From Candidatus Limosilactobacillus merdigallinarum (GTDB taxonomy: Bacteria > Bacillota > Bacilli > Lactobacillales > Lactobacillaceae), in the NCBI GenBank assembly GCA_019114515.1, contig DXFH01000001.1, positions 62,001 to 126,000 of the forward strand: DNA of 64,000 bases, written 5' to 3'. Below are positions 1 through 64,000 of this stretch, piece by piece; the stretch's first letter is position 1; every line of letters starts with the position of its first letter. Position numbers and translations under genes: made by a program. The notes under the pieces were generated by a model. That model saw only the letters and a program-made list of their open reading frames with translations, was not told where the DNA came from and searched no databases.

Positions 1-111
1 CACGTCAAAATGATCAGCAATTTCTGAGCGTCGAATTTCAATCTGCTCGTCATTGCCTAAAATCGATTTTAAGTAGCTTTCAATCACATCCGATATACTT
101 TTGCGATCCAC
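1..111 (-). CDS. ctsR: CtsR class III stress-gene repressor, N-terminal fragment (gene runs off the left edge)
   Basis: Minus-strand translation VDRKSISDVIESYLKSILGNDEQIEIRRSEIADHFDV matches the CtsR N-terminus; GTG start with GGGAG RBS 8 nt upstream. Confidence 0.85.
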   Translation of the reverse strand, partial: MDRKSISDVIESYLKSILGNDEQIEIRRSEIADHFDV

Positions 112-128
112 AACTTCATCTCCCATCA

Positions 129-145
129 TCTGACTAATTCTGACC
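129..145 (-). promoter_or_regulatory. CtsR operator (tandem heptad) upstream of ctsR
   Basis: Minus strand GGTCAGA-ATT-AGTCAGA, two heptads with 3-nt spacer, close to the CtsR consensus RGTCAAA-NAN-RGTCAAA; just downstream of a TATGAT -10. Confidence 0.65.
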
Positions 146-210
146 ATTATCATACCATGCTTTCACAGCCGTCTAATAGCAAAAAGTCTTCTTAATTATC
201 AGTGATAACA

Positions 211-246
211 AAAAGGAACCTTCAGTGCTTACTGAAAGTTCCTTTA
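211..246 (-). terminator. Rho-independent terminator downstream of adh
   Basis: AAAGGAACTTTCAGT-aagc-ACTGAAGGTTCCTTTTTG on minus strand. Confidence 0.7.
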
Positions 247-312
247 TATGCAGGGCTTGCATACAAATATATGAGTTTAGAAAGACTTAGATTGGTTATT
301 TATTAACTAAGA

Positions 313-1335
313 TTACTTGTTGTGAACGAAGTCAACAACGTTACGACCAACAACCTTGTTGTCCTTCAGTTCTTGAATCATTTCGTTGATTTCACTCAGC
401 TTGCGAGTGTGAACGATTGGGTGAACCTTGCCTTCAGCACCGAACTGGAAGCATTCAGCCAAGTCTTGACGGGTACCAACCAGAGAACCAGCAACGATGA
501 TCCCATCCAGAACCGTCTTAGCAATGTTCAGCTTCATGTCACCCTGTGGCAGAGCAACAGCAACTAAGCGGCCATCTGGACGAAGTGAGTTAACGGCTTG
601 GTCAAAGGCAGCAGTAGTAACAGCAGTAACAACTGCGGCATGAACACCGCCAACCTTTTCTTGGATCTGTTCATCAACGTTGTTATCGTGACGGTTGATC
701 AGAATTTCAGCACCGTTTTCCTTAGCAGCTTGTAGCTTGTCAGGGTTACCATCAACGGCGATAACGTGTGCACCAAATACATTGTGAGCAAATTGGATAC
801 CCAGGTTACCAAGGCCACCAGCACCAACAATGGATACCCACTGGCCAGGCTTGATGTTAGCAACCTTCAGAGCCTTGTACATCGTAACACCGGCACAAGT
901 CAGAGAAGTAGCTTCAACTGGGTCCAGGCCATCTGGAACCTTAACAGCGTAGTCAGCTGGAACAATACACTGTTCCGCCATAGCACCATCAGCAGTGTAG
1001 CCGGCGTTTAAAACGTGGCGGCAAAGAGTTTCACGGCCAGTCAGACAATATTCACAGTGGCCACAGCCCTTGAAGAACCAAGCAATTGATACCCGGTCAC
1101 CAACCTTCAGACTAGTAACACCTGGGGCAACCTTGGATACACGGCCAATACCTTCGTGACCAATGATCCGGCCTGGCTTCTTACCGAAGTCACCGGCAGC
1201 ACAGTGAAGGTCAGTGTGACACAGACCACAGTATTCCATGTCAACTAATGCTTCACCTGGCTTTAAATCACGAAGTTTAACATCCTTAACAGTAACGTAC
1301 CCATCAACTGGGTCATTAATAACAGCAGCTTTCAT
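313..1335 (-). CDS. adhP: Zinc-dependent alcohol dehydrogenase (AdhP type)
   Basis: MKAAVINDP...[17 protein letters not shown], four-Cys structural zinc motif, GAGGLGNLG Rossmann; start trimmed to MKAAV. Confidence 0.85.
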
Positions 1336-1648
1336 AAGTGAAAATCTCCTTCGTAAAAACAAGATCTTTGTTACTCTTTACACAAAATATAATAACAGCA
1401 TTTAGGAAAAATGCAAGCGGTAATGTGAAGATAGTAACAAAGCGTGCTAACATGGCTTGATCGCACTAATGCCAAACAATTGCAATATTCTTTGCGATGG
1501 TATTTTTACTTGATATTCTTTTTTTGTGAATGAATTTGAATAATTGTCTCATTCAAACTTGTGCAATATGTAACTAATTAATAGTAAGTAAAACTCCCGC
1601 CACCTGCAATTAACAGATAACGGGAGTTCATTGATGATGACAATGGCA

Positions 1649-2194
1649 TTAGCCAATTACTAACCAACGCATAAAATCATACGCCTTGTTCTTAACTGGT
1701 GGTACCAACTTGTGGAGCCGCTTTTCCATTGACTTCTGGCTGCAATTCTTGCTGCCCTGCCGTAAGTAATCAGTCATTTCATCGTACTTAGCGATCCCGA
1801 AACGCGTGTATTCCGGTTTCATGAATTGGTCACACATGATGCGGTCATCAATACCAGCGTGACGTTTGCTACGCTTGATCCGCAAAATCCGTACTGGCTG
1901 CGTCTCAATTTGGCCATTAACCTTCACAGGAACGTCAATGATGTCACCTTTCAGCAACTGATCCCAGTCTTCTGGATGAATTTTCCGGTATTCTTTTAAG
2001 CCACGCTGCAGCTTCTTAGGTAACTGGTACCATTTCGTGGATTCATCTGAAAATTGAACTAGAGCCCAATAAGTCTTCTTTTTCTTATCACTCTTACGAG
2101 GTTTGACCCGACTATACTTATCCTTTTCCTCTTCACGTAATTCATACAAAGCACGGTCACGAAAACTCATTGATTGTAGATCTTTTTCACTCAT
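1649..2194 (-). CDS. Hypothetical protein, basic
   Basis: Intact ORF; start MSEKDLQSMS preceded by a GGAGAAAGG RBS; no family recognised. Confidence 0.55.
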   Translation of the reverse strand: MSEKDLQSMSFRDRALYELREEEKDKYSRVKPRKSDKKKKTYWALVQFSDESTKWYQLPKKLQRGLKEYRKIHPEDWDQLLKGDIIDVPVKVNGQIETQPVRILRIKRSKRHAGIDDRIMCDQFMKPEYTRFGIAKYDEMTDYLRQGSKNCSQKSMEKRLHKLVPPVKNKAYDFMRWLVIG

Positions 2195-2581
2195 AATCCT
2201 TTCTCCACTTTCTCCTGATTTGTAATGGCTTTCATCCTTATTATGACTGCATTTGTGGCCAAATATCAAGTAATAAATGAATGAGAATTAGCACTGTTTA
2301 CTAAGAAATATTTTAACCACTGCTCACCGTCGCAAAAGATTCAAAATTTTTTATTTCCAAAAAAGTATCTTAACACTTTTTAGTTAAAGAGCAATCATTT
2401 TTTGCTTTCTTAAGTTATTTACTTCATTCTTTTAATATTACAATCTTTCATGCTATAAAAAATTGCCCCAGCATCTGCTAGGGAAACTATCATTTTTAAT
2501 GTCTTACGGCTAGGTGGCAACAATCATTGACACATACTCGCACTGCTACATATAAAAGGTAGAAAGGATTAAAAAACATGC

Positions 2582-3925
2582 TTAATTCTTGAAGGAATGG
2601 ATTGGTGCCGGCATCGTACCCCCACGGTCGATCATTTCTTTGGATGAACCCTTACCAACATCCATGACGGGTGCGTGGCCCAGCAAGCCACCAAATTCAA
2701 CGGTGTCGCCGACCTTCTTGCCTGGTACCGGGATGACCCGGACGGCCGTGGTCTTGTTGTTGATCATACCGATTGCGGCTTCGTCAGCCATCATGCCAGA
2801 AATTGTAGCTGCATCCGTGTCACCAGGAACCGCAATCATGTCTAGACCAACCGAGCAAACTGCCGTCATGGCTTCCAACTTGTCAAAGTGCAGCGCACCA
2901 TTCTCTACGCTGTTAATCATTTCGGCGTCTTCAGAAACGGGAATGAAGGCACCGGACAGGCCACCAACATGGCTGCAGGCCATAATGCCACCCTTCTTCA
3001 CGGCGTCGTTGAGCATTGCTAAAGCAGCCGTCGTACCGTGCACGCCAACGTTGGATAATCCAATTGCTTCCAATACTTCGGCTACGGAATCGCCAGCTGC
3101 GGCAGTTGGGGCTAATGACAGGTCGACGATGCCAAAGCGAGTGTGCAGACGCCGAGCCGCTTCGGAGCCAATCAGCTGACCTAAGCGAGTAATCTTGAAG
3201 GTCGTCTTCTTGATTGTTTCCGCAACCACGTCAATGGATTGACCCGCCACTTTATCGAGGGCGGCTTTAACCACGCCGGGTCCGGAAACTCCACAGTTGA
3301 TGACCGTGTCTGGTTCACCAACGCCTAAGAATCCCCCAGCCATGAAGGGATTATCATCGACGGCGTTGCAGAAGGTTACCAGTTTAGCATTGGTCATGTA
3401 GTCGAGCTTGCTGGCGTCCACCACCGTCTGTCCCATTTCTTTGATGGCATCCATGTTCAGGCCTGCTTTTGTTGACCCGACATTCACTGAAGCACATACA
3501 AGATCCGTTTCCGCTAATGCCTGAGGCAGCGACTTAATCAGGATATGGTCGCCCTTGGTATAGCCTTTTTGTACCAAGGCGGAAAAGCCGCCGACAAAGT
3601 CGACGCCAATGTCATGGGCAGCACGGTCCAAGGTTTTGGCATACTTGACGTAATCATGATCGCCAGAAGCCGCCGCAATCATCGCGATCGGGGTCACTTC
3701 CACCCGCTTGTTAGCGATCTTAATCCCATATTCAGATTCCAGCTCTTGGCCCACCTTCACCAAGTCCTTGGCTTTGGTCGTGATCTTGTCATAAATCTTC
3801 TGGCAGGCGCGGTCACTGTCACTATCGATACAATCAAACAGACTGATCCCCATCGTGATCGTCCGTAAGTCAAGCTTTTCGGTGTCAATCATCCGGAGAG
3901 TTTGCTCAATTTGCTCAATCTCCAT
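2582..3925 (-). CDS. UPF0210 / PFL family protein (DUF711)
   Basis: 447-aa ORF typical of UPF0210 ([14 protein letters not shown]...; adjacent ACT protein). Confidence 0.85.
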
Positions 3926-3936
3926 ATTAACCCTCC

Positions 3937-4203
3937 TTATAACTGCTGCATGGCCCGGTACAATTCTTCGTTACGGATATTAATTTCAATCCCGATTTCT
4001 TTACCTAATGCCCGTACTTGGCTGATCAATGCTGACAGGTCTTCATCTTCATGCAATTGCACCTGCATCATCATCGTAAACGTATCATCCATAATCGTTT
4101 GGGAAATATCTAAAATATTGATATTGCGGTCAGCCAAAAAAGTACTGATCTTTGCAACGATTCCTGGTTTTTCCTTACCCACTGCTGTCAAAATAGCCTT
4201 CAT
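3937..4203 (-). CDS. ACT domain protein UPF0237
   Basis: [40 protein letters not shown]; start trimmed to MKAILT. Confidence 0.85.
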
Positions 4204-4355
4204 AATGTGCCTCCTTATCATTCGTACGTCATACAGGTTAATTCTAACATAGAAAGACTTACAAAACGGTATCGGCAAGAAATCGGTTTCAATTAATGAA
4301 CAGTGGCTGTAATTTGTTTGATTGAACAAAGAAATTGCAACAAATTCAAATATGC

Positions 4356-4396
4356 AAAAAGCCTGTCATCCAAGACATCCTTGGATGACGGGCTTT
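4356..4396 (-). terminator. Terminator of tRNA cluster
   Basis: GAAAGCCCGTCATCCAAGgatgtCTTGGATGACAGGCTTTTTG. Confidence 0.8.
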
Positions 4397-4405
4397 CATC
4401 TTCAA

Positions 4406-4479
4406 TCGGAAATACACGATTTGAACGTGCGACCTCTGCGTCCCGAACGCAGCGCTCTACCAAACTGAGCTAATTTCCG
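4406..4479 (-). tRNA. tRNA-Pro(CGG)
   Basis: 7-bp acceptor CGGAAAT/ATTTCCG, anticodon loop TTCGGGA, GTTCAAAT T-loop. Confidence 0.93.
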
Positions 4480-4541
4480 AAAATCTAAAAAAGAGCGCCA
4501 CAACCATCATTTAAGATAACTGCCACGCTCCTCCTTAATAA

Positions 4542-4615
4542 TGCACCCAGTAGGAGTCGAACCTACAACCTTCTGATTCGTAGTCAGACACTCTATCCAA
4601 TTGCGCTATGGGTGC
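4542..4615 (-). tRNA. tRNA-Arg(ACG)
   Basis: Acceptor GCACCCA/TGGGTGC, anticodon loop CTACGAA. Confidence 0.93.
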
Positions 4616-4628
4616 AAAATAAACAAAA

Positions 4629-4700
4629 AGCGGAAGACGGGATTCGAACCCGCGACCCCCACCATGGCAAGGTGATGTTCTACCACTGAACTACTTCCGC
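4629..4700 (-). tRNA. tRNA-Gly(GCC)
   Basis: Acceptor GCGGAAG/CTTCCGC, anticodon loop TTGCCAT. Confidence 0.93.
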
Positions 4701-4781
4701 ATGTGATATTGCTATCAACATTTATAAATGATACTAAATAACTCTCAAAACGTCAATAAGTTTTTTGAAGAAATTTAGTAA

Positions 4782-4864
4782 TGCGGATAAGAGGATTCGA
4801 ACCTCCACGTCTAAAAGACACAAGAACCTAAATCTTGCGCGTCTGCCAATTCCGCCATATCCGC
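4782..4864 (-). tRNA. tRNA-Leu(TAG)
   Basis: Acceptor GCGGATA/TATCCGC, long variable arm, anticodon TAG. Confidence 0.92.
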
Positions 4865-4870
4865 AAAAAA

Positions 4871-4943
4871 TAGAGGATACAGGGCTCGAACCTGTGACCC
4901 TCTGCTTGTAAGGCAGATGCTCTCCCAACTGAGCTAATCCTCC
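4871..4943 (-). tRNA. tRNA-Val(TAC)
   Basis: Acceptor GGAGGAT/ATCCTCT, anticodon loop CTTACAA, discriminator A. Confidence 0.92.
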
Positions 4944-4994
4944 ATTAGTAACTCAACTTCTAAAATCATAAAGGAAAATCGAGTTACTGTCAAT

Positions 4995-5636
4995 TTATTT
5001 CAAACCAAGTGATGCTAATTTTTGGTCGATCTGTGAAAGCACTTCCCGGCTGGCCTGTGGATCTTCAATAAAGTCATAGCGATCGCCATTGATGGACATC
5101 TTCGGGCTCTCGTCATAGTCCTCATACCACTGCCGATAACGTTCATTCAGCTGCTTGTAGTAGTTGTACAAACTTGGATCAGCAGATAGCTGCTCATAAG
5201 GACGACCCCGCTTCTTGATCCGCTTCAGCATTGTATCAAAGGAAATCTGAATGTGGATCATTAAGTTAGGTGATTTCTGATGCTTTTGCTCAGGAAGTTC
5301 TTCCATCATATTATGCAAGAGCGAATCATAGATATCAGACTCTGTCTCCGTAGCACGGCCAAGGTCTGCATTTAGTTTAAAAAGCAATGAGTCTTCAAAG
5401 ATGGACCGATCTAAGACGTTAAGGTCATTGCTAAAAGCATCTTCAATCTCCTGTAAACGCCGGTTAAGGAAGTAAATCTGCAGCAAAAAACCATACTTTT
5501 GTGGGTCTTTATAAAAGAGTGGCAAGATTGGATTATCATCCACTGATTCATAAAAGGCCTGCGTACCTAAATGATCGGCTAGGATCTTAGTCAAGCTGGT
5601 CTTGCCAGCCCCGATCGTTCCTGCTAATACAATCAT
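4995..5636 (-). CDS. Deoxynucleoside kinase (dAdo/dGuo kinase family)
   Basis: GTIGAGKTSL P-loop, DRSIFEDSLLF, RGRPYEQ. Confidence 0.88.
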   Translation of the reverse strand: MIVLAGTIGAGKTSLTKILADHLGTQAFYESVDDNPILPLFYKDPQKYGFLLQIYFLNRRLQEIEDAFSNDLNVLDRSIFEDSLLFKLNADLGRATETESDIYDSLLHNMMEELPEQKHQKSPNLMIHIQISFDTMLKRIKKRGRPYEQLSADPSLYNYYKQLNERYRQWYEDYDESPKMSINGDRYDFIEDPQASREVLSQIDQKLASLGLK

Positions 5637-5713
5637 GATATTTTCTCCCTACTTAAAAAAGTCACAATTAGTATTGTACCATTTCAGCTCATCAAACGAT
5701 ATGAAAAATTAGA

Positions 5714-7213
5714 TTACTTGTTTGCGTCGTCTTCGTCGCTAGCTTCGTACTTTTCACCACGAGTACTGTGGGAGAAGTCGACATCCTCTAACGGAATCAT
5801 CTTGCTACCGTACTTGAACTTGTAGTACAGGTAGTAGATCAAGAAGATCGGGACTGACAGGTAGGTAATAGCGATGTTCTTCCAGTCTAATTGGATGAAG
5901 GCATCCATGTTTTGGAAGACGATGATAACGATACACAGAATGAATGAGAAGATTGGGCCAAATGGGTAGAAACTAGCATGGTACTTCAGTTCGCTAACAT
6001 CGTGACCTTGTGCCAAGAAGGCCTTCCGGAAACGATAGTGGGCAGCGGCAATGCCGACCCAAGCAATTACCCCACACAAACCAGAAGCACCAATCAGGTA
6101 GTTGTATGCATTAGGGCCGATGAACTGGGTTAACCATACTAAGAGGCCAAAGACAGTCGTAACCAGCAAACCATAAATCGGCACACCACGCTTGTTAACG
6201 TAGCCTAACCAACGCCATGCGTAACCTTCACGCGCCTGTGAGAAGAGCATCCGCGTGGAAGCATACATCCAAGAGTTAGCAGATGACAAAACGGCAACCA
6301 GAATAACCGCGTTCATGACGCTGGCAGCGGCAGCTAAACCAGCACGCTTGAAAATCAAAGTAAATGGACTAGTAACAATATCAGATACATCAGAACTCAA
6401 TAAGTTCTTGTCAGTGTAAGGCAGGATACAAGCAATAATGAAAATCGTGAAGATGTAGAACAGCAGGATCCGCCAGAAAGTAGAATGAATAGCCTTTGGT
6501 ACAGACTTTTCCGGATCTTCAGTTTCACCAGCGGCAATCCCAATCATTTCAGTTCCTTGGAACGAGAAGCCAGCAACCAACAGAACACTGACAATCCCAG
6601 GTACCCCATGAACAAATGGTGCTTGCTTGTAAGTAAAGTTCTTCATGCCAATTGGGCCTTGGCCACCCATAATACGTAAGATAACCAAAACACCAACAAT
6701 CAAGAAAGCAACAACCGCGGCAACCTTTACCAGTGCCAACCAGAATTCCGTTTCACCATATGACCGCACCGTCAGGTAGTTAATTAAGAAAATAAAGATA
6801 AATGCTATTCCACTAAACACCCACGCCGGAATATGTGGCAACCAGAAATTCATAATCAGACCGACCGTGGTAATTTCCACGGGAACGGTCAACGCACCGT
6901 TTAACCAATAATTCCAACCAAAAGCAAATCCCATTGCCGGACTCAGATACTTATCAGCATATGCCGCAAATGATCCGGTCAGCGGCAGGTAAGTCGCCAT
7001 TTCCGCCAAACTGGTCATCAAGAAGTAAACCATAATCCCGATAATAATGTAACCGACAAGGGCACCACCAGGACCCGCCGTCGTAATTGCGGAACCGGAA
7101 GCAATAAATAGGCCGGTACCGATGGATCCTCCCAATGCGATCATGGATAAGTGGCGGCTCTTCAGCCCCCGCTTAACTGATCCTTGTTCGCCCCTACTAT
7201 TATTCTCTGCCAT
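5714..7213 (-). CDS. lysP: Amino-acid permease, LysP-like (APC superfamily)
   Basis: RGLKSRHLSMIALGGSIGTGLFIASG, 12 TM; preceded by lysine riboswitch. Confidence 0.82.
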   Translation of the reverse strand: MAENNSRGEQGSVKRGLKSRHLSMIALGGSIGTGLFIASGSAITTAGPGGALVGYIIIGIMVYFLMTSLAEMATYLPLTGSFAAYADKYLSPAMGFAFGWNYWLNGALTVPVEITTVGLIMNFWLPHIPAWVFSGIAFIFIFLINYLTVRSYGETEFWLALVKVAAVVAFLIVGVLVILRIMGGQGPIGMKNFTYKQAPFVHGVPGIVSVLLVAGFSFQGTEMIGIAAGETEDPEKSVPKAIHSTFWRILLFYIFTIFIIACILPYTDKNLLSSDVSDIVTSPFTLIFKRAGLAAAASVMNAVILVAVLSSANSWMYASTRMLFSQAREGYAWRWLGYVNKRGVPIYGLLVTTVFGLLVWLTQFIGPNAYNYLIGASGLCGVIAWVGIAAAHYRFRKAFLAQGHDVSELKYHASFYPFGPIFSFILCIVIIVFQNMDAFIQLDWKNIAITYLSVPIFLIYYLYYKFKYGSKMIPLEDVDFSHSTRGEKYEASDEDDANK

Positions 7214-7230
7214 GAACATTCCCTCCTACG

Positions 7231-7448
7231 AAAAAAGCCTTCTGACGGGCGGCCATCAGAAGACTTATAGTTAATCGTCATTCTTGAAGCTCCCCGCGTA
7301 TACACGCGACAGTCCGCATCCTTTCGGAATACGTCCCAATGTCAGTGGTGGGCAAACACCCCTGCATTTCGGCAATGCACCCTTTCGCCAAGCTTAAGAC
7401 ATTTGCCTGTCTCCACATGGTTACTGATGAGCACTGCAACCTCTTCAA
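7231..7448 (-). promoter_or_regulatory. Lysine riboswitch (L-box) with terminator, controlling lysP-like gene
   Basis: Minus strand GAAGAGGTTGCAGTGCTCATCAGTA...TTGGCGAAAGGGTGCATTGCCGAAATG...GGGACGTATTCCGAAAGGATGCGGACTGTCGCG, then GTCTTCTGATGGCCGCCCGTCAGAAGGCTTTTTT terminator. Confidence 0.88.
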
Positions 7449-7504
7449 ATTTTAATTACTTTTTAAGTATACATAAATTAATGCTGACAACAAGCGTTTT
7501 TTAA

Positions 7505-7957
7505 TCAGTTCTTTTTTAGGAAGCGCATCCATCCTTGATCTGTTGCCGTTAAATCAAATCCATTTTTTTGCAATACCCGCTGCGATGGCTCGTTATTCAC
7601 CCGTACTTTGGCAAAAATAGGGCAGGAATGATTTTGTTGCAATACTTCCCCCACAGCCATTGTCATGATGCCGTGATGCTGGTATTTCGGCATGAGCAAG
7701 TAGCCAATCTCTTCTTGCCCTTCTGTCGGAAAAAGGTTAATGGTGCCAATGAGCAATTGATGAGAAAAAATGCCCCAGAGAAATTTTTGCTTTACCCAAT
7801 TATTAAAGACCATCTGCCTAAACTCCGGGTTAGCGTCAATCACAATACCAGCTTGTGCTAACAATTGATCATCCGCATACAAGTGGTTCAATGCTGACAA
7901 GTCGGACTGATTTAACAGACGCACCTGAATCTGATTGGCTTTTATTTGCTTTGGCAC
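7505..7957 (-). CDS. GNAT family N-acetyltransferase
   Basis: Start GTG (VPKQIKANQ) with GGAGG RBS; EIGYLLMPKYQHHGIMTMAV, NEPSQRVLQKNGF. Confidence 0.75.
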   Translation of the reverse strand: MPKQIKANQIQVRLLNQSDLSALNHLYADDQLLAQAGIVIDANPEFRQMVFNNWVKQKFLWGIFSHQLLIGTINLFPTEGQEEIGYLLMPKYQHHGIMTMAVGEVLQQNHSCPIFAKVRVNNEPSQRVLQKNGFDLTATDQGWMRFLKKN

Positions 7958-7996
7958 TATAATTACCTCCAAATCATTTTTACAAAGGGGTTCATT

Positions 7997-8800
7997 ATGC
8001 AAGTCGTAAACATTAACCTAAGTAATCAACGCTACCGCACACAGGCGTCTCTCACTGTTTACTTACAAACACCAACACCCAAAAGTCCCGTACAGGATTT
8101 TCCGGCGCTTGTCATTGTTCCGGGTGGTTCAATGACTCATATCACTGCAGAAGAAAGTGAAAAAACGGCCATTGCCTTTGCTGCTCGTGGCTTTCAAACA
8201 ATGATCCTACGCTATTCATTTCTCGATGAGCATAATCCACTCTACCCTTACCCGTTATTTGACTTTGCCCAAGCGATGCAAACGATCAATCACCATCGTA
8301 GTTCGTGGCACCTCAGTCCACAAACCTTTATCTTAGGCTTTTCTGCCGGTGGCCACATCGCTGCTTTGTTCAATGACTACTGGGCGAGCTCCTGGTTAAA
8401 AGGGCAAACGGGCATCCAGGAAGAAGTATTGAAACCAACCGCGATTGTGCTGGGCTACCCAGTGATCGACCTTGACGCCGGCTTTCCCAAAGAAGCGCAG
8501 ACTTTGAATCGTTGGACTGATCATCCGGAACGGTACAATGCCAGCCAACATGTTAACGACAACAACCGGCCGACTTTCACTTGGGCCACCATGGATGACC
8601 CGTTTGTACCCGTCCAAAATAGTATCAATTATGCACTTGCTTTACATGCCCACAACATTCCTCAAGAACTGCACCTATTTGCCCATGGCCCCCATGGAAT
8701 GGATATTGCCAATTCACTGGTGGCCCATCATGTTAATGGTGACCAACCCCACGTTGCCCACTGGGTCGACTTGGCTTGTGAGTGGCTATTAAACCACTAA
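7997..8800 (+). CDS. Alpha/beta hydrolase (esterase/lipase family)
   Basis: VIVPGGSMTHI, GFSAGGHIA nucleophile elbow, catalytic D/H; start MQVVNI. Confidence 0.82.
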   Translation: MQVVNINLSNQRYRTQASLTVYLQTPTPKSPVQDFPALVIVPGGSMTHITAEESEKTAIAFAARGFQTMILRYSFLDEHNPLYPYPLFDFAQAMQTINHHRSSWHLSPQTFILGFSAGGHIAALFNDYWASSWLKGQTGIQEEVLKPTAIVLGYPVIDLDAGFPKEAQTLNRWTDHPERYNASQHVNDNNRPTFTWATMDDPFVPVQNSINYALALHAHNIPQELHLFAHGPHGMDIANSLVAHHVNGDQPHVAHWVDLACEWLLNH

Positions 8801-8816
8801 GAGTTAGCCATAAAAT

Positions 8817-8857
8817 TAACTCCCGACTTCGTTTATCCGAAAGCCGGGAGTTTTTAA
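8817..8857 (+). terminator. Rho-independent terminator
   Basis: AACTCCCGacttcgtttatccgaaagcCGGGAGTTTTTAATTT. Confidence 0.65.
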
Positions 8858-8877
8858 TTTATATCATTCACCAATGA

Positions 8878-9546
8878 TTAATAATATGAATGGTGCACAA
8901 TGCGCCAGTTTGCCATATGTGGTGCCCAAGAACGGTAAAGTGCTTCGGCAATTTGCAGCCAGGTATAGCCTAGCAGCATTGCGCCAATCGTGTCCGATGG
9001 AAAATGTGCATTTAAGTAAACCCGTGAAACTGCCAGCAGAATGATAAAGATCACTAACAACAGCTGGCAGATCACCCGCTTAGAATTGCTCTTGATTAAG
9101 GGGATTACTACCAGGAAAAGCACAGCTGCCACTAAGAAGAAGCCTAAAACATGGCCACTTGGGTAACTAAAGCCACTATCCTTAGCCATGTGTTGTGCTG
9201 GCCGATTTCTCTTCACAATGTGCTTAATGATAAAGCCCAGCACGTCACCACCAAATACAGTAGCTAAAGCCCACAAGGCTGGAATTTTAAATTTGAATCC
9301 CCAAAGGAAGAATGCGATCACCAATGTCCACAAGATATCCATCTTCGGACTGCCCAGAAAACTGATCAAAACCATTAGGTGATGACCAAAGGAACCCTGG
9401 TTGCCTTCACCAATCAGTGCCTGTAAAACGGAATCGATGGCCCCGATCAGGATGGAGTTCTTATAAACCATTGCGGTAACTACTACGAAAAGGACAGCAG
9501 CCACTATTAGGCGCTTCCAACGTCCAGAATCTTTTTCAATTAGCAT
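8878..9546 (-). CDS. PAP2 superfamily phosphatase
   Basis: KRNRPAQH ... YPSGH ... SRVYLNAHFPSD motifs. Confidence 0.85.
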   Translation of the reverse strand: MLIEKDSGRWKRLIVAAVLFVVVTAMVYKNSILIGAIDSVLQALIGEGNQGSFGHHLMVLISFLGSPKMDILWTLVIAFFLWGFKFKIPALWALATVFGGDVLGFIIKHIVKRNRPAQHMAKDSGFSYPSGHVLGFFLVAAVLFLVVIPLIKSNSKRVICQLLLVIFIILLAVSRVYLNAHFPSDTIGAMLLGYTWLQIAEALYRSWAPHMANWRIVHHSYY

Positions 9547-9605
9547 TGTCTATCTCCTGTTAATTAATCTTGTTGAGTATAACACAAAATTGTCTGCTTC
9601 GTAGC

Positions 9606-10064
9606 TTACCGGTTCTGTCGCAGCCGTTTATGACGGTAAAATAGCATCCGATTAACCACGTCACCTAACCCATAGCCAATCGTGATTGCACCACAAATTA
9701 CGACGACTTGGTAGAGATAAAACAGGGTGAGGTCATAATGACCCATCACAAAATAGCGCACTACCTTATACGCTTGTCCACCAGGAACTAGCGCTGCCAA
9801 TGCCGGCACGTTAAAGACAATCATTGGTAGGCGATAATGACGTGCTGCATAAAAACTAGCTACCGAGATTCCTAAAGCTGCCAACAAGTTGCACACGGCC
9901 AAGCCTAAATGCAGCTTATAGTAAATCACAACGTAAAAAATCCAATCCAAGCCACCAATTAATGCAATCGGAATGGCTGCCGACCATGGGGTGCTCCGCA
10001 ATGCGCCGAAACAAATGGAGGCAATGCCGGCAAGTAAAAATTGACGTAAGAAATACCAGACCAT
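9606..10064 (-). CDS. Threonine/serine exporter, small subunit (ThrE_2/DUF3815)
   Basis: 152-aa membrane protein directly downstream of DUF1212 protein; LVPGGQAYKVV motif. Confidence 0.75.
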   Translation of the reverse strand: MVWYFLRQFLLAGIASICFGALRSTPWSAAIPIALIGGLDWIFYVVIYYKLHLGLAVCNLLAALGISVASFYAARHYRLPMIVFNVPALAALVPGGQAYKVVRYFVMGHYDLTLFYLYQVVVICGAITIGYGLGDVVNRMLFYRHKRLRQNR

Positions 10065-10074
10065 ATCCTACCTC

Positions 10075-10836
10075 CTAAAAGTACCGCAAAACAATGACAA
10101 TACCACAACCAATCGCGATCGCCGTAATCACGGCTTCCAAAGCTCGCGTCGGTCCGCTAATCAAATGACCAGATACTAGGTCACGAGCAGCGTTAGTTAA
10201 AGCAACGCCGGGAACTAGCGGCATCACGGCACCAATAATGATAGCATTCACGTTGCCAGTCCAACCGAGCTTATAAGAAAAGCCAGCCATTAAGGCAATC
10301 AGAAGCGATGAGACAAATTCACCCATGTACTTAATCCGGAATTTTTTAACCAGCCAGAGGTAGAACCAGTAGGAAACCCCACCAATAATGAAGCCCGCCC
10401 AACTATCTTTCACATCATTAGTGAAGACAATCATCAGGGTGAGACTCAAGATCGCAGCGGCCATACACTGGGTAAACAAAGACAGCTGCATCTTACTGTG
10501 GTCGACATCTTGCAATTTGTCATAAAGGTCTTCAAGACTCAGCTTACCGGTAGCAAATTCACGGGATAATTCGTTGACCGCAACTACCTTGGCCAAATTA
10601 TCCGCCCGTGACCGAATATCAGTGGCTTCGGCATTCGGCATTCGTTCCGCCGACACCACGATCCCCGTAACGGTAGTGAAAGCTTGGAAATAATGCAGGC
10701 CGGCATTTTGTGCAATGCGGTACATCGTATCATTAACCCGCTCCATGTTTGAACCGTTTTCGATCAATAATTTACCTGCTAACAAACTACAATTTAATGC
10801 TAAAACTAGTCGCTCGTTATCGACCACTACGTTCAC
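10075..10836 (-). CDS. Threonine/serine exporter ThrE domain protein (DUF1212)
   Basis: AGKLLIENGSNMERVNDTM, MPLVPGVALTNAARDLVSGHLISG. Confidence 0.8.
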   Translation of the reverse strand: MNVVVDNERLVLALNCSLLAGKLLIENGSNMERVNDTMYRIAQNAGLHYFQAFTTVTGIVVSAERMPNAEATDIRSRADNLAKVVAVNELSREFATGKLSLEDLYDKLQDVDHSKMQLSLFTQCMAAAILSLTLMIVFTNDVKDSWAGFIIGGVSYWFYLWLVKKFRIKYMGEFVSSLLIALMAGFSYKLGWTGNVNAIIIGAVMPLVPGVALTNAARDLVSGHLISGPTRALEAVITAIAIGCGIVIVLRYF

Positions 10837-11025
10837 CCTCTTTCAATTCATCCTGAAACAGTTTAACAGAGTTTATCCCGAAATTTGCATTAATTTGTCA
10901 AACTTTTCCTAAAGAATATCCAATTAAGAAATTAACGTCCAAATACCATACATAACAGTATTTGGACGTTGTTCGTTCTTTGTCGGCTACTAGACAAAAG
11001 TAAATTCATTACAAACACAAACTTG

Positions 11026-11724
11026 TTAATTATTCTTGGCCGCTTTTTCGTCAATAAAGATATTATGAGAAGCCTTGTAGGAAATATTAATTGGATCCGA
11101 CTGGCCCTTCTTTGTCACCACGATGGGTCCTTCAAACGGCTCGTGCTTAACAATATTGAGTTGATCATGCAGATTAATATGCAAGTCGCTCAAGTAGGTT
11201 AACAGCTCGTGATTATCCAAAAAGCGTTCCACTTCTACTGTTTCGCCGTCTTCACCATCCGATAGCAAGCGGTGACTAACCTGTGAAAAGTGGCCAGAGG
11301 CATCCGGAATGACTCCACCGTGCGGGCAGGTCTTGGGGTGGTCTAGAAAATTATCCAGGGCTGTCGCCAGCCGGTCACTGGTTTCATGCTCCAAAACTTC
11401 TGCTTCTGAATGCACATCGGCAACCTGGTAGTGCAGCTTTTCGGCCAAAAAGTCTTCCCAAAGACGGTGCTTGCGAACTAATTCAGCTGCATAGGCACAG
11501 CCCTTCTTCGTCAACGAAATACCAGCATACGGCTCATGTGACACCAAACCTTCCTCGGTTAATTTCGTGATCATTTCCGTCACCGAACCGGCAGCAATCC
11601 CCAGACCGAGTGAAATTTCCTTGTTGGAGACCTTCTTTTTGCCTCCACCTAATTCAAAGATAATTTTTAAATAATCTTCCTTCATTGGCGTCATTAGTTG
11701 CCACCAGCCTTCTTTCATAAACAA
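11026..11724 (-). CDS. mntR: DtxR/MntR family metal-dependent regulator
   Basis: MKEDYLKIIFELGGG wHTH, CPHGGVIP and EVLEHETSDRLA dimerisation/metal motifs. Confidence 0.8.
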   Translation of the reverse strand: MFMKEGWWQLMTPMKEDYLKIIFELGGGKKKVSNKEISLGLGIAAGSVTEMITKLTEEGLVSHEPYAGISLTKKGCAYAAELVRKHRLWEDFLAEKLHYQVADVHSEAEVLEHETSDRLATALDNFLDHPKTCPHGGVIPDASGHFSQVSHRLLSDGEDGETVEVERFLDNHELLTYLSDLHINLHDQLNIVKHEPFEGPIVVTKKGQSDPINISYKASHNIFIDEKAAKNN

Positions 11725-11817
11725 GTGTTGAATACAAAGTGATTATAGCATACCATAATGTTAACAGTTTGGATAACCTAACTTAATTTTTATTTTCATA
11801 TGATAAGGAGTGATTTG

Positions 11818-12723
11818 ATGGACTCACACCGTTTGCGCGGCCAGAACTTTCTGATTGTCACGGTGCTGAATTGGCTCATCACCATCGTTGAAATCATCGG
11901 TGGTTTAGTTTCCGGTTCACTAGCTTTACTCTCGGACGCTTTTCATAACTTAGGCGACTCGTTCTCAATTGTCTTAGGCTATGTCGCCCAATTAATCTCT
12001 CATCGTCCGGAAAGCAAGGAACGAACGTACGGTTACCGGCGCGCAGAAATTTTATCAGCATTATTAAACGCGCTTTTTCTCATTGTTATTTCGGTCTTCT
12101 TGATCGTGGAAGCTGCTAAGCGTTTTGCACATCCACACCCGGTCAACGGTGAAATTATGCTGATCGTCGCCATTATCGGATTGCTAGCAAACTTTGCCAG
12201 TGCTTTTCTATTACATCGGGGTAGCAAAGAGAGCTTAAATGTGAAGGCTACCTACTTGCATGTGCTCAGTGACGCTTTATCATCCTTGGCCGTTATTGTT
12301 GGTGGTTTCATCCTGATATTTGTCGATCTGCCGTGGTTGGACCCCGTCTTAACCATTGCCGTTTCGCTTTATGTTGCCAGTGAAGCTTGGCCCATCGTTA
12401 AACAAACCGTTAGTATCTTGATGCAGTCATCACCTGATCTGGACTTTACGAGCATCGACCATGACCTCATGCAGATTAAAGGCGTCAATGATGTGCACCA
12501 TGTTCATGCCTGGCAAATTGATGAGCACCGCATCATCTTCTCTGCGCATATTAGCTGCGATAACCTGCAGCTATGTCAGTTAGGTAAAATCTACGACCAA
12601 ATCAATGATGTGCTGCAAAAGAAATATGGTATTGCACACGTAACGATTCAGGCCGAATGCGATCGTGGTGATGACAAAGAAATGTTTAACACCAAAGAAG
12701 ACCAGCAAAATATCTGTAACTAA
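11818..12723 (+). CDS. Cation diffusion facilitator (CDF) family transporter
   Basis: SLALLSDAFHNLGDSFS, HVLSDALSS, HVHAWQID; AAGGAG RBS before MDSHRL. Confidence 0.87.
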   Translation: MDSHRLRGQNFLIVTVLNWLITIVEIIGGLVSGSLALLSDAFHNLGDSFSIVLGYVAQLISHRPESKERTYGYRRAEILSALLNALFLIVISVFLIVEAAKRFAHPHPVNGEIMLIVAIIGLLANFASAFLLHRGSKESLNVKATYLHVLSDALSSLAVIVGGFILIFVDLPWLDPVLTIAVSLYVASEAWPIVKQTVSILMQSSPDLDFTSIDHDLMQIKGVNDVHHVHAWQIDEHRIIFSAHISCDNLQLCQLGKIYDQINDVLQKKYGIAHVTIQAECDRGDDKEMFNTKEDQQNICN

Positions 12724-12747
12724 TTGCTACATCAAGACATCAAAAAG

Positions 12748-12786
12748 CAGTCATTGGATTCATTCATCCAACGGCTGCTTTTTATT
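12748..12786 (+). terminator. Rho-independent terminator
   Basis: AAGCAGtcatTGGATgaattcATCCAacgGCTGCTTTTTATTTT-like inverted repeat. Confidence 0.65.
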
Positions 12787-12803
12787 TTGATTAATATTAT
12801 GCA

Positions 12804-13496
12804 TTAGAACAATTTACCGACACCAAAGTGGATGGTAATCGTAATTAGGCCAATTATGATATTACGAATAACCGCAATCTTGACCAAACCATTGCCCAAC
12901 TTGGAGCTGATGTAGCCAGTCAATGCACTGGTGGCCACAACCGCTAGAATCGTTGCTGACCACTTGTAGTGACCGGGTACAAAGGTCATGGCTATGAGTG
13001 GCAACAGTCCGCCGGCTGCTGCCGCAAAGAGTGACGCAAAGGCAGCATCCCACGGATTTAAGTAGTGACCTAATTCGATATCATACTTAATCCGGACAAC
13101 CGTTTGCAAAGACTTTTTTTTCAGCAAGTCATCCGCAATGGCCATTGAAGTTTCCGCAGAGACGCCCTTATTAACGTAATAATCACGAACCGCCCTGCGT
13201 TCGCCTTCAAAGTCTTCTTTTAATAGTCGCTCTTCTTTAGCAACGGCCGACTTTTCAGTATCCTTTTGCGTACTAACAGAAGCGTATTCACCACAAGCCA
13301 TGGAAAAGGCACACGCGAGCAAATCTGAGAGACCGGCAATAAAAATCGTAAATTTATCTGTTGTAGCAGCCGCTACGGAAACCAACACGCCGACAACTGT
13401 TAAGATGCCATCATTAGAGCCCAGGACACCGGCACGCAGCGTGTTCAGCTTCTCTTCCATCGTCTGCTTTTCTTTTTTATTTTTCGCGATCATCAA
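12804..13496 (-). CDS. VIT1/CCC1 family metal transporter
   Basis: LRAGVLGSNDGILTVVGVLVSVAAA; ACGEYASVSTQKDTEK. Confidence 0.83.
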   Translation of the reverse strand: MMIAKNKKEKQTMEEKLNTLRAGVLGSNDGILTVVGVLVSVAAATTDKFTIFIAGLSDLLACAFSMACGEYASVSTQKDTEKSAVAKEERLLKEDFEGERRAVRDYYVNKGVSAETSMAIADDLLKKKSLQTVVRIKYDIELGHYLNPWDAAFASLFAAAAGGLLPLIAMTFVPGHYKWSATILAVVATSALTGYISSKLGNGLVKIAVIRNIIIGLITITIHFGVGKLF

Positions 13497-13508
13497 TGTT
13501 CACCTGCC

Positions 13509-14192
13509 TTAGCGCTTTAACAATTGACCGATTAAGAAAGTCACGGCCATCGTCAATAAGCCGGATACGGTATTGCGGATCACCGACTTTAGTTTGTTCG
13601 GATTATTGCCTAAAACAGCCGCAATGTAACCAGTGATGACTAATGCAATTAAGACCGCAATCACCGTTGCTATAATCCGTGTAGCTGGCGGAAATGTGGT
13701 GACCGCTACCATTGGCAAGATTGAACCCAATGGAAAAGAAATGAACGAAGAGAGTGCCGCCGCATAGGGACTGGTAAATTCATTGGGATTAAAGCCGTAA
13801 CGTTCCTGGACGGCCGTGCCCATGGCATCCTTATCCATCAGTTCTTTAGTAGCTTTCTGTGCCAAGTCTTCAGAAATATCCTGGTCCATGTACTTTTGCT
13901 TTACATAATTGAATTCGCCTTGCGGATCCTCGGCCAACCGTTCCTTTTCTTCGACTAAAGCCATCCGTTGCGAATCTTTTTGGGTACTAACAGAAACATA
14001 CTCCCCCATGCACATAGAAATGGTGCCCGCCAAACTGCCGGATAAACCAGAAATTAAAATTGAATAACTATTGCTAGTGGCAGCGGCAACCCCAATTACA
14101 ATTCCGGCAACGGAGATAATCCCGTCGTTTGCACCCATGACAATTGCCCGCAGAACATTAATCCGCTGTGCCAATGACATCTTCTTTGCCAT
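13509..14192 (-). CDS. VIT1/CCC1 family metal transporter (second copy)
   Basis: LRAIVMGANDGIISVAGIVIGVAAA; CMGEYVSVSTQKDSQR; start trimmed to MAKKMSLAQ. Confidence 0.83.
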   Translation of the reverse strand: MAKKMSLAQRINVLRAIVMGANDGIISVAGIVIGVAAATSNSYSILISGLSGSLAGTISMCMGEYVSVSTQKDSQRMALVEEKERLAEDPQGEFNYVKQKYMDQDISEDLAQKATKELMDKDAMGTAVQERYGFNPNEFTSPYAAALSSFISFPLGSILPMVAVTTFPPATRIIATVIAVLIALVITGYIAAVLGNNPNKLKSVIRNTVSGLLTMAVTFLIGQLLKR

Positions 14193-14359
14193 TTTATTAC
14201 TTCCTTCCCTGCGCTGTTTAGAATCATTATAAAGTGGTAATTCACAAAAGTAAAGTTCATTTGCCATTGCCTGTCATTTATTTAGAAGTGTTGTAAATTA
14301 AAATCAAAATAAAAAACGCTGGCAGCCGCCAACGTTTTGAATGCACACGCTTGATTAAG

Positions 14360-14836
14360 CTAATTTTCTTGTTGGTCTTCTTCGGTCCGAATAACAAAGA
14401 CAGAAGTGCCAGAGTGTTTAACCATGTATGAAGCCTGTGAACCCACTTCTTTACGATTGCCTGGCTTACCAATTGAACCCACAATTAATAGGTCAGGGTG
14501 AAATTCCGGAATGACATGGTTACAAATACGTTCAGAAGGACGATCGCCTTCATCGATAATTGCGGTGATCTTTTGCGGATCAACGCCGTAATCAATCGCT
14601 GCCTGAACATATTCATTAATCCGTTTCTTTAATTCCTCACGACTAGAGTGAATGTAATCCTTGTTCAATGCCTGGTAAACATTCACCTTGTCTGTTTCGT
14701 AAACGGAAACAATTCCCAATTCAGAATTGTTACGTTTGGCCTTGTCAACAGCATATGAAAAAGCTGCTCGGGCGTCAGGAGCATCGTCAACCCCCACTAA
14801 AATCTTATGATAATGTGCTGGTTTAATGTCGAACAT
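14360..14836 (-). CDS. Universal stress protein UspA family
   Basis: KILVGVDDAPDARAAFSYAV, DLLIVGSIGKPGN...GTSVFVIR. Confidence 0.87.
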   Translation of the reverse strand: MFDIKPAHYHKILVGVDDAPDARAAFSYAVDKAKRNNSELGIVSVYETDKVNVYQALNKDYIHSSREELKKRINEYVQAAIDYGVDPQKITAIIDEGDRPSERICNHVIPEFHPDLLIVGSIGKPGNRKEVGSQASYMVKHSGTSVFVIRTEEDQQEN

Positions 14837-15058
14837 ATTTTTCCCCTCTCCATAGTTGTGGACAACGCACCAAATCCGGCAGTGCGGTTGGTGGTCAATT
14901 CCATTTCTTATGTTACTACTAAATTATGTTTTGTAAACATTATTTTTTAGCTGAGCCTAAACATTTTCTACTATCCCGTTAATAATTGACACATTCCATT
15001 GTTAGTAAACTAAGTAGGCGTTATCATAAAGGCGTATCAATCGATCGGAGGTTTAATT

Positions 15059-16594
15059 ATGGCAAAAAAAATGATTGATCATTACTTTTATGACGAAGCT
15101 GCCTACGACTACCACGATGGCGGTTACGTTCCACTGAAAGTTCCTGATATTCCTCAACAAAAACTGAATATCCCTTCCTTATTGAAGCCGGATAAAGAAA
15201 CGGATACCGACATGTATTACACCGTCACTGCCCAAACCGGTGAAGTGCAGCTATTGCCAGGTCAAAAAACCAAGACTTGGGGTTACAATGCGCCTTTACT
15301 CGGGCAAACCGTTGTGTTTAAAAAGGGCAAGACCATCCATGTACACTTGGTAAACCACCTGCCAGAAGTTACCACTTTTCACTGGCATGGCTTAGTTATT
15401 CCCGGGCCAATTGAAGACGGGGGCTGCCACGCACCCGTTTATCCGGGCGAAGAAAAAGACATTACTTTTAAGATTAACCAGCCAGCTGCCTTTGTTTGGC
15501 TCCACGCTCACCCATGTCCATCAACGGCGGAACAGGTTTGGCATGGCCTCGCTTGTGGCGCCATTGTTCAAGATGAACATGAAGCCCGCATGCCCCTGCC
15601 GCGCAACTATGGAGTAGATGATATTCCAATTATCTTGCAAGACCGGCGCTTCCATGAAGATAATCAATGGGACTACCGTGCCGACTACGACCCCGATGGC
15701 GTGATGGGACCAACCCCAATGATTAACGGCACAATTAACCCTTACTTTGATGTCACTACGCAAAAAGTACGCCTGCGTTTCTTGGATGGCGCTAACCGGC
15801 GTGAATGGAGGCTGCACTTTTCTGACGACCTGCCGTTCACCCAAATTGCTGGCGATTTAAGTCTCTTGCCACATCCGGTTAAGATGACCAAAATAATGAT
15901 CACCTGTGCCGAGCGACAAGAAATCGTTGTCGACTTCGGCAAGTACAAGCCTGGCGATGTCGTTACCCTTTACAGTGATGACACACCATTAGTTCACTTC
16001 CGCATTCATGAATTCAAGGCGGACAACACGCCAATTCCGGATACCTTATACCAGACTCCTAATCCGAAGGTGGACGCCGACTTACCTGTTCACCACGTCA
16101 CCCTTGATGGCATGGATGAATCAGTTGCCATGAACGGTAAGAAATTCCAAATGGAACGCATTGACTACCAAATGGAGGTCGGCCAGGTACAACTGTGGGA
16201 TATCCTGAACACAAACGACAAGCCGGGTATGATCCACCCTTATCACATGCATGGCTGTCACTTTACGGTCGTCTCGCGTAACGGCAAGCAACCTTATCCA
16301 AATGAACTTGGTTTAAAGGATACGGTCGTTGTTAACCCACAAGAACACGTGGTCATCAAGGTCTGGTTCCCGGTTCCCGGGATCTTTATGTACCATTGCC
16401 ATATCATTGAACATGAAGATGGTGGTATGATGGCACAAATTAAGGTCATTGATCCTAATGACCCTGATAAGAAGTATCATTTGATGGACCATCACACCCT
16501 GATGAAGGCGTTTGCCGAAGAACGTGGCGTCTCCATGGATAACCTTTGGCTAGGCGGCATGGATTCCTACAAGAAGATGGGTGTCGAAATGTAA
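15059..16594 (+). CDS. Multicopper oxidase (laccase/CueO-like), no signal peptide apparent
   Basis: All four copper motifs: HWHG, WLHAHPCP, HPYHMHGCHF, HCHIIEHEDGGMM; GGAGG RBS. Confidence 0.9.
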   Translation: MAKKMIDHYFYDEAAYDYHDGGYVPLKVPDIPQQKLNIPSLLKPDKETDTDMYYTVTAQTGEVQLLPGQKTKTWGYNAPLLGQTVVFKKGKTIHVHLVNHLPEVTTFHWHGLVIPGPIEDGGCHAPVYPGEEKDITFKINQPAAFVWLHAHPCPSTAEQVWHGLACGAIVQDEHEARMPLPRNYGVDDIPIILQDRRFHEDNQWDYRADYDPDGVMGPTPMINGTINPYFDVTTQKVRLRFLDGANRREWRLHFSDDLPFTQIAGDLSLLPHPVKMTKIMITCAERQEIVVDFGKYKPGDVVTLYSDDTPLVHFRIHEFKADNTPIPDTLYQTPNPKVDADLPVHHVTLDGMDESVAMNGKKFQMERIDYQMEVGQVQLWDILNTNDKPGMIHPYHMHGCHFTVVSRNGKQPYPNELGLKDTVVVNPQEHVVIKVWFPVPGIFMYHCHIIEHEDGGMMAQIKVIDPNDPDKKYHLMDHHTLMKAFAEERGVSMDNLWLGGMDSYKKMGVEM

Positions 16595-16616
16595 ATACTT
16601 AACTGGAGGGTTGCGT

Positions 16617-17054
16617 ATGAAATGGTATGACAAAACATTCGATCAAATAACAACTAATGAACTCTTTGACATTAACCTGTTAAGAGCCAACGTATTTAAC
16701 GGCGAGCAGAAATGTATCACCCCCGACCCGGACCTGATGGATAAACAAGCACACCATGTTTTTGCAATTGAAGATGGTAAGTTAGCTGCCTATGGTCGCT
16801 ACTTTGAAGAAGACGATCATGCTAGTCTGGGTCGTGTCGTGGTTAACCCGCTCTTTCGGGGCCGAGGCCTCGGCTCGCAATTAGTTGAGCATATTCTTGC
16901 TGGCATTAAGCAAAATTATGCTGGCAAGCCAATCATTATCCATGCGCAGTGCTATGTAAAAGACTTGTATGCACGCTTTGGTTTCAAAGAGACCGGTGAT
17001 ATTTTCTTTGAAGCAGAACGCGAACACATTACGATGACTCATCCAGCTTTATAA
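16617..17054 (+). CDS. GNAT family N-acetyltransferase (ElaA-like)
   Basis: GRVVVNPLFRGRGLGSQLVEHIL, HAQCYVKDLYARFGFKETGD. Confidence 0.85.
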   Translation: MKWYDKTFDQITTNELFDINLLRANVFNGEQKCITPDPDLMDKQAHHVFAIEDGKLAAYGRYFEEDDHASLGRVVVNPLFRGRGLGSQLVEHILAGIKQNYAGKPIIIHAQCYVKDLYARFGFKETGDIFFEAEREHITMTHPAL

Positions 17055-17069
17055 TTACTGTCAGTATGA

Positions 17070-17106
17070 AAAACGGTCGCTAGACAATTCTAGCGGCCGT
17101 TTTTTC
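17070..17106 (+). terminator. Rho-independent terminator
   Basis: AAACGGtCGCTAGacaattCTAGCGgCCGTTTTTTC. Confidence 0.75.
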
Positions 17107-17140
17107 GGTTATTCTCGTAATGCACTAATATTTAATCTAC

Positions 17141-18367
17141 TTAGTTAAAGTCAAGACGAAAACCAAAGTGCTGATCTTCACCAATCAATTTGTTAGCATG
17201 ACGTTCCATTACGTGACGCCGATTACCAAACATCATCCAGGCGGTAATACCACCCAACACGATGAATTCGATTAACAGGGTCAGCCAATCCATATAATTA
17301 GTATGACCAGCCATCGTTGATGTACCGGAAACAGTAAAGGCTGTCCAGTCAAATAAGAAGTGAATCAGCATCGTCAGCCATAATTGACCCGTGTACAAGT
17401 AAACAACGGACAAGAATAGGCCTAACAGGAAGGCATTGATTGCCTGCACAGTGGTCATATCAAAGTGCTGGTCAAACAAATTGAAGTAATGCATCAAACC
17501 AAAGAGCAGGGAGCTAACGATTACTGCCCAGCAAACCCGATTCTTCCAGTTACGCATTGCGTACAGACAAGTACCCAAAAAGCCAAAACGTACCAGGGAT
17601 TCTTCCCCAACAGCCGCTTCAAAGGATTTTGCTGTAAGCATTTTACTTGGCGTGTGCCAGCTGAAATAATAGGAGAACAGTACGTTATACCAATGGTCTC
17701 CCGTTCCATAGGCGTTCCAGATGATCAAAGCGGCTGCAACAATTAGTAGGATAGCAATTACCCACCAACTAACATCCCAGCTAAAGCGCGGTTTTAATCC
17801 GGGCCACGATAATTCCCAAGTACGCATTACGGTAGTTACTAGCAGGAAAAAGGCCAGCGCTCCCGCAGCACCACTGGAAATTAGCACAACAAACGTATGC
17901 GGCCCCATGAATTTTTGCGGTAACGCAACATCCATCCCAAACACAACAATGTTAAACCACCAAAATAGGCAAAAGATCCGGGCAGCTGCCCATTTTAACT
18001 GACCGCCAATTTCACTAGCAAAGGGAGCAAACATTACTAAATAGTAGAGCATGGTTAAGGCCACTACGCCACGAGCAGGAAGCTGCAGTCTGACGATAAT
18101 TGACCGGGTTACAAAGCCCCATACTACAATTAAAATTACGGGTTGAACAATTGCCTGCAGCCAGCGGTTCCCCACTTTTAACCATGTGGGTGCAGCATTC
18201 CAACTAGTGGTTACCAAGCCGATCACCGTAATCAAAGTTACCGGAATCATCCGGTAAACTAAAACAATCCCATGAACGGCTTCCCAAGCACAAATTAACA
18301 ACAGTAAAAACGTCACCACTGTCAGCTGTGCTAAATACCAAATGTGGAGGTAATCTTTTCCTGACAC
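17141..18367 (-). CDS. CPBP family intramembrane metalloprotease (CAAX/Abi)
   Basis: EESLVRFGFLG, FGLMHYFN, MLIHFLFDW motifs in TM protein. Confidence 0.8.
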   Translation of the reverse strand: MSGKDYLHIWYLAQLTVVTFLLLLICAWEAVHGIVLVYRMIPVTLITVIGLVTTSWNAAPTWLKVGNRWLQAIVQPVILIVVWGFVTRSIIVRLQLPARGVVALTMLYYLVMFAPFASEIGGQLKWAAARIFCLFWWFNIVVFGMDVALPQKFMGPHTFVVLISSGAAGALAFFLLVTTVMRTWELSWPGLKPRFSWDVSWWVIAILLIVAAALIIWNAYGTGDHWYNVLFSYYFSWHTPSKMLTAKSFEAAVGEESLVRFGFLGTCLYAMRNWKNRVCWAVIVSSLLFGLMHYFNLFDQHFDMTTVQAINAFLLGLFLSVVYLYTGQLWLTMLIHFLFDWTAFTVSGTSTMAGHTNYMDWLTLLIEFIVLGGITAWMMFGNRRHVMERHANKLIGEDQHFGFRLDFN

Positions 18368-18608
18368 TTCATTTCCTCCTAATCAATTAATTGTCAGTGA
18401 TGATCATAACAAAGCTCGAGGCAGATAAAAAGGCTTGTTAGTTGAAACTTGAAATTATATTAATTACTTAATTTTATTTCGCAACGGTTATGTATTTTGT
18501 GATCAGGGTGTTTGCCATCATTTTTGCCCTGCCAGTTCAGTTTATGTGCTTCAAATGGCCATTCTTTGTTTATAATAAGTGCATTAATGCTTTAAAGAAG
18601 GTTCAATT

Positions 18609-19360
18609 ATGACAGTCGTTTTGTTTATTACACTGATCGGTGTGGGAATTGCTGGGGGTATTTGCGGTAGTGCCGTTGGCATCGCTTCATTAGCATCCTA
18701 TCCAGCATTGCTCGCCTTGGGCATGCTGCCCGTTACCGCCAACATCACCACTACGTTTGCTAACATTGTGTCCGGGATCAGTTCAGTCTTGCATCTAGCA
18801 AGGAATTGCATGGTCACTGGAACTTTGTCCTCAAAGTTTGGCCACTACTATTAAGCGGGAGCATCGTGGGGGCTTTACTTCTCTTTGCTTTCCCACAATC
18901 AGTTTTTCAACGGGTGGTTCCTTTCTTCATCCTGTTAGCTGCCGTCCTCATGCTGGTGCACAGAGGTGAGACAACACAACGGGAACAACATTCTTCCTTC
19001 GTCATTTTCCTATCATGGGCAGCCATCTTCTTCACCGGTATCTATTCCGGCTACTTCGGTGCTGCTTCCGGTGTTATCATGCTGGCACTGTTCAACATCA
19101 TCACTGATGAACCATACAAGATTTATAATGCCGAAAAAAATGTCGCAATGACTGGGGCCAACCTAACATCACTGGTTGTCTACTTTACCCAAACCAAAAT
19201 TGTCTGGTCATGGATTTTCCCAATGGCAATCGGGTCGATCATCGGCGGCTATGTTGGCCCAATGATTGTCCGTCACCTACCTGACCGGCTAGTTAAGATT
19301 GTGGTTGCCATTGCTGCCATCATTTTAGCCGGCACCTTGGCTTACCAAGCCTACTTCTAA
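18609..19360 (+). pseudogene. TauE/SafE family sulfite exporter, single frameshift
   Basis: Two overlapping frames join as ...SSVLHLAR/ELHGHWNFVLKVWPLLLSGSIVGALLLF; break near 18800 (aaggaattg). Confidence 0.8.
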
Positions 19361-19456
19361 ACGAAAATCAACGTAATTAGTCTCTAGTAAGTTAAATTCT
19401 CACTAAAGGATTTGCTATATCAGCATTTTGACTACTTATTACCAAATTTAAGACAC

Positions 19457-19488
19457 AAAAAAGGGCATCTTCTCAGATGTCCCTTTTG
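19457..19488 (-). terminator. Terminator of RNase J gene
   Basis: AAAAGGGACATCTgagaAGATGCCCTTTTTT on minus strand. Confidence 0.75.
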
Positions 19489-19491
19489 ATT

Positions 19492-21360
19492 TTATTCGGC
19501 AACAGTTTCCTTTTTGCTTACATGATGAGCAGCTGGCTTTTCATGCTCCTGACCGCTCTTATTTTCACTGCGATGGTTGCGGTAATTGCTGCGGTTGTCA
19601 TGCTTAGTATTACTGTGGTGAGCACGACGATGCGTGTTTTCGCCGACTTCTTTGCGACCCGGATTATCCGCATTCAGGATCGTCACCATTGGGATAATTA
19701 CTGGACGCCGACCAGTCCGTTCATACAGCAAGCGCTGCAGACGACTAACAATTGTCCGGTTAATTGCCCGCCGATCAACTTTCTTGTGGTTCTTGAATGT
19801 ATTCAAAATTGCCCAGAAGACTTCATGGTTGGCTTCCTTAATCAGTTCCTGCGATTCATGCATGTAAACGAAACCGCGGGAAACAATGTCCGGACCAGCC
19901 ACAATTTGGTAGTCTTTCAGGTCAACCACGGCAATGGCAGTAACCACCCCTTCTTCAGAAAGCATCCGCCGTTCCCGAATTTCAGGGTTACCAACTGAAT
20001 CACTGACATCACGGCCGTCAATATAAACATCACCCATTGATTCAATGTGGTCAGCGACCCGGCAAGAATCCTTCGTCAAAGCCAGCACATCACCGTTTTG
20101 CAAGATAAAGCAGTGATCCTTTGGCACACCGGTTAACTGAGCTAACTTGGCGTGGATCTTCTGCATCCGGTATTCACCGTGAACGGGGGCGAAGAACTTC
20201 GGCTTCATCAGCCTAAGCATTAGTTCTTCATCGATTTGGCCACCGTGACCAGAAGTGTGGATGTTGTTAACATAACCATGGATAACCGTGGCACCGTCTT
20301 CTTCCAGCTTGTTGATCAAGGCATTGACACTAATGGTGTTACCAGGAATTGGGTTACTAGAGAAGACGACTGTGTCACCAGGCTGAATGCTAATTTGCCG
20401 GTGGGTACCATTTGCAATCCGGCTTAAAGCAGCCATTGGTTCACCCTGTGATCCGGTACACATAATTAGTACTTTCTCGGGCGGCAACTGGTTGATATCA
20501 TTGCCATCGATCAATGCATCATCTGGAATGTGCAGGTAGCCCAGCTTCTGGCCGGCTTCAATGGCATTTTCCATGCTCCGACCAAAGACTGCAATCTTAC
20601 GTCCTTGATGCAAAGCAGCATCACAGGCTTCACGCAGCCGGTAAACGTTAGATGCAAAGGAGGCAAAAATAATCCGTCCTTTGATTCGTTCAAAGATCCG
20701 GCGAATGTGGACGTCAACCCACCGTTCTGACTTCGTAAACTGCGGGCGTTCCGCGTTAGTAGAATCGGAGGTTAACAGTAAAACCCCCTCGTCACCTAAC
20801 TTAGCCATTTGCTGGAAGTTAGGAGCCGGCAAATTACCAACTGGAGTCAAGTCAAACTTAAAGTCACCAGTTTGGACAATCGTCCCTTGTGGCGTGTGAA
20901 CTGCTACCCCTAAAGTATCAGGGATGGAGTGCGTAGTCCGGAAAAAGCTGACCCATAACTTCTTGAAATGAACCGTATCAAATTCATTCACTTCATGTAA
21001 TTCAGCGTTCCGCAGCAGGTGCTTTTCTTCCAGCTTGCCCCGAATCAAAGACATGGCAAATGGTCCTGCATAAATTGGGACATTAACCTTCTGCAGGAAG
21101 AATGGCAACCCACCAATGTGGTCTTCGTGACCGTGGGTAATAAAAATACCCTTGATCTTTTCCCGATTTTCTACTAAGTAGTCATAATTCTGAATGACAT
21201 AGTCGACCCCAAGCAATTCGTCTTCAGGGAAAAGCACCCCACAGTCAATAATGACGATTTCATCTTGGAACTCGACACAGTACATGTTCTTGCCGATTTC
21301 GCCTAAACCACCGACAGCGAAAAAGGCGACTTCGTTATTCTTAATCTTTAACTTGCGCAT
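19492..21360 (-). CDS. Ribonuclease J
   Basis: FAVGGLGEIGKNMYCVEF, FITHGHEDHIGGLPF metallo-beta-lactamase motif; basic low-complexity C-terminal tail. Confidence 0.9.
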   Translation of the reverse strand: MRKLKIKNNEVAFFAVGGLGEIGKNMYCVEFQDEIVIIDCGVLFPEDELLGVDYVIQNYDYLVENREKIKGIFITHGHEDHIGGLPFFLQKVNVPIYAGPFAMSLIRGKLEEKHLLRNAELHEVNEFDTVHFKKLWVSFFRTTHSIPDTLGVAVHTPQGTIVQTGDFKFDLTPVGNLPAPNFQQMAKLGDEGVLLLTSDSTNAERPQFTKSERWVDVHIRRIFERIKGRIIFASFASNVYRLREACDAALHQGRKIAVFGRSMENAIEAGQKLGYLHIPDDALIDGNDINQLPPEKVLIMCTGSQGEPMAALSRIANGTHRQISIQPGDTVVFSSNPIPGNTISVNALINKLEEDGATVIHGYVNNIHTSGHGGQIDEELMLRLMKPKFFAPVHGEYRMQKIHAKLAQLTGVPKDHCFILQNGDVLALTKDSCRVADHIESMGDVYIDGRDVSDSVGNPEIRERRMLSEEGVVTAIAVVDLKDYQIVAGPDIVSRGFVYMHESQELIKEANHEVFWAILNTFKNHKKVDRRAINRTIVSRLQRLLYERTGRRPVIIPMVTILNADNPGRKEVGENTHRRAHHSNTKHDNRSNYRNHRSENKSGQEHEKPAAHHVSKKETVAE

Positions 21361-21599
21361 AGTACCTTCCTTTTACTCTCATTACTTATAACTTTGATGG
21401 TTCACAAAAAGAGCTTAGGCCCGTCACGGGTTTAAGTTATTTATTTAATGGGTTAATGATCACTGGGGATTTCCAGGACCTGAATGCGTCAAAGCAACTA
21501 ATCTTTGACAATTATTGCAACCAAAAAGTTATTTTATCCGTCCAAATAAACTAAAAATATTCTAGCACATCAAAGCAATTTTTAATAGCAGGAAGGATT

Positions 21600-22775
21600 C
21601 TAGTGATTGTGGATAGCACCATTAAGCTTGCGCCGGTTGCAGAAGTAAATAATCAGGATTGGTGGGATTATTACCAGCATCACAGGATAGAAGTAAACTG
21701 TTGGGAAGATGCTGTCAATCAAGCCGCCGAGCATCGGTCCCAACGCCATTCCGATATCCAATCCTAGATAAAAAGTCGAACTAGCTAAACCCGATTCACT
21801 AATGGGAGCCAATAATAGGGCCGTCGATTGCATCACTGAATAGATGATCCCATAGCCCACTGCCATACCGGCCGCGGCCAACGCCATCAGCCAGTTATTA
21901 TCCATCACGGTAAGCAAGATCAGGTAGATCACCGTTGCAAGCGTACTGATATAAAGCCATGGCCCGAATGCAACTGTATCAAACAGGTTTCGTAAAATCA
22001 GCCGTAGCACTAATAGCACAACGGCATAAATCAAGAAATAAGCGCTAACAGCAACGTGTAAGTGTCGCTGCTCTACATAAGTAACGATGTCAGCTTGGGT
22101 AGCAAAGTATGGCAAAGCAAACAAAGTAGTCAGCGCCGCAATGGGTAAAGCGTCTTTTTGAATGATCTTGAAGTGGTGTACCTTGCCTTTTTGTTCTGGA
22201 TCGCCTTCTGGTTCACCCTTTTGACCGACAAATTGAATCACAACCACCATTAATACAGCGGAAGTTGCCGACAGAATGATGGACTCACGATAGCCAAAAA
22301 TTTTGTAGATATTAATTGATACGGCAGGTGCCATTGCCATCGCTAGGGCGTTCATTAAGCCGTAAAAGCCCATTGCTTCGCCAACATGTTCCCGTGGGAC
22401 TAATTCAGCTAGCCACGTAGTCATGCAAACCGTACACAGCACGTAGCCGGTCCCATTCATTAATCGGAATAAAAGCAATAAGCCACTGTTAGGCGTAATA
22501 ATGTAACCTACTACGCCTAAAACAATAAAAACACCCCCGACACAAGACAACTTATACTTAGTAATCCGGTCGGTCAGGTTACCCGCAATGGGACGCAGGA
22601 TCATCGACGCCACACTCATAATGCCCACGATGAAGCCGGCAAATGCCGCACTCGCGCCAAGTGATTTTGCATAACCATTAATTAGCGGATTAACAAACAT
22701 CGTACTGAACATAAAGAAGAACGATGCTGCCATGACCAAAATAACGTCTTTGCTATAGACCGATTTACTGGCCAT
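21600..22775 (-). CDS. MFS transporter
   Basis: 12-TM ORF, RPIAGNLTDRITKY motif; start MASKSVYS. Confidence 0.82.
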   Translation of the reverse strand: MASKSVYSKDVILVMAASFFFMFSTMFVNPLINGYAKSLGASAAFAGFIVGIMSVASMILRPIAGNLTDRITKYKLSCVGGVFIVLGVVGYIITPNSGLLLLFRLMNGTGYVLCTVCMTTWLAELVPREHVGEAMGFYGLMNALAMAMAPAVSINIYKIFGYRESIILSATSAVLMVVVIQFVGQKGEPEGDPEQKGKVHHFKIIQKDALPIAALTTLFALPYFATQADIVTYVEQRHLHVAVSAYFLIYAVVLLVLRLILRNLFDTVAFGPWLYISTLATVIYLILLTVMDNNWLMALAAAGMAVGYGIIYSVMQSTALLLAPISESGLASSTFYLGLDIGMALGPMLGGLIDSIFPTVYFYPVMLVIIPPILIIYFCNRRKLNGAIHNH

Positions 22776-22848
22776 TTCTAAACTCCTCTCTAAATAAAAA
22801 AGGCGGGTCAGCACTCAGACTGCCTTCCCGTCTTATCATCAAACTGAA

Positions 22849-23193
22849 CTAGTCTTCAACTGGTAATCCTTGATGAATCTTTTCCATCCAATCATTCCAG
22901 CTGCTGGAAGCAGTACCATCATCATGGTATTTAATATCCAATGAATTCAAAATAGCGTCAAACTGACTGCTTACCATTTGTTCAGCCAATTCCACCAGCT
23001 TATCAATGGTCAGGTACTGATTTTCTTCCAGTAAGTGATTAATATTGGCCATGTCTTCGTCATCCGCTTTAGCAGAAATCACTTCCAGATTATCCGAACG
23101 CAACTGCCGAATATAAAAATTCATAAAATCCACGCGCGCCTGCTTCTGTGCATCCACCGACAAAGCTTTGTAAGCCATTAAATCTTCACTCAC
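22849..23193 (-). CDS. Hypothetical protein
   Basis: Intact 114-aa acidic ORF between MFS and MerR genes. Confidence 0.5.
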   Translation of the reverse strand: MSEDLMAYKALSVDAQKQARVDFMNFYIRQLRSDNLEVISAKADDEDMANINHLLEENQYLTIDKLVELAEQMVSSQFDAILNSLDIKYHDDGTASSSWNDWMEKIHQGLPVED

Positions 23194-23259
23194 AATGATT
23201 CCTTCCCTTCAAATTGTTTATCATTTGAATTTTAGCATTTCGGAAGCGCTTTTGTGAAA

Positions 23260-23700
23260 CTAATTTTCTTCCTTTAAAGTCAAACTGACCTTATATTCTG
23301 GACTAATATTAGCAATTACTCGTTGATTAGGATGGTCATCCAACGGCCCTAAATCGATCACAATTTCACCATTGTTCTTTTTATCAACCTTTTCCACCCG
23401 TTGATAAAGCGACCGCAAAGCTTGAAAAAGGCCCCGCTGTTCATGCTGCTTTTCATATGCCGCCGATAAGGTATAGCCTTCATTTAAAAAGTGCTTGATG
23501 CCTAAAACGATCATTAATGTATGGATGGTGTAAGTGTGGCTTTGATTCTTTTGCTGCTGAATGGACTTGATGTATCCCTTCTTCTCCCAGTAACGGATCT
23601 GACTCGGCGAAACGCTTGTCGTGGAGCTCAGTTCTTTCAAGCTGATCTTAATATCCATTTTAGCGAAGGCTTCACGCACTTCTTTCGCAAGATTTTCCAT
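23260..23700 (-). CDS. MerR family transcriptional regulator
   Basis: ISLKELSSTTSVSPSQIRYWEKKGYIKS HTH; divergent from MFS pump. Confidence 0.8.
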   Translation of the reverse strand: MENLAKEVREAFAKMDIKISLKELSSTTSVSPSQIRYWEKKGYIKSIQQQKNQSHTYTIHTLMIVLGIKHFLNEGYTLSAAYEKQHEQRGLFQALRSLYQRVEKVDKKNNGEIVIDLGPLDDHPNQRVIANISPEYKVSLTLKEEN

Positions 23701-23826
23701 AGTTGGTCCTCCTATTTCACCAAACAATTCTCAAATATTTTATTTCTTTTGTCAAATAATTTGACAAAGATAACAAGAAAGATTAGATTAGTTATTGTCG
23801 ATTTTTTAAAGAAAGAAGGCTGAATT

Positions 23827-25320
23827 TTGGATAATACATCAGTGGACATCAATGGTCGTCCTTATAAACGGTCATTGATGGTGGCTATCTTATTAATCGG
23901 TACTTTCTGTACTTTTCTGAACCAAACCATCCTGGCAACGGCCTTTCCGACCTTGATGAATGCTTTTAATATCAATACATCAACTGTCCAGTGGCTGACG
24001 ACCGGTTTCTTAATGGTTAACGGGATTATGATTCCGATTAGCGCATACTTGAGCAATCGTTTTAATACTCGTTGGCTGTACACCACGGCAATGATCATCT
24101 TTGAAATTGGGACCGTCACCGCCTGGTTAGCACCCAACTTTGGTACTTTGTTTATTGCACGGTTAATCCAAGCCGTTGGTGTCGGTATTACGATGCCATT
24201 AATGCAAACGATTATGCTGACCATTTACCCACCGGAAAAGCGTGGGGCAGCAATGGGGATAAACGGCTTGGTCGTAAGTTTAGCACCAGCTATTGGTCCA
24301 ACCTTGTCTGGATGGGTTATTGACCATTACTCATGGCGAGTTTTGTTTGCAATGATCATTCCGATCGTTGCCGTTGTAATTGTTCTTGCACCATTCCTGG
24401 TTAAAAATGTCATTGAAAACCGTCAACCACACTTAGACATCCCATCAGTTATCCTGTCGACTCTTGGCTTCGGCAACATGCTCTACGGTTTCTCATCCGT
24501 TGGGGATAAGGGCTGGCTAGATGGCGAAGTAATTGGCACTATCGTCATCGGGTTCATTCTGGTTGCACTCCTCGTTAGACGGCAAAACCATCTTGATGAA
24601 CCATTCCTTGAATTCAAAGTGTTTGAGACCCCATCATTTACGCTATCCACTATTCTAGCCTCCATTACGATGATGGCCATGGTGGGGGTTGAATTGATTA
24701 TTCCAATGTATTTGCAGATCGTCCATGGCATGTCAGCCTTCCATGCTGGCTTAACCCTGCTGTTAGGGGCCCTGGTAATGGGGTGGATGAGCCCAATCAC
24801 TGGTAATTTATTCGACCGCTTTGGGGCACGGCGGTTAGCAACTACCGGATTATTTATCCTGGTGGTCTCCACCTTCCCATTTGCTTTCGTCAACCGTGAC
24901 ACTCCAACCCTGTACATCGTCATCCTATATGCTGTCCGGATGTTCGGGATGTCGATGGTAATGATGCCCGTTACTACTTCCGGAATGAACGCATTGCCGT
25001 TTAATCTGATTGCTCACGGAACCGCCGTTAACAACACCATGCGGCAGGTGGCTACTTCCGTGGGTACGGCGATCCTGATGTCAGTCTTAACGAACGTGAC
25101 TACTAATGCAACGCCAAATCACCACCTGTTAACTTCATCACCATTGCAATACCGTACTGCAATGATTGACGCCACTCTGAAGGGCTATCATGCTTCTTTC
25201 TGGTTTGCCATCGTCTTTTCAGTTATCGGCTTCTTGGCAGCCTTCTTGTTGAATGACAGCAACAACGCCCACTCACGTACCATTACGGTAGAAAACGAAA
25301 AGGAGGCGGAAGAATTATGA
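23827..25320 (+). CDS. MFS transporter, DHA2 family (EmrB/QacA-like)
   Basis: 14-TM; NQTILATAFPTLM, VQWLTTGFLMVNGIMIP. Confidence 0.87.
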   Translation: MDNTSVDINGRPYKRSLMVAILLIGTFCTFLNQTILATAFPTLMNAFNINTSTVQWLTTGFLMVNGIMIPISAYLSNRFNTRWLYTTAMIIFEIGTVTAWLAPNFGTLFIARLIQAVGVGITMPLMQTIMLTIYPPEKRGAAMGINGLVVSLAPAIGPTLSGWVIDHYSWRVLFAMIIPIVAVVIVLAPFLVKNVIENRQPHLDIPSVILSTLGFGNMLYGFSSVGDKGWLDGEVIGTIVIGFILVALLVRRQNHLDEPFLEFKVFETPSFTLSTILASITMMAMVGVELIIPMYLQIVHGMSAFHAGLTLLLGALVMGWMSPITGNLFDRFGARRLATTGLFILVVSTFPFAFVNRDTPTLYIVILYAVRMFGMSMVMMPVTTSGMNALPFNLIAHGTAVNNTMRQVATSVGTAILMSVLTNVTTNATPNHHLLTSSPLQYRTAMIDATLKGYHASFWFAIVFSVIGFLAAFLLNDSNNAHSRTITVENEKEAEEL

Positions 25321-25967
25321 TGATTGTCCTGGTCTTTGTTAGTGCTTTCTGTGTGTTTCTTGCGTCAATGTTTACCCATCGTCTGCGGAGCTTATGGGTG
25401 GCCTTAGCCGGCATTATCTTCATTGGCAGCACTGCCATCGTCACCTTAAATTATTACCATCACTTTGGCATGAAGCAGGTGACTACTAGCTCTAGCAGCG
25501 TCATCTACTCCGCTACCAGCAAACAAGGGATGCCAGTGATTCTCTACCAGCCAGTTGGTACTTCCGGTCGTGATGATGTTTATTTATATAATGAAAGTCC
25601 CGACCAAAAAAAGCCCAGTCATACGGCAGCTAACGAACAAACGCGCAACTACCTGCAATACACGAATGGTGATCAAGTACGTCTGACCACCAAAGAAACA
25701 CGGTGGCAATACCGTAGCAGCTGGGATCACTTCCTTTTTGCCGGCTCCGGCATGGACGGCAAATTGGTTAAGCGGACCAATACTTTCTACTACCCTCGCT
25801 ACTATGTAAAAGCTACTCCTAAACAGATAAAGAGGCTGGCTGCTCAAATGGCTAAGCAAAAGGCAACTAGTGCCGCAGTGCCCGCAGTATCCGCCAGTGC
25901 CAGCAATCAAAGTACCATGATGAAAGCAAAAGCTCAGATGCTAAAGCAGGACCTCGCCAATAAGTAA
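25317..25967 (+). CDS. DUF4811 domain protein
   Basis: Membrane-anchored protein overlapping 3' end of DHA2 pump; conserved pairing in lactobacilli. Confidence 0.65.
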   Translation: MMIVLVFVSAFCVFLASMFTHRLRSLWVALAGIIFIGSTAIVTLNYYHHFGMKQVTTSSSSVIYSATSKQGMPVILYQPVGTSGRDDVYLYNESPDQKKPSHTAANEQTRNYLQYTNGDQVRLTTKETRWQYRSSWDHFLFAGSGMDGKLVKRTNTFYYPRYYVKATPKQIKRLAAQMAKQKATSAAVPAVSASASNQSTMMKAKAQMLKQDLANK

Positions 25968-26183
25968 TTGACAAACAACACCCCATTTTGCTAAATTATG
26001 GTCATCACATAAACGGAGGAATCAACGATTGAAATTTTAATTCTGCACAATGTATTTGCTAATTCGTAATCATTGGCGAATTGGCCTACTTGGGTAGAAT
26101 TTTATTTCAATTGGTTATTTCACTAATACACTGACGTGAAGTCGGTCTTTTAAGGTCTGTCCTACCCAGGGCAGGCCTTTTTG
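25968..26183 (+). promoter_or_regulatory. Putative ribosome-mediated attenuator leader of ABC-F gene (promoter, 3-codon uORF, antiterminator, terminator)
   Basis: TTGACA(25968)-18-TAAATT(25992) with TGn; GGAGGA RBS + TTG AAA TTT TAA (26029-26040); hairpin GCTAATTCG/CGAATTGGC (26058-26085); GGCCTACTTGGGTAG (26083-26097) complementary to terminator arm CTACCCAGGGCAGGCC. Confidence 0.6.
26152..26182 (+). terminator. Leader terminator directly upstream of ABC-F pseudogene
   Basis: AAGGTCTGTCCtacccaGGGCAGGCCTTTTT. Confidence 0.75.
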
Positions 26184-26212
26184 CGTACCTCACGAAAGGA
26201 TGTGTCTGTTTC

Positions 26213-27693
26213 ATGAATCCAATCACTATTCATAACTTAAACTTTGCTTATCCTGGCCAACCACCCCTATTTTGTCACTGTAATCTAAATATTGATGACA
26301 GCTGGAAATTAGGGCTGTTGGGAAGTAACGGACGGGGTAAAACGACCCTTATGAAAATCCTTCTGCAGCAATTACCGGTTACTGGCCAAATTACTAGTCA
26401 GTTGCAATTCAGCTACTTTTCCTTATCAATTCATGATGAAAAAATGTTTGCTTATGAAGCTTTTAATAGCTGCCACTCCCGACAGTATTGAACGCTGCCA
26501 AATTGAGCGCGAATTAAATTTGATGCAAGTTGATCCGGCGCTGCTTTGGCAACCATATGAAACCCTCAGTGGCGGTGAACAAACTAAACTCCAGCTGACA
26601 GCGACCTTCGCACAGGATGGTTATTTCCTCCTTCTCGATGAGTCAACCAACCACCTCGATCAAGAAGGACGCGCACAAATCACAACATACCTGAACCATA
26701 AACAGCAAGGCTTCATCATTACCAGCCATGATCGGAATTTCTTGGACAAAGTGATTGATCATACATTAGTGATTGAACGTCATCAATTGGTTCTGACCCA
26801 TGGAAATTATTCCACCTATTTCAAGTAAAAAGATCTTCGCGATCGTGAAGCCGAGTCTTATAATCAGCATTTAAAAGCTGAAATCAATAATTTGCATAAA
26901 CGTCGTCAGCAACAGCTGCAATGGGAACAGAAAGCAGAAAATGAGAAGAAAAATAATGCCCATGCGGATAAAGGCTTCATTGGTGCTAAAGCAGCTAAAA
27001 TGATGAAGAAAACTATCACTACCGGCAGCCGGCTAGATAGTGCCATCGAAAAGCGTCAAGGACTGCTTCGAGAAGTGGAGAATAGCGAACTGCTGCCAAT
27101 TAATCTAGTTAGCACCCACCATTCGATATTATTACAGCTTAATGCAGTTTCATTAGCAATTGGCCAAGAACCATTCTTCAAATCCATCAATTAGCCGTTG
27201 GTGAGCATGATCAGGTTGCATTGGTTGGCCAAAATGGTGCTGGTAAATCAAGTTTAATTCGTGCAATAAAAGGACAATTTACTGGTGAAATTCACGGTCG
27301 GATTGCCATTGCTCATGGAATCAAAATCAGTTATGTGCGTCAGCAATACAATAACCGTGGTTCATTGGCCCATTTTGCCAAGCAAAACCACCTCTCATAT
27401 CAAACACTATTAACCATTCTCCGTAAACTAGGCATGGAACGCCAAACCTTTAACGTGCCCATCGAAGAAATGAGTATGGGACAACAAAAAAGGTAGAATT
27501 AGCTCGTTCACTAGCAATGCCTGCTAACCTGTATATTTGGGATGAGCCACTAAATTACCTAGACACATATAATCAAGATCAACTGATTCAATTGATTAAA
27601 GCGGTCCGTCCGCCATTACCCTTCACCGAACATGATCAACACTTTATTCAAACGGTAGTTAGTCAAACAATTAAATTATTTCCCAGGAAATAA
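26213..27693 (+). pseudogene. ABC-F ATPase (antibiotic-resistance/ribosome-protection type, Lsa/Vga/VmlR-like), degraded
   Basis: WKLGLLGSNGRGKTTLMKIL, LSGGEQTK, LLLDESTNHLD, GQNGAGKSSLIRAIKG; frameshifts near 26470, 27190 and 27490 plus stop TAA at 26826. Confidence 0.85.
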
Positions 27694-27811
27694 GGGAGTG
27701 TGACAGAAGTCGTTTACGACTTCGTCTTCACACCCCCGCGATCACAAATAGAGGTCCAGAGTTCGGCTTTTGCCGGGCTTTGCACCTCATTTGTGTACCG
27801 CGTTGTTCGCT
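27694..27811 (+). repeat. Family-1 intergenic repeat, copy A
   Basis: GGGAGTGTGACAGAAGTCGtttaCGACTTCGTCTTCACACCCCCGCG + CACAAAT..ATTTGTG hairpin + TACCGCG. Confidence 0.75.
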
Positions 27812-27848
27812 TTTAATCTATATAGATGGACTTATATCCCTTGTTTTT

Positions 27849-28733
27849 TTAATGCAGCTGTTCCGCTGCTTCTTGCATATTTTCCAGTAGTGGAATGGTG
27901 AATTCCTGCTTTTCTAACGTGAAAGGATCAGTGAAGGCCAGTTTGGTTGCCGCCAATAATTGATGTTCAAAGTGACTAGTATCACCACCATAAAGATGAT
28001 CGCCAATGATTGGACAGTGCAAATAAGCCATGTGTACCCGAATTTGGTGCGTCCGTCCGGTATGCAGGCGCAAACGTACTAGTGAATGTTTTCCGTCTGT
28101 CTTTTCAACCCAATATTCAGTCCGCGCAGGTTGACCATCCGGGGCGATTACTCGCTGTGGGGAGTCAGGCACACGCTTAATGGCAACATTAACCTCACCG
28201 TGAGTCTGTGGCAATTGCCCGCTAACCAGTGCTGCGTATTCTTTAACCATTTGGTGCTTTTCCACTTGCGTACTAATCATACTAGAAGCTACCCGGTGCT
28301 TAGCAATCAGCAATAATCCTGCAGTATATTGATCTAGCCGCGTAATTAAGTGCGGGCGCCTATTCTCATCATCATTTTTTACCAGATGACCAAGCGCACG
28401 GTTCAAAACTGTGTCATTATCTTCATGCGGCCCAGGAAGGGAAACTACGCCGGCAGGTTTATTGACCACTAGCCAGTTAGCATCTTCAAATACGATGTCT
28501 AACGGCAGGTTTGACGCTTTAACACTAGGATCAGCACTCTCGGGATTAACCTCAATCGTCAATGGCTGGTGGGGCAAAATCATTGTCGTCGGCCGCACCG
28601 GTCGATGATCAACTAGGAAACGACCATCTCCTCTTTTGATATCATTAAAAAGGCGGTGCCCCATACCCAGACTCTGTAAGTAGCGTTTAATTTTAATGGG
28701 CTCTTTGCCCTGATACTCCCAGGTGTTTTGCAT
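27849..28733 (-). CDS. RluA family pseudouridine synthase
   Basis: HLITRLDQYTAGLLLIAK, GRTHQIRVHMAYLHCPIIGDHLYG. Confidence 0.88.
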   Translation of the reverse strand: MQNTWEYQGKEPIKIKRYLQSLGMGHRLFNDIKRGDGRFLVDHRPVRPTTMILPHQPLTIEVNPESADPSVKASNLPLDIVFEDANWLVVNKPAGVVSLPGPHEDNDTVLNRALGHLVKNDDENRRPHLITRLDQYTAGLLLIAKHRVASSMISTQVEKHQMVKEYAALVSGQLPQTHGEVNVAIKRVPDSPQRVIAPDGQPARTEYWVEKTDGKHSLVRLRLHTGRTHQIRVHMAYLHCPIIGDHLYGGDTSHFEHQLLAATKLAFTDPFTLEKQEFTIPLLENMQEAAEQLH

Positions 28734-28748
28734 AATTCCTCCTGAAAT

Positions 28749-28776
28749 AAAAAAAGCTGGGTAAAAACCCAACTTC
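28749..28776 (-). terminator. Terminator of tRNA-Asp
   Basis: AAGTTGGGTTTTTACCCAGCTTTTT on minus strand. Confidence 0.7.
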
Positions 28777-28786
28777 TAATCTCTGA

Positions 28787-28861
28787 CGGTCCATACGCGA
28801 CTCGAACGCGTGATCTCATCCGTGACAGGGATGCGTCCTAAACCAACTAGACCAATGGACC
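28787..28861 (-). tRNA. tRNA-Asp(GTC)
   Basis: Anticodon loop CTGTCAC, acceptor GGTCCAT/ATGGACC, discriminator G. Confidence 0.93.
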
Positions 28862-29025
28862 ATTTCTGAACGACTATTAGTATACCTTTTCCTAGTTATA
28901 AACGCAATAGGAAAAACAAAATTATTGTAAATTCCAGGTAGACAACTGTCTGTTGAAGCTAGCAATCCCTTGCCTTTCATCGTATTATTAGCTATAGAAG
29001 TTTTTTATTGGGAGAGTTGGCAATT

Positions 29026-31614
29026 ATGTCCAAATTAGTCAGCAGCTTGCAAAATTGGTGGCACAAATATTCACGAGTTTTGAAGATGCTCTTTGTCGCT
29101 TCAGTCGTTATCTTCGTCGTCATCGCGTTAAGCAATTTCTTAAGAGAAGTTGATTGGGTGCGCGTAGGCATCGGATTGCGGAATCAGAGTCTGTTAAACA
29201 TCATTAGCATGACCGTTGGTGGTATCGTCGCGGTCATCCCGATGCTCGGTTACGATGTCGCCATCACTCATCTGTTACCAGGAGATTTTAAACCGAGCTA
29301 CTTAATTCGCAGTGGCTGGATCACCAACACGTTAACTAACGTCGCCGGTTTTGGTGGTCTTCTAGGAGCAACTCTAAGAGCTTATTTATATGGAAAAAAA
29401 GCATCCCGCAATGAAATCCTCCTCGCCATCGCCAAAATCGCCGTCTTTTTACTATCAGGTTTATCGATTCTTTGTTGGCTAGCTTTAATCACCATTGTTT
29501 GTCTCAAGCGCCCCGGTCACGTAGCACGGGACACAATTTGGTTAATCGGTGGCGGACTATATTTCCCGGTGGTTTTCTTTTTCACGCGTCGTCACGATTC
29601 CAAGCTTTTTAAGGGGCTGACCTTAAAGCTAGAAATGTTTATTACCTTGAGTTCCACCTTCGAATGGCTTTTTGTGGCCCTCTTCTTCGTGTTAATCGGT
29701 TACTTAATGGGTGTCCGGACTAATCTAGTTGTTGTCTTCCCCCTCTATGTCGTCGCCCAAATCCTAGGGGTTATTTCCATGCTTCCCGGGGCAATCGGCT
29801 CCTTCGATGTTATGATGATGGTCGAATTGACCATGCTGGGCATCCCTAAGGCGACCACAGTGGTTTGGCTCCTCCTTTTCCGGGTCTTCTACTACATCAT
29901 TCCGCTCGCAATTGGTTTAATCTTTTTTGTTCACCACATGTTCACCCAGGTCGATGAATTCTTTGACCACATTCCGCGCACTGCGTTCCGTCAGCTTGCC
30001 CACTGGCTGGTCACCTGTTTTATGTACATCTCAGGTATCCTGATGCTGCTTGCCGCATCGGTTCCTGACTTAACCTATAATAACCGGATCCTGCAACGCT
30101 TCTTCCCTTTCACTTTCTTTTTCTTGCACCAGCTCACGACCATCCTCTTTGCGATTGCGATGCTGGCATGTGCACGGGGAATTCAAGCGAAGGTTAAACG
30201 GGCATATTGGCCAACCCTGATTATTTTGGTAATTGGGATGACCAACACCGTCATTAACCTGGGAACTTTCTACCTGACTATTTACCTATTAATCCTCCTG
30301 GGACTAGTTATCTTAATGCGTCACGTCCCTTACCGTAAAAAACTGCAATATTCGATGGGAAAGTTCTTGGGTGACGCTACGATCTTCTTAGGCAGTTTGG
30401 TCCTTTATGTAATTGTGGGCGTGATCAATACACCTCACTATGCTGCTAACCACCACATTCCTGATTTCCTGCTTTTCCCGGGAGAACGAATTTGGCTGTC
30501 GGGCTTTGTCGGCTTAGGCCTTGGTTTTGCCATCATGGTATTAATCCTTGGCTACTTCACTAGTGTGCCCGATCCGTTTAGCAGTGTACAGTCGTTAGAT
30601 ACTGATCGGGTTAAAGGCGTGATTGCCAAATGGGGTGGCAATGAAACCAGTCATTTGGCCTTTCTGAATGATAAAAATATTTACTATTACCGTCTGAATA
30701 ACGAAGATCAACTCTTCTTCATGTACCGCCGCAAATACGACAAGCTGATTATCATGGGGGATCCGGTGGGCAATCAAGAAGTTGTCCGTCCGGCAATTCG
30801 GCAGTTTATTCACGAAGCTGATGACTACGGCTACCAACTAGTCTTCTACGAATGCAGCAGTCGTATTACTATGATCCTGCATGAATTTGGCTTTGACTTT
30901 ATCAAGACTGGTGAAGATGGCGTGGTTAAGCTTTCTGAGTTTACCTTGGCTGGTAAACGGCAACGGTCACAGCGAGCACTGATGCACAAGTTCAACCGTG
31001 AAGGTTATGAGTTCAGCATTGTTAACCCACCATTCTCCGATGAACTGTTTACCGAAATGAAGGCCGTGTCAGACGATTGGTTAGGCAACGAAATTGAAAA
31101 GGGCTTTTCATTAGGCTTCTTCTCCCGTGATTATATCAACACCGCACCAGTTGCCCTGGTTCGTGACAAAGATGGCAAGCTCGTCGCCTTCGCCACCCTC
31201 ATGCCAACCGGCAGCAGCAAGATCCTGACAATCGACCTGATGCGTCATAGTCACGATGCACCATCTGGGATCATGGATAAGATCTTTGTTTCACTTTTTC
31301 TCTGGGGACAAGAGGAAGGCTATACCTACTTTGATCTAGGAATGGCGCCATTAGCTAATGTCGGCGAATCACCGTTTAGCTTTACCGAAGAAAAGGTCGC
31401 CCACTTCATTTATGAATATGGTTTCCACCTTTACGGCTTCCAAGGATTACGGCGTTATAAGGATAAATACGCGACTAAATGGCTGTCTCGCTATATCGTT
31501 TACCGCAAGAAGGTTTCTCTGATTGCTACAATGATTGCGGTTGTGAGCGTCGTTAACCAACGCATCGACCAGGACCGGCCAAAGCATCTGTGGCTTGCTT
31601 GGTGGAAGAGTTAA
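29026..31614 (+). CDS. mprF: Phosphatidylglycerol lysyltransferase MprF (flippase + synthase domains)
   Basis: About 860 aa; 14-TM N-terminal half, C-terminal DUF2156 domain (YYYRLNNEDQLFFMYRRKYDKLIIMGDPVG, FDLGMAPLANVGESP). Confidence 0.88.
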   Translation: MSKLVSSLQNWWHKYSRVLKMLFVASVVIFVVIALSNFLREVDWVRVGIGLRNQSLLNIISMTVGGIVAVIPMLGYDVAITHLLPGDFKPSYLIRSGWITNTLTNVAGFGGLLGATLRAYLYGKKASRNEILLAIAKIAVFLLSGLSILCWLALITIVCLKRPGHVARDTIWLIGGGLYFPVVFFFTRRHDSKLFKGLTLKLEMFITLSSTFEWLFVALFFVLIGYLMGVRTNLVVVFPLYVVAQILGVISMLPGAIGSFDVMMMVELTMLGIPKATTVVWLLLFRVFYYIIPLAIGLIFFVHHMFTQVDEFFDHIPRTAFRQLAHWLVTCFMYISGILMLLAASVPDLTYNNRILQRFFPFTFFFLHQLTTILFAIAMLACARGIQAKVKRAYWPTLIILVIGMTNTVINLGTFYLTIYLLILLGLVILMRHVPYRKKLQYSMGKFLGDATIFLGSLVLYVIVGVINTPHYAANHHIPDFLLFPGERIWLSGFVGLGLGFAIMVLILGYFTSVPDPFSSVQSLDTDRVKGVIAKWGGNETSHLAFLNDKNIYYYRLNNEDQLFFMYRRKYDKLIIMGDPVGNQEVVRPAIRQFIHEADDYGYQLVFYECSSRITMILHEFGFDFIKTGEDGVVKLSEFTLAGKRQRSQRALMHKFNREGYEFSIVNPPFSDELFTEMKAVSDDWLGNEIEKGFSLGFFSRDYINTAPVALVRDKDGKLVAFATLMPTGSSKILTIDLMRHSHDAPSGIMDKIFVSLFLWGQEEGYTYFDLGMAPLANVGESPFSFTEEKVAHFIYEYGFHLYGFQGLRRYKDKYATKWLSRYIVYRKKVSLIATMIAVVSVVNQRIDQDRPKHLWLAWWKS

Positions 31615-31680
31615 CTTTTTATCATAATAAACACAAAAGAGCTGTGACTTAAGGCGGTTATATCAATCAGCAGCCAACAG

Positions 31681-31787
31681 CGCAGTACACAAATAGGCCG
31701 CAAACATTCGGTAAGCCCGAACATTTGCGGCCATTTTTGCTCGTAGGGGCGTGACTACGAAGTCATAAACGACTTCTGTCATGCTCC
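31681..31787 (-). repeat. Family-1 intergenic repeat, copy B
   Basis: Reverse complement GGAGCATGACAGAAGTCGTTTATGACTTCGTAGTCACGCCCC...GGCCGCAAA..TTTGCGGCC...TACTGCG. Confidence 0.7.
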
Positions 31788-31806
31788 TTTTTGTTTGACG
31801 TCTAGT

Positions 31807-32379
31807 TTAAATGTTTTTAGCTAAGAAATCATACAGCATCGAATGGCGAATTTCTTTCGTGTCATAGCCCAATGTCTCCGCAATCCGGAAAGCAAATGCC
31901 ATTGCTGTTGCCGGACCACGACTGGTGATAATGTGACCACTTTCGTCAACAACGGTAATATCTTCTTTGAAGTGGCCAGTTGGTGCGACTTCCTTAGTCT
32001 CTTTATCAATGCCAGGGAAGCAGGTGTAATCGTGAACATCTAATAAACCGTAACGCGCAAAGGCAATCGGCGCAGCACACATGGCCGCATTCCACTTACC
32101 TGCCTGCTGCCGCTTTACCATCAAGTCTTTCAGCTGGTCGTTATCCCGCAGCGCATGAGCACCACCCATGCCACCAGGAAAGACAACACAGTCATAATCA
32201 AGCAAGCTGTCATCAACTACTTTGTCACAGTGTAGTGGAATATCATGAGCACCCATAATATCCTGACTGCCTAGGCCAACCATATCCGCTGGGATGTTCA
32301 TCCGCCTCAAAACATCGATTTGGGTTAAGCCTTCAACCTCTTCACAACCGTTGGCAAATACTACTGCCACTTTCGTCAT
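31807..32379 (-). CDS. DJ-1/PfpI family protein
   Basis: VAVVFANGCEEVEGLTQIDVLRR, AAMCAAPIAFARYGLL nucleophile Cys. Confidence 0.88.
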   Translation of the reverse strand: MTKVAVVFANGCEEVEGLTQIDVLRRMNIPADMVGLGSQDIMGAHDIPLHCDKVVDDSLLDYDCVVFPGGMGGAHALRDNDQLKDLMVKRQQAGKWNAAMCAAPIAFARYGLLDVHDYTCFPGIDKETKEVAPTGHFKEDITVVDESGHIITSRGPATAMAFAFRIAETLGYDTKEIRHSMLYDFLAKNI

Positions 32380-32405
32380 AATAATCACCTCATGCTCATT
32401 ATAAC

Positions 32406-33389
32406 TTATTCACGCATACAACGATCGATAATCAATTGGATCGCCTCATCACTCTCTGGCGTTGGGTAAAGGGGATAAGTATGGTACATTCCCCGACCGA
32501 TCTTGCAATCAACACGCACGCCTGCTACCCTTAATTTTTCGGTAAAGGCCATTGCATCAGGATTCATAATTTCCTCGGTACCAACAAAGATCAACACGTT
32601 GCGTAAGGCAGCTACATCACCATAGAGGGGACTCACACGAGAATCATGATGATCAATGTCCCCCGCCCAAAGCTTGCCAATCGTTCGTAAGCCTTGCGCA
32701 TCAAGCATCACATCTTGATCCGCAAATTTACTGATTAACGGATTAGATAAATCAATATCGAGCCAGGGTGAAAATAATACTAAGCTGCCCGGCTGTGGTT
32801 GTTGATGCTGGCCTAAGGACTCACAGAAGGCTGTCGCCAAACCGGCTCCAGATGAATCCCCCATTAAAATCACATTGGAAGTGGGGTGCTGAGAATATAA
32901 TTCTTCATAGTATGTGGTTAATGCTTTTTCTGCATCCTTAACTGTGTATTCAGGAGCCAACGGCAAGATTGGTGCCACTACCATCGCATGGGTAGCATTT
33001 GCCAAACGTTCCAGAAATTGCCAATGTGTTTTCTGCGGACGTTGAAAATAAGCGCCTCCGCATAAATAAACAATAACGTGTTTGCCAGCCTCTTTAGGGG
33101 TTAAAAGCACCAAGGACAAACCGGCCACCTGCTTAATTTGATGGTCAATGCTTAAATGCAGGCCCTTGGGAAAAGCAAATGGCTGCTCATTATCTTTACG
33201 TGCCTGTGCCAAAGCTGCATCCAGTTTTTCTGGATCAGCTAACATTCGCCGAAAGCCGGAAAGCTCAATTCCCATTTCTGTGAAGGTAGCTTTCTTAGAC
33301 CGCGAATGACCGCATTGAAATTGATTTTTAACAGCGCGTTTAAAATTAGTCGCCATTTCTTTTGCTGCTGCCTGCGTCATTTTTTCCAT
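32406..33389 (-). CDS. Alpha/beta hydrolase fold-3 esterase
   Basis: VIVYLCGGAYFQRP, GDSSGAGLA. Confidence 0.83.
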   Translation of the reverse strand: MEKMTQAAAKEMATNFKRAVKNQFQCGHSRSKKATFTEMGIELSGFRRMLADPEKLDAALAQARKDNEQPFAFPKGLHLSIDHQIKQVAGLSLVLLTPKEAGKHVIVYLCGGAYFQRPQKTHWQFLERLANATHAMVVAPILPLAPEYTVKDAEKALTTYYEELYSQHPTSNVILMGDSSGAGLATAFCESLGQHQQPQPGSLVLFSPWLDIDLSNPLISKFADQDVMLDAQGLRTIGKLWAGDIDHHDSRVSPLYGDVAALRNVLIFVGTEEIMNPDAMAFTEKLRVAGVRVDCKIGRGMYHTYPLYPTPESDEAIQLIIDRCMRE

Positions 33390-33396
33390 TAATTAT

Positions 33397-34869
33397 CTAA
33401 CCTCGTTTTGCGTGTACACGTTGCCGGACCATCATGCTGATGACCAGCACTAACGATAACGTAATTAAAATTAGTCCTGCTATCATGATATCACGATAGC
33501 CAAGATAAAGAATGTGGCGCATCGTTGGTAATAATTCCTTAGGTAGAAGGTTAGCCGTTTTGGCGTTGCTAAGCTCGTTTAACATATTCAAGCTAATATG
33601 CGGGTAACGACGAACGCCAGCTAACAGCTGTTGGTTCAAAATTACCCCATACACAGCCGACATCATCGTTTGGCTCAAGATCCGCAGCAAATATGCGAGG
33701 GAGGTGGCGATCGGTACATCTTGCAGCTCCGCATCCGTTTGGACATGGATCTGTAAAACATTAAACACTAAACCGACTCCAAAGCCTTCAAAGCAACCCA
33801 GGCAAAGCAGGAACCAAAATGGTGCTCCTTGCCCCGCCCACAAGATACCAACAAAGGCTACAAAGATCGTGCCGGCACCAATCGTTACCAGAACGTACTT
33901 GCTTAGTCTTTCTTGCAGGTATGGTACCATTTCCGAACCAATGAAATTAGTAATCGATCCTGGAATCTGCGTTGCCCCACCAAGCAAGGCACTCAGGCCT
34001 AAAATTCCTTGCGCCCACATCGGAATATAGGTAACAAAAGCAATGAATGAGCCCCAAATAACGACAAATAGCGTAAAGTCGACCACCAATTCATGGTTAT
34101 TAAATAAGCGACCCGGAATGATCGGATCGGCTGCTTTTGCGTCGACCTTGAACAAGCCCCATAACAAGACAATCCCCGCTACCAAGCACAGAAGGACTAC
34201 CCAAGCAGCAGTCATCCCGATTAACTGGATAGCCAGCAAAATACAAATCAAACCGCTCACCAGCAGACTAGCACCAGCAAAATCTACGGGTTTGCCGGCT
34301 GCTTGCAGCTTATTTTCACGATAAAAAGTACCAACAATAGTAATTGCTACTGCCGCGATCGGCAGGTTAACATAGAAGATCCAGTGCCAACTCAGCACAT
34401 CAACAATCCAGCCACCCAAAAGCGGCCCAATGATGGAAGCCGTCCCAAAACAGGCACTGGAGATGCCCACGACAATGGAACGCTGCTTTAAATCCGGATA
34501 AATCTGTGCAAAAACGATGAACGGAATAGTGTTCATGCCACCAGCACCAATTCCCATCACGGTTCGGGCAATGATAAACCAAATAATGTTCGGCGCCATT
34601 GCCTGAAATAATGCCCCGACTGCAAACAAACTGGTGGCCATTACGTAAGCGCGCCGGTTACCACGGTGTTCACCATACTTACTCCATAAAGGCGTGGCCA
34701 CTGCCATCCCGAAAAGAAATGTTGCCACGATCCACCCCATATATTGGAGCGCATGCAGATCACTGGTGATTGCCGGTAAGGCCGTATTAACAATGGTGCC
34801 GTCCATGCCAGCCATAATGTTTGATAGTAATAATGCTCCCGTGATAAGTCGCCGGTGTTTTACCGCCAT
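33397..34869 (-). CDS. MFS transporter, DHA2 family
   Basis: NIMAGMDGTIVNTALPAITSDL, 14-TM. Confidence 0.86.
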   Translation of the reverse strand: MAVKHRRLITGALLLSNIMAGMDGTIVNTALPAITSDLHALQYMGWIVATFLFGMAVATPLWSKYGEHRGNRRAYVMATSLFAVGALFQAMAPNIIWFIIARTVMGIGAGGMNTIPFIVFAQIYPDLKQRSIVVGISSACFGTASIIGPLLGGWIVDVLSWHWIFYVNLPIAAVAITIVGTFYRENKLQAAGKPVDFAGASLLVSGLICILLAIQLIGMTAAWVVLLCLVAGIVLLWGLFKVDAKAADPIIPGRLFNNHELVVDFTLFVVIWGSFIAFVTYIPMWAQGILGLSALLGGATQIPGSITNFIGSEMVPYLQERLSKYVLVTIGAGTIFVAFVGILWAGQGAPFWFLLCLGCFEGFGVGLVFNVLQIHVQTDAELQDVPIATSLAYLLRILSQTMMSAVYGVILNQQLLAGVRRYPHISLNMLNELSNAKTANLLPKELLPTMRHILYLGYRDIMIAGLILITLSLVLVISMMVRQRVHAKRG

Positions 34870-34879
34870 GTTGGCCTCC

Positions 34880-35527
34880 TTAACGATTTTGCTCTTTTAA
34901 CCACTTGCCTAGTTTTATCCAATCAGCGCGCACTGTATCTTCTAAGCGCCGTGCATAGAGGTAAGCAGCTGGATGGTACATTGGAATGATCCAATAATCA
35001 TGGTCTCCTAATTCGTACTTTTCTTGCTGGTTCAGGTGCATGATGGGCTGATGCAAGACCTTCCCGTGCAGTTCACTAATTTTCGCTTGCGGGCCTAATA
35101 AACGATGCATACTGGTATTGCCTAATGGCACCAATACCGGCGCATTTACCTGTGATAATTCCCAGTCGAAGAGGTGGCCATATGCTTTAATCTCACGTTG
35201 ACTAGGCGTGCGGTTAGGATGCTCTTCAATTAATTGTCCCTTACGATCACGCACATGCTTTATACTGTATGGGCGGCTGCGTACAACACTAGTAATGTAA
35301 ACCTCATCACGGGTCAGACCGGCCAATTCAACCATCTTGGTTAACTCCTTGCCTGAAGCCCCGACAAAGGGATGTCCCTGCTTGATTTCTTCACGTCCTG
35401 GCGCTTCACCAATCAATATCAAACGCGGATGGTCGGCACCCATTCCAGGAACAAATCCCGTGAGTTTAGCTCCCTGTGTTCTTCTTTGTACATCCGCTAG
35501 TAAATCAGCGGGATATTCAATAATCAT
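34880..35527 (-). CDS. Uracil-DNA glycosylase family protein
   Basis: LILIGEAPGREEIKQGHPFVGASGK, YHPAAYLY. Confidence 0.83.
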   Translation of the reverse strand: MIIEYPADLLADVQRRTQGAKLTGFVPGMGADHPRLILIGEAPGREEIKQGHPFVGASGKELTKMVELAGLTRDEVYITSVVRSRPYSIKHVRDRKGQLIEEHPNRTPSQREIKAYGHLFDWELSQVNAPVLVPLGNTSMHRLLGPQAKISELHGKVLHQPIMHLNQQEKYELGDHDYWIIPMYHPAAYLYARRLEDTVRADWIKLGKWLKEQNR

Positions 35528-35536
35528 AGTTCTCCC

Positions 35537-36880
35537 TTACTTATTATTCCGTCGCCAGGTCGGGTCCGTGATAATCCGGGCCGCAATCAGTCCCAGCGGC
35601 AAAAAGGCAATGATTAATGCTGCCCGCGTTAACCATAATGCACCAATACTAATTGAGGTTAATCCGATGTTATAAACTGCGCGGTACATGTACAAACCCG
35701 GTACCATAATCACAATGGATGGAATGGTAATCGAAATACGTGGATAGCCGACTTTACGCCGCACAACCGAAGCCAACAAACCAGCCACTAAAGCACCAAT
35801 AAAGGCCGCTGCTCCCGCTGGCATAATCTTAAAATCAACTAATTCCAACCGCAACGTATTGGCAACTGCTCCAATTAGCCCCGCAGTCGTCGCCATTTTC
35901 AGCTTACTGTTGAACATAATAGAGAAGCCAAAGACACCGCAAAAACTAGCGATTAAACGTAACACAAGGTAGGTAACTGGTGGGATCTGCAAGGGAATGA
36001 AGTTTTCGGGATGCAAATGGACCAGCATCGCTACTAGCCAACCTATTAAGGTGGCTACTGTGATGATAATCAAAGCGTACGCTGCTCTTTCCAGCCCTGA
36101 ACGCATATCTAGTTTAGATAAGTCCAGGCCACTCGTAATAAATGGGAATCCCGGAATGATAAACAACATAGCGCCAATGTAGCCCGCTTCATGACGGAAA
36201 TTCACGTTAAAAAGCAGGCGCATAATATCCAATGACAGTAAATACGAAACACAGGCAACCGAGACGGCTACCGCGATGCAGGCGTATAAGGTCATTTGGT
36301 TATCAATCATCTTCCGGCGCACAAAGTTACCTAAGCTGGCCCCCACAAAGCAGCACAGCATCTCTACTAAACCGCCGCCAAGAAGGAACACGAAGGCACT
36401 GCAGGCCAAACCGGCAGCTAAGCCGACCATCCATGGATTGTAATTGCCACGCGTTTTTTCAATCTGATTCAGACGTTCATGAATTTTACCCACTGTCCAG
36501 CTGTCGCCTTCGATAGTCATATCATTAATGAACTTTTCTAAGGCATTTAGTTTGGACGTGTTTACACCGGTCGTAGGCAAAGAAAGCGTCTGGGAAAAAC
36601 TTTCATTTTCGTCCATGCAGGTATATTCGATTGAAACTAAGCCAATATCAGCAGAACAAGTCATCCCCAGGGTCTCGGCAGCTAAGTTCATGGATCGTCT
36701 TACCCGCCAGGAACCAGTGCCACAAGCCAGCATCAAAATGCCGATCCGCCCAACAATCACTGACCTTTCAACTAAATTGGCTTCGGTGGCCGGTGTAATA
36801 TTGTCGCTCGTGACAAAGTCTAACCAATTAATTTTCATATGCTGATGGTAGACCCTAGCGGGTTGCTCATCTCGCTGCAT
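35537..36880 (-). CDS. Threonine/serine exporter family protein, fused two-domain form
   Basis: DUF1212-like N half and ThrE_2-like C half; start MQRDEQ with AAGGAG RBS. Confidence 0.78.
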   Translation of the reverse strand: MQRDEQPARVYHQHMKINWLDFVTSDNITPATEANLVERSVIVGRIGILMLACGTGSWRVRRSMNLAAETLGMTCSADIGLVSIEYTCMDENESFSQTLSLPTTGVNTSKLNALEKFINDMTIEGDSWTVGKIHERLNQIEKTRGNYNPWMVGLAAGLACSAFVFLLGGGLVEMLCCFVGASLGNFVRRKMIDNQMTLYACIAVAVSVACVSYLLSLDIMRLLFNVNFRHEAGYIGAMLFIIPGFPFITSGLDLSKLDMRSGLERAAYALIIITVATLIGWLVAMLVHLHPENFIPLQIPPVTYLVLRLIASFCGVFGFSIMFNSKLKMATTAGLIGAVANTLRLELVDFKIMPAGAAAFIGALVAGLLASVVRRKVGYPRISITIPSIVIMVPGLYMYRAVYNIGLTSISIGALWLTRAALIIAFLPLGLIAARIITDPTWRRNNK

Positions 36881-37024
36881 TATTCTTTCACTCCTTGATA
36901 ATTTCAATAAAAAAAAAAAACCTGAATGATTCAGGAATCTTTTTAAGCTAACCTGAACATTATAAGGGTCTTTTCGCTATTTGTGTAGTCATCTTTAGAC
37001 AACAATCGTGCAGTCTGAAAATTA

Positions 37025-37615
37025 TTAATGGATATCAATCGATTCGATCACAACGTCTTTTTCTGGACGATCAGCAATATTGCGGGGTACCCGACTAATA
37101 TCAACTGCCGTTTGCATACCGTCAATTACCTGTCCGAAAACGGTGTGGTGATGATCAAGCCATGGCGTGCCGCCCATTTGATAATGATCAATGATTTCTT
37201 GCGGATAGTTAGCAGCCTTCATTTGGCTGGTCAAATTGGTGGTTAAATTACGGTTAGTGACAATGAAAAACTGGCTGCCATTAGTATTAGGACCAGCATT
37301 AGCCATTGATAAAGCACCCCGGAAATTAAACAACCGGTTGCTAAATTCATCTTCAAATGGTCCCCCGTAAATACTCTCTCCACCAGCACCACTGCCAGTT
37401 GGGTCACCGCCCTGAATCATAAAGTCCGGAATCACCCGGTGGAAAGTGACCCCATTGTAGTAACCCTTCTTCGCCAATTCCACAAAATTCTTCACCGTTT
37501 TCGGTGCAATGTCATCAAACAACTGTACTTCAATATCACCCATGCTGGTCTTGATCGTTGCTTTAGTACCAGACTGATTCTCAATATTTAATTGCGGATA
37601 ATCCGTCTCTGCCAT
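37025..37615 (-). CDS. Peptidyl-prolyl cis-trans isomerase, cyclophilin type
   Basis: [34 protein letters not shown]. Confidence 0.92.
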
Positions 37616-37744
37616 TCGTTCTTCCTCCTCTAGCTAAATTCTCAGCTATTGTACCCTAAATTTATTAGCGGTAGTAGAAATATCACTTACAAAAAATGCG
37701 CAGATTCGGCATTTTATCTCATCTGCGCAATATGTATTTTTTAA

Positions 37745-38065
37745 ATCAGCTAAATAACTGCACTTATTCTGCTCGTTGCGGTCTGGATCGCAGCGGTGAA
37801 ATTGTCGTTAGTGATGTGCAAACAGCACTTACGACAAGACCAAGCTTTTAGGGAGTGGGAAAGAAGTCGCTTGTGACTTCGTCTTCCCACCCCCGCAAGG
37901 ATGGCTAGGTGTTCTGGGCGTTGATTTGTCAACGTCAGGAACCCAGCCAGCTACCGCGTCATTATATAAATAACTTTGAAATAGTAAAGAAACTGAGTTG
38001 ATTTCCAGCTTCTCAAAGTTGTGTCCACCGCGATCCAGCTCCAGAAAGCGTGCAAGCTGATATAA
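37745..38065 (+). repeat. Family-2 intergenic repeat, copy C (interrupted by family-1 copy C)
   Basis: GGTCTGGATCGCAGCGGTGAAATTGTCGTTAGTG...CACTTACGACAAGACCAAGCTTTT ... TCAAAGTTGTGTCCACCGCGATCCAGCTCCAGAAAGCGTGCAAGCTG. Confidence 0.7.
37851..37958 (+). repeat. Family-1 intergenic repeat, copy C
   Basis: GGGAGTGGGAAAGAAGTCGCTTGTGACTTCGTCTTCCCACCCCCGC + long hairpin 37903-37948 + TACCGCG. Confidence 0.75.
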
Positions 38066-38070
38066 CATAA

Positions 38071-40017
38071 TTATTTACTAGTCAAAGCAATCAGTGAATC
38101 ACCGTGTTGAACAGAACCATCGGTAACACGCTTGACGGCGGCGTAATTGGTCGTGTTAGTAATAACAACCATTACCGTTGTGTCGTAACCCGCCTTCTTT
38201 ACAGCATCTAGATCAATGGTACCTAGCTTGTCGCCACGCTTTACCTTCTGGCCTTGTTCGACAAAACTCTCGAAGTGTTCACCCTTTAAGTTAACCGTAT
38301 CCAAGCCAACGTGGATCAGCACTTCAGCACCATCAGTAGAAGTCAAACCATAAGCGTGCTTGGTAGCATATGCCACCGTGATCTCACCATCGACAGGAGC
38401 ATAGATGGTCCCATCGCTTGGCACGATAGCGGCACCGTCACCCATCATCTTTTGCGAGAAGACCTCATCATTTACTTGGGAAAGATCTTCAGCCTGACCA
38501 GTCACTGGGCTGGCAATTGTTTCACTGACAGTTTCAGCAGCTGGGTAATTTGCGTGGTCTAAAGTCGTGGTTGACTCATTGGCTTGAGCAACCGCATCCG
38601 CCGCAATGTCAGTTTCCGCGTCTGGGTTGACTAAATCATTGTGTGCTTTGCCATAGAAGTAAGTAACTAAGAAGGCAATCACGAAGGAAATAACTTCACA
38701 TAGCAGGTATAACGGAATGTCTTTAGCGTAAACGGAAATAAAGCCAATTAACCCGGCAGATCCCATTGAGGCGGCAACCACGTGCAGCAATCCGGCCAAT
38801 ATTGAAGCGACACAAGATCCCACTAAGGCACAGAAGAATGGGAACCGTAATTTCAGGTTAACCCCGAAGATAGCTGGTTCAGTAATGCCTAGCAGTGCAG
38901 AAACAGCTGATGAACTAGACAATGCCTTCATCTTCTTATTCTTGGTCAAGAAGTAAACGGCCGTCGTAGCAGCACCTTGGGCAACATTCGCCATTGAAGC
39001 GACTACGAAGATAAAGTCGCCGGCACCCTTACCAGCTTTGAAGGCCGTAACCAGCTGCGTTTCTATTGCGGGGAAGCTTTGGTGCAGACCCGTCAAAACG
39101 ATTGGCGAGTATAGGGCACCGAAGATTCCTGTTCCAATAAATCCTAACGTGTCGTATAACCAAACAATACCGTTCGTCAGCAGGTCAGACAGTTCCTTCA
39201 TAACGGGGCCCACAACAACGAAGGTCAAAAAGCCAGTGATTAGGACTGACAGTAACGGTGTGAAGGTAAAGTCCACGGCTTGTGGCAAGTGCTTGTGGAA
39301 CCACTTTTCCAAAATGGACAAGATCCAGACAGCCGCCAACGCCGGGATAACCTGGTTCGTGTAAGACTGAATGTGTACTTGCAAACCAAAGAGGTTCCAG
39401 TAGCCACCCTTAGCTAGAGCAGGTGCGGTCATCATCATTCCCACAACGGCACCCAGGAACGGGTTGGCACCGAAGCGTTTAGCAGCTGAAATACCAACTA
39501 GGATTGGCAAGAAGACATACGGTGCTGCTGACATGACATTAACCATGCCTTCAATTCCCTTAAGGGCGGGCACCATCTGAATGACTGAGCGTGGTCCAAA
39601 AAGATCTTGGGCAGTCAATACATTGTCTAAGGCCATTAAAAGACCACCAGCAACCAAAGCCGGAATTAACGGAACGAAGATGTCAGATAACAGTTTGATA
39701 AAGGCCATCACTGGATTGGTCTTTTGATTTTTCGCCGCAATCTGCTTCAAATCCTGTGTGGAAACTTCCTTTAATCCCGTCTGTGCAATTAATTCATCAT
39801 AAACATTATTGACGTCTCCGGGACCGATGATAATTTGATACTGGCCATTCGTATTAAATGTCCCCTTGATATCATCGTCTTGATCTAACCATTGTTGATC
39901 GATCGCCTTCTCATCTTTTAAGACCAAACGCAAACGCGTGGCACAGTGAGCGGCGGCCACGATATTGTCCTTACCCACTGCCTGAATTACGGTAGTGGCA
40001 ACCCTTTTATGGTCCAT
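38071..40017 (-). CDS. scrA: Sucrose-type PTS transporter EIIBCA
   Basis: N-terminal EIIB ([13 protein letters not shown]), EIIC, C-terminal EIIA ([18 protein letters not shown]); near scrB. Confidence 0.78.
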
Positions 40018-40045
40018 TACTGATTCCCCCTCAATCGATATGCGA

Positions 40046-40111
40046 TGTAAGCGCTTTTTCTGGTGTATATCATACCCTGATTATAAAAATTGTCAAGCGT
40101 TTATCAATTAT
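40046..40111 (-). promoter_or_regulatory. scrA promoter with LacI-family/CRE-like operator
   Basis: Minus strand TTGACA-16-TATGAT; plus-strand TGTAAGCGCTTTTT at 40046-40059 (near-palindromic TGTAAGCGCTTACA-like). Confidence 0.6.
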
Positions 40112-40121
40112 TCTGGGGGAA

Positions 40122-41156
40122 CTAGTCTTGACCAATGCGGAGGACACAGGCGCCATCCAAATCACCCTTCTTAACCCGCTTTAGGGCTTCATCCGCTTGT
40201 GTAAACGGATATTCAGTAATGGTTGGCTTGATATCCAGACGATCAGCTAAGGTTAAAAATTCTTCACCATCGCGCCGGGTGTTGGATTCAACGCTGGTTA
40301 GATTCTTTTCATGGAAGAGGTGGTCCTGATAAGACATGCTCGGAACATCACTCAAGTGGATACCGGCAAGAGCCAAAGTACCACCGGGAGCTAAGTTAGC
40401 CAAAGCGTTGGGGACCATTTGTCCAGCAGGAGCAAACATAATTCCTGAATCTAGCGGTACTGGTGACTGGTCATAGGCACCTTGCGCAGAAGCACAGCCT
40501 AATTGCAAAGCAAACTTTTGGGCATCCTTGCCCCGCGTAAAGACGTGCACCTCAATTCCTTCTTTAATGGACAGCATTGCGGTTAAGTGAGCGGAACCCC
40601 CAAAGCCGTACAAGCCGAGACGGCCACCTGCAGGTACGTTAGCCCGCAAGAAGGAACGATAGCCAATGATGCCGGCGCACAGCAACGGCGCAGCCACTAG
40701 CGAATCAAAGTGGTCCGGAATCTCATATGCAAAGCCCTCTGGAACTGTGACGTATTCGGCGTAGCCACCGTCATGATCCCAGCCCGTGTACTTTGAATAT
40801 GGACACAAGTTTTCTCGACCAGACCGGCAAAAACGGCAGACACCACAAGCATTACGGAACCACGGAATCCCGATCCGTTGACCATCCTTAAAGCGTTGTG
40901 TATTAGGGCCCTGCTTAACTACTTCACCAATGATTTCATGACCAGGAGTAACGTGTTCTTTGTGTACCGGCAAGTCACCCTCCGTTACGTGTAGGTCGGT
41001 GTGACAAACACCACATGCCAATACCCGTACTAATACTTCGCCACTCTGCGGTTCTGGCACTGGCTTCTCGACCAGCTGCAGGGGACAAGGATTGCTTTCA
41101 ATTGGTGCAGGAGTAGTAACCTCCCACGCCTTCATTGTTGTTGGAATTGCAGTCAT
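40122..41156 (-). CDS. Zinc-dependent alcohol dehydrogenase
   Basis: CGVCHTDLHVTEGDLP, GHEIIGEVV, CGVCRFCRSGRENLC. Confidence 0.87.
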   Translation of the reverse strand: MTAIPTTMKAWEVTTPAPIESNPCPLQLVEKPVPEPQSGEVLVRVLACGVCHTDLHVTEGDLPVHKEHVTPGHEIIGEVVKQGPNTQRFKDGQRIGIPWFRNACGVCRFCRSGRENLCPYSKYTGWDHDGGYAEYVTVPEGFAYEIPDHFDSLVAAPLLCAGIIGYRSFLRANVPAGGRLGLYGFGGSAHLTAMLSIKEGIEVHVFTRGKDAQKFALQLGCASAQGAYDQSPVPLDSGIMFAPAGQMVPNALANLAPGGTLALAGIHLSDVPSMSYQDHLFHEKNLTSVESNTRRDGEEFLTLADRLDIKPTITEYPFTQADEALKRVKKGDLDGACVLRIGQD

Positions 41157-41242
41157 TTGATCTCCTCCTTACTTAATACTCACCCTTTATTGTAGTTGCT
41201 TTTCAGAGCTTGTGAAATAATATTCAAACTAACCACAAAGTT

Positions 41243-41271
41243 TTGACAGCCATCTAATGGACCAATAGAAT
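41243..41271 (+). promoter_or_regulatory. scrB promoter
   Basis: TTGACA-17-TAGAAT. Confidence 0.55.
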
Positions 41272-41316
41272 GATGGTAGCTTAGTTGTTTAAGGCACTAT
41301 TAAAGGAGACATCATC

Positions 41317-42792
41317 ATGGAATGGACACGTGAGATGCGTTACCGTCCTTATCAGGATTACAGCGCTATGGATCTGTTAAAGCTGCAACGACAAGCTGGC
41401 AGTTCACCTTACCAGCTGCATTACCATATTCACCCAGCTTCAGGATTACTGAATGATCCCAATGGTTTCAACTTCTTTAATCACGAATGGCATGTCAGTT
41501 ACCAGAACTTTCCTTTCGGTGCAGTCCATGGTTTAAAGTCCTGGATGCATATGTCATCAACTGATTTAGTTCATTGGCAGCCACGAGGAATGGTTTTGAC
41601 CCCAGACACCCAATATGACAGTCATGGAGCATATTCTGGGTCGGCTTTAGCTAAAGATGGCCACCTCTTCCTTATGTATACTGGCAACCATCGTGATAAG
41701 GATTGGACACGTACCCCTTACCAGCTTGGTGCTTGGATGGATAAAAAAGGGCAAGTTGAGAAACTGAAACAGCCGCTCTTTTCCAAACCAACTAACATTT
41801 CCGAGCACTTCCGTGACCCCCAACTGTTAGAACACAACGGTCATTACTATGCGATCCTTGGTGCACAAACCGCAGATGACGAAGCTGGCCACATTGACCT
41901 GTGGGAAAGCGATCAGCTGGAAGACGGCTGGCATGAAGTGGGCTTAGTCCAAATAAGTCAATATCAAATGGGCTACATGGTAGAATGCCCGAACCTGGTA
42001 TTTGTCGATGACCATGCCGTGATGATTTTCTGCCCGCAAGGCTTAAACAAGCAAGTCAGCGACTACCAAAACATCTATCCCAACATGTATTTGATTGGTG
42101 ATAATTTTGACTTCGATCATGCGGCATTAATTAATAGCAGTAATACCCCTGTGAACCTCGACTACGGCTTCGATGTGTATGCTAGTCAGGCATTTAATGC
42201 ACCAGATGGCCGTGCCTATGTTATCAGCTGGGTCGGTTTGCCTGATACCACCTACCCGACTGATGATGAAAACTGGGCTAACTGTTTAAGCCAAGTCAAG
42301 GAGTTACATATTCGCGATGGTCAGCTTTACCAGCAACCCGTCGAGGCTATGAGGACATTGCGGATCGAAAGTAAGCGGTACGAATTTGCCGGCACCTTGC
42401 CAATGATGCCAGAACCGCTCAGTCAGCAGTACGAACTGGCCATGACCATTGAAAAGAAGCAAACTGGCACCTTACACCTATTAGGAAGTCAGGATGGCAA
42501 ACATTCCTTGGCCTTGCACTTTGATACTAAGCAGGGGCAACTGGTAATTGACCGTGACCAAGTTGGTCAGCCAGTAGCAACCGACCATGGTACGACGCGG
42601 ACTATCCAGTTGCCGGAACAGCAAAATCTCAAATTGCATATTTACATTGATCATTCGTTAGCTGAGATCTTTATTAACGATGGCGCACAAGTGGCTACCT
42701 TACGCTACTTTGCTGATCAAAATAATAACCGTATCTACTTCAACCAGCCGACAAAAGTCCAAGGCAGTCTGTGGCCATTAAGTAACATGTAA
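41317..42792 (+). CDS. scrB: Sucrose-6-phosphate hydrolase (GH32)
   Basis: HIHPASGLLNDPNGF, FRDPQ, MVECPNLVF. Confidence 0.9.
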   Translation: MEWTREMRYRPYQDYSAMDLLKLQRQAGSSPYQLHYHIHPASGLLNDPNGFNFFNHEWHVSYQNFPFGAVHGLKSWMHMSSTDLVHWQPRGMVLTPDTQYDSHGAYSGSALAKDGHLFLMYTGNHRDKDWTRTPYQLGAWMDKKGQVEKLKQPLFSKPTNISEHFRDPQLLEHNGHYYAILGAQTADDEAGHIDLWESDQLEDGWHEVGLVQISQYQMGYMVECPNLVFVDDHAVMIFCPQGLNKQVSDYQNIYPNMYLIGDNFDFDHAALINSSNTPVNLDYGFDVYASQAFNAPDGRAYVISWVGLPDTTYPTDDENWANCLSQVKELHIRDGQLYQQPVEAMRTLRIESKRYEFAGTLPMMPEPLSQQYELAMTIEKKQTGTLHLLGSQDGKHSLALHFDTKQGQLVIDRDQVGQPVATDHGTTRTIQLPEQQNLKLHIYIDHSLAEIFINDGAQVATLRYFADQNNNRIYFNQPTKVQGSLWPLSNM

Positions 42793-42815
42793 TTGTGCAT
42801 GAAGGAGGGTTTACC

Positions 42816-43430
42816 GTGTCTGAACCAGTAGCCAGTCAAAACTGGCATGATGCTATTCGTTTCGTTATTGACCGTTCGTTGCCCGATCCAGATTTTGCCG
42901 TTGTTAACTTTCACCAATCACGTTCGAGTGAAAGCATGTACGTTAACCTGCTTGCCCAAGGCCGCCTCTATCAGTTACGCTATGCTTTTCATGATCACGA
43001 TGACCATAATCCGCAATTAAGATCGTTTAACTTACAGTCCTATCCGCACGATCGTTTGTTGATTAAAGACACGAAAAAGTTTTTGCGTAACAGTCATGGC
43101 GGCAGTGAGTTAACCTATTTTCACTTTGCTGCTCTCACCCTTGTCGAAAAGCTAACTCAAGAAAACCCGAGCCCGGTTTTATTACAAAATGATACTTTCA
43201 TCCTGCACGGACAGGTTGCTGCCGACCACCTGCAAGCGGAACTCGACTTTTTGCTTAAGCACCAGCTGCTTCTCTGCCGCTTTAAAACTGGCGAAATCTT
43301 TCTGTCGCAAAGTGGGCAGAAGCTTCTGGACTTTTATTGGGACGTGGCCGATTCACATATTGATGAACAGGTATGGGATGAAAACCCGCGCATTGCTTCT
43401 CAGCGCCGCTTATTAGAGCTACTAGCCTAA
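42816..43430 (+). CDS. Hypothetical protein downstream of scrB
   Basis: GTG start (VSEPVASQNW) with AAGGAGG RBS, 23 nt after scrB stop; no family recognised. Confidence 0.6.
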   Translation: MSEPVASQNWHDAIRFVIDRSLPDPDFAVVNFHQSRSSESMYVNLLAQGRLYQLRYAFHDHDDHNPQLRSFNLQSYPHDRLLIKDTKKFLRNSHGGSELTYFHFAALTLVEKLTQENPSPVLLQNDTFILHGQVAADHLQAELDFLLKHQLLLCRFKTGEIFLSQSGQKLLDFYWDVADSHIDEQVWDENPRIASQRRLLELLA

Positions 43431-43454
43431 ATTTTAAATTGATCCTTAATCAAA

Positions 43455-43493
43455 AAATTCGTCCAACGTAAATTACGCTGGGCGAATTTTTAG
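43455..43493 (+). terminator. Rho-independent terminator
   Basis: AAATTCGtCCaaCGTaaattACGctGGgCGAATTTTT. Confidence 0.65.
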
Positions 43494-43558
43494 TAACTAA
43501 TTTTATTTATTCAAATCTGTGATTACGCATGTTAGATACACATACAACCAGATCTTTA

Positions 43559-43702
43559 CTATTTATCCTTATAACGATCTCGATGAATCAGGTGGTTGCG
43601 ACTATGAATGAACTTATCTTCTTGAGCAAAGATATTTAACGCATCCAAGAAATTGACATAAAAGCCATGTTTAAAACGCTGCCACCATGTTTTCTTTGCC
43701 AT
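43559..43702 (-). CDS. Small basic protein, 47 aa (not in supplied ORF track)
   Basis: MAKKTWWQRFKHGFYVNFLDALNIFAQEDKFIHSRNHLIHRDRYKDK*; RBS GAGGTGA 6 nt before ATG. Confidence 0.5.
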   Translation of the reverse strand: MAKKTWWQRFKHGFYVNFLDALNIFAQEDKFIHSRNHLIHRDRYKDK

Positions 43703-43727
43703 TCTATCACCTCATCACATGCTGACA

Positions 43728-45218
43728 TTAGTCTAGCACATGACGTTTTTCGGAAACAGTATAGTAAATCCAGGCAACTACACCGAAGAGTACCGGACCA
43801 AAGGCAGTCCAGAAGGCAGTGGAATATTGGCCTTCCAGGATTGGTTCAACACACGTGAAGATGATCCCGACAGCAATTACCAACCAAACCACAATCGACA
43901 CAATCCAAGTCCAGGTCATGTTCTTGTAGAAGACGAATGGACGATCCAAATCCTTCTTCATCTTGAAGTATGGGAAGGCACCAACTAAGAACAGGTATGG
44001 TGCAGATGACGAAACATTCATCATATCAGTTAATACAGTGTAGAACTGGTTAGCAGCGTCACCACCAAATGAAATGAAGAAGATAATGATGCTGACAATG
44101 GCTGCCTGAATCCACATTGCAAAGGCGGGCATGTTGTGCTTGTTAATCTTAGTCAATTTCTTTGGCAAGAGACGAGGGTCACATCCTTCAATAAAGGACT
44201 TAACTGGTGAATAAACCATCACAAAGGCTGCACCCAGGCCACCAAAGACATCACTCAAAGCGGTAATCTGAGAGAAGATCCGTCCTAACATCAGTGCGCC
44301 ACTGTGGCTCATACCAAAATTAGCACCAATGGTCAGCCCTAAGTTGTTAATCAAAACATATTCAACGTTCGCCAAGTTAACGTTCTTCTTGCCTAAAATG
44401 CTGGACCAGTTAGCGCTAACCCCACAAACCAGGATTGATAAAACGTACAGTAAAGTCATGATAACCATGGCAATAATTAAAGCCCGCGGGAACGTCTTTT
44501 CTGGTTTATGAACGGAGTCAATCACCCCAGCCATGGTTTCCAAACCACCGTAAGCAAATAATGCATAAACAACAAAGGAAATAATTGCAATTGGTGACTG
44601 GAAGTCATGGTTTGGTGACTTAATCAAGTTCATAGCAGTGATTGGCTCAGCCAGCGTCCCATGGTTCATGGCCCACAAAACTAAACTAGCCAAAATAAAC
44701 AGGGCGGCAATTCCTAAAGTAAATACCCCACAGATAGAGGAAATTTCAGCGATCTTGTTAACACCCTTCGATGCAATAGCAGTCACAACTACCAAAAAGA
44801 TGATTTCCAAAACCCCTAACGTTTGGTTAGCTGAGAGTGAGAATAAGTGCCAGGTCTGCGTCTTATCTTGGCCGGAAATCATGGTTGATACCGAAACCAG
44901 GAAGAATTGCGTCGACGATACTAACCAAACTACCCAAGCAGCCAGCCAAATAAACGTCCCTACAAAGGCCGGCTTTTCACCGATAGAGCCACGCAGCCAG
45001 GAAAAGATACCACCCTTAGCTGCTTTAAAGGACGCACCATATTCAGCGAACATCAATGCGGACGGCAGGAAAAATAAAATTGCCGTCACAATATACCAGA
45101 TAATACTGGCATAACCCATTTGATAAAAGGCAGTCAGTGAATTACTAAATCCGAAAATTGATGAGAAGATCATTAATACCAGGCTGCCTAACCCAATCTT
45201 CTTTACAGTTTCACTCAT
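43728..45218 (-). CDS. APC family amino-acid permease, YjeM-like
   Basis: KKIGLGSLVLMIFSSIFGFSNSLTAFYQMGYASIIWYI. Confidence 0.8.
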   Translation of the reverse strand: MSETVKKIGLGSLVLMIFSSIFGFSNSLTAFYQMGYASIIWYIVTAILFFLPSALMFAEYGASFKAAKGGIFSWLRGSIGEKPAFVGTFIWLAAWVVWLVSSTQFFLVSVSTMISGQDKTQTWHLFSLSANQTLGVLEIIFLVVVTAIASKGVNKIAEISSICGVFTLGIAALFILASLVLWAMNHGTLAEPITAMNLIKSPNHDFQSPIAIISFVVYALFAYGGLETMAGVIDSVHKPEKTFPRALIIAMVIMTLLYVLSILVCGVSANWSSILGKKNVNLANVEYVLINNLGLTIGANFGMSHSGALMLGRIFSQITALSDVFGGLGAAFVMVYSPVKSFIEGCDPRLLPKKLTKINKHNMPAFAMWIQAAIVSIIIFFISFGGDAANQFYTVLTDMMNVSSSAPYLFLVGAFPYFKMKKDLDRPFVFYKNMTWTWIVSIVVWLVIAVGIIFTCVEPILEGQYSTAFWTAFGPVLFGVVAWIYYTVSEKRHVLD

Positions 45219-45398
45219 AACGAGACCTCTTTTGAAATAAATTAGTTATAATTATACACCTTTTATGCGAATTGAATGGATAAAATTATAATTTGTTAAA
45301 AAATCATTTTCTTTAACCTTTCTTTAAATATCCTTCACTAAATCTCCATCATCCCTATGTTAAAATGCTAAAACCACTTTTATGAAAGGAAAATGCAG

Positions 45399-46313
45399 AT
45401 GGCAGTGACACGGCGCCAGTTAAGGCAAGCACGGAAAACGAAAAAACAACACTCCCGGGTGTTGTTTAGTATGTTAACTTGTCTAACCTTACTTGGTGCT
45501 GGGATCGGTCTCAATAGCTACCTCGTTAACCGCAATCAGACCGCCAGCCGCAAACAAAACATTGTCCAAGCGACTGCTAGTTTTCTCGATTCGCGGGGTC
45601 TTAATAATCGGCTGCAGCAAGCTTGGGCCAAAGATGCCACTGTTTCTGGCAGTAAAGTTGCCGTTGCCATCTTCTCGAAAAAAACGGGGCAAACCTACAC
45701 TTATACAAATGCTCCTGCTCAATATAAATTTCATACTGCTAGTACAATCAAAGTCGCAGTCTTGGCCAGTGTGTTAGCTAAAAATAATGGCCAGTTGGAT
45801 GAGCATGGCAAGTCACTGGCAGAATCAATGATCGAGAACTCCGATAATGATGCTACGACTGAGTTGATCAATGATTACTTAGGAGGTACTGCCGCCTTCC
45901 AAGCACAGGTCAACCGACTAGGAATGACTAACACAAAGGTTAAGGAAGCTTGGGGGACGAGTACCACTACGCCGACGGACCAGATTAATTTGCTAAACCA
46001 GATTTTCTTCTCATCCAACGTACTGAATAGTCAATCACAACAATACATTCAAAACTTAATGCAGAATGTCGAGTCCGACCAGGCATGGGGAATCTCTGCC
46101 GGCAGCAGTTCCTATGCCTTAAAGAATGGCTGGCTTTCATACGGCCGTAGTCAATGGATTGTTAACAGTATTGGTTACGTGAATGGCAAAGGTGGCAATG
46201 ATTATACTATCGCTGTTTACACTGACCAAAATCCTGACATGGATCACGGTCAGCAATTAACGGAAAAAATTGCCCGGTCTACTAAACAAGTAATGGCTAG
46301 CCTCGATGATTAG
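45399..46313 (+). CDS. Class A beta-lactamase-like serine hydrolase, membrane anchored
   Basis: FHTASTIKVAVLASVL (SxxK), ENSDNDATTELIN (SDN). Confidence 0.78.
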   Translation: MAVTRRQLRQARKTKKQHSRVLFSMLTCLTLLGAGIGLNSYLVNRNQTASRKQNIVQATASFLDSRGLNNRLQQAWAKDATVSGSKVAVAIFSKKTGQTYTYTNAPAQYKFHTASTIKVAVLASVLAKNNGQLDEHGKSLAESMIENSDNDATTELINDYLGGTAAFQAQVNRLGMTNTKVKEAWGTSTTTPTDQINLLNQIFFSSNVLNSQSQQYIQNLMQNVESDQAWGISAGSSSYALKNGWLSYGRSQWIVNSIGYVNGKGGNDYTIAVYTDQNPDMDHGQQLTEKIARSTKQVMASLDD

Positions 46314-46392
46314 TTAAATAAACATAAAATCGGTGTCTTGATTAACATCAGGACACCGATTTACTTTTTAGATAAAAATTATTAGATTATTG

Positions 46393-47361
46393 TCATTGCT
46401 TTTTAGGTGCAGGCGTTTGCATATCCTTGCCTAAGACAATACTCAACATGTTATTAGTTTGTCTAAATTGTTCCGCAAAGCCACCGGGAACATTAATAAC
46501 TACTGTTACTAAGCGACGGTTATTAAAAACGCCGGTACCAATAAAACAATTACCTGCTTTATCAGTAGTACCTGTCTTCAATCCATCCATTTCCCCTTCC
46601 TTAGGTGCATTACCATTGTTAGGCAGCATCCCATTAAGGTTATGCATGGAATATGAGTGGTGTTCATCTACCTGGAAGTTAGCAGTTTGCTGCTTCGTAA
46701 TATTAATTGTTTCTGGATAATGGTTAACAGTGTAGCGTGCGATCTTTGCCATATCAGTAGCCGAAAATTGATTCTCTGCCGACTTAGAAACTCCTTTTAA
46801 ACGGTGATTACGCATTTCCCCATTAGAAATACCAATCATGTTGTAGATCTTGGCATCATGAACGCCCGCTTTACGAGCAACTGCCTGCATCTTCTTGTTA
46901 AAGGCCTTCGTACTGCCGGCGGAAGCAAATGCCAAAGCCTCGGCGCTCCCATCCGCGGAAACAATCATCATTGAATTAACCAGGTCCCGAACCGTGTATT
47001 TATGACCTTCTTTCAGCTCAACATTGCTAAAATGCCAATCTGTTGAGGTTTTGGCAACTGCTTTGCTGATTTTAATCTTTTGATTCCAGTGCAATTTTCC
47101 TTGTGCAATATCCTGTTCAATAACCGCTAACGTCAGAATCTTAACACAGGAAGCAACTGGATAAAGTTTCTTAGCGTTCTGCTGATACAAGATTTTGCCC
47201 GTCTTAGCGTCCATCGTGACCGCCGCTTTTGCGTTCACCCGCTTATCTTGATTATTACCAGTAGCAGCATGCGCTCCAAGTGATGACCAGCTACCAAAAG
47301 CCATCCCGATTGCCAAGAGGATCAACCCCACATGGAGGCATACTTTCATTGATTTTTTCAT
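46393..47361 (-). CDS. D-alanyl-D-alanine carboxypeptidase (peptidase S11)
   Basis: YPVASCVKILTLAV (SxxK-like), SADGSAEALA, GLKTGTTDKAG (KTG). Confidence 0.87.
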   Translation of the reverse strand: MKKSMKVCLHVGLILLAIGMAFGSWSSLGAHAATGNNQDKRVNAKAAVTMDAKTGKILYQQNAKKLYPVASCVKILTLAVIEQDIAQGKLHWNQKIKISKAVAKTSTDWHFSNVELKEGHKYTVRDLVNSMMIVSADGSAEALAFASAGSTKAFNKKMQAVARKAGVHDAKIYNMIGISNGEMRNHRLKGVSKSAENQFSATDMAKIARYTVNHYPETINITKQQTANFQVDEHHSYSMHNLNGMLPNNGNAPKEGEMDGLKTGTTDKAGNCFIGTGVFNNRRLVTVVINVPGGFAEQFRQTNNMLSIVLGKDMQTPAPKKQ

Positions 47362-47444
47362 TCCTTTATTTCTCCCTTTACGGAATAGCTAACATTTATC
47401 ATGATACAGCAAATTAAACAATTATGTATGATTGCAACAATAAT

Positions 47445-48002
47445 TTAAACTAACAATAAAATAATCATGATCATTGAGAGCGAAAATACACAGATGGCCA
47501 AACAAATAGCACCCAATATGTCCGATAAATAATGTGCTTTTAAGAAGAGGCGGCTTGTGGCAATTAACAACCAAATGATTATCACCAGTAAATGCAGCCA
47601 TAGTGTCCGGTACAGAGATAGCAGCAATAATGCCATCACAGTTGCTCCTAAGACGTGACCACTAGGAAAACTGTAATGAGCGCGCACGGCAGCCGGTCGT
47701 GAACGCCGCACCAGTCGTTTTAGCCAAATGCCCACACCATCCGTTATCCCTAATGTGACTAATACCCAAATTGCCGATTGAAAACAACCTTGGCAGCACA
47801 AAATACCAGCCAGGATAAAGGCATACAGGACCATTAATAGTGGATCACTGAGTCGGGCAATAGTCTGCCAGATTACCGGGCTGCCCGCTGCATGCTGCGT
47901 AAAATAAAGATCCCACCGCGCTGGCGAGGACTTCATTACATAAGTACATAAAAGCACCAAGCCAATTGCCGCCATGATTGCTATAACCAGCCAAGTCAGC
48001 AT
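47445..48002 (-). CDS. PAP2 superfamily phosphatase
   Basis: RRSRPAAVRAHYSFPSGH, SRLFLKAHYLSD. Confidence 0.83.
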   Translation of the reverse strand: MLTWLVIAIMAAIGLVLLCTYVMKSSPARWDLYFTQHAAGSPVIWQTIARLSDPLLMVLYAFILAGILCCQGCFQSAIWVLVTLGITDGVGIWLKRLVRRSRPAAVRAHYSFPSGHVLGATVMALLLLSLYRTLWLHLLVIIIWLLIATSRLFLKAHYLSDILGAICLAICVFSLSMIMIILLLV

Positions 48003-48065
48003 ATTATCCCTCCCTTCTTAAACACAAAAGGGGCAACGCATGGTGTGCGTTGCCCTAAATTAAGC

Positions 48066-49235
48066 TTATCTGCGCATTCCTTCAAAGTTCTTGGAAACGA
48101 TCACAATTAAGACCGTGGCCAGTACGCCAAAGACAGCGCCGACATTGCCGACATTGCTCAAGCTAGAGAAACGGACTGTTTCTGCCGCTGCCAGCGATCC
48201 TAATGAGATCCCGATGTTAGCAAAAATAGAATTAATTGATGAAGCTAAGTCCAAAGATTGTGGGTATTCTTTTTCCGCAATTTCTAGGAACATCAGCTGC
48301 GTCGATGACCCATAACTGGCAAAAGTGACACAAAGAACGGCTACCACTATAATGGAAACCCACTTAAATGGGAATGATGGGCCTAATGCCAGTAACAAGA
48401 GCGTCATCAGCACATAAATATATGGAAGACGGTGGACCCCGCCGTTGTCCGCCAAAAATCCTCCAAATTTATTACCGATCAGGAAGAAGACCCCCATCAT
48501 CAATAACAGCCAGTTTAACCAGGTATCATTAAAGCCCATCAGATTGGAAATCAATGGGCGAATGTAAGTGTACATCGTGTAATCAGCAGCACAAACACTC
48601 ACGACAAACATCGCGCCGGCCAGCACACGCTTATCCTTAAAAAGGGAGAATTGTGAACTAAGGCGTCCTTGTACTTGCGGCGTATCTTTCGGTACCAACC
48701 ATACCAGTAGAGCAAATACGATGACGGTCAGCCAAGTAATAATCCAAAAACTATCATGCCAAGTCAATTTTTGACTGACCATGGTTCCTAAAGGCACACC
48801 GACAACGGAGGCCAGGCTAAAGCCCGCAAAAACCCATGACACTAGGCTGGCCCGCTTTTCAGGCGGTGCAATGAAGTTTGCCAGTACTAAGACGATCGAA
48901 ATAATGGCCCCAGCCACCGTCGCCGTCAGCATCCGGGACAACAATAATGATGTGTAGTTGGTAGCTAATGCCGTCCAAGTGTTGCCAATGAAAAATATCA
49001 CCATCAAGGTCAACAACACCTTGTGCCGCTTCCACCGGTTACCTAACGAGGTAACGACTGGCGTAAAGAACGCATAAATCAAGGCAAACATCGTGACCAG
49101 ATAGCCTAACGATGCCAATGAATTATGGTATTCACTGGCAATGTCTGGTAAAACCCCGACAATCATGTATTCATTGCAGCCCAGCATAAAGGCGACAAAG
49201 ACGAATAAGATTGATTGCAAACGATATCTTGTCAT
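48066..49235 (-). CDS. MFS transporter (AraJ/sugar-efflux-like, DHA1)
   Basis: GCNEYMIVGVLPDIA, 12-TM. Confidence 0.82.
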   Translation of the reverse strand: MTRYRLQSILFVFVAFMLGCNEYMIVGVLPDIASEYHNSLASLGYLVTMFALIYAFFTPVVTSLGNRWKRHKVLLTLMVIFFIGNTWTALATNYTSLLLSRMLTATVAGAIISIVLVLANFIAPPEKRASLVSWVFAGFSLASVVGVPLGTMVSQKLTWHDSFWIITWLTVIVFALLVWLVPKDTPQVQGRLSSQFSLFKDKRVLAGAMFVVSVCAADYTMYTYIRPLISNLMGFNDTWLNWLLLMMGVFFLIGNKFGGFLADNGGVHRLPYIYVLMTLLLLALGPSFPFKWVSIIVVAVLCVTFASYGSSTQLMFLEIAEKEYPQSLDLASSINSIFANIGISLGSLAAAETVRFSSLSNVGNVGAVFGVLATVLIVIVSKNFEGMRR

Positions 49236-49465
49236 TTTTATCACTCTCACCGGCCGGTACCCCGGTGTCCTTTCCTTAAAAATTGTATAGCCATTCCAGT
49301 TTAAAAGATATGGCCAACATTTTCCAGGGAAAATTCACAAACGCCAATTTTTTTACAATACTGAATGCAGACATAACAAATATCGTATATGTACATTGCT
49401 TTATTAAATCCACGCCAACTAATATTCATTCTAATGATTAATCAGAGTGCTGTTTGTCAATCCTT

Positions 49466-49611
49466 AAAACTTGCGATAGCGAGGTGGTCTCAGTGGTGAA
49501 ATTCGACTTAGCGTGTCAACGCTTAGTCGAATCCTCAGTTTGAAGACCGGCACGGACGGACTCCAAATGATGGGCACCACGATCCAGACCAGGCAGAGCG
49601 AAGCAAGTTTT
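49466..49611 (+). repeat. Family-2 intergenic repeat, copy D
   Basis: AAAACTTGC/GCAAGTTTT outer arms, TGGTCT/AGACCA, GTGGTG/CACCAC, hairpin ATTCGACTTAGCGTgtcaACGCTTAGTCGAAT. Confidence 0.7.
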
Positions 49612-49697
49612 AAATATATCGGTTTATTTATAGCTAGCACAACAAAAAATCCAGTCATCATCAACTGACTGAATTTTCAAGCTTTATTATAGATGAA

Positions 49698-50558
49698 CTA
49701 TTGATTGTTCTTGCCCCACAGGAAGTTGATCAAGAGCTTGTCAACCTTGCTGTTGCTGTGCAGCTTACTGTGTTGTGCGTTCTTACCGTGAATGACAACT
49801 TGACGGTAAGACTTAGCCCGGTTGTTAACCAAGTACTTCAATGAAAATGCGGAGTCGACCGGAATTTCACTATCAGAGTGGCTGCCATCATCCAAGTCAC
49901 CAGCAATGTTCAAAACACGTGCTGATTGTGGGTAGCTGTCACGTAATGGCAACATCTTCTTGTAGTTACTTTCCATAATGGATGGCTTACCATCTTTGTC
50001 CAGCTTCGCTTTCTTGTTCCAACCGAAACCGATACCGCCATCGAAGTGACCAGCAATTGCCACGTGGTGCTTCAAAGTTGGCATTGACTTGTCATTTTGG
50101 TTTTGCAGCAGGTAGTAAACAATAGCCAGGTTACCCATTGAGTGGCCAACTAAGTTCATGCTCTTAATGTTGTACTGCTTCTGCACAGCCTGGATAGCTG
50201 ACTTAGCGTATTCTCCGCCCTTAGCGTAATCAGCGTTTTTGTTGTCTTCAAAGTTAACTTCCACGATTGGGTTCTTTGACTTCTTGGTGATCTTGCCGCT
50301 CAGCGTTGTCTTCCCATTCTTATCAACGTCAGCCTTGATGATCGTGTTAGTTGCACCGGCACGACGAGCGGCGTTAGCCATGTGTTCTTCAGCGTGAGAG
50401 CTGCTGTCCTAGCCATTGAAGAAGGTCGTCGTCGTCTTATTATTATTAACATAGTTAGCAGCTGCCACTTTTTGCTAATGTACGTGCCATACACCGCCAC
50501 CTAGGTCCACACCCACTGCTACCAGTGCTAAACTAGTCCATAAGCGTTTATGTTTCAT
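49698..50558 (-). pseudogene. DUF915-type secreted alpha/beta hydrolase with two in-frame TAG codons
   Basis: MKHKRLWTSLALVAVGVDLGGGVWHVH*QKVAAANYVNNNKTTTTFFNG*DSSSHAEEHMANAARRAG...NLVGHSMGNLA; same frame throughout; TAGs at 50475-50477 and 50409-50411. Confidence 0.8.
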
Positions 50559-50683
50559 GATATGTCCTCCCCCTTGTCTACATCTGTAATCCTTTTAAAA
50601 CTGTAGCAGATTTAAATCGGGGTGGGAAATATTTATTATCTATCACTAACCATTCTTTTTATGCATATCAAGGAGGTGCCGCT

Positions 50684-51022
50684 ATGCAATTAATCGTTAC
50701 CCAAGCCGCCAGTAAATGGTTGATCAATAACTTAAAGCTAACAGCCGGTGATGGCGTAAAGTTCTTCCCAAAGGATAATAAAGTCCCCGTCAAACATGGC
50801 CCACACCAAGGATTTGCTAAAGATAATCAACCCGACAGGCCCATCCTAGAGGTTAAACAGGACGGTATCAATTACCATATCAACTTCACCGATGACTGGT
50901 TCTTCTCTGCCCGCACCACTACCATTGACTATTCGGCAAAACAAGGACTTTTCTTTACCTTTACGGCTGATCCAGACACAGTGGCTGGTGCTTCCGTCGA
51001 TTACGAAAAATACTTAATGTAA
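50684..51022 (+). CDS. HesB/IscA-like (Fe-S_biosyn) family protein without cysteines
   Basis: MQLIVTQAASKWLINNLKL...GDGVKFF...DWFFSARTTTIDY. Confidence 0.68.
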   Translation: MQLIVTQAASKWLINNLKLTAGDGVKFFPKDNKVPVKHGPHQGFAKDNQPDRPILEVKQDGINYHINFTDDWFFSARTTTIDYSAKQGLFFTFTADPDTVAGASVDYEKYLM

Positions 51023-51085
51023 ATTAAAATATCATTTGACTTTATCATCATTTTATAATATATTGTCAACAATGAAACAAAACTT

Positions 51086-51337
51086 GACGAGAGAGTAAAC
51101 CAATTGCTCGTTATTAAGAGAGCTGCGGATGGTGCAAAGCAGTTAATAAGCATTAGTCGAAGATGGCTCGTCGAACAGGAACTAGCGATACTTAGCTAGT
51201 TACGGTCGTGCCCGTTATTGCACATCACTATTCAATTTGAGCAGTGAATGAGGGTCTGGCTGTAAAGTCAAGCCAAAAACGGGTGGTAACACGTAATCAA
51301 TCGTCCCGGGGATCAATTTGATCCTCGGGATTTTTTA
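51086..51337 (+). promoter_or_regulatory. T-box riboswitch leader, probable Val specifier (GTC)
   Basis: GACGAG/CTCGTC Stem I base, AGAGAGCTGCGGATGGTGCAAAGCAG, GTC at 51156-51158 followed by GAAG, T-box core GGGTGGTAACACG at 51281-51293, terminator CCCGGGGATCAAtTTGATCCtCGGGATTTTTT. Confidence 0.85.
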
Positions 51338-51353
51338 TTTAGGAGGTCTTCTT

Positions 51354-52697
51354 ATGACAGCAACATTAACTGATTTATCAAAGTACGCGAGTGAACATTG
51401 GCAAGACTTCAGTGATTTGTGGCGTTTTAAAACGATCGCCGCGCAGCATTTAGGCATTCAAGAAACCATTGATTGGCTTGCTAAAACTTTTAAGCAACTC
51501 GGCGCGAAGACAGTAGAAGTATGGAATGATCAGGGTGGCAACCCCGTGATTTACGCTGAGTTTGCTGGTAATAGCGACAAAACCGTCCTCTTCTATAACC
51601 ACTATGATACTCAGCCTGCCGACCCCGTTGACCAATGGGATAGCGATCCCTTCGAGCCCAGCGTCCGGGATGGCAAGATCTTCGTCCGCGGTGCCGAAGA
51701 CGATAAAGGAGAATTGCTTTTCCGCCTCGTTTTATTGAAATATTATCAAGAACATGGCGGGCTGCCCGTCAACGCTAAATTCTACGTAGAAGGTGAAGAA
51801 GAAATTGGCAGCAGTCACGTCGTCAAATATACACAGGCGCACCGTGATCAGCTTACTGCCGACGCGGTCATTTGGGAAGGTGGCGCCAAGAATGCTGCCG
51901 GTCAGCTTAGTATCACTGGTGGTCTTCGCGGCATTGCCTGTCTCAAGCTGTCTGTCAGTTCTGCAAAGACCGACCTCCACTCTTCACTGGCTTCTTACGC
52001 TGAATCAGCTCCTTGGCGACTGGTCAAGGCTTTAAATAGTCTCCGCGATGATGACGACAATCACATTAAAGTTGCCGGAATTTATGATGATGTCACACCA
52101 TTAACCGACGAGGAACGATCATTAATTGGCAAACTCAATTTTGATCCGCAAACGATTATCCAAAATGCCGGATTAACGCGGCCACTATTGAGCAAGCAAC
52201 CACTAATCGATTTAGCAAATGAGCCCACGATCAATATTGAAGGCATCACGGCGGGCTACCAGGATGAAGGAGTAAAAACCGTCACGCCACGCTACGCCTC
52301 AGCTAAACTCGACTTTCGCTTGGCGCCTAGTCAGGATCCTACTAGAATCACCGGCCTAGTACAGAAGCAGTTAGAGCAAAATGGCTTTTCTGATGTCAAA
52401 GCGGAATACCTAGTCGGCCAACCAGGCTTCCGTAGCGACGTCAATCATCCCTTCATCAAACTCGTGTGTGACACGGCTGCCGAAGTGTACGGGGAGAATG
52501 GTTATGAATACGTACTTAACTCTTACGGCGCTGGTCCTGCTTACGCTTTCGGTCGCCTATTAAAATTACCCGTTTTAAGTATCGGTCTTGGTTATGCCGG
52601 CGCCCACGTCCATGGTGCTAATGAAAACATCCGCTTAAATGATGCTTACCAAGCTCTGCAACACCTTGACCTCGTCTTAAGTCGTTTTGCAGAATAA
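51354..52697 (+). CDS. M20 family metallopeptidase (dipeptidase)
   Basis: VLFYNHYDTQP, RGAEDDKGELLFR, EGEEEIGSSH; start MTATLTDLS after AGGAGG. Confidence 0.87.
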   Translation: MTATLTDLSKYASEHWQDFSDLWRFKTIAAQHLGIQETIDWLAKTFKQLGAKTVEVWNDQGGNPVIYAEFAGNSDKTVLFYNHYDTQPADPVDQWDSDPFEPSVRDGKIFVRGAEDDKGELLFRLVLLKYYQEHGGLPVNAKFYVEGEEEIGSSHVVKYTQAHRDQLTADAVIWEGGAKNAAGQLSITGGLRGIACLKLSVSSAKTDLHSSLASYAESAPWRLVKALNSLRDDDDNHIKVAGIYDDVTPLTDEERSLIGKLNFDPQTIIQNAGLTRPLLSKQPLIDLANEPTINIEGITAGYQDEGVKTVTPRYASAKLDFRLAPSQDPTRITGLVQKQLEQNGFSDVKAEYLVGQPGFRSDVNHPFIKLVCDTAAEVYGENGYEYVLNSYGAGPAYAFGRLLKLPVLSIGLGYAGAHVHGANENIRLNDAYQALQHLDLVLSRFAE

Positions 52698-52702
52698 TAA
52701 AA

Positions 52703-52741
52703 ATGACCGTTGTCCCCTCGACTGGGGTAACAGTCACTTTG
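52703..52741 (+). terminator. Rho-independent terminator
   Basis: AATGACcGTTgtCCCctcgactGGGgtAACaGTCACTTTG. Confidence 0.55.
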
Positions 52742-52762
52742 TCAATTTATACCTAAAATATA

Positions 52763-53335
52763 TTAATGTTGCTTAGCAATGCGCTCGAAGTTGCTGGCGA
52801 CATCCTTATTAGCTGTTGGATGGCAGTGAGGATCACCGTCCCTGCTTTGGTCAACTAAAGCAACCGGGTGGCCATTATGAAAAGCAAAGAAATAGGTAAT
52901 CCGGTTAGGCAGCGGTGGCTTATCACCGTCAAAGTTGTAAATGGCGACAACATTGTAATCATAGTCACCCTTGCCGGACGGAGACCATCCGATGGTGCCC
53001 CCTCCATCAACCACTTCACGATGCAAATCTTCGGGGTAATTTAACCCGGTAGAAACATGCAACGGAGCGTGACCATCATATTTCTTATAGTTTTGCCCCA
53101 TGGTTGGTCCCCAACTACGCATGAAATCGGCCAACGCTTGATCTTTTCTGCCATTCCATAAAGCACCCGTTTGCTGGGCACTAGCTGAATTTTTTCTCTG
53201 ATCTTCAGAGACGGTCTTAGCACTCTTCGCTGAGTATTGGCTATTCCCATTTGAGGAAGAAGACTTCTTTTGTCCACAGGCCGTTAACGTTAATGCAAGC
53301 GTCATCGTCAGGCCTAACGTTATCAATTTTTTCAT
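52763..53335 (-). CDS. Lipoprotein, DUF4767-like
   Basis: Signal peptide with lipobox LTAC, Ser-rich linker, C-terminal globular domain. Confidence 0.7.
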   Translation of the reverse strand: MKKLITLGLTMTLALTLTACGQKKSSSSNGNSQYSAKSAKTVSEDQRKNSASAQQTGALWNGRKDQALADFMRSWGPTMGQNYKKYDGHAPLHVSTGLNYPEDLHREVVDGGGTIGWSPSGKGDYDYNVVAIYNFDGDKPPLPNRITYFFAFHNGHPVALVDQSRDGDPHCHPTANKDVASNFERIAKQH

Positions 53336-53449
53336 TTACTAATCCTCCCTACTAAAACACCAGTCGATTATATCATCTAGCAACGCATTGGTCAGCCGGA
53401 TCACGAAGCTTGCAAGATATTGTCTTCTTGTTTTATATTACTCATGACA

Positions 53450-53568
53450 GTCGGGGTAGGAATGATAGAGTTATTGTCCAACGGAACGGAATATGAACGT
53501 TGGAAGGAGGCTTAGCCGCTTTATCATCCCGAATTCACCGCAGCAGATTTTAGCATGCAGTTCCCGAC
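53450..53568 (+). ncRNA. Candidate structured 5'-UTR element of folT
   Basis: Nested pairings GTCGGG(53450)/CCCGAC(53563), ATGATA(53462)/TATCAT(53522), TCCAACG(53477)/CGTTGGA(53498), beginning close to the predicted start site of a TTGCAA-18-TATATT promoter. Confidence 0.4.
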
Positions 53569-53597
53569 AAGTTAATCTTTATAGGGAGGCAGGTACT

Positions 53598-54152
53598 ATG
53601 TCTGTATTCTCGTTTTCAGGTCCCCGTTTGACTACCAGACGGCTGACCCTGGCCGCAATGCTGTGCGGTCTGAAAGTGATTTTAGGTAAGTTATCCATCG
53701 GTGATCCGGCTTTGTTGAAAGTTGGACTGGGCTTCATTGCAACCGCCCTGATTGGCTATTGCCTAGGGCCCTGGATTGGCGGTGGTGTCATGATCGTCAA
53801 CGACATCATTAGCAACACTATTTTGAACACGGGGAACATGTTTTTTCCCGGCTTTACCTTATCCGCTTTTATTTCAGGCGTTCTTGCTGGTATCTTCCTC
53901 TACCAGCAGCCTATCAACTGGCGACGGATCTTTTGCTATGAATTCGTCCAGATTTTGATTAGCAATGTCTTCTTAACTACCTTATGGATTTACATCATGT
54001 CCTTAAGTGCAGGCAGTGGCAGCCGCACCTTTACAGCTTTATTAATATTGCGATTGCCAAAAGAAATCATTTCCTGGCCCATTGAATCGTTGGTTGTATT
54101 AGTCGTCTTACGCGCATTTGCGAAGACCAATGTTTTACGCCGCCTCGGTTAA
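53598..54152 (+). CDS. folT: Folate ECF transporter S component
   Basis: LTLAAMLCGLKVILGKLSIGDPALLKVGLGFIATALIGYCLGPW...FFPGFTLSAFISGVLAG; start MSVFSFSG after GGGAGG. Confidence 0.82.
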   Translation: MSVFSFSGPRLTTRRLTLAAMLCGLKVILGKLSIGDPALLKVGLGFIATALIGYCLGPWIGGGVMIVNDIISNTILNTGNMFFPGFTLSAFISGVLAGIFLYQQPINWRRIFCYEFVQILISNVFLTTLWIYIMSLSAGSGSRTFTALLILRLPKEIISWPIESLVVLVVLRAFAKTNVLRRLG

Positions 54153-54262
54153 CAACATATGATGCACCCACTGAAAGCTGGAGCACAGGCAGCAACCCTG
54201 TTTGGCGGATACAACTTTGCGCCTGTTGTCCTTAAACACATATAAAAGTAATTACTATAACA

Positions 54263-54300
54263 AAAACCGTGATCTCTCATTGAGGTCACGGTTTGCTTTT
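54263..54300. terminator. Bidirectional terminator
   Basis: AAAAACCGTGAtctctcattgaggTCACGGTTTgctttt. Confidence 0.65.
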
Positions 54301-54301
54301 G

Positions 54302-54862
54302 CTATAGCGGAAAATCTAAATCCTGTCCAAAGAGGAAACGATAGCAATACTGTGTGCGGCGCATGGCTAAATTCTCAACTGGTTCCTGGCGCCCGTTTTT
54401 ATACCACTGGGTCAATGCACCATTCACGCCACCTGCCAAGAATACTTGATCTTGGTAGTTAAAATGCATGCCTTTGCGGTTAAAGGTGAAATTACGTCCC
54501 TCTATTGCCCGGGTAATCACATTTTGCATCATCGTGGGTGTCTTTAAATTAGCAAAGAGAATAACCGGATACTTGTCCGCAAAAAGGCAGGTCTCCAAAA
54601 TAATGGCATAAATACGCTTCTTTTCATTGTTTCCTTCACTAACGTTGGTCGTGATCATCCGCTGAATCTCATATTTGAATTTATCAACCAAAACATTCTC
54701 TGGAATCTTGTAATAACGGTAGAAAGTTGACCGACCACCCCCTGCCGCCTTACAAAGACCCGATATGGAAATTTCTGTCAGCGTCTGTGTTTCAAGCAAA
54801 TGACACAGACCAATAAATAACAGTTCCCGGCTCGATTGGCGCTTAGCTGCTTGCTCTTTCAT
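54302..54862 (-). CDS. TetR family transcriptional regulator
   Basis: LTEISISGLCKAAGGGRSTFYRYYKIPENVL HTH; GGAG RBS before MKEQAAK. Confidence 0.83.
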   Translation of the reverse strand: MKEQAAKRQSSRELLFIGLCHLLETQTLTEISISGLCKAAGGGRSTFYRYYKIPENVLVDKFKYEIQRMITTNVSEGNNEKKRIYAIILETCLFADKYPVILFANLKTPTMMQNVITRAIEGRNFTFNRKGMHFNYQDQVFLAGGVNGALTQWYKNGRQEPVENLAMRRTQYCYRFLFGQDLDFPL

Positions 54863-55022
54863 CTTCACATCTCCTTTGCCTGTCCGATTTGAAACAACCT
54901 CATGTCCTTTTGTGCCACTTGGCTGCAAACTATGGCTTAACCACGCTGCTTGCCGTACATTGGAATCAAGTTACATGTAACAATTCATTTCACTGTTGAT
55001 TCATAATTTTGAGGTGATTTAA

Positions 55023-55916
55023 ATGTCCAAAGAAATGCAAGTACTCGTTAAAAACATGAAGCAAATGACCAACGGGATGTTTAGCCAGTCGAAGATCGAC
55101 GTACAGGCTTGTCGGGAATTCTTGGCGCATTCCTACGCTAACCAGCCCAAGATTCCAAACGTCAAAGTGACTGAAGATAAGCTGAACAACATTCCTATCG
55201 GCATCTGCACGCCAAAGTACTTGGCTGGTCAAGATAGCATTTACTACGTTCATGGTGGCGGCTTAATTACCGGTGACGAAAAAACTGCTGTTGTCTATGC
55301 CGCACAATTAGCTTTGGTCAGTGGCCTGCGTGTGATCGCTGGTTCATACCGGCTGGCTCCGGAACACAAATATCCGGCATCCTTAGATGATACAGTTGCT
55401 ATTTACCAGGGCATCCGCGAACAGTACCCTGATTATCAAATCGCTGCCATTGGCGAAAGCGGTGGTGTCTACCTAAGTTTGGCGTTAGCGGTTTATTGCA
55501 AGATGCGCCATTTGCCACAATCAACTTGTCTGGTTTTGAACAGTGTCGTGGCTGACTTTTACGCTAAATTACCACTGCCAGCTGCACCGCATGACTATGT
55601 TGTGTCCGTTGCTGGTTTAAAGTCACTGGCCAAGATGTATGCCAAGCCAGAAGATATCGACAACCCGCTCGTTTCCTTAATCAACGCCGACTACAAGGGA
55701 TTATGTCCAATGCGTTTGACCTACGATGTGCATGAATGCCTGGAGCCGGACAGTCGGTTTGTGATTAAGCAATGTATTGAAAACAACGTTCCCGTTGAAT
55801 CAGCTGCCTACCATGATTTCTTCCATGCCTTCGCCACTGCCGGCTTAGGTACTCCGGAAAGCAAGGTTGAATTGTCCATGTCGATTAAGTTCATGCAAGA
55901 GCACTTTGCTCATTAA
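55023..55916 (+). CDS. Alpha/beta hydrolase (esterase)
   Basis: YYVHGGGLITGDEKTA (HGGG), GESGGVYLSLA. Confidence 0.85.
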   Translation: MSKEMQVLVKNMKQMTNGMFSQSKIDVQACREFLAHSYANQPKIPNVKVTEDKLNNIPIGICTPKYLAGQDSIYYVHGGGLITGDEKTAVVYAAQLALVSGLRVIAGSYRLAPEHKYPASLDDTVAIYQGIREQYPDYQIAAIGESGGVYLSLALAVYCKMRHLPQSTCLVLNSVVADFYAKLPLPAAPHDYVVSVAGLKSLAKMYAKPEDIDNPLVSLINADYKGLCPMRLTYDVHECLEPDSRFVIKQCIENNVPVESAAYHDFFHAFATAGLGTPESKVELSMSIKFMQEHFAH

Positions 55917-56217
55917 TAATTGGAAAAACTAACTAAATATACCCATACAATGCTGTCGCCGATCAAAGGCGGCAGCGTTTTTTTGTCTTAGCCTATATTG
56001 ATCGTCATTAGACTCAGTACTAATACTTGCATCGTCTGCTATTCATTGAATCAAATAAATAACAATAGCAACGGCCTCTAACACTGGTTACCAGCAAAAA
56101 AAGCATCAACCAGATAGCGAACTAATTAGGTTTCTCATCTCGCCATTACTTCAGTCGCATTTTCAAACAAGCAGTGGCGCAAAGTCCCCTCCAATATCGA
56201 CAAAGTCATACCCAACT

Positions 56218-56256
56218 ATAAAAGGGAATGCAGCTATTCAGCTACATTCCCCTTTA
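56218..56256 (-). terminator. Terminator of MFS gene
   Basis: AAAGGGGAATGTAGCTgaatAGCTGCATTCCCTTTT on minus strand. Confidence 0.75.
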
Positions 56257-56258
56257 AC

Positions 56259-57656
56259 TCATTCGTGTTGGAACTCTTGCCGCTTTGTCCGGAAAAATTG
56301 GCTAATTATGAGGGCCACTAACAAGACGGCAAAACAGGTTAAGAAACCAGCTTGGATACCTACTTGCGATGTCCCTAAGTGGTGTTTATGATCAATCAAA
56401 TTGACGACCGCCACCACAAAGGCCATACCGAAGCTAGCAGCAATCTGCCGTGTCGTAGAGAAAGTGGCTACCCCGTCCGGCAACTCCTTCTTCGGCAGAA
56501 TGGCTAAGGCTTCTGTCTGTAGCGGAATTAACATGTTCACAATACCGACCTGACGAACCCATTGCCAAAAGGCCACAAACACCGCACCACTATGCACACC
56601 AACAAACGCCTGCATTGCCGTTCCAAAGAGGTCTACTAACAGGCCAAAGGTAACCATCCGCCAAATAGGAATACGATCAAAGAGACGGCCACTCAACGGT
56701 GACAAGATACCGGTAGAAATGGCGCCTGGTAAAATGACTAATCCAGAAATAAAGGCACTCTTGCCCATCACATTTTGGATCATTAATGGCAATAAAATCG
56801 TGTTGCCGTACATAGTGGAAACTAACAGGCAATTAACCACAATCGCGATTGTAAACTGCTTATAAGTAAAGATGCGCAGGTTAATAAATGGATGGTCACT
56901 ATGCCACTGTGTCACGCCAAAGATAATGAGAAAGAATATGCCCACCGTAAGCGAGCCAGCGACCGCCCATGACAGGAAAGACACTACCCCTAAGTTGGAA
57001 AAACTATTCAGCAAAAACCAAAGACCTAAAGATGAAGTAATCAGGCCGTAAGTATTGAATTGGGGACACTCACCCGTCTTCAAACTGGGCATGAAGAAGA
57101 ACGACAGGAGTAACGTAACGAGAATAAACGGCAAGACTAAGAGAAAGAGGTAGCGCCAACTAAAGAAGTCCAAAATCAGTCCTGCTATGGACGGCCCAAT
57201 GATGGGCGAAAAGTTGAACGCCAGACCAACAATGCCCATTACCTCACCTTGGTGGCCAACACTGGCATACTTCATCGCCATGACGTTAACTAAGGGCATC
57301 ATGATTCCTGATCCTAGTGCTTGTACCATCCGGCCAGCCACGATCAGGTGAAAGTTTGGTGCTAAGGCCCCCATTAATGTCCCTAAACCAAAAATGGCAG
57401 TAAACGAAATGAAGAGCCAATGATAAGAATAGCGTTTGATTAAATAAGCTGAGACTGGAATCATCAGTGCATTGATCAGCATATAGCCATTGCTGACCCA
57501 TTGTACCTGTGATGATGAAATATTGAACACCTTCATAAAAGTCGGTAAAGCAATATTCATCATGGTCGAGCACATGATTCCAAAGAAGGTTCCCAAGATC
57601 ATAATGCTCAACACTAATTTCTGTTTACGCGTCATTACTTTGTGCTTCTCCTCCAC
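56259..57656 (-). CDS. MFS transporter, DHA2 family
   Basis: MNIALPTFMKVFNISSSQVQWVSNGYMLINALMIPVSAYL. Confidence 0.86.
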   Translation of the reverse strand: MEEKHKVMTRKQKLVLSIMILGTFFGIMCSTMMNIALPTFMKVFNISSSQVQWVSNGYMLINALMIPVSAYLIKRYSYHWLFISFTAIFGLGTLMGALAPNFHLIVAGRMVQALGSGIMMPLVNVMAMKYASVGHQGEVMGIVGLAFNFSPIIGPSIAGLILDFFSWRYLFLLVLPFILVTLLLSFFFMPSLKTGECPQFNTYGLITSSLGLWFLLNSFSNLGVVSFLSWAVAGSLTVGIFFLIIFGVTQWHSDHPFINLRIFTYKQFTIAIVVNCLLVSTMYGNTILLPLMIQNVMGKSAFISGLVILPGAISTGILSPLSGRLFDRIPIWRMVTFGLLVDLFGTAMQAFVGVHSGAVFVAFWQWVRQVGIVNMLIPLQTEALAILPKKELPDGVATFSTTRQIAASFGMAFVVAVVNLIDHKHHLGTSQVGIQAGFLTCFAVLLVALIISQFFRTKRQEFQHE

Positions 57657-57866
57657 TCAATAATGTGCTTATTATAGACCCCATATCTCAGCTAAAAAAC
57701 GCCAATCCATTAGTCTTTAATATAAAAATGAGCAATTGCTTATTATTTATTAGAAACATTGTTTAATAGGTATTACAAAAATAGCGGTTACCAAGATTGT
57801 TATGAAAAAATAGATTTTTTCTTATTTTAATGAAACTTTTTCTAATTTTAGTGCTACAATACAGAA

Positions 57867-58000
57867 TCAAAGCCAGATAGTTGATTACTCATAAGAGGCT
57901 ACCTGTCTTTACCTCAACGAAACTCAACCTTTAGTCATGTCCGGATGAGTTTCCATATCTCATTTCTAACTAGGACTTGCCGGCTGGCGGGCCCTTTTTT
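57867..58000 (+). ncRNA. Candidate stand-alone small RNA with own promoter and terminator
   Basis: Extended -10 TGCTACAAT (57852-57860); hairpins AGATAG(57875)/CTGTCT(57903) and GAAACTCA(57919)/TGAGTTTC(57946); terminator AGGACTTGCCggctGGCGGGCCCTTTTTT (57972-58000); no coding gene follows on this strand. Confidence 0.45.
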
Positions 58001-58010
58001 ATTGCACAAA

Positions 58011-58058
58011 ATCACCTGTTGCACATTTGCGGAGTAACAGGTGATTTCCTTTTTCTAG
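58011..58058. terminator. Strong hairpin, likely terminator
   Basis: AAATCACCTGTTgcacatttgcggagtAACAGGTGATTTcctttttc. Confidence 0.65.
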
Positions 58059-58088
58059 ACGTTTATAAATATATCAATTTGCGTTACC

Positions 58089-58105
58089 GCTGGGGCTGGA
58101 TCGCA
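58089..58105 (-). repeat. Remnant of family-2 repeat (right arm, inverted)
   Basis: GCTGGGGCTGGATCGCA = reverse complement of TGCGATCCAGCCCCAGC, matching copy E CCACGATCCAGCCCCAG. Confidence 0.45.
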
Positions 58106-58171
58106 CGACGCGCAGCTATTATTTGGGTAGACAAAACTTTACCTTATCGTAAGTTGGCTATGCTTCACCAA

Positions 58172-60418
58172 CTATTGATTTAATCCTTGTTCTACCATCT
58201 GGTGCACACACTGACGCATTGTCTGGATGTCCAATACTCCAGTGGCAAAGCCTTTTTGCACTAATTGGTCAGGCAAGTACTTGTCGTATTTATCAAAGTC
58301 GGGGACTTCACCATCAAAGACTAAGTCCATTGGGTCAAAATCTTTATCGGCTTCTTCCGCTAAGATTTGATAAAACTCTTTTTCACTCACATCCATTGAA
58401 AATTCCATGAAATATGGGCGGACGGAATTGAAGCCTCTTAAGCCGAGCCGTTTAGCACACTTCAGGCGTAATAGTCGCTCTAAGGCTAAGAAGGCATACG
58501 TACCCGTCCACGGGAATAGGCACCACATCTTGCCGCCTAAGTTGATCAATGGCTTCTTTAACATGCCACTGGCTTGGGCAGTTGCACGGGCATCAAGTAG
58601 GCGGGCCGTCGCATTCTTCATCAAGTAAGGATAATCTTGACTTTCCACCAACACTTTCCGCATCCGTTGCAGAATCCGTGGGTGAATATCACCGGGAACG
58701 TCGCCAAAATAAGCTGGTACCCGTCCCTTAACCTGGTGAGCGTATACCTGGTGGTGCTTGCGATCAACATCTTCAACCACCCATACCCGGCCGGCAATGG
58801 CAATCTTGTCACCAACCGGCGGCGGTTTCACGATCGTACCAAGTTCTTCGGATCCAGAGTGGACACTGTATTCTTCGTTTTCTGCAAAGACCGCATAAAA
58901 CTTAAAGTTGTTAACTACCCGTTCACCGGCCAGGCCGACAATTAGGCCGCCATTTTCGGTACGTTCAAGGTGGTCCGTTTTCAGCAAATGGTGCAGCAAC
59001 ACCTTAAAATCATCCGCCGTAATGTTGTCGAAATAAGGCAACGTTAAGATTCGGGATGCCAGTTCGGCTGGCGTCATTTCTCCACCGGCAGCCAGCGTGC
59101 TCATTGTTTGGTGGTACAGCAAGCTGTAAGGGTGGCGACCAGTCCGTGGCGGTTCAACGAAGCGATCTTCCAGGTAAAGCTGAATAATAGCGATTCCCTG
59201 CAGAAGCGGCCACGGAATCAGTTCCGGCAGCATTACCCGCGATTCTGGGTGTTCTTCGCGCATAACCAGCCACATTTCGGGCGGATTTCCCCGGCGACCA
59301 GTCCGTCCCAGTCGTTGTAGAAAACCAGTCACCGTAAACGGTGCGTCAATCTGGAAAGCCCGCTCTAAGCGACCAACATCGATGCCCAATTCCAAAGTCG
59401 CGGTGGCACAAGTGGTCATCATGGAATCTTCGTCCTTCATCGCTTCCTCAGCTGTTTGTCGAAAAGCAGTGGACAAATTACCATGGTGAATCATGAAACG
59501 ATCTGGTTCATGATTAGCCTCACAATAAGAGCGTAATGCCTGGCAGACCGCCTCACATTCCTCACGACTATTGGTGAAAACCAGACATTTCTTCCCCCGA
59601 GTATGCTCAAAGATATAGGCTAAACCGGGATCGGCCATTTGCGGCGCCTTATCCGTCTTTGGACCGAGCATCGGTTGCACTGTCTTAGTGATATTGGCGT
59701 TGTCCCCTGCCTGCACCGGATCCTTGTAAAAGTGTTCCATCGACAAGCGCCACACCTCATGAGTATCTTTAACTTTTGGCACTAGCGTTTTTCGATTACT
59801 GCCGGCCGATAGAAATTTACCAGCAGCAGTTGGATCACCAATCGTAGCCGACAAGCCAATCCGTCGCGGATTACAGCCAGCCACACGGGACAATCGCTGA
59901 ATTAAGCAGAAAGTCTGACCACCCCGGTCGCTGCGTAAAAATGAGTGAATTTCATCAATTACAATGAAGCGCAAGTCGCCAAATAAGCTCGGAATATCCA
60001 TGTGCTTATTAATCATCAATGACTCTAATGATTCCGGCGTGATCTGCAGAATACCACGCGGCTTGCGAATTAATGTCCGCTTTTGCGACTGAGCAACATC
60101 GCCATGCCAACGAGTAACCGGAATATGTGGTTCCCGGCACAGGTCACATAATCGCCCATATTGGTCGTTAATTAACGCCTTCAACGGCGCGATATATAAG
60201 CAACCCACCGAGTCTGCCGGATGCTCATCCAATAGTGTCAAGATCGGGAAAAAGGCCGCTTCTGTCTTGCCTGAGGCAGTCGGTGCTGATAGCAACACAT
60301 TATCATCACTGTTGAAAATGGCTTCACCAGCAGCTTGTTGGATGCCCCGTAGCTTTTGCCAGCCTTGCGAATAAATGTAATCTTGGATAAACGGCGCATA
60401 CCGTGAGAAGACATCCAT
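58172..60418 (-). CDS. Lhr/BrxHI-like DEAD/DEAH superfamily II helicase
   Basis: APTASGKTEAAF (motif I), VIDEIHSF (II), GLSATIGD (III), FTNSREEC, QRLGRTGRRG (VI). Confidence 0.88.
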   Translation of the reverse strand: MDVFSRYAPFIQDYIYSQGWQKLRGIQQAAGEAIFNSDDNVLLSAPTASGKTEAAFFPILTLLDEHPADSVGCLYIAPLKALINDQYGRLCDLCREPHIPVTRWHGDVAQSQKRTLIRKPRGILQITPESLESLMINKHMDIPSLFGDLRFIVIDEIHSFLRSDRGGQTFCLIQRLSRVAGCNPRRIGLSATIGDPTAAGKFLSAGSNRKTLVPKVKDTHEVWRLSMEHFYKDPVQAGDNANITKTVQPMLGPKTDKAPQMADPGLAYIFEHTRGKKCLVFTNSREECEAVCQALRSYCEANHEPDRFMIHHGNLSTAFRQTAEEAMKDEDSMMTTCATATLELGIDVGRLERAFQIDAPFTVTGFLQRLGRTGRRGNPPEMWLVMREEHPESRVMLPELIPWPLLQGIAIIQLYLEDRFVEPPRTGRHPYSLLYHQTMSTLAAGGEMTPAELASRILTLPYFDNITADDFKVLLHHLLKTDHLERTENGGLIVGLAGERVVNNFKFYAVFAENEEYSVHSGSEELGTIVKPPPVGDKIAIAGRVWVVEDVDRKHHQVYAHQVKGRVPAYFGDVPGDIHPRILQRMRKVLVESQDYPYLMKNATARLLDARATAQASGMLKKPLINLGGKMWCLFPWTGTYAFLALERLLRLKCAKRLGLRGFNSVRPYFMEFSMDVSEKEFYQILAEEADKDFDPMDLVFDGEVPDFDKYDKYLPDQLVQKGFATGVLDIQTMRQCVHQMVEQGLNQ

Positions 60419-60429
60419 GCTTTTCCCTC

Positions 60430-61767
60430 CTAAATCTCAAATTCAGCGAATTGGTCGTCACTCTTGTTGGACACCGCATCCGACTGTGAATAATTAAATT
60501 GATCTGATTGCAATAACTCTTCAACTTTGGTGTCAGGATGCTGCCACAGAATATCAAGCAACTCAATAAAGTCACGGATAATTTCTCGGGGCGTGATATT
60601 TGAGCTGGCCCCAATACGGCCATACTCAATCTTAATAAACGTCGCTAAGTCATCCTCCGTGATTGTGCGTTCATAGCCGTAAAGCTGGGCATGCATATTA
60701 GCCAGCTTCTCAGTTAAGACCAGCATCTCTTCAGCCGTCAAGGACTCCAGTTTGATGACGGGGGCATACATATCTTGGGCCCCTTCCTTAGCAAACTTGC
60801 CCTGCGCCAGTCGTGACCGCAACGCTTCATAAGAGTATACACCCCGGCGCCGGTCTTCAATGGCCTGTGGCGTACCACACATGATAATTCCCAGGTACTT
60901 AGCCTTACCCTGCAACGTATCGTTATACATGGTCAAAATCTTTTCATAATTGTACTGCCGGCTAATGCTATTCGGGATCTTTGAAATATTAACCAGTTCG
61001 TCAATCATGATTATCATTCCTTGATAACCAGCTTGCTGGAAAAAGGCCGCAAAGAGTTTCAGGTATTCATACCAGTCATCGTCGTTGATGATGATATTGA
61101 CCCCTAACTCATTCTTGGCATCCGTCTTGCGGTTATATTCACCCCGGAACCATTTGATTACCTTGGCTTTGGTCTCATCATCACCAGTGATGTAGGCGTG
61201 ATAATACATGTTCAGTAATTTAGCGAAGTCGAATCCATGAACCAGCTCATTTAAAGACGAAATCACCTGATAAATCTGCTTATCAAAGGCACTTTCAAAG
61301 GCTGGGTCATCCGGTGTCAGGTTTTGTTGAATCGCTACTTGGCTTTGCACCGAACTGATCCAGCGATCCAAAACCAATGGCAGGGCTCCGCCTTCTGGAC
61401 GCGTTTTGGTCGACAAATTTTGAATTAATTCGCGGTAGGTCGCCAGTCCTTTACCATCACCTCCATGGAGACGGCGTTCGGGCGACAAATCACCATCGAC
61501 TACTACGAAACCGCGGTCCATCACGTAGTTACGAATAGTCTGCAACAGGAAACTCTTGCCGGAACCATAGCGCCCCATAATGAAGCGAAACGATGCACCG
61601 CCTTGGCTAATAATGTCGACATCATGGAGCAAGGCAGCAATTTCATTCTTCCTTCCGACCGTAATATAAGGAAGGCCGATGCGCGGCACCACCCCACCTT
61701 TTAACGAATTCAATATGGTTTGCGCAATTCTTTTTGGTACCCGTTTAGTCTTGGGCATGTGATTCAC
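60430..61767 (-). CDS. DUF2791 P-loop ATP-binding protein (BREX BrxD-like)
   Basis: VGRKNEIAALLHDVD, Walker A GRYGSGKS, Walker B MIIMIDELVNI. Confidence 0.83.
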   Translation of the reverse strand: MNHMPKTKRVPKRIAQTILNSLKGGVVPRIGLPYITVGRKNEIAALLHDVDIISQGGASFRFIMGRYGSGKSFLLQTIRNYVMDRGFVVVDGDLSPERRLHGGDGKGLATYRELIQNLSTKTRPEGGALPLVLDRWISSVQSQVAIQQNLTPDDPAFESAFDKQIYQVISSLNELVHGFDFAKLLNMYYHAYITGDDETKAKVIKWFRGEYNRKTDAKNELGVNIIINDDDWYEYLKLFAAFFQQAGYQGMIIMIDELVNISKIPNSISRQYNYEKILTMYNDTLQGKAKYLGIIMCGTPQAIEDRRRGVYSYEALRSRLAQGKFAKEGAQDMYAPVIKLESLTAEEMLVLTEKLANMHAQLYGYERTITEDDLATFIKIEYGRIGASSNITPREIIRDFIELLDILWQHPDTKVEELLQSDQFNYSQSDAVSNKSDDQFAEFEI

Positions 61768-63703
61768 CTGCTTTCAATAAATCCTCTATATCTGGGCGAT
61801 AATCTTCAACGATTTGTGGTTGCCCTTGATCATCAAATTCAATCACCGTGTCACCGATGACTTCCATCATTTTTTCGTTGATTGAATCAGCCAAAATGCT
61901 GGCCATCAAGTGGTGGTCACGTAAATAATCTTGCCATGGCTGCCCCTTAAGCAAATGCGCTAAGAAGTAGCTTTCGTCATTTGACAATTGCGGTTGGTCT
62001 TCGTCATCATCCGTTTCGTCAGCAAAAGATGGTTCAAAGACGGCCGCTGTATCAGCAGATTTTGTTAATGATATCGTTGACTGACTGGCGACAGCATTAG
62101 CAGCCGCTTCCTCATACTCATCCTGAGTGGCTTCTGCATCCTCTGCTTGTCTTTCTTCTTCGGTTAATAGGCTCTCTTGAGTTTCACTAGCATCGTCACG
62201 AATTTTTTGTAAGTTTGCATGACTGAGATCCAGCTTAGGTCGGTGGGCAATTAGTTGCTCTTCTCGGTATTGCTGAATTGCTTTTTTAACGGCTGCCAAC
62301 TCATAATCGGGCACATCCTGGGGCTTTAATGGTCGTCCTTCATGTGTCGCTAGCCGAATGAGTCGGTCAATTTCATGCAGTAAGTGATTAATATTTTGTT
62401 TGCGTCCCTTCACCGGCGTAAACGTCTGACGGCGCCATTTGCCCCATTCGCAAACATACTCGCGGGCATCGTCAATCTTGTATTGCGTAGTACGTACTGG
62501 TTGCCGATCATAGAACACCGCGTTACCAAACAGGTGCACCTGGACTTCTCCTCGCCAGCCCAATAAGTTTTGCATGATGTTTACCTGAGATTCTTTTAGC
62601 AAGTTCGCCCAAGTCAGCTGCACAATGCGATAAACCACTGCTGGATTATTCTTCATCAACGGGCACTTGTCTAAATGGTAGCTTGCTAATGAAATTAATG
62701 CTTGATAAACTTCGTCACCCTTTGTATCGTCAACATTTTTAAGCACTTCATAAGCATGATCAATTTTGATTTCATCACCAAATTCGGCCTGCTTTTCCTG
62801 GTCACCCATTTGGTAATAGACAACGTAGTCTTTTCGCCACTGTGCCAAATACTTTAACATCTGTTCGTCTGCATAATTAGCATATTGCCGCGGAAAAGAT
62901 GCTAGTTTTTGGTAGCCATCCTGTACGGAAGATACCCCAATCTGGTTTAACAATTCATATATATAAACGTAGGCAAACGATGTCGGCGCCTTTTCAATTT
63001 TTCCTTTACGTAATTTTGTCCGCCAAGTGAAGTAACCGCGCAATTGACCGACTGTCATATCGTGGTAGGTTGGGAAGAAGTGCCGAAAATCACCCAAATA
63101 TTCATAATCATCCTCATAATCGGCCATCAGCTTTCCCTGCTGGTAGAAATTCTGATTACGACCTTTCAAAGGAGGCAAAGTGTAGTCATATTTTGCCCGC
63201 ATTTTCCGAAGCGGTTCTGGCATTTTGAGTTGTTGCTTTGGTTGAAAATGGGCTGGCTTTGGCAATGGTTGATCACTAAAACCATCCTGCTCATCACCGA
63301 ATGGCAGGACCGTAATTAAGTGCTCTTTCTCCTGCACGACCTGTGTCTTACGGGCACGGTCAAACGCGTGATCCAGTGCTTCTTTAACTGCTGCAACCGG
63401 TGTCTGGTCATCCAAACGAATACTGACCCAGGAACCGTCAGCCATCCTGGTTGGTGCATTAAACACTCCCTGTTGGCGTAACTTAGTGGCACCCTCACCA
63501 TAATGGATTTCCAGAAAATTTTGTCGCCTGTCTTCTGTCAGATGCGTCACATCCGGGTTGCGGCTAATCAATAAAGCAAACCACTTGCCGGTAACCGGAC
63601 ACACGAGCACGCAGTCATCAGGAAAGCGCCGCCACTTGTACTGACCGTCCACGCCATATTGAGCTTTCACATAACGCAGAACCTGCATCCGGTTCATGTT
63701 CAC
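61745..63703 (-). CDS. MmcQ/YjbR-like domain fused to TerB_N and TerB_C domains
   Basis: N-term QVLRYVKAQYGVDGQYKWRRFPDDCVLVCPVTGKWFALLI; middle TVGQLRGYFTWRTKLRKGKIEKAPTSFAYVYIYELLNQIG; C-term INEKMMEVIGDTVIEFDDQGQPQIVEDYRPDIEDLL. Confidence 0.75.
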   Translation of the reverse strand: MNMNRMQVLRYVKAQYGVDGQYKWRRFPDDCVLVCPVTGKWFALLISRNPDVTHLTEDRRQNFLEIHYGEGATKLRQQGVFNAPTRMADGSWVSIRLDDQTPVAAVKEALDHAFDRARKTQVVQEKEHLITVLPFGDEQDGFSDQPLPKPAHFQPKQQLKMPEPLRKMRAKYDYTLPPLKGRNQNFYQQGKLMADYEDDYEYLGDFRHFFPTYHDMTVGQLRGYFTWRTKLRKGKIEKAPTSFAYVYIYELLNQIGVSSVQDGYQKLASFPRQYANYADEQMLKYLAQWRKDYVVYYQMGDQEKQAEFGDEIKIDHAYEVLKNVDDTKGDEVYQALISLASYHLDKCPLMKNNPAVVYRIVQLTWANLLKESQVNIMQNLLGWRGEVQVHLFGNAVFYDRQPVRTTQYKIDDAREYVCEWGKWRRQTFTPVKGRKQNINHLLHEIDRLIRLATHEGRPLKPQDVPDYELAAVKKAIQQYREEQLIAHRPKLDLSHANLQKIRDDASETQESLLTEEERQAEDAEATQDEYEEAAANAVASQSTISLTKSADTAAVFEPSFADETDDDEDQPQLSNDESYFLAHLLKGQPWQDYLRDHHLMASILADSINEKMMEVIGDTVIEFDDQGQPQIVEDYRPDIEDLLKAGESHAQD

Positions 63704-63741
63704 ACCTCCTAACAGAATGTTTGTTCGTTTTACGCTTTTTA

Positions 63742-63760
63742 ATTATAAACTGCCGGCAGT
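63742..63760 (-). promoter_or_regulatory. Promoter -10 and 12-bp palindrome upstream of the TerB/ATPase/helicase operon
   Basis: Minus strand TTTAAA-17-TATAAT with ACTGCCGGCAGT (63749-63760) in the spacer. Confidence 0.5.
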
Positions 63761-63854
63761 CAATTTTAAAATGATACACGCAAACAAAAACGAGGTATTC
63801 GCTTGTAGATTGACCATGACAGTCATTAAATGATGCGCCACAAAGCCTAAAAAT

Positions 63855-63993
63855 CAGCTTGCACACTGGGGCTCAGTGGTGAGATTGTCGTAAGCGCAGA
63901 CTGCGCTTACGACAAGACCAAGCTTTGAGACAATAGAATCATTGGCTCAAAGTTGTGTCCGCCACGATCCAGCCCCAGAAACGGTGCAAGCTG
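63855..63993 (+). repeat. Family-2 intergenic repeat, copy E (best-preserved)
   Basis: CAGCTTGCAC/GTGCAAGCTG, CTGGGGCT/AGCCCCAG, GTGG/CCAC, perfect hairpin TTGTCGTAAGCGCAgacTGCGCTTACGACAA, hairpin CTTTGAG/CTCAAAG. Confidence 0.8.
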
Positions 63994-64000
63994 GTTTAGT

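What the first reader, a model, noticed from the sequence alone, without database searches (positions are those of the whole stretch)
63855..63993. Family-2 repeat: a ~140-bp multi-branched palindromic element with covarying stems
Copies C (37745-38065), D (49466-49611) and E (63855-63993) share a closing stem, a second stem and an internal hairpin. The stems differ in sequence but stay paired: outer CAGCTTGCAC/GTGCAAGCTG (E) vs AAAACTTGC/GCAAGTTTT (D); second CTGGGGCT/AGCCCCAG (E) vs TGGTCT/AGACCA (D); third GTGG/CCAC (E), GTGGTG/CACCAC (D), GCGGTG/CACCGC (C); hairpin TTGTCGTAAGCGCA (E) vs ATTCGACTTAGCGT (D). Such compensatory change suggests selection on structure (RNA or cruciform), not only copying. 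All copies are intergenic.
Basis: partly seen in the sequence, partly recalled or inferred. Interest (0 to 1): 0.65.

Follow-up and report, generated by a model that had tools for sequence, protein, structure and literature searches.

The report
Widespread folded DNA repeat in lactobacilli
The 140-base palindrome at the end of this window is one copy of a large, apparently uncatalogued family of repeats in lactobacilli (up to 100 or more per genome, usually in mirror-image pairs) whose intricate fold is kept by matched mutations in a way that points to selection on the DNA itself rather than on an RNA.

Summary
E (63855-63993), D (49466-49611) and C (37745-38065) are copies of a structured repeat with 28 covariance-model matches in this Limosilactobacillus genome. 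The family occurs in 116 of 401 sampled Lactobacillaceae genomes (15 of 40 genera); all hits in an order-wide sample were in this family. It has no Rfam match at gathering threshold and no hit in my literature searches. Each module folds into a three-way junction. In 120 distinct copies 96.3% of cells are paired (shuffled 72.1%, slid 28-46%), and 37 of 39 pairs show changes on both sides. Three of those pairs were not in the search model. Mismatches (T.T, A.G) and an internal loop are conserved. G.T pairs (2.2%) are no commoner than A.C mismatches (1.8%); in a lysine-riboswitch control (same genus, similar divergence) they are 17.7% and 1.4%. The constraint looks DNA-level or strand-symmetric, not single-strand RNA. 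Modules usually form inverted pairs (25 of 25 close neighbours in one complete genome), a 370-650 bp unit with terminal inverted repeats and, in three recent copies, 8-10 bp flanking direct repeats. Window copies are mostly solo. Best reading: REPIN-like, MITE-like mobile DNA whose fold is recognised by an unidentified enzyme. Y1 transposase is absent here. Mobilising enzyme and function remain unproven.

The parts
63850..63998 (+). Copy E, complete solo module of the E class
   Evidence: model match 63866-63978 at 1.8e-30; fold shown
63855..63864 (+). E: outer stem P1, 5' strand CAGCTTGCAC
63984..63993 (+). E: outer stem P1, 3' strand GTGCAAGCTG
63866..63873 (+). E: stem P2, 5' strand CTGGGGCT (pairs with 63971-63978)
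63971..63978 (+). E: stem P2, 3' strand AGCCCCAG
63874..63875 (+). E: internal loop CA, conserved, opposite GATCC at 63966-63970
   Evidence: 83/94% and 81-97% conserved though unpaired
63966..63970 (+). E: internal loop GATCC (family consensus GTTCC)
63876..63881 (+). E: stem P3, 5' strand GTGGTG (pairs with CGCCAC 63960-63965)
   Evidence: pairs 16-207, 17-206 and 19-204 covary
63960..63965 (+). E: stem P3, 3' strand CGCCAC
63885..63915 (+). E: hairpin H1, TTGTCGTAAGCGCA...TGCGCTTACGACAA
63916..63959 (+). E: hairpin H2 with bulged G and T and the conserved A.G mismatch
49466..49611 (+). Copy D, solo module of the D class
   Evidence: model match 49483-49593 at 1.4e-31
37771..37798 (-). Copy C: 5' edge derived from a D-class module in reverse
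   Evidence: matches the reversed D copies (GCTCGTTGCGGTCTGGATCG)
37802..37837 (+). Copy C: E-class hairpin H1
37847..37990 (+).
   Evidence: (C28, C29, C10)
38012..38064 (+). Copy C: E-class 3' end (H2 3' arm, P3', P2', P1')
   Evidence: 87% identical to 63946-63998

Best explanation
Copies E, D and C are modules of a Lactobacillaceae-specific family of small non-autonomous mobile DNA. The full unit is terminal inverted repeat - E-type module (reversed) - spacer - D-type module - terminal inverted repeat. Window copies are mostly solo modules, which are probably degraded or independently spread halves. Each module can fold into a three-way junction with fixed mismatches and bulges, and a pair with its spacer can fold into a four-way cruciform. 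Inferred mechanism: an enzyme supplied in trans (not identified) recognises the folded module in extruded or single-stranded DNA and moves the unit, so base pairing and the unpaired contact points are kept while the paired letters drift. Shown: the fold and covariation, the absence of a G.U signature, the paired layout, high copy number, patchy distribution and insertion relative to relatives. Inferred: recognition of the fold by a mobilising enzyme, and that solos come from pairs.
For: Covariation: 96.3% of 4575 cells paired against 72.1% shuffled and 28-46% slid; 37 of 39 pairs changed on both sides. Three pairs not in the search model covary as Watson-Crick (A-T 49, G-C 37, C-G 23, T-A 3 at columns 99-196). 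Conserved non-pairs: T.T in 108 and A.G in 109 of 120 copies, CA/GTTCC loop. DNA rather than RNA: G.T 102 against A.C 82 (p = 0.16) in the copies; lysine riboswitch control 217 against 17 at similar identity; strand-corrected 48 G.U against 53 A.C. Layout: 25 of 25 neighbours within 700 bp in G177 are (-)(+), and 11 of 15 in G046; global folds. Mobility: 106 matches in G177 with near-identical copies at different loci; outer inverted repeat GGTTCTTTCTTAAGTT and direct repeats CATAAAAG, AAAAATAA, GAAAAATTAA at 28-32 bp outside TGCCGTC; an insert of roughly 400 bp in the valS leader of G049 and G026 where the other relatives read have a short leader; only 6 of 54 Limosilactobacillus genomes carry it.
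Against: No transposase recurs beside the copies. Y1_Tnp is absent from G000, G026 and G049, and ISL3 from G012, G026 and G046, though some of these assemblies are incomplete. Direct repeats are seen in only three recent units, one of them with a neighbouring copy remnant; 5% of mismatched controls reach 8 bp. The A3 alignment was fitted to the model, and relatedness is not removed by the shuffles. No empty site was compared at base resolution for a copy of the window.
Confidence: 0.55

Rival explanations
1. The module is a structured RNA (leader, terminator, sRNA or ribozyme-like) spread by copying. Selection acts on the transcript, possibly in either orientation.
For: Three-way junction, A.G and T.T mismatches and bulges are typical of RNA; very strong covariation. 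One pair lies between the T-box and the start codon of valS and so would be transcribed.
Against: G.T pairs are only 2.2% and not significantly commoner than A.C, against 17.7% and 1.4% in a real RNA of the same genus. No excess of G.U on the transcribed strand. Copies occur in divergent, convergent and co-directional gaps in both orientations. No Rfam match at gathering threshold.
Confidence: 0.15
2. Pairing is kept by a mutational process: quasipalindrome correction by template switching during replication and gene conversion between copies, without selection on structure.
For: It also gives matched Watson-Crick changes and equal G.T and A.C. Complementary arms outside the conserved core differ between copies.
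Against: Conserved mismatches T.T (108 of 120), A.G (109 of 120), bulges and the 2x5 internal loop survive; correction alone should erase them and would not fix their letters.
Confidence: 0.15
3. Ordinary MITE of a DDE insertion sequence, perhaps ISL3-like: only the ends matter to the transposase, and the inner palindromes are passengers or serve something else.
For: End GGTTCTTTCTTAAGT matches the ISL3 end GGCTCTTTGTCAAAT at 11 of 15 positions by my count; 8-bp AT-rich direct repeats.
Against: ISL3 transposase is absent from three rich carriers and present in 24 copies in G049, which has one pair. The outer end was not seen in the G046 and G000 copies examined. Passengers would not be expected to covary.
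Confidence: 0.1
4. Domesticated host element, for example a binding site of a nucleoid, topology or repair protein, like proposed REP functions, no longer mobile.
For: Intergenic placement of nearly all copies; high density in places, such as ten strong matches in 15.5 kb in G046 (L229).
Against: Patchy presence within one genus and insertion at valS speak for mobility rather than a fixed host role.
Confidence: 0.05

Closest known systems
REPINs/REP elements with RAYT (Y1) transposases (PMC3116915)
   Same: Intergenic palindromic modules, many per genome, as inverted doublets and as singlets; doublet thought to be the mobile unit
   Different: Module is about 110-150 bp with a three-way junction, not a short REP hairpin; Y1 transposase absent from G000, G026 and G049; 8-10 bp direct repeats in three units
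MITEs, foldback type
   Same: Small, non-autonomous, terminal inverted repeats, direct repeats at three recent copies, patchy presence
   Different: The two ends diverge at paired letters yet keep the fold; conserved internal mismatches
ERIC, NEMIS, BOX and RUP repeats (from general knowledge)
   Same: Roughly 100-150 bp intergenic palindromic repeats with foldable copies
   Different: Different hosts and, as far as I know, no branched fold with conserved mismatches; not compared by sequence here
Integron attC sites (PMC3053210)
   Same: Imperfect palindrome, structure kept more than sequence, extrahelical bases
   Different: Branched, dispersed singly or in pairs, no gene cassette arrays; no integrase looked for
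IS200/IS605 end hairpins
   Same: Folded DNA as recognition signal is the proposed analogy
   Different: No TnpA in several carriers; direct repeats in three units

Membership tests
REPIN/REP-RAYT | Intergenic palindromic repeats as inverted doublets | tested here: met
REPIN/REP-RAYT | Y1 (RAYT) transposase in the same genome, flanked by the repeat | tested here: not met
   none in G000, G026 or G049 (assemblies 85-99% complete); none recurring beside copies
MITE | Short, no coding gene, terminal inverted repeats | tested here: met
   paired units about 370-650 bp; not visible for the G000 solos
MITE | Target-site duplication of fixed length | tested here: inconclusive
   three of about 14 units have 8-10 bp repeats at consistent positions; control 5% at 8 bp or more
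MITE | Related autonomous element with the same ends | tested here: inconclusive
   none found; search not exhaustive
ISL3-derived MITE | ISL3 transposase available in carrier genomes | tested here: not met
   absent from G012, G026 and G046
Known structured RNA (Rfam 15) | Match at gathering score | tested here: not met
   below threshold only weak hits (GlmZ 22.1 bits against cut-off 60)
Functional RNA helix | G.U pairs tolerated on the functional strand | tested here: not met
Integron attC | R/L boxes and a nearby integron integrase | not tested
   Considered only by analogy

The most novel reading that the evidence does not exclude
A family-wide class of structure-addressed mobile DNA: an unknown lactobacillar recombinase or transposase reads a branched DNA fold (three-way junction with set mismatches and bulges), and the paired unit works as a four-way cruciform. 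That would be outside the REP/RAYT, IS200/IS605 and integron systems.
Probability: 0.3. Interest if true: 0.85.

Novelty: new variant of a known kind. Interest (0 to 1): 0.62.

Why it matters
It is a very common repeat of food and gut lactobacilli that seems to have no catalogue entry, with covariation strong enough to be taken for a new RNA. The near-absence of G.T pairs says the selected molecule is DNA, which makes an old question (are bacterial palindromic repeats kept as RNA or as folded DNA?) testable with one statistic. Genomes with over 100 copies, many near-identical, offer material to find the enzyme. The repeats also alter leaders such as that of valS and will confuse searches for noncoding RNA.

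Tried and rejected
Y1 transposase as driver and ISL3 as driver: no match with carriers. Recurrent neighbouring gene: only common genes and spurious ORFs over the repeats recur. Autonomous copy between widely spaced modules in G177: ordinary genes only. Spread by phage or plasmid: no phage match; only some Lactiplantibacillus plasmids, one place each, and a weak match on Ligilactobacillus salivarius plasmids, no clean empty site. Pattern hits in an Acidilobaceae MAG (L089) and one viral contig (L100) are not supported by the model and are treated as chance. tRNA control: G.T 8.9%, but aragorn's bracket output may not show A.C, so the lysine riboswitch was used instead. No paper found on this repeat, which covers open-access papers only.

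Full report
Observation. E and D fold with z-scores of -8 to -10 and about -5 against dinucleotide shuffles, on either strand and with RNA or DNA parameters. In the genome (G000, 1.56 Mb, 32 contigs; window = C28:62001-126000) blastn finds relatives of E and of D as two sequence classes. Copy C is a composite: D-like reversed 5' edge, E-like hairpin and 3' end, and a 144-bp block inside hairpin H2. That block occurs in full only three times in the genome, each time in H2 of an E-class copy, so element and insert probably spread together.

Anatomy. A hand-checked alignment of 20 copies gave a covariance model R1. Plus-strand order: P1 (outer, variable), P2, internal loop CA/G(A,T)TCC, P3, hairpin H1, hairpin H2, P3', P2', P1'. 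The three helices P3, H1 and H2 meet in a three-way junction. Closer reading shows that the apparent 4x4 loop of H2 is three further base pairs flanked by a bulged G and a bulged T.

Covariation. On 120 distinct copies from Limosilactobacillus and other genera, 96.3% of 4575 cells form a standard pair (72.1% after shuffling, 28-46% when slid by 1-3 columns), 37 of 39 pairs have changes on both sides, covariation score 0.620 against 0.174. The alignment was fitted to the model, so these figures lean towards it. But the three inner H2 pairs were unpaired in the model and still covary (A-T 49, G-C 37, C-G 23, T-A 3; C-G 83, T-A 23; A-T 104, G-C 9). Unpaired letters are also kept: T.T mismatch in H1 in 108 of 120, A.G mismatch in H2 in 109 of 120, and the internal loop at 81-97%. 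Correction of imperfect palindromes alone would not keep those.

DNA or RNA. In an RNA helix G.U is tolerated and A.C is not. Here G.T is 102 cells and A.C 82 (p = 0.16). The same count on 30 lysine riboswitches of the same genus, at 62.6% mean identity against 61.5% for the repeats, gives G.T 17.7% and A.C 1.4% (structure predicted by RNAalifold). For copies between co-directional genes, G.U on the presumed transcribed strand is 48 against 53 A.C (simple ORF caller). Copies lie in divergent, convergent and co-directional gaps in either orientation. The simplest reading is constraint on Watson-Crick pairing in DNA. Function as RNA from both strands in different copies is not excluded.

Layout. 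Model matches are often adjacent inverted pairs, minus then plus: in the complete genome G177 25 of 25 neighbours within 700 bp, in G046 11 of 15 within 800 bp (the other four ++). Paired units carry inner and outer inverted repeats (consensus TGCCGTCCTCC...GGAGGACGGCA) and many fold as a whole into a four-way junction. In G177, recent copies align from about GGTTCTTTCTTAAGTT to its complement. Direct repeats of 8-10 bp flank three of about 14 units at matching distances; mismatched flanks reach 8 bp in 5% of cases. Lacticaseibacillus brantae has three modules in tandem 168 bp apart. G000 copies are mostly solo modules, with D-/E+ pairs at a few loci.

Distribution. 6 of 54 genomes of the genus have matches: G000 28, G012 24, G026 49, G046 68, G004 3, G049 2. 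In the family sample 116 of 401 genomes and 15 of 40 genera match (at most nine counted per genome). In the order sample all 23 positive genomes are of this family. G177 has 106 matches and G396 81. At the valS leader, G049 and G026 have an insert of roughly 400 bp between T-box and start codon, in opposite orientation to each other, where the other relatives whose leader could be read have a short stretch.

Mobilising enzyme. Y1_Tnp is absent from G000, G026 and G049. ISL3 is absent from G012, G026 and G046 and abundant in G049, which has one pair. G177's ISL3 end resembles the unit's end only in the first bases. No transposase gene recurs next to copies, and stretches between wider-spaced modules hold ordinary genes. 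The enzyme remains unknown.

Conclusion. Filed as a new variant of known small palindromic mobile DNA (REPIN-like in layout, MITE-like in ends), not as a member of REPIN/RAYT, because the defining transposase was looked for and not found. That the fold itself is read by the mobilising enzyme is inference.

Noticed in passing
   Followed up: partly
L137 and L138, between T-box and valS start: A paired unit sits in the valS leader of G049 and G026 in opposite orientations, absent from other species read: inversion or two independent insertions.
   Followed up: partly
L093 1765-2211: Three modules in tandem, 168 bp apart, plus one inverted, in Lacticaseibacillus brantae.
   Followed up: no
L007 1436-1575: Fusion of a reversed D module with an E module, joined near AAGC, suggesting deletion between adjacent modules.
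   Followed up: no
L149 2998-3114, L150 2996-3112: A solo module on Lactiplantibacillus plasmids, in L149 next to a heavy-metal P-type ATPase gene; weak relatives on Ligilactobacillus salivarius plasmids.
   Followed up: partly
window 7279-7453, 53450-53542, 4406-4943: Lysine riboswitch, THF riboswitch and a cluster of five tRNA genes, all on known models.
   Followed up: no
alignment of all copies (A3), columns 26-30 and 96-106: Some helix positions are hypervariable but nearly always paired, while neighbouring pairs are nearly invariant; could mark contact points of a binding protein.
   Followed up: no
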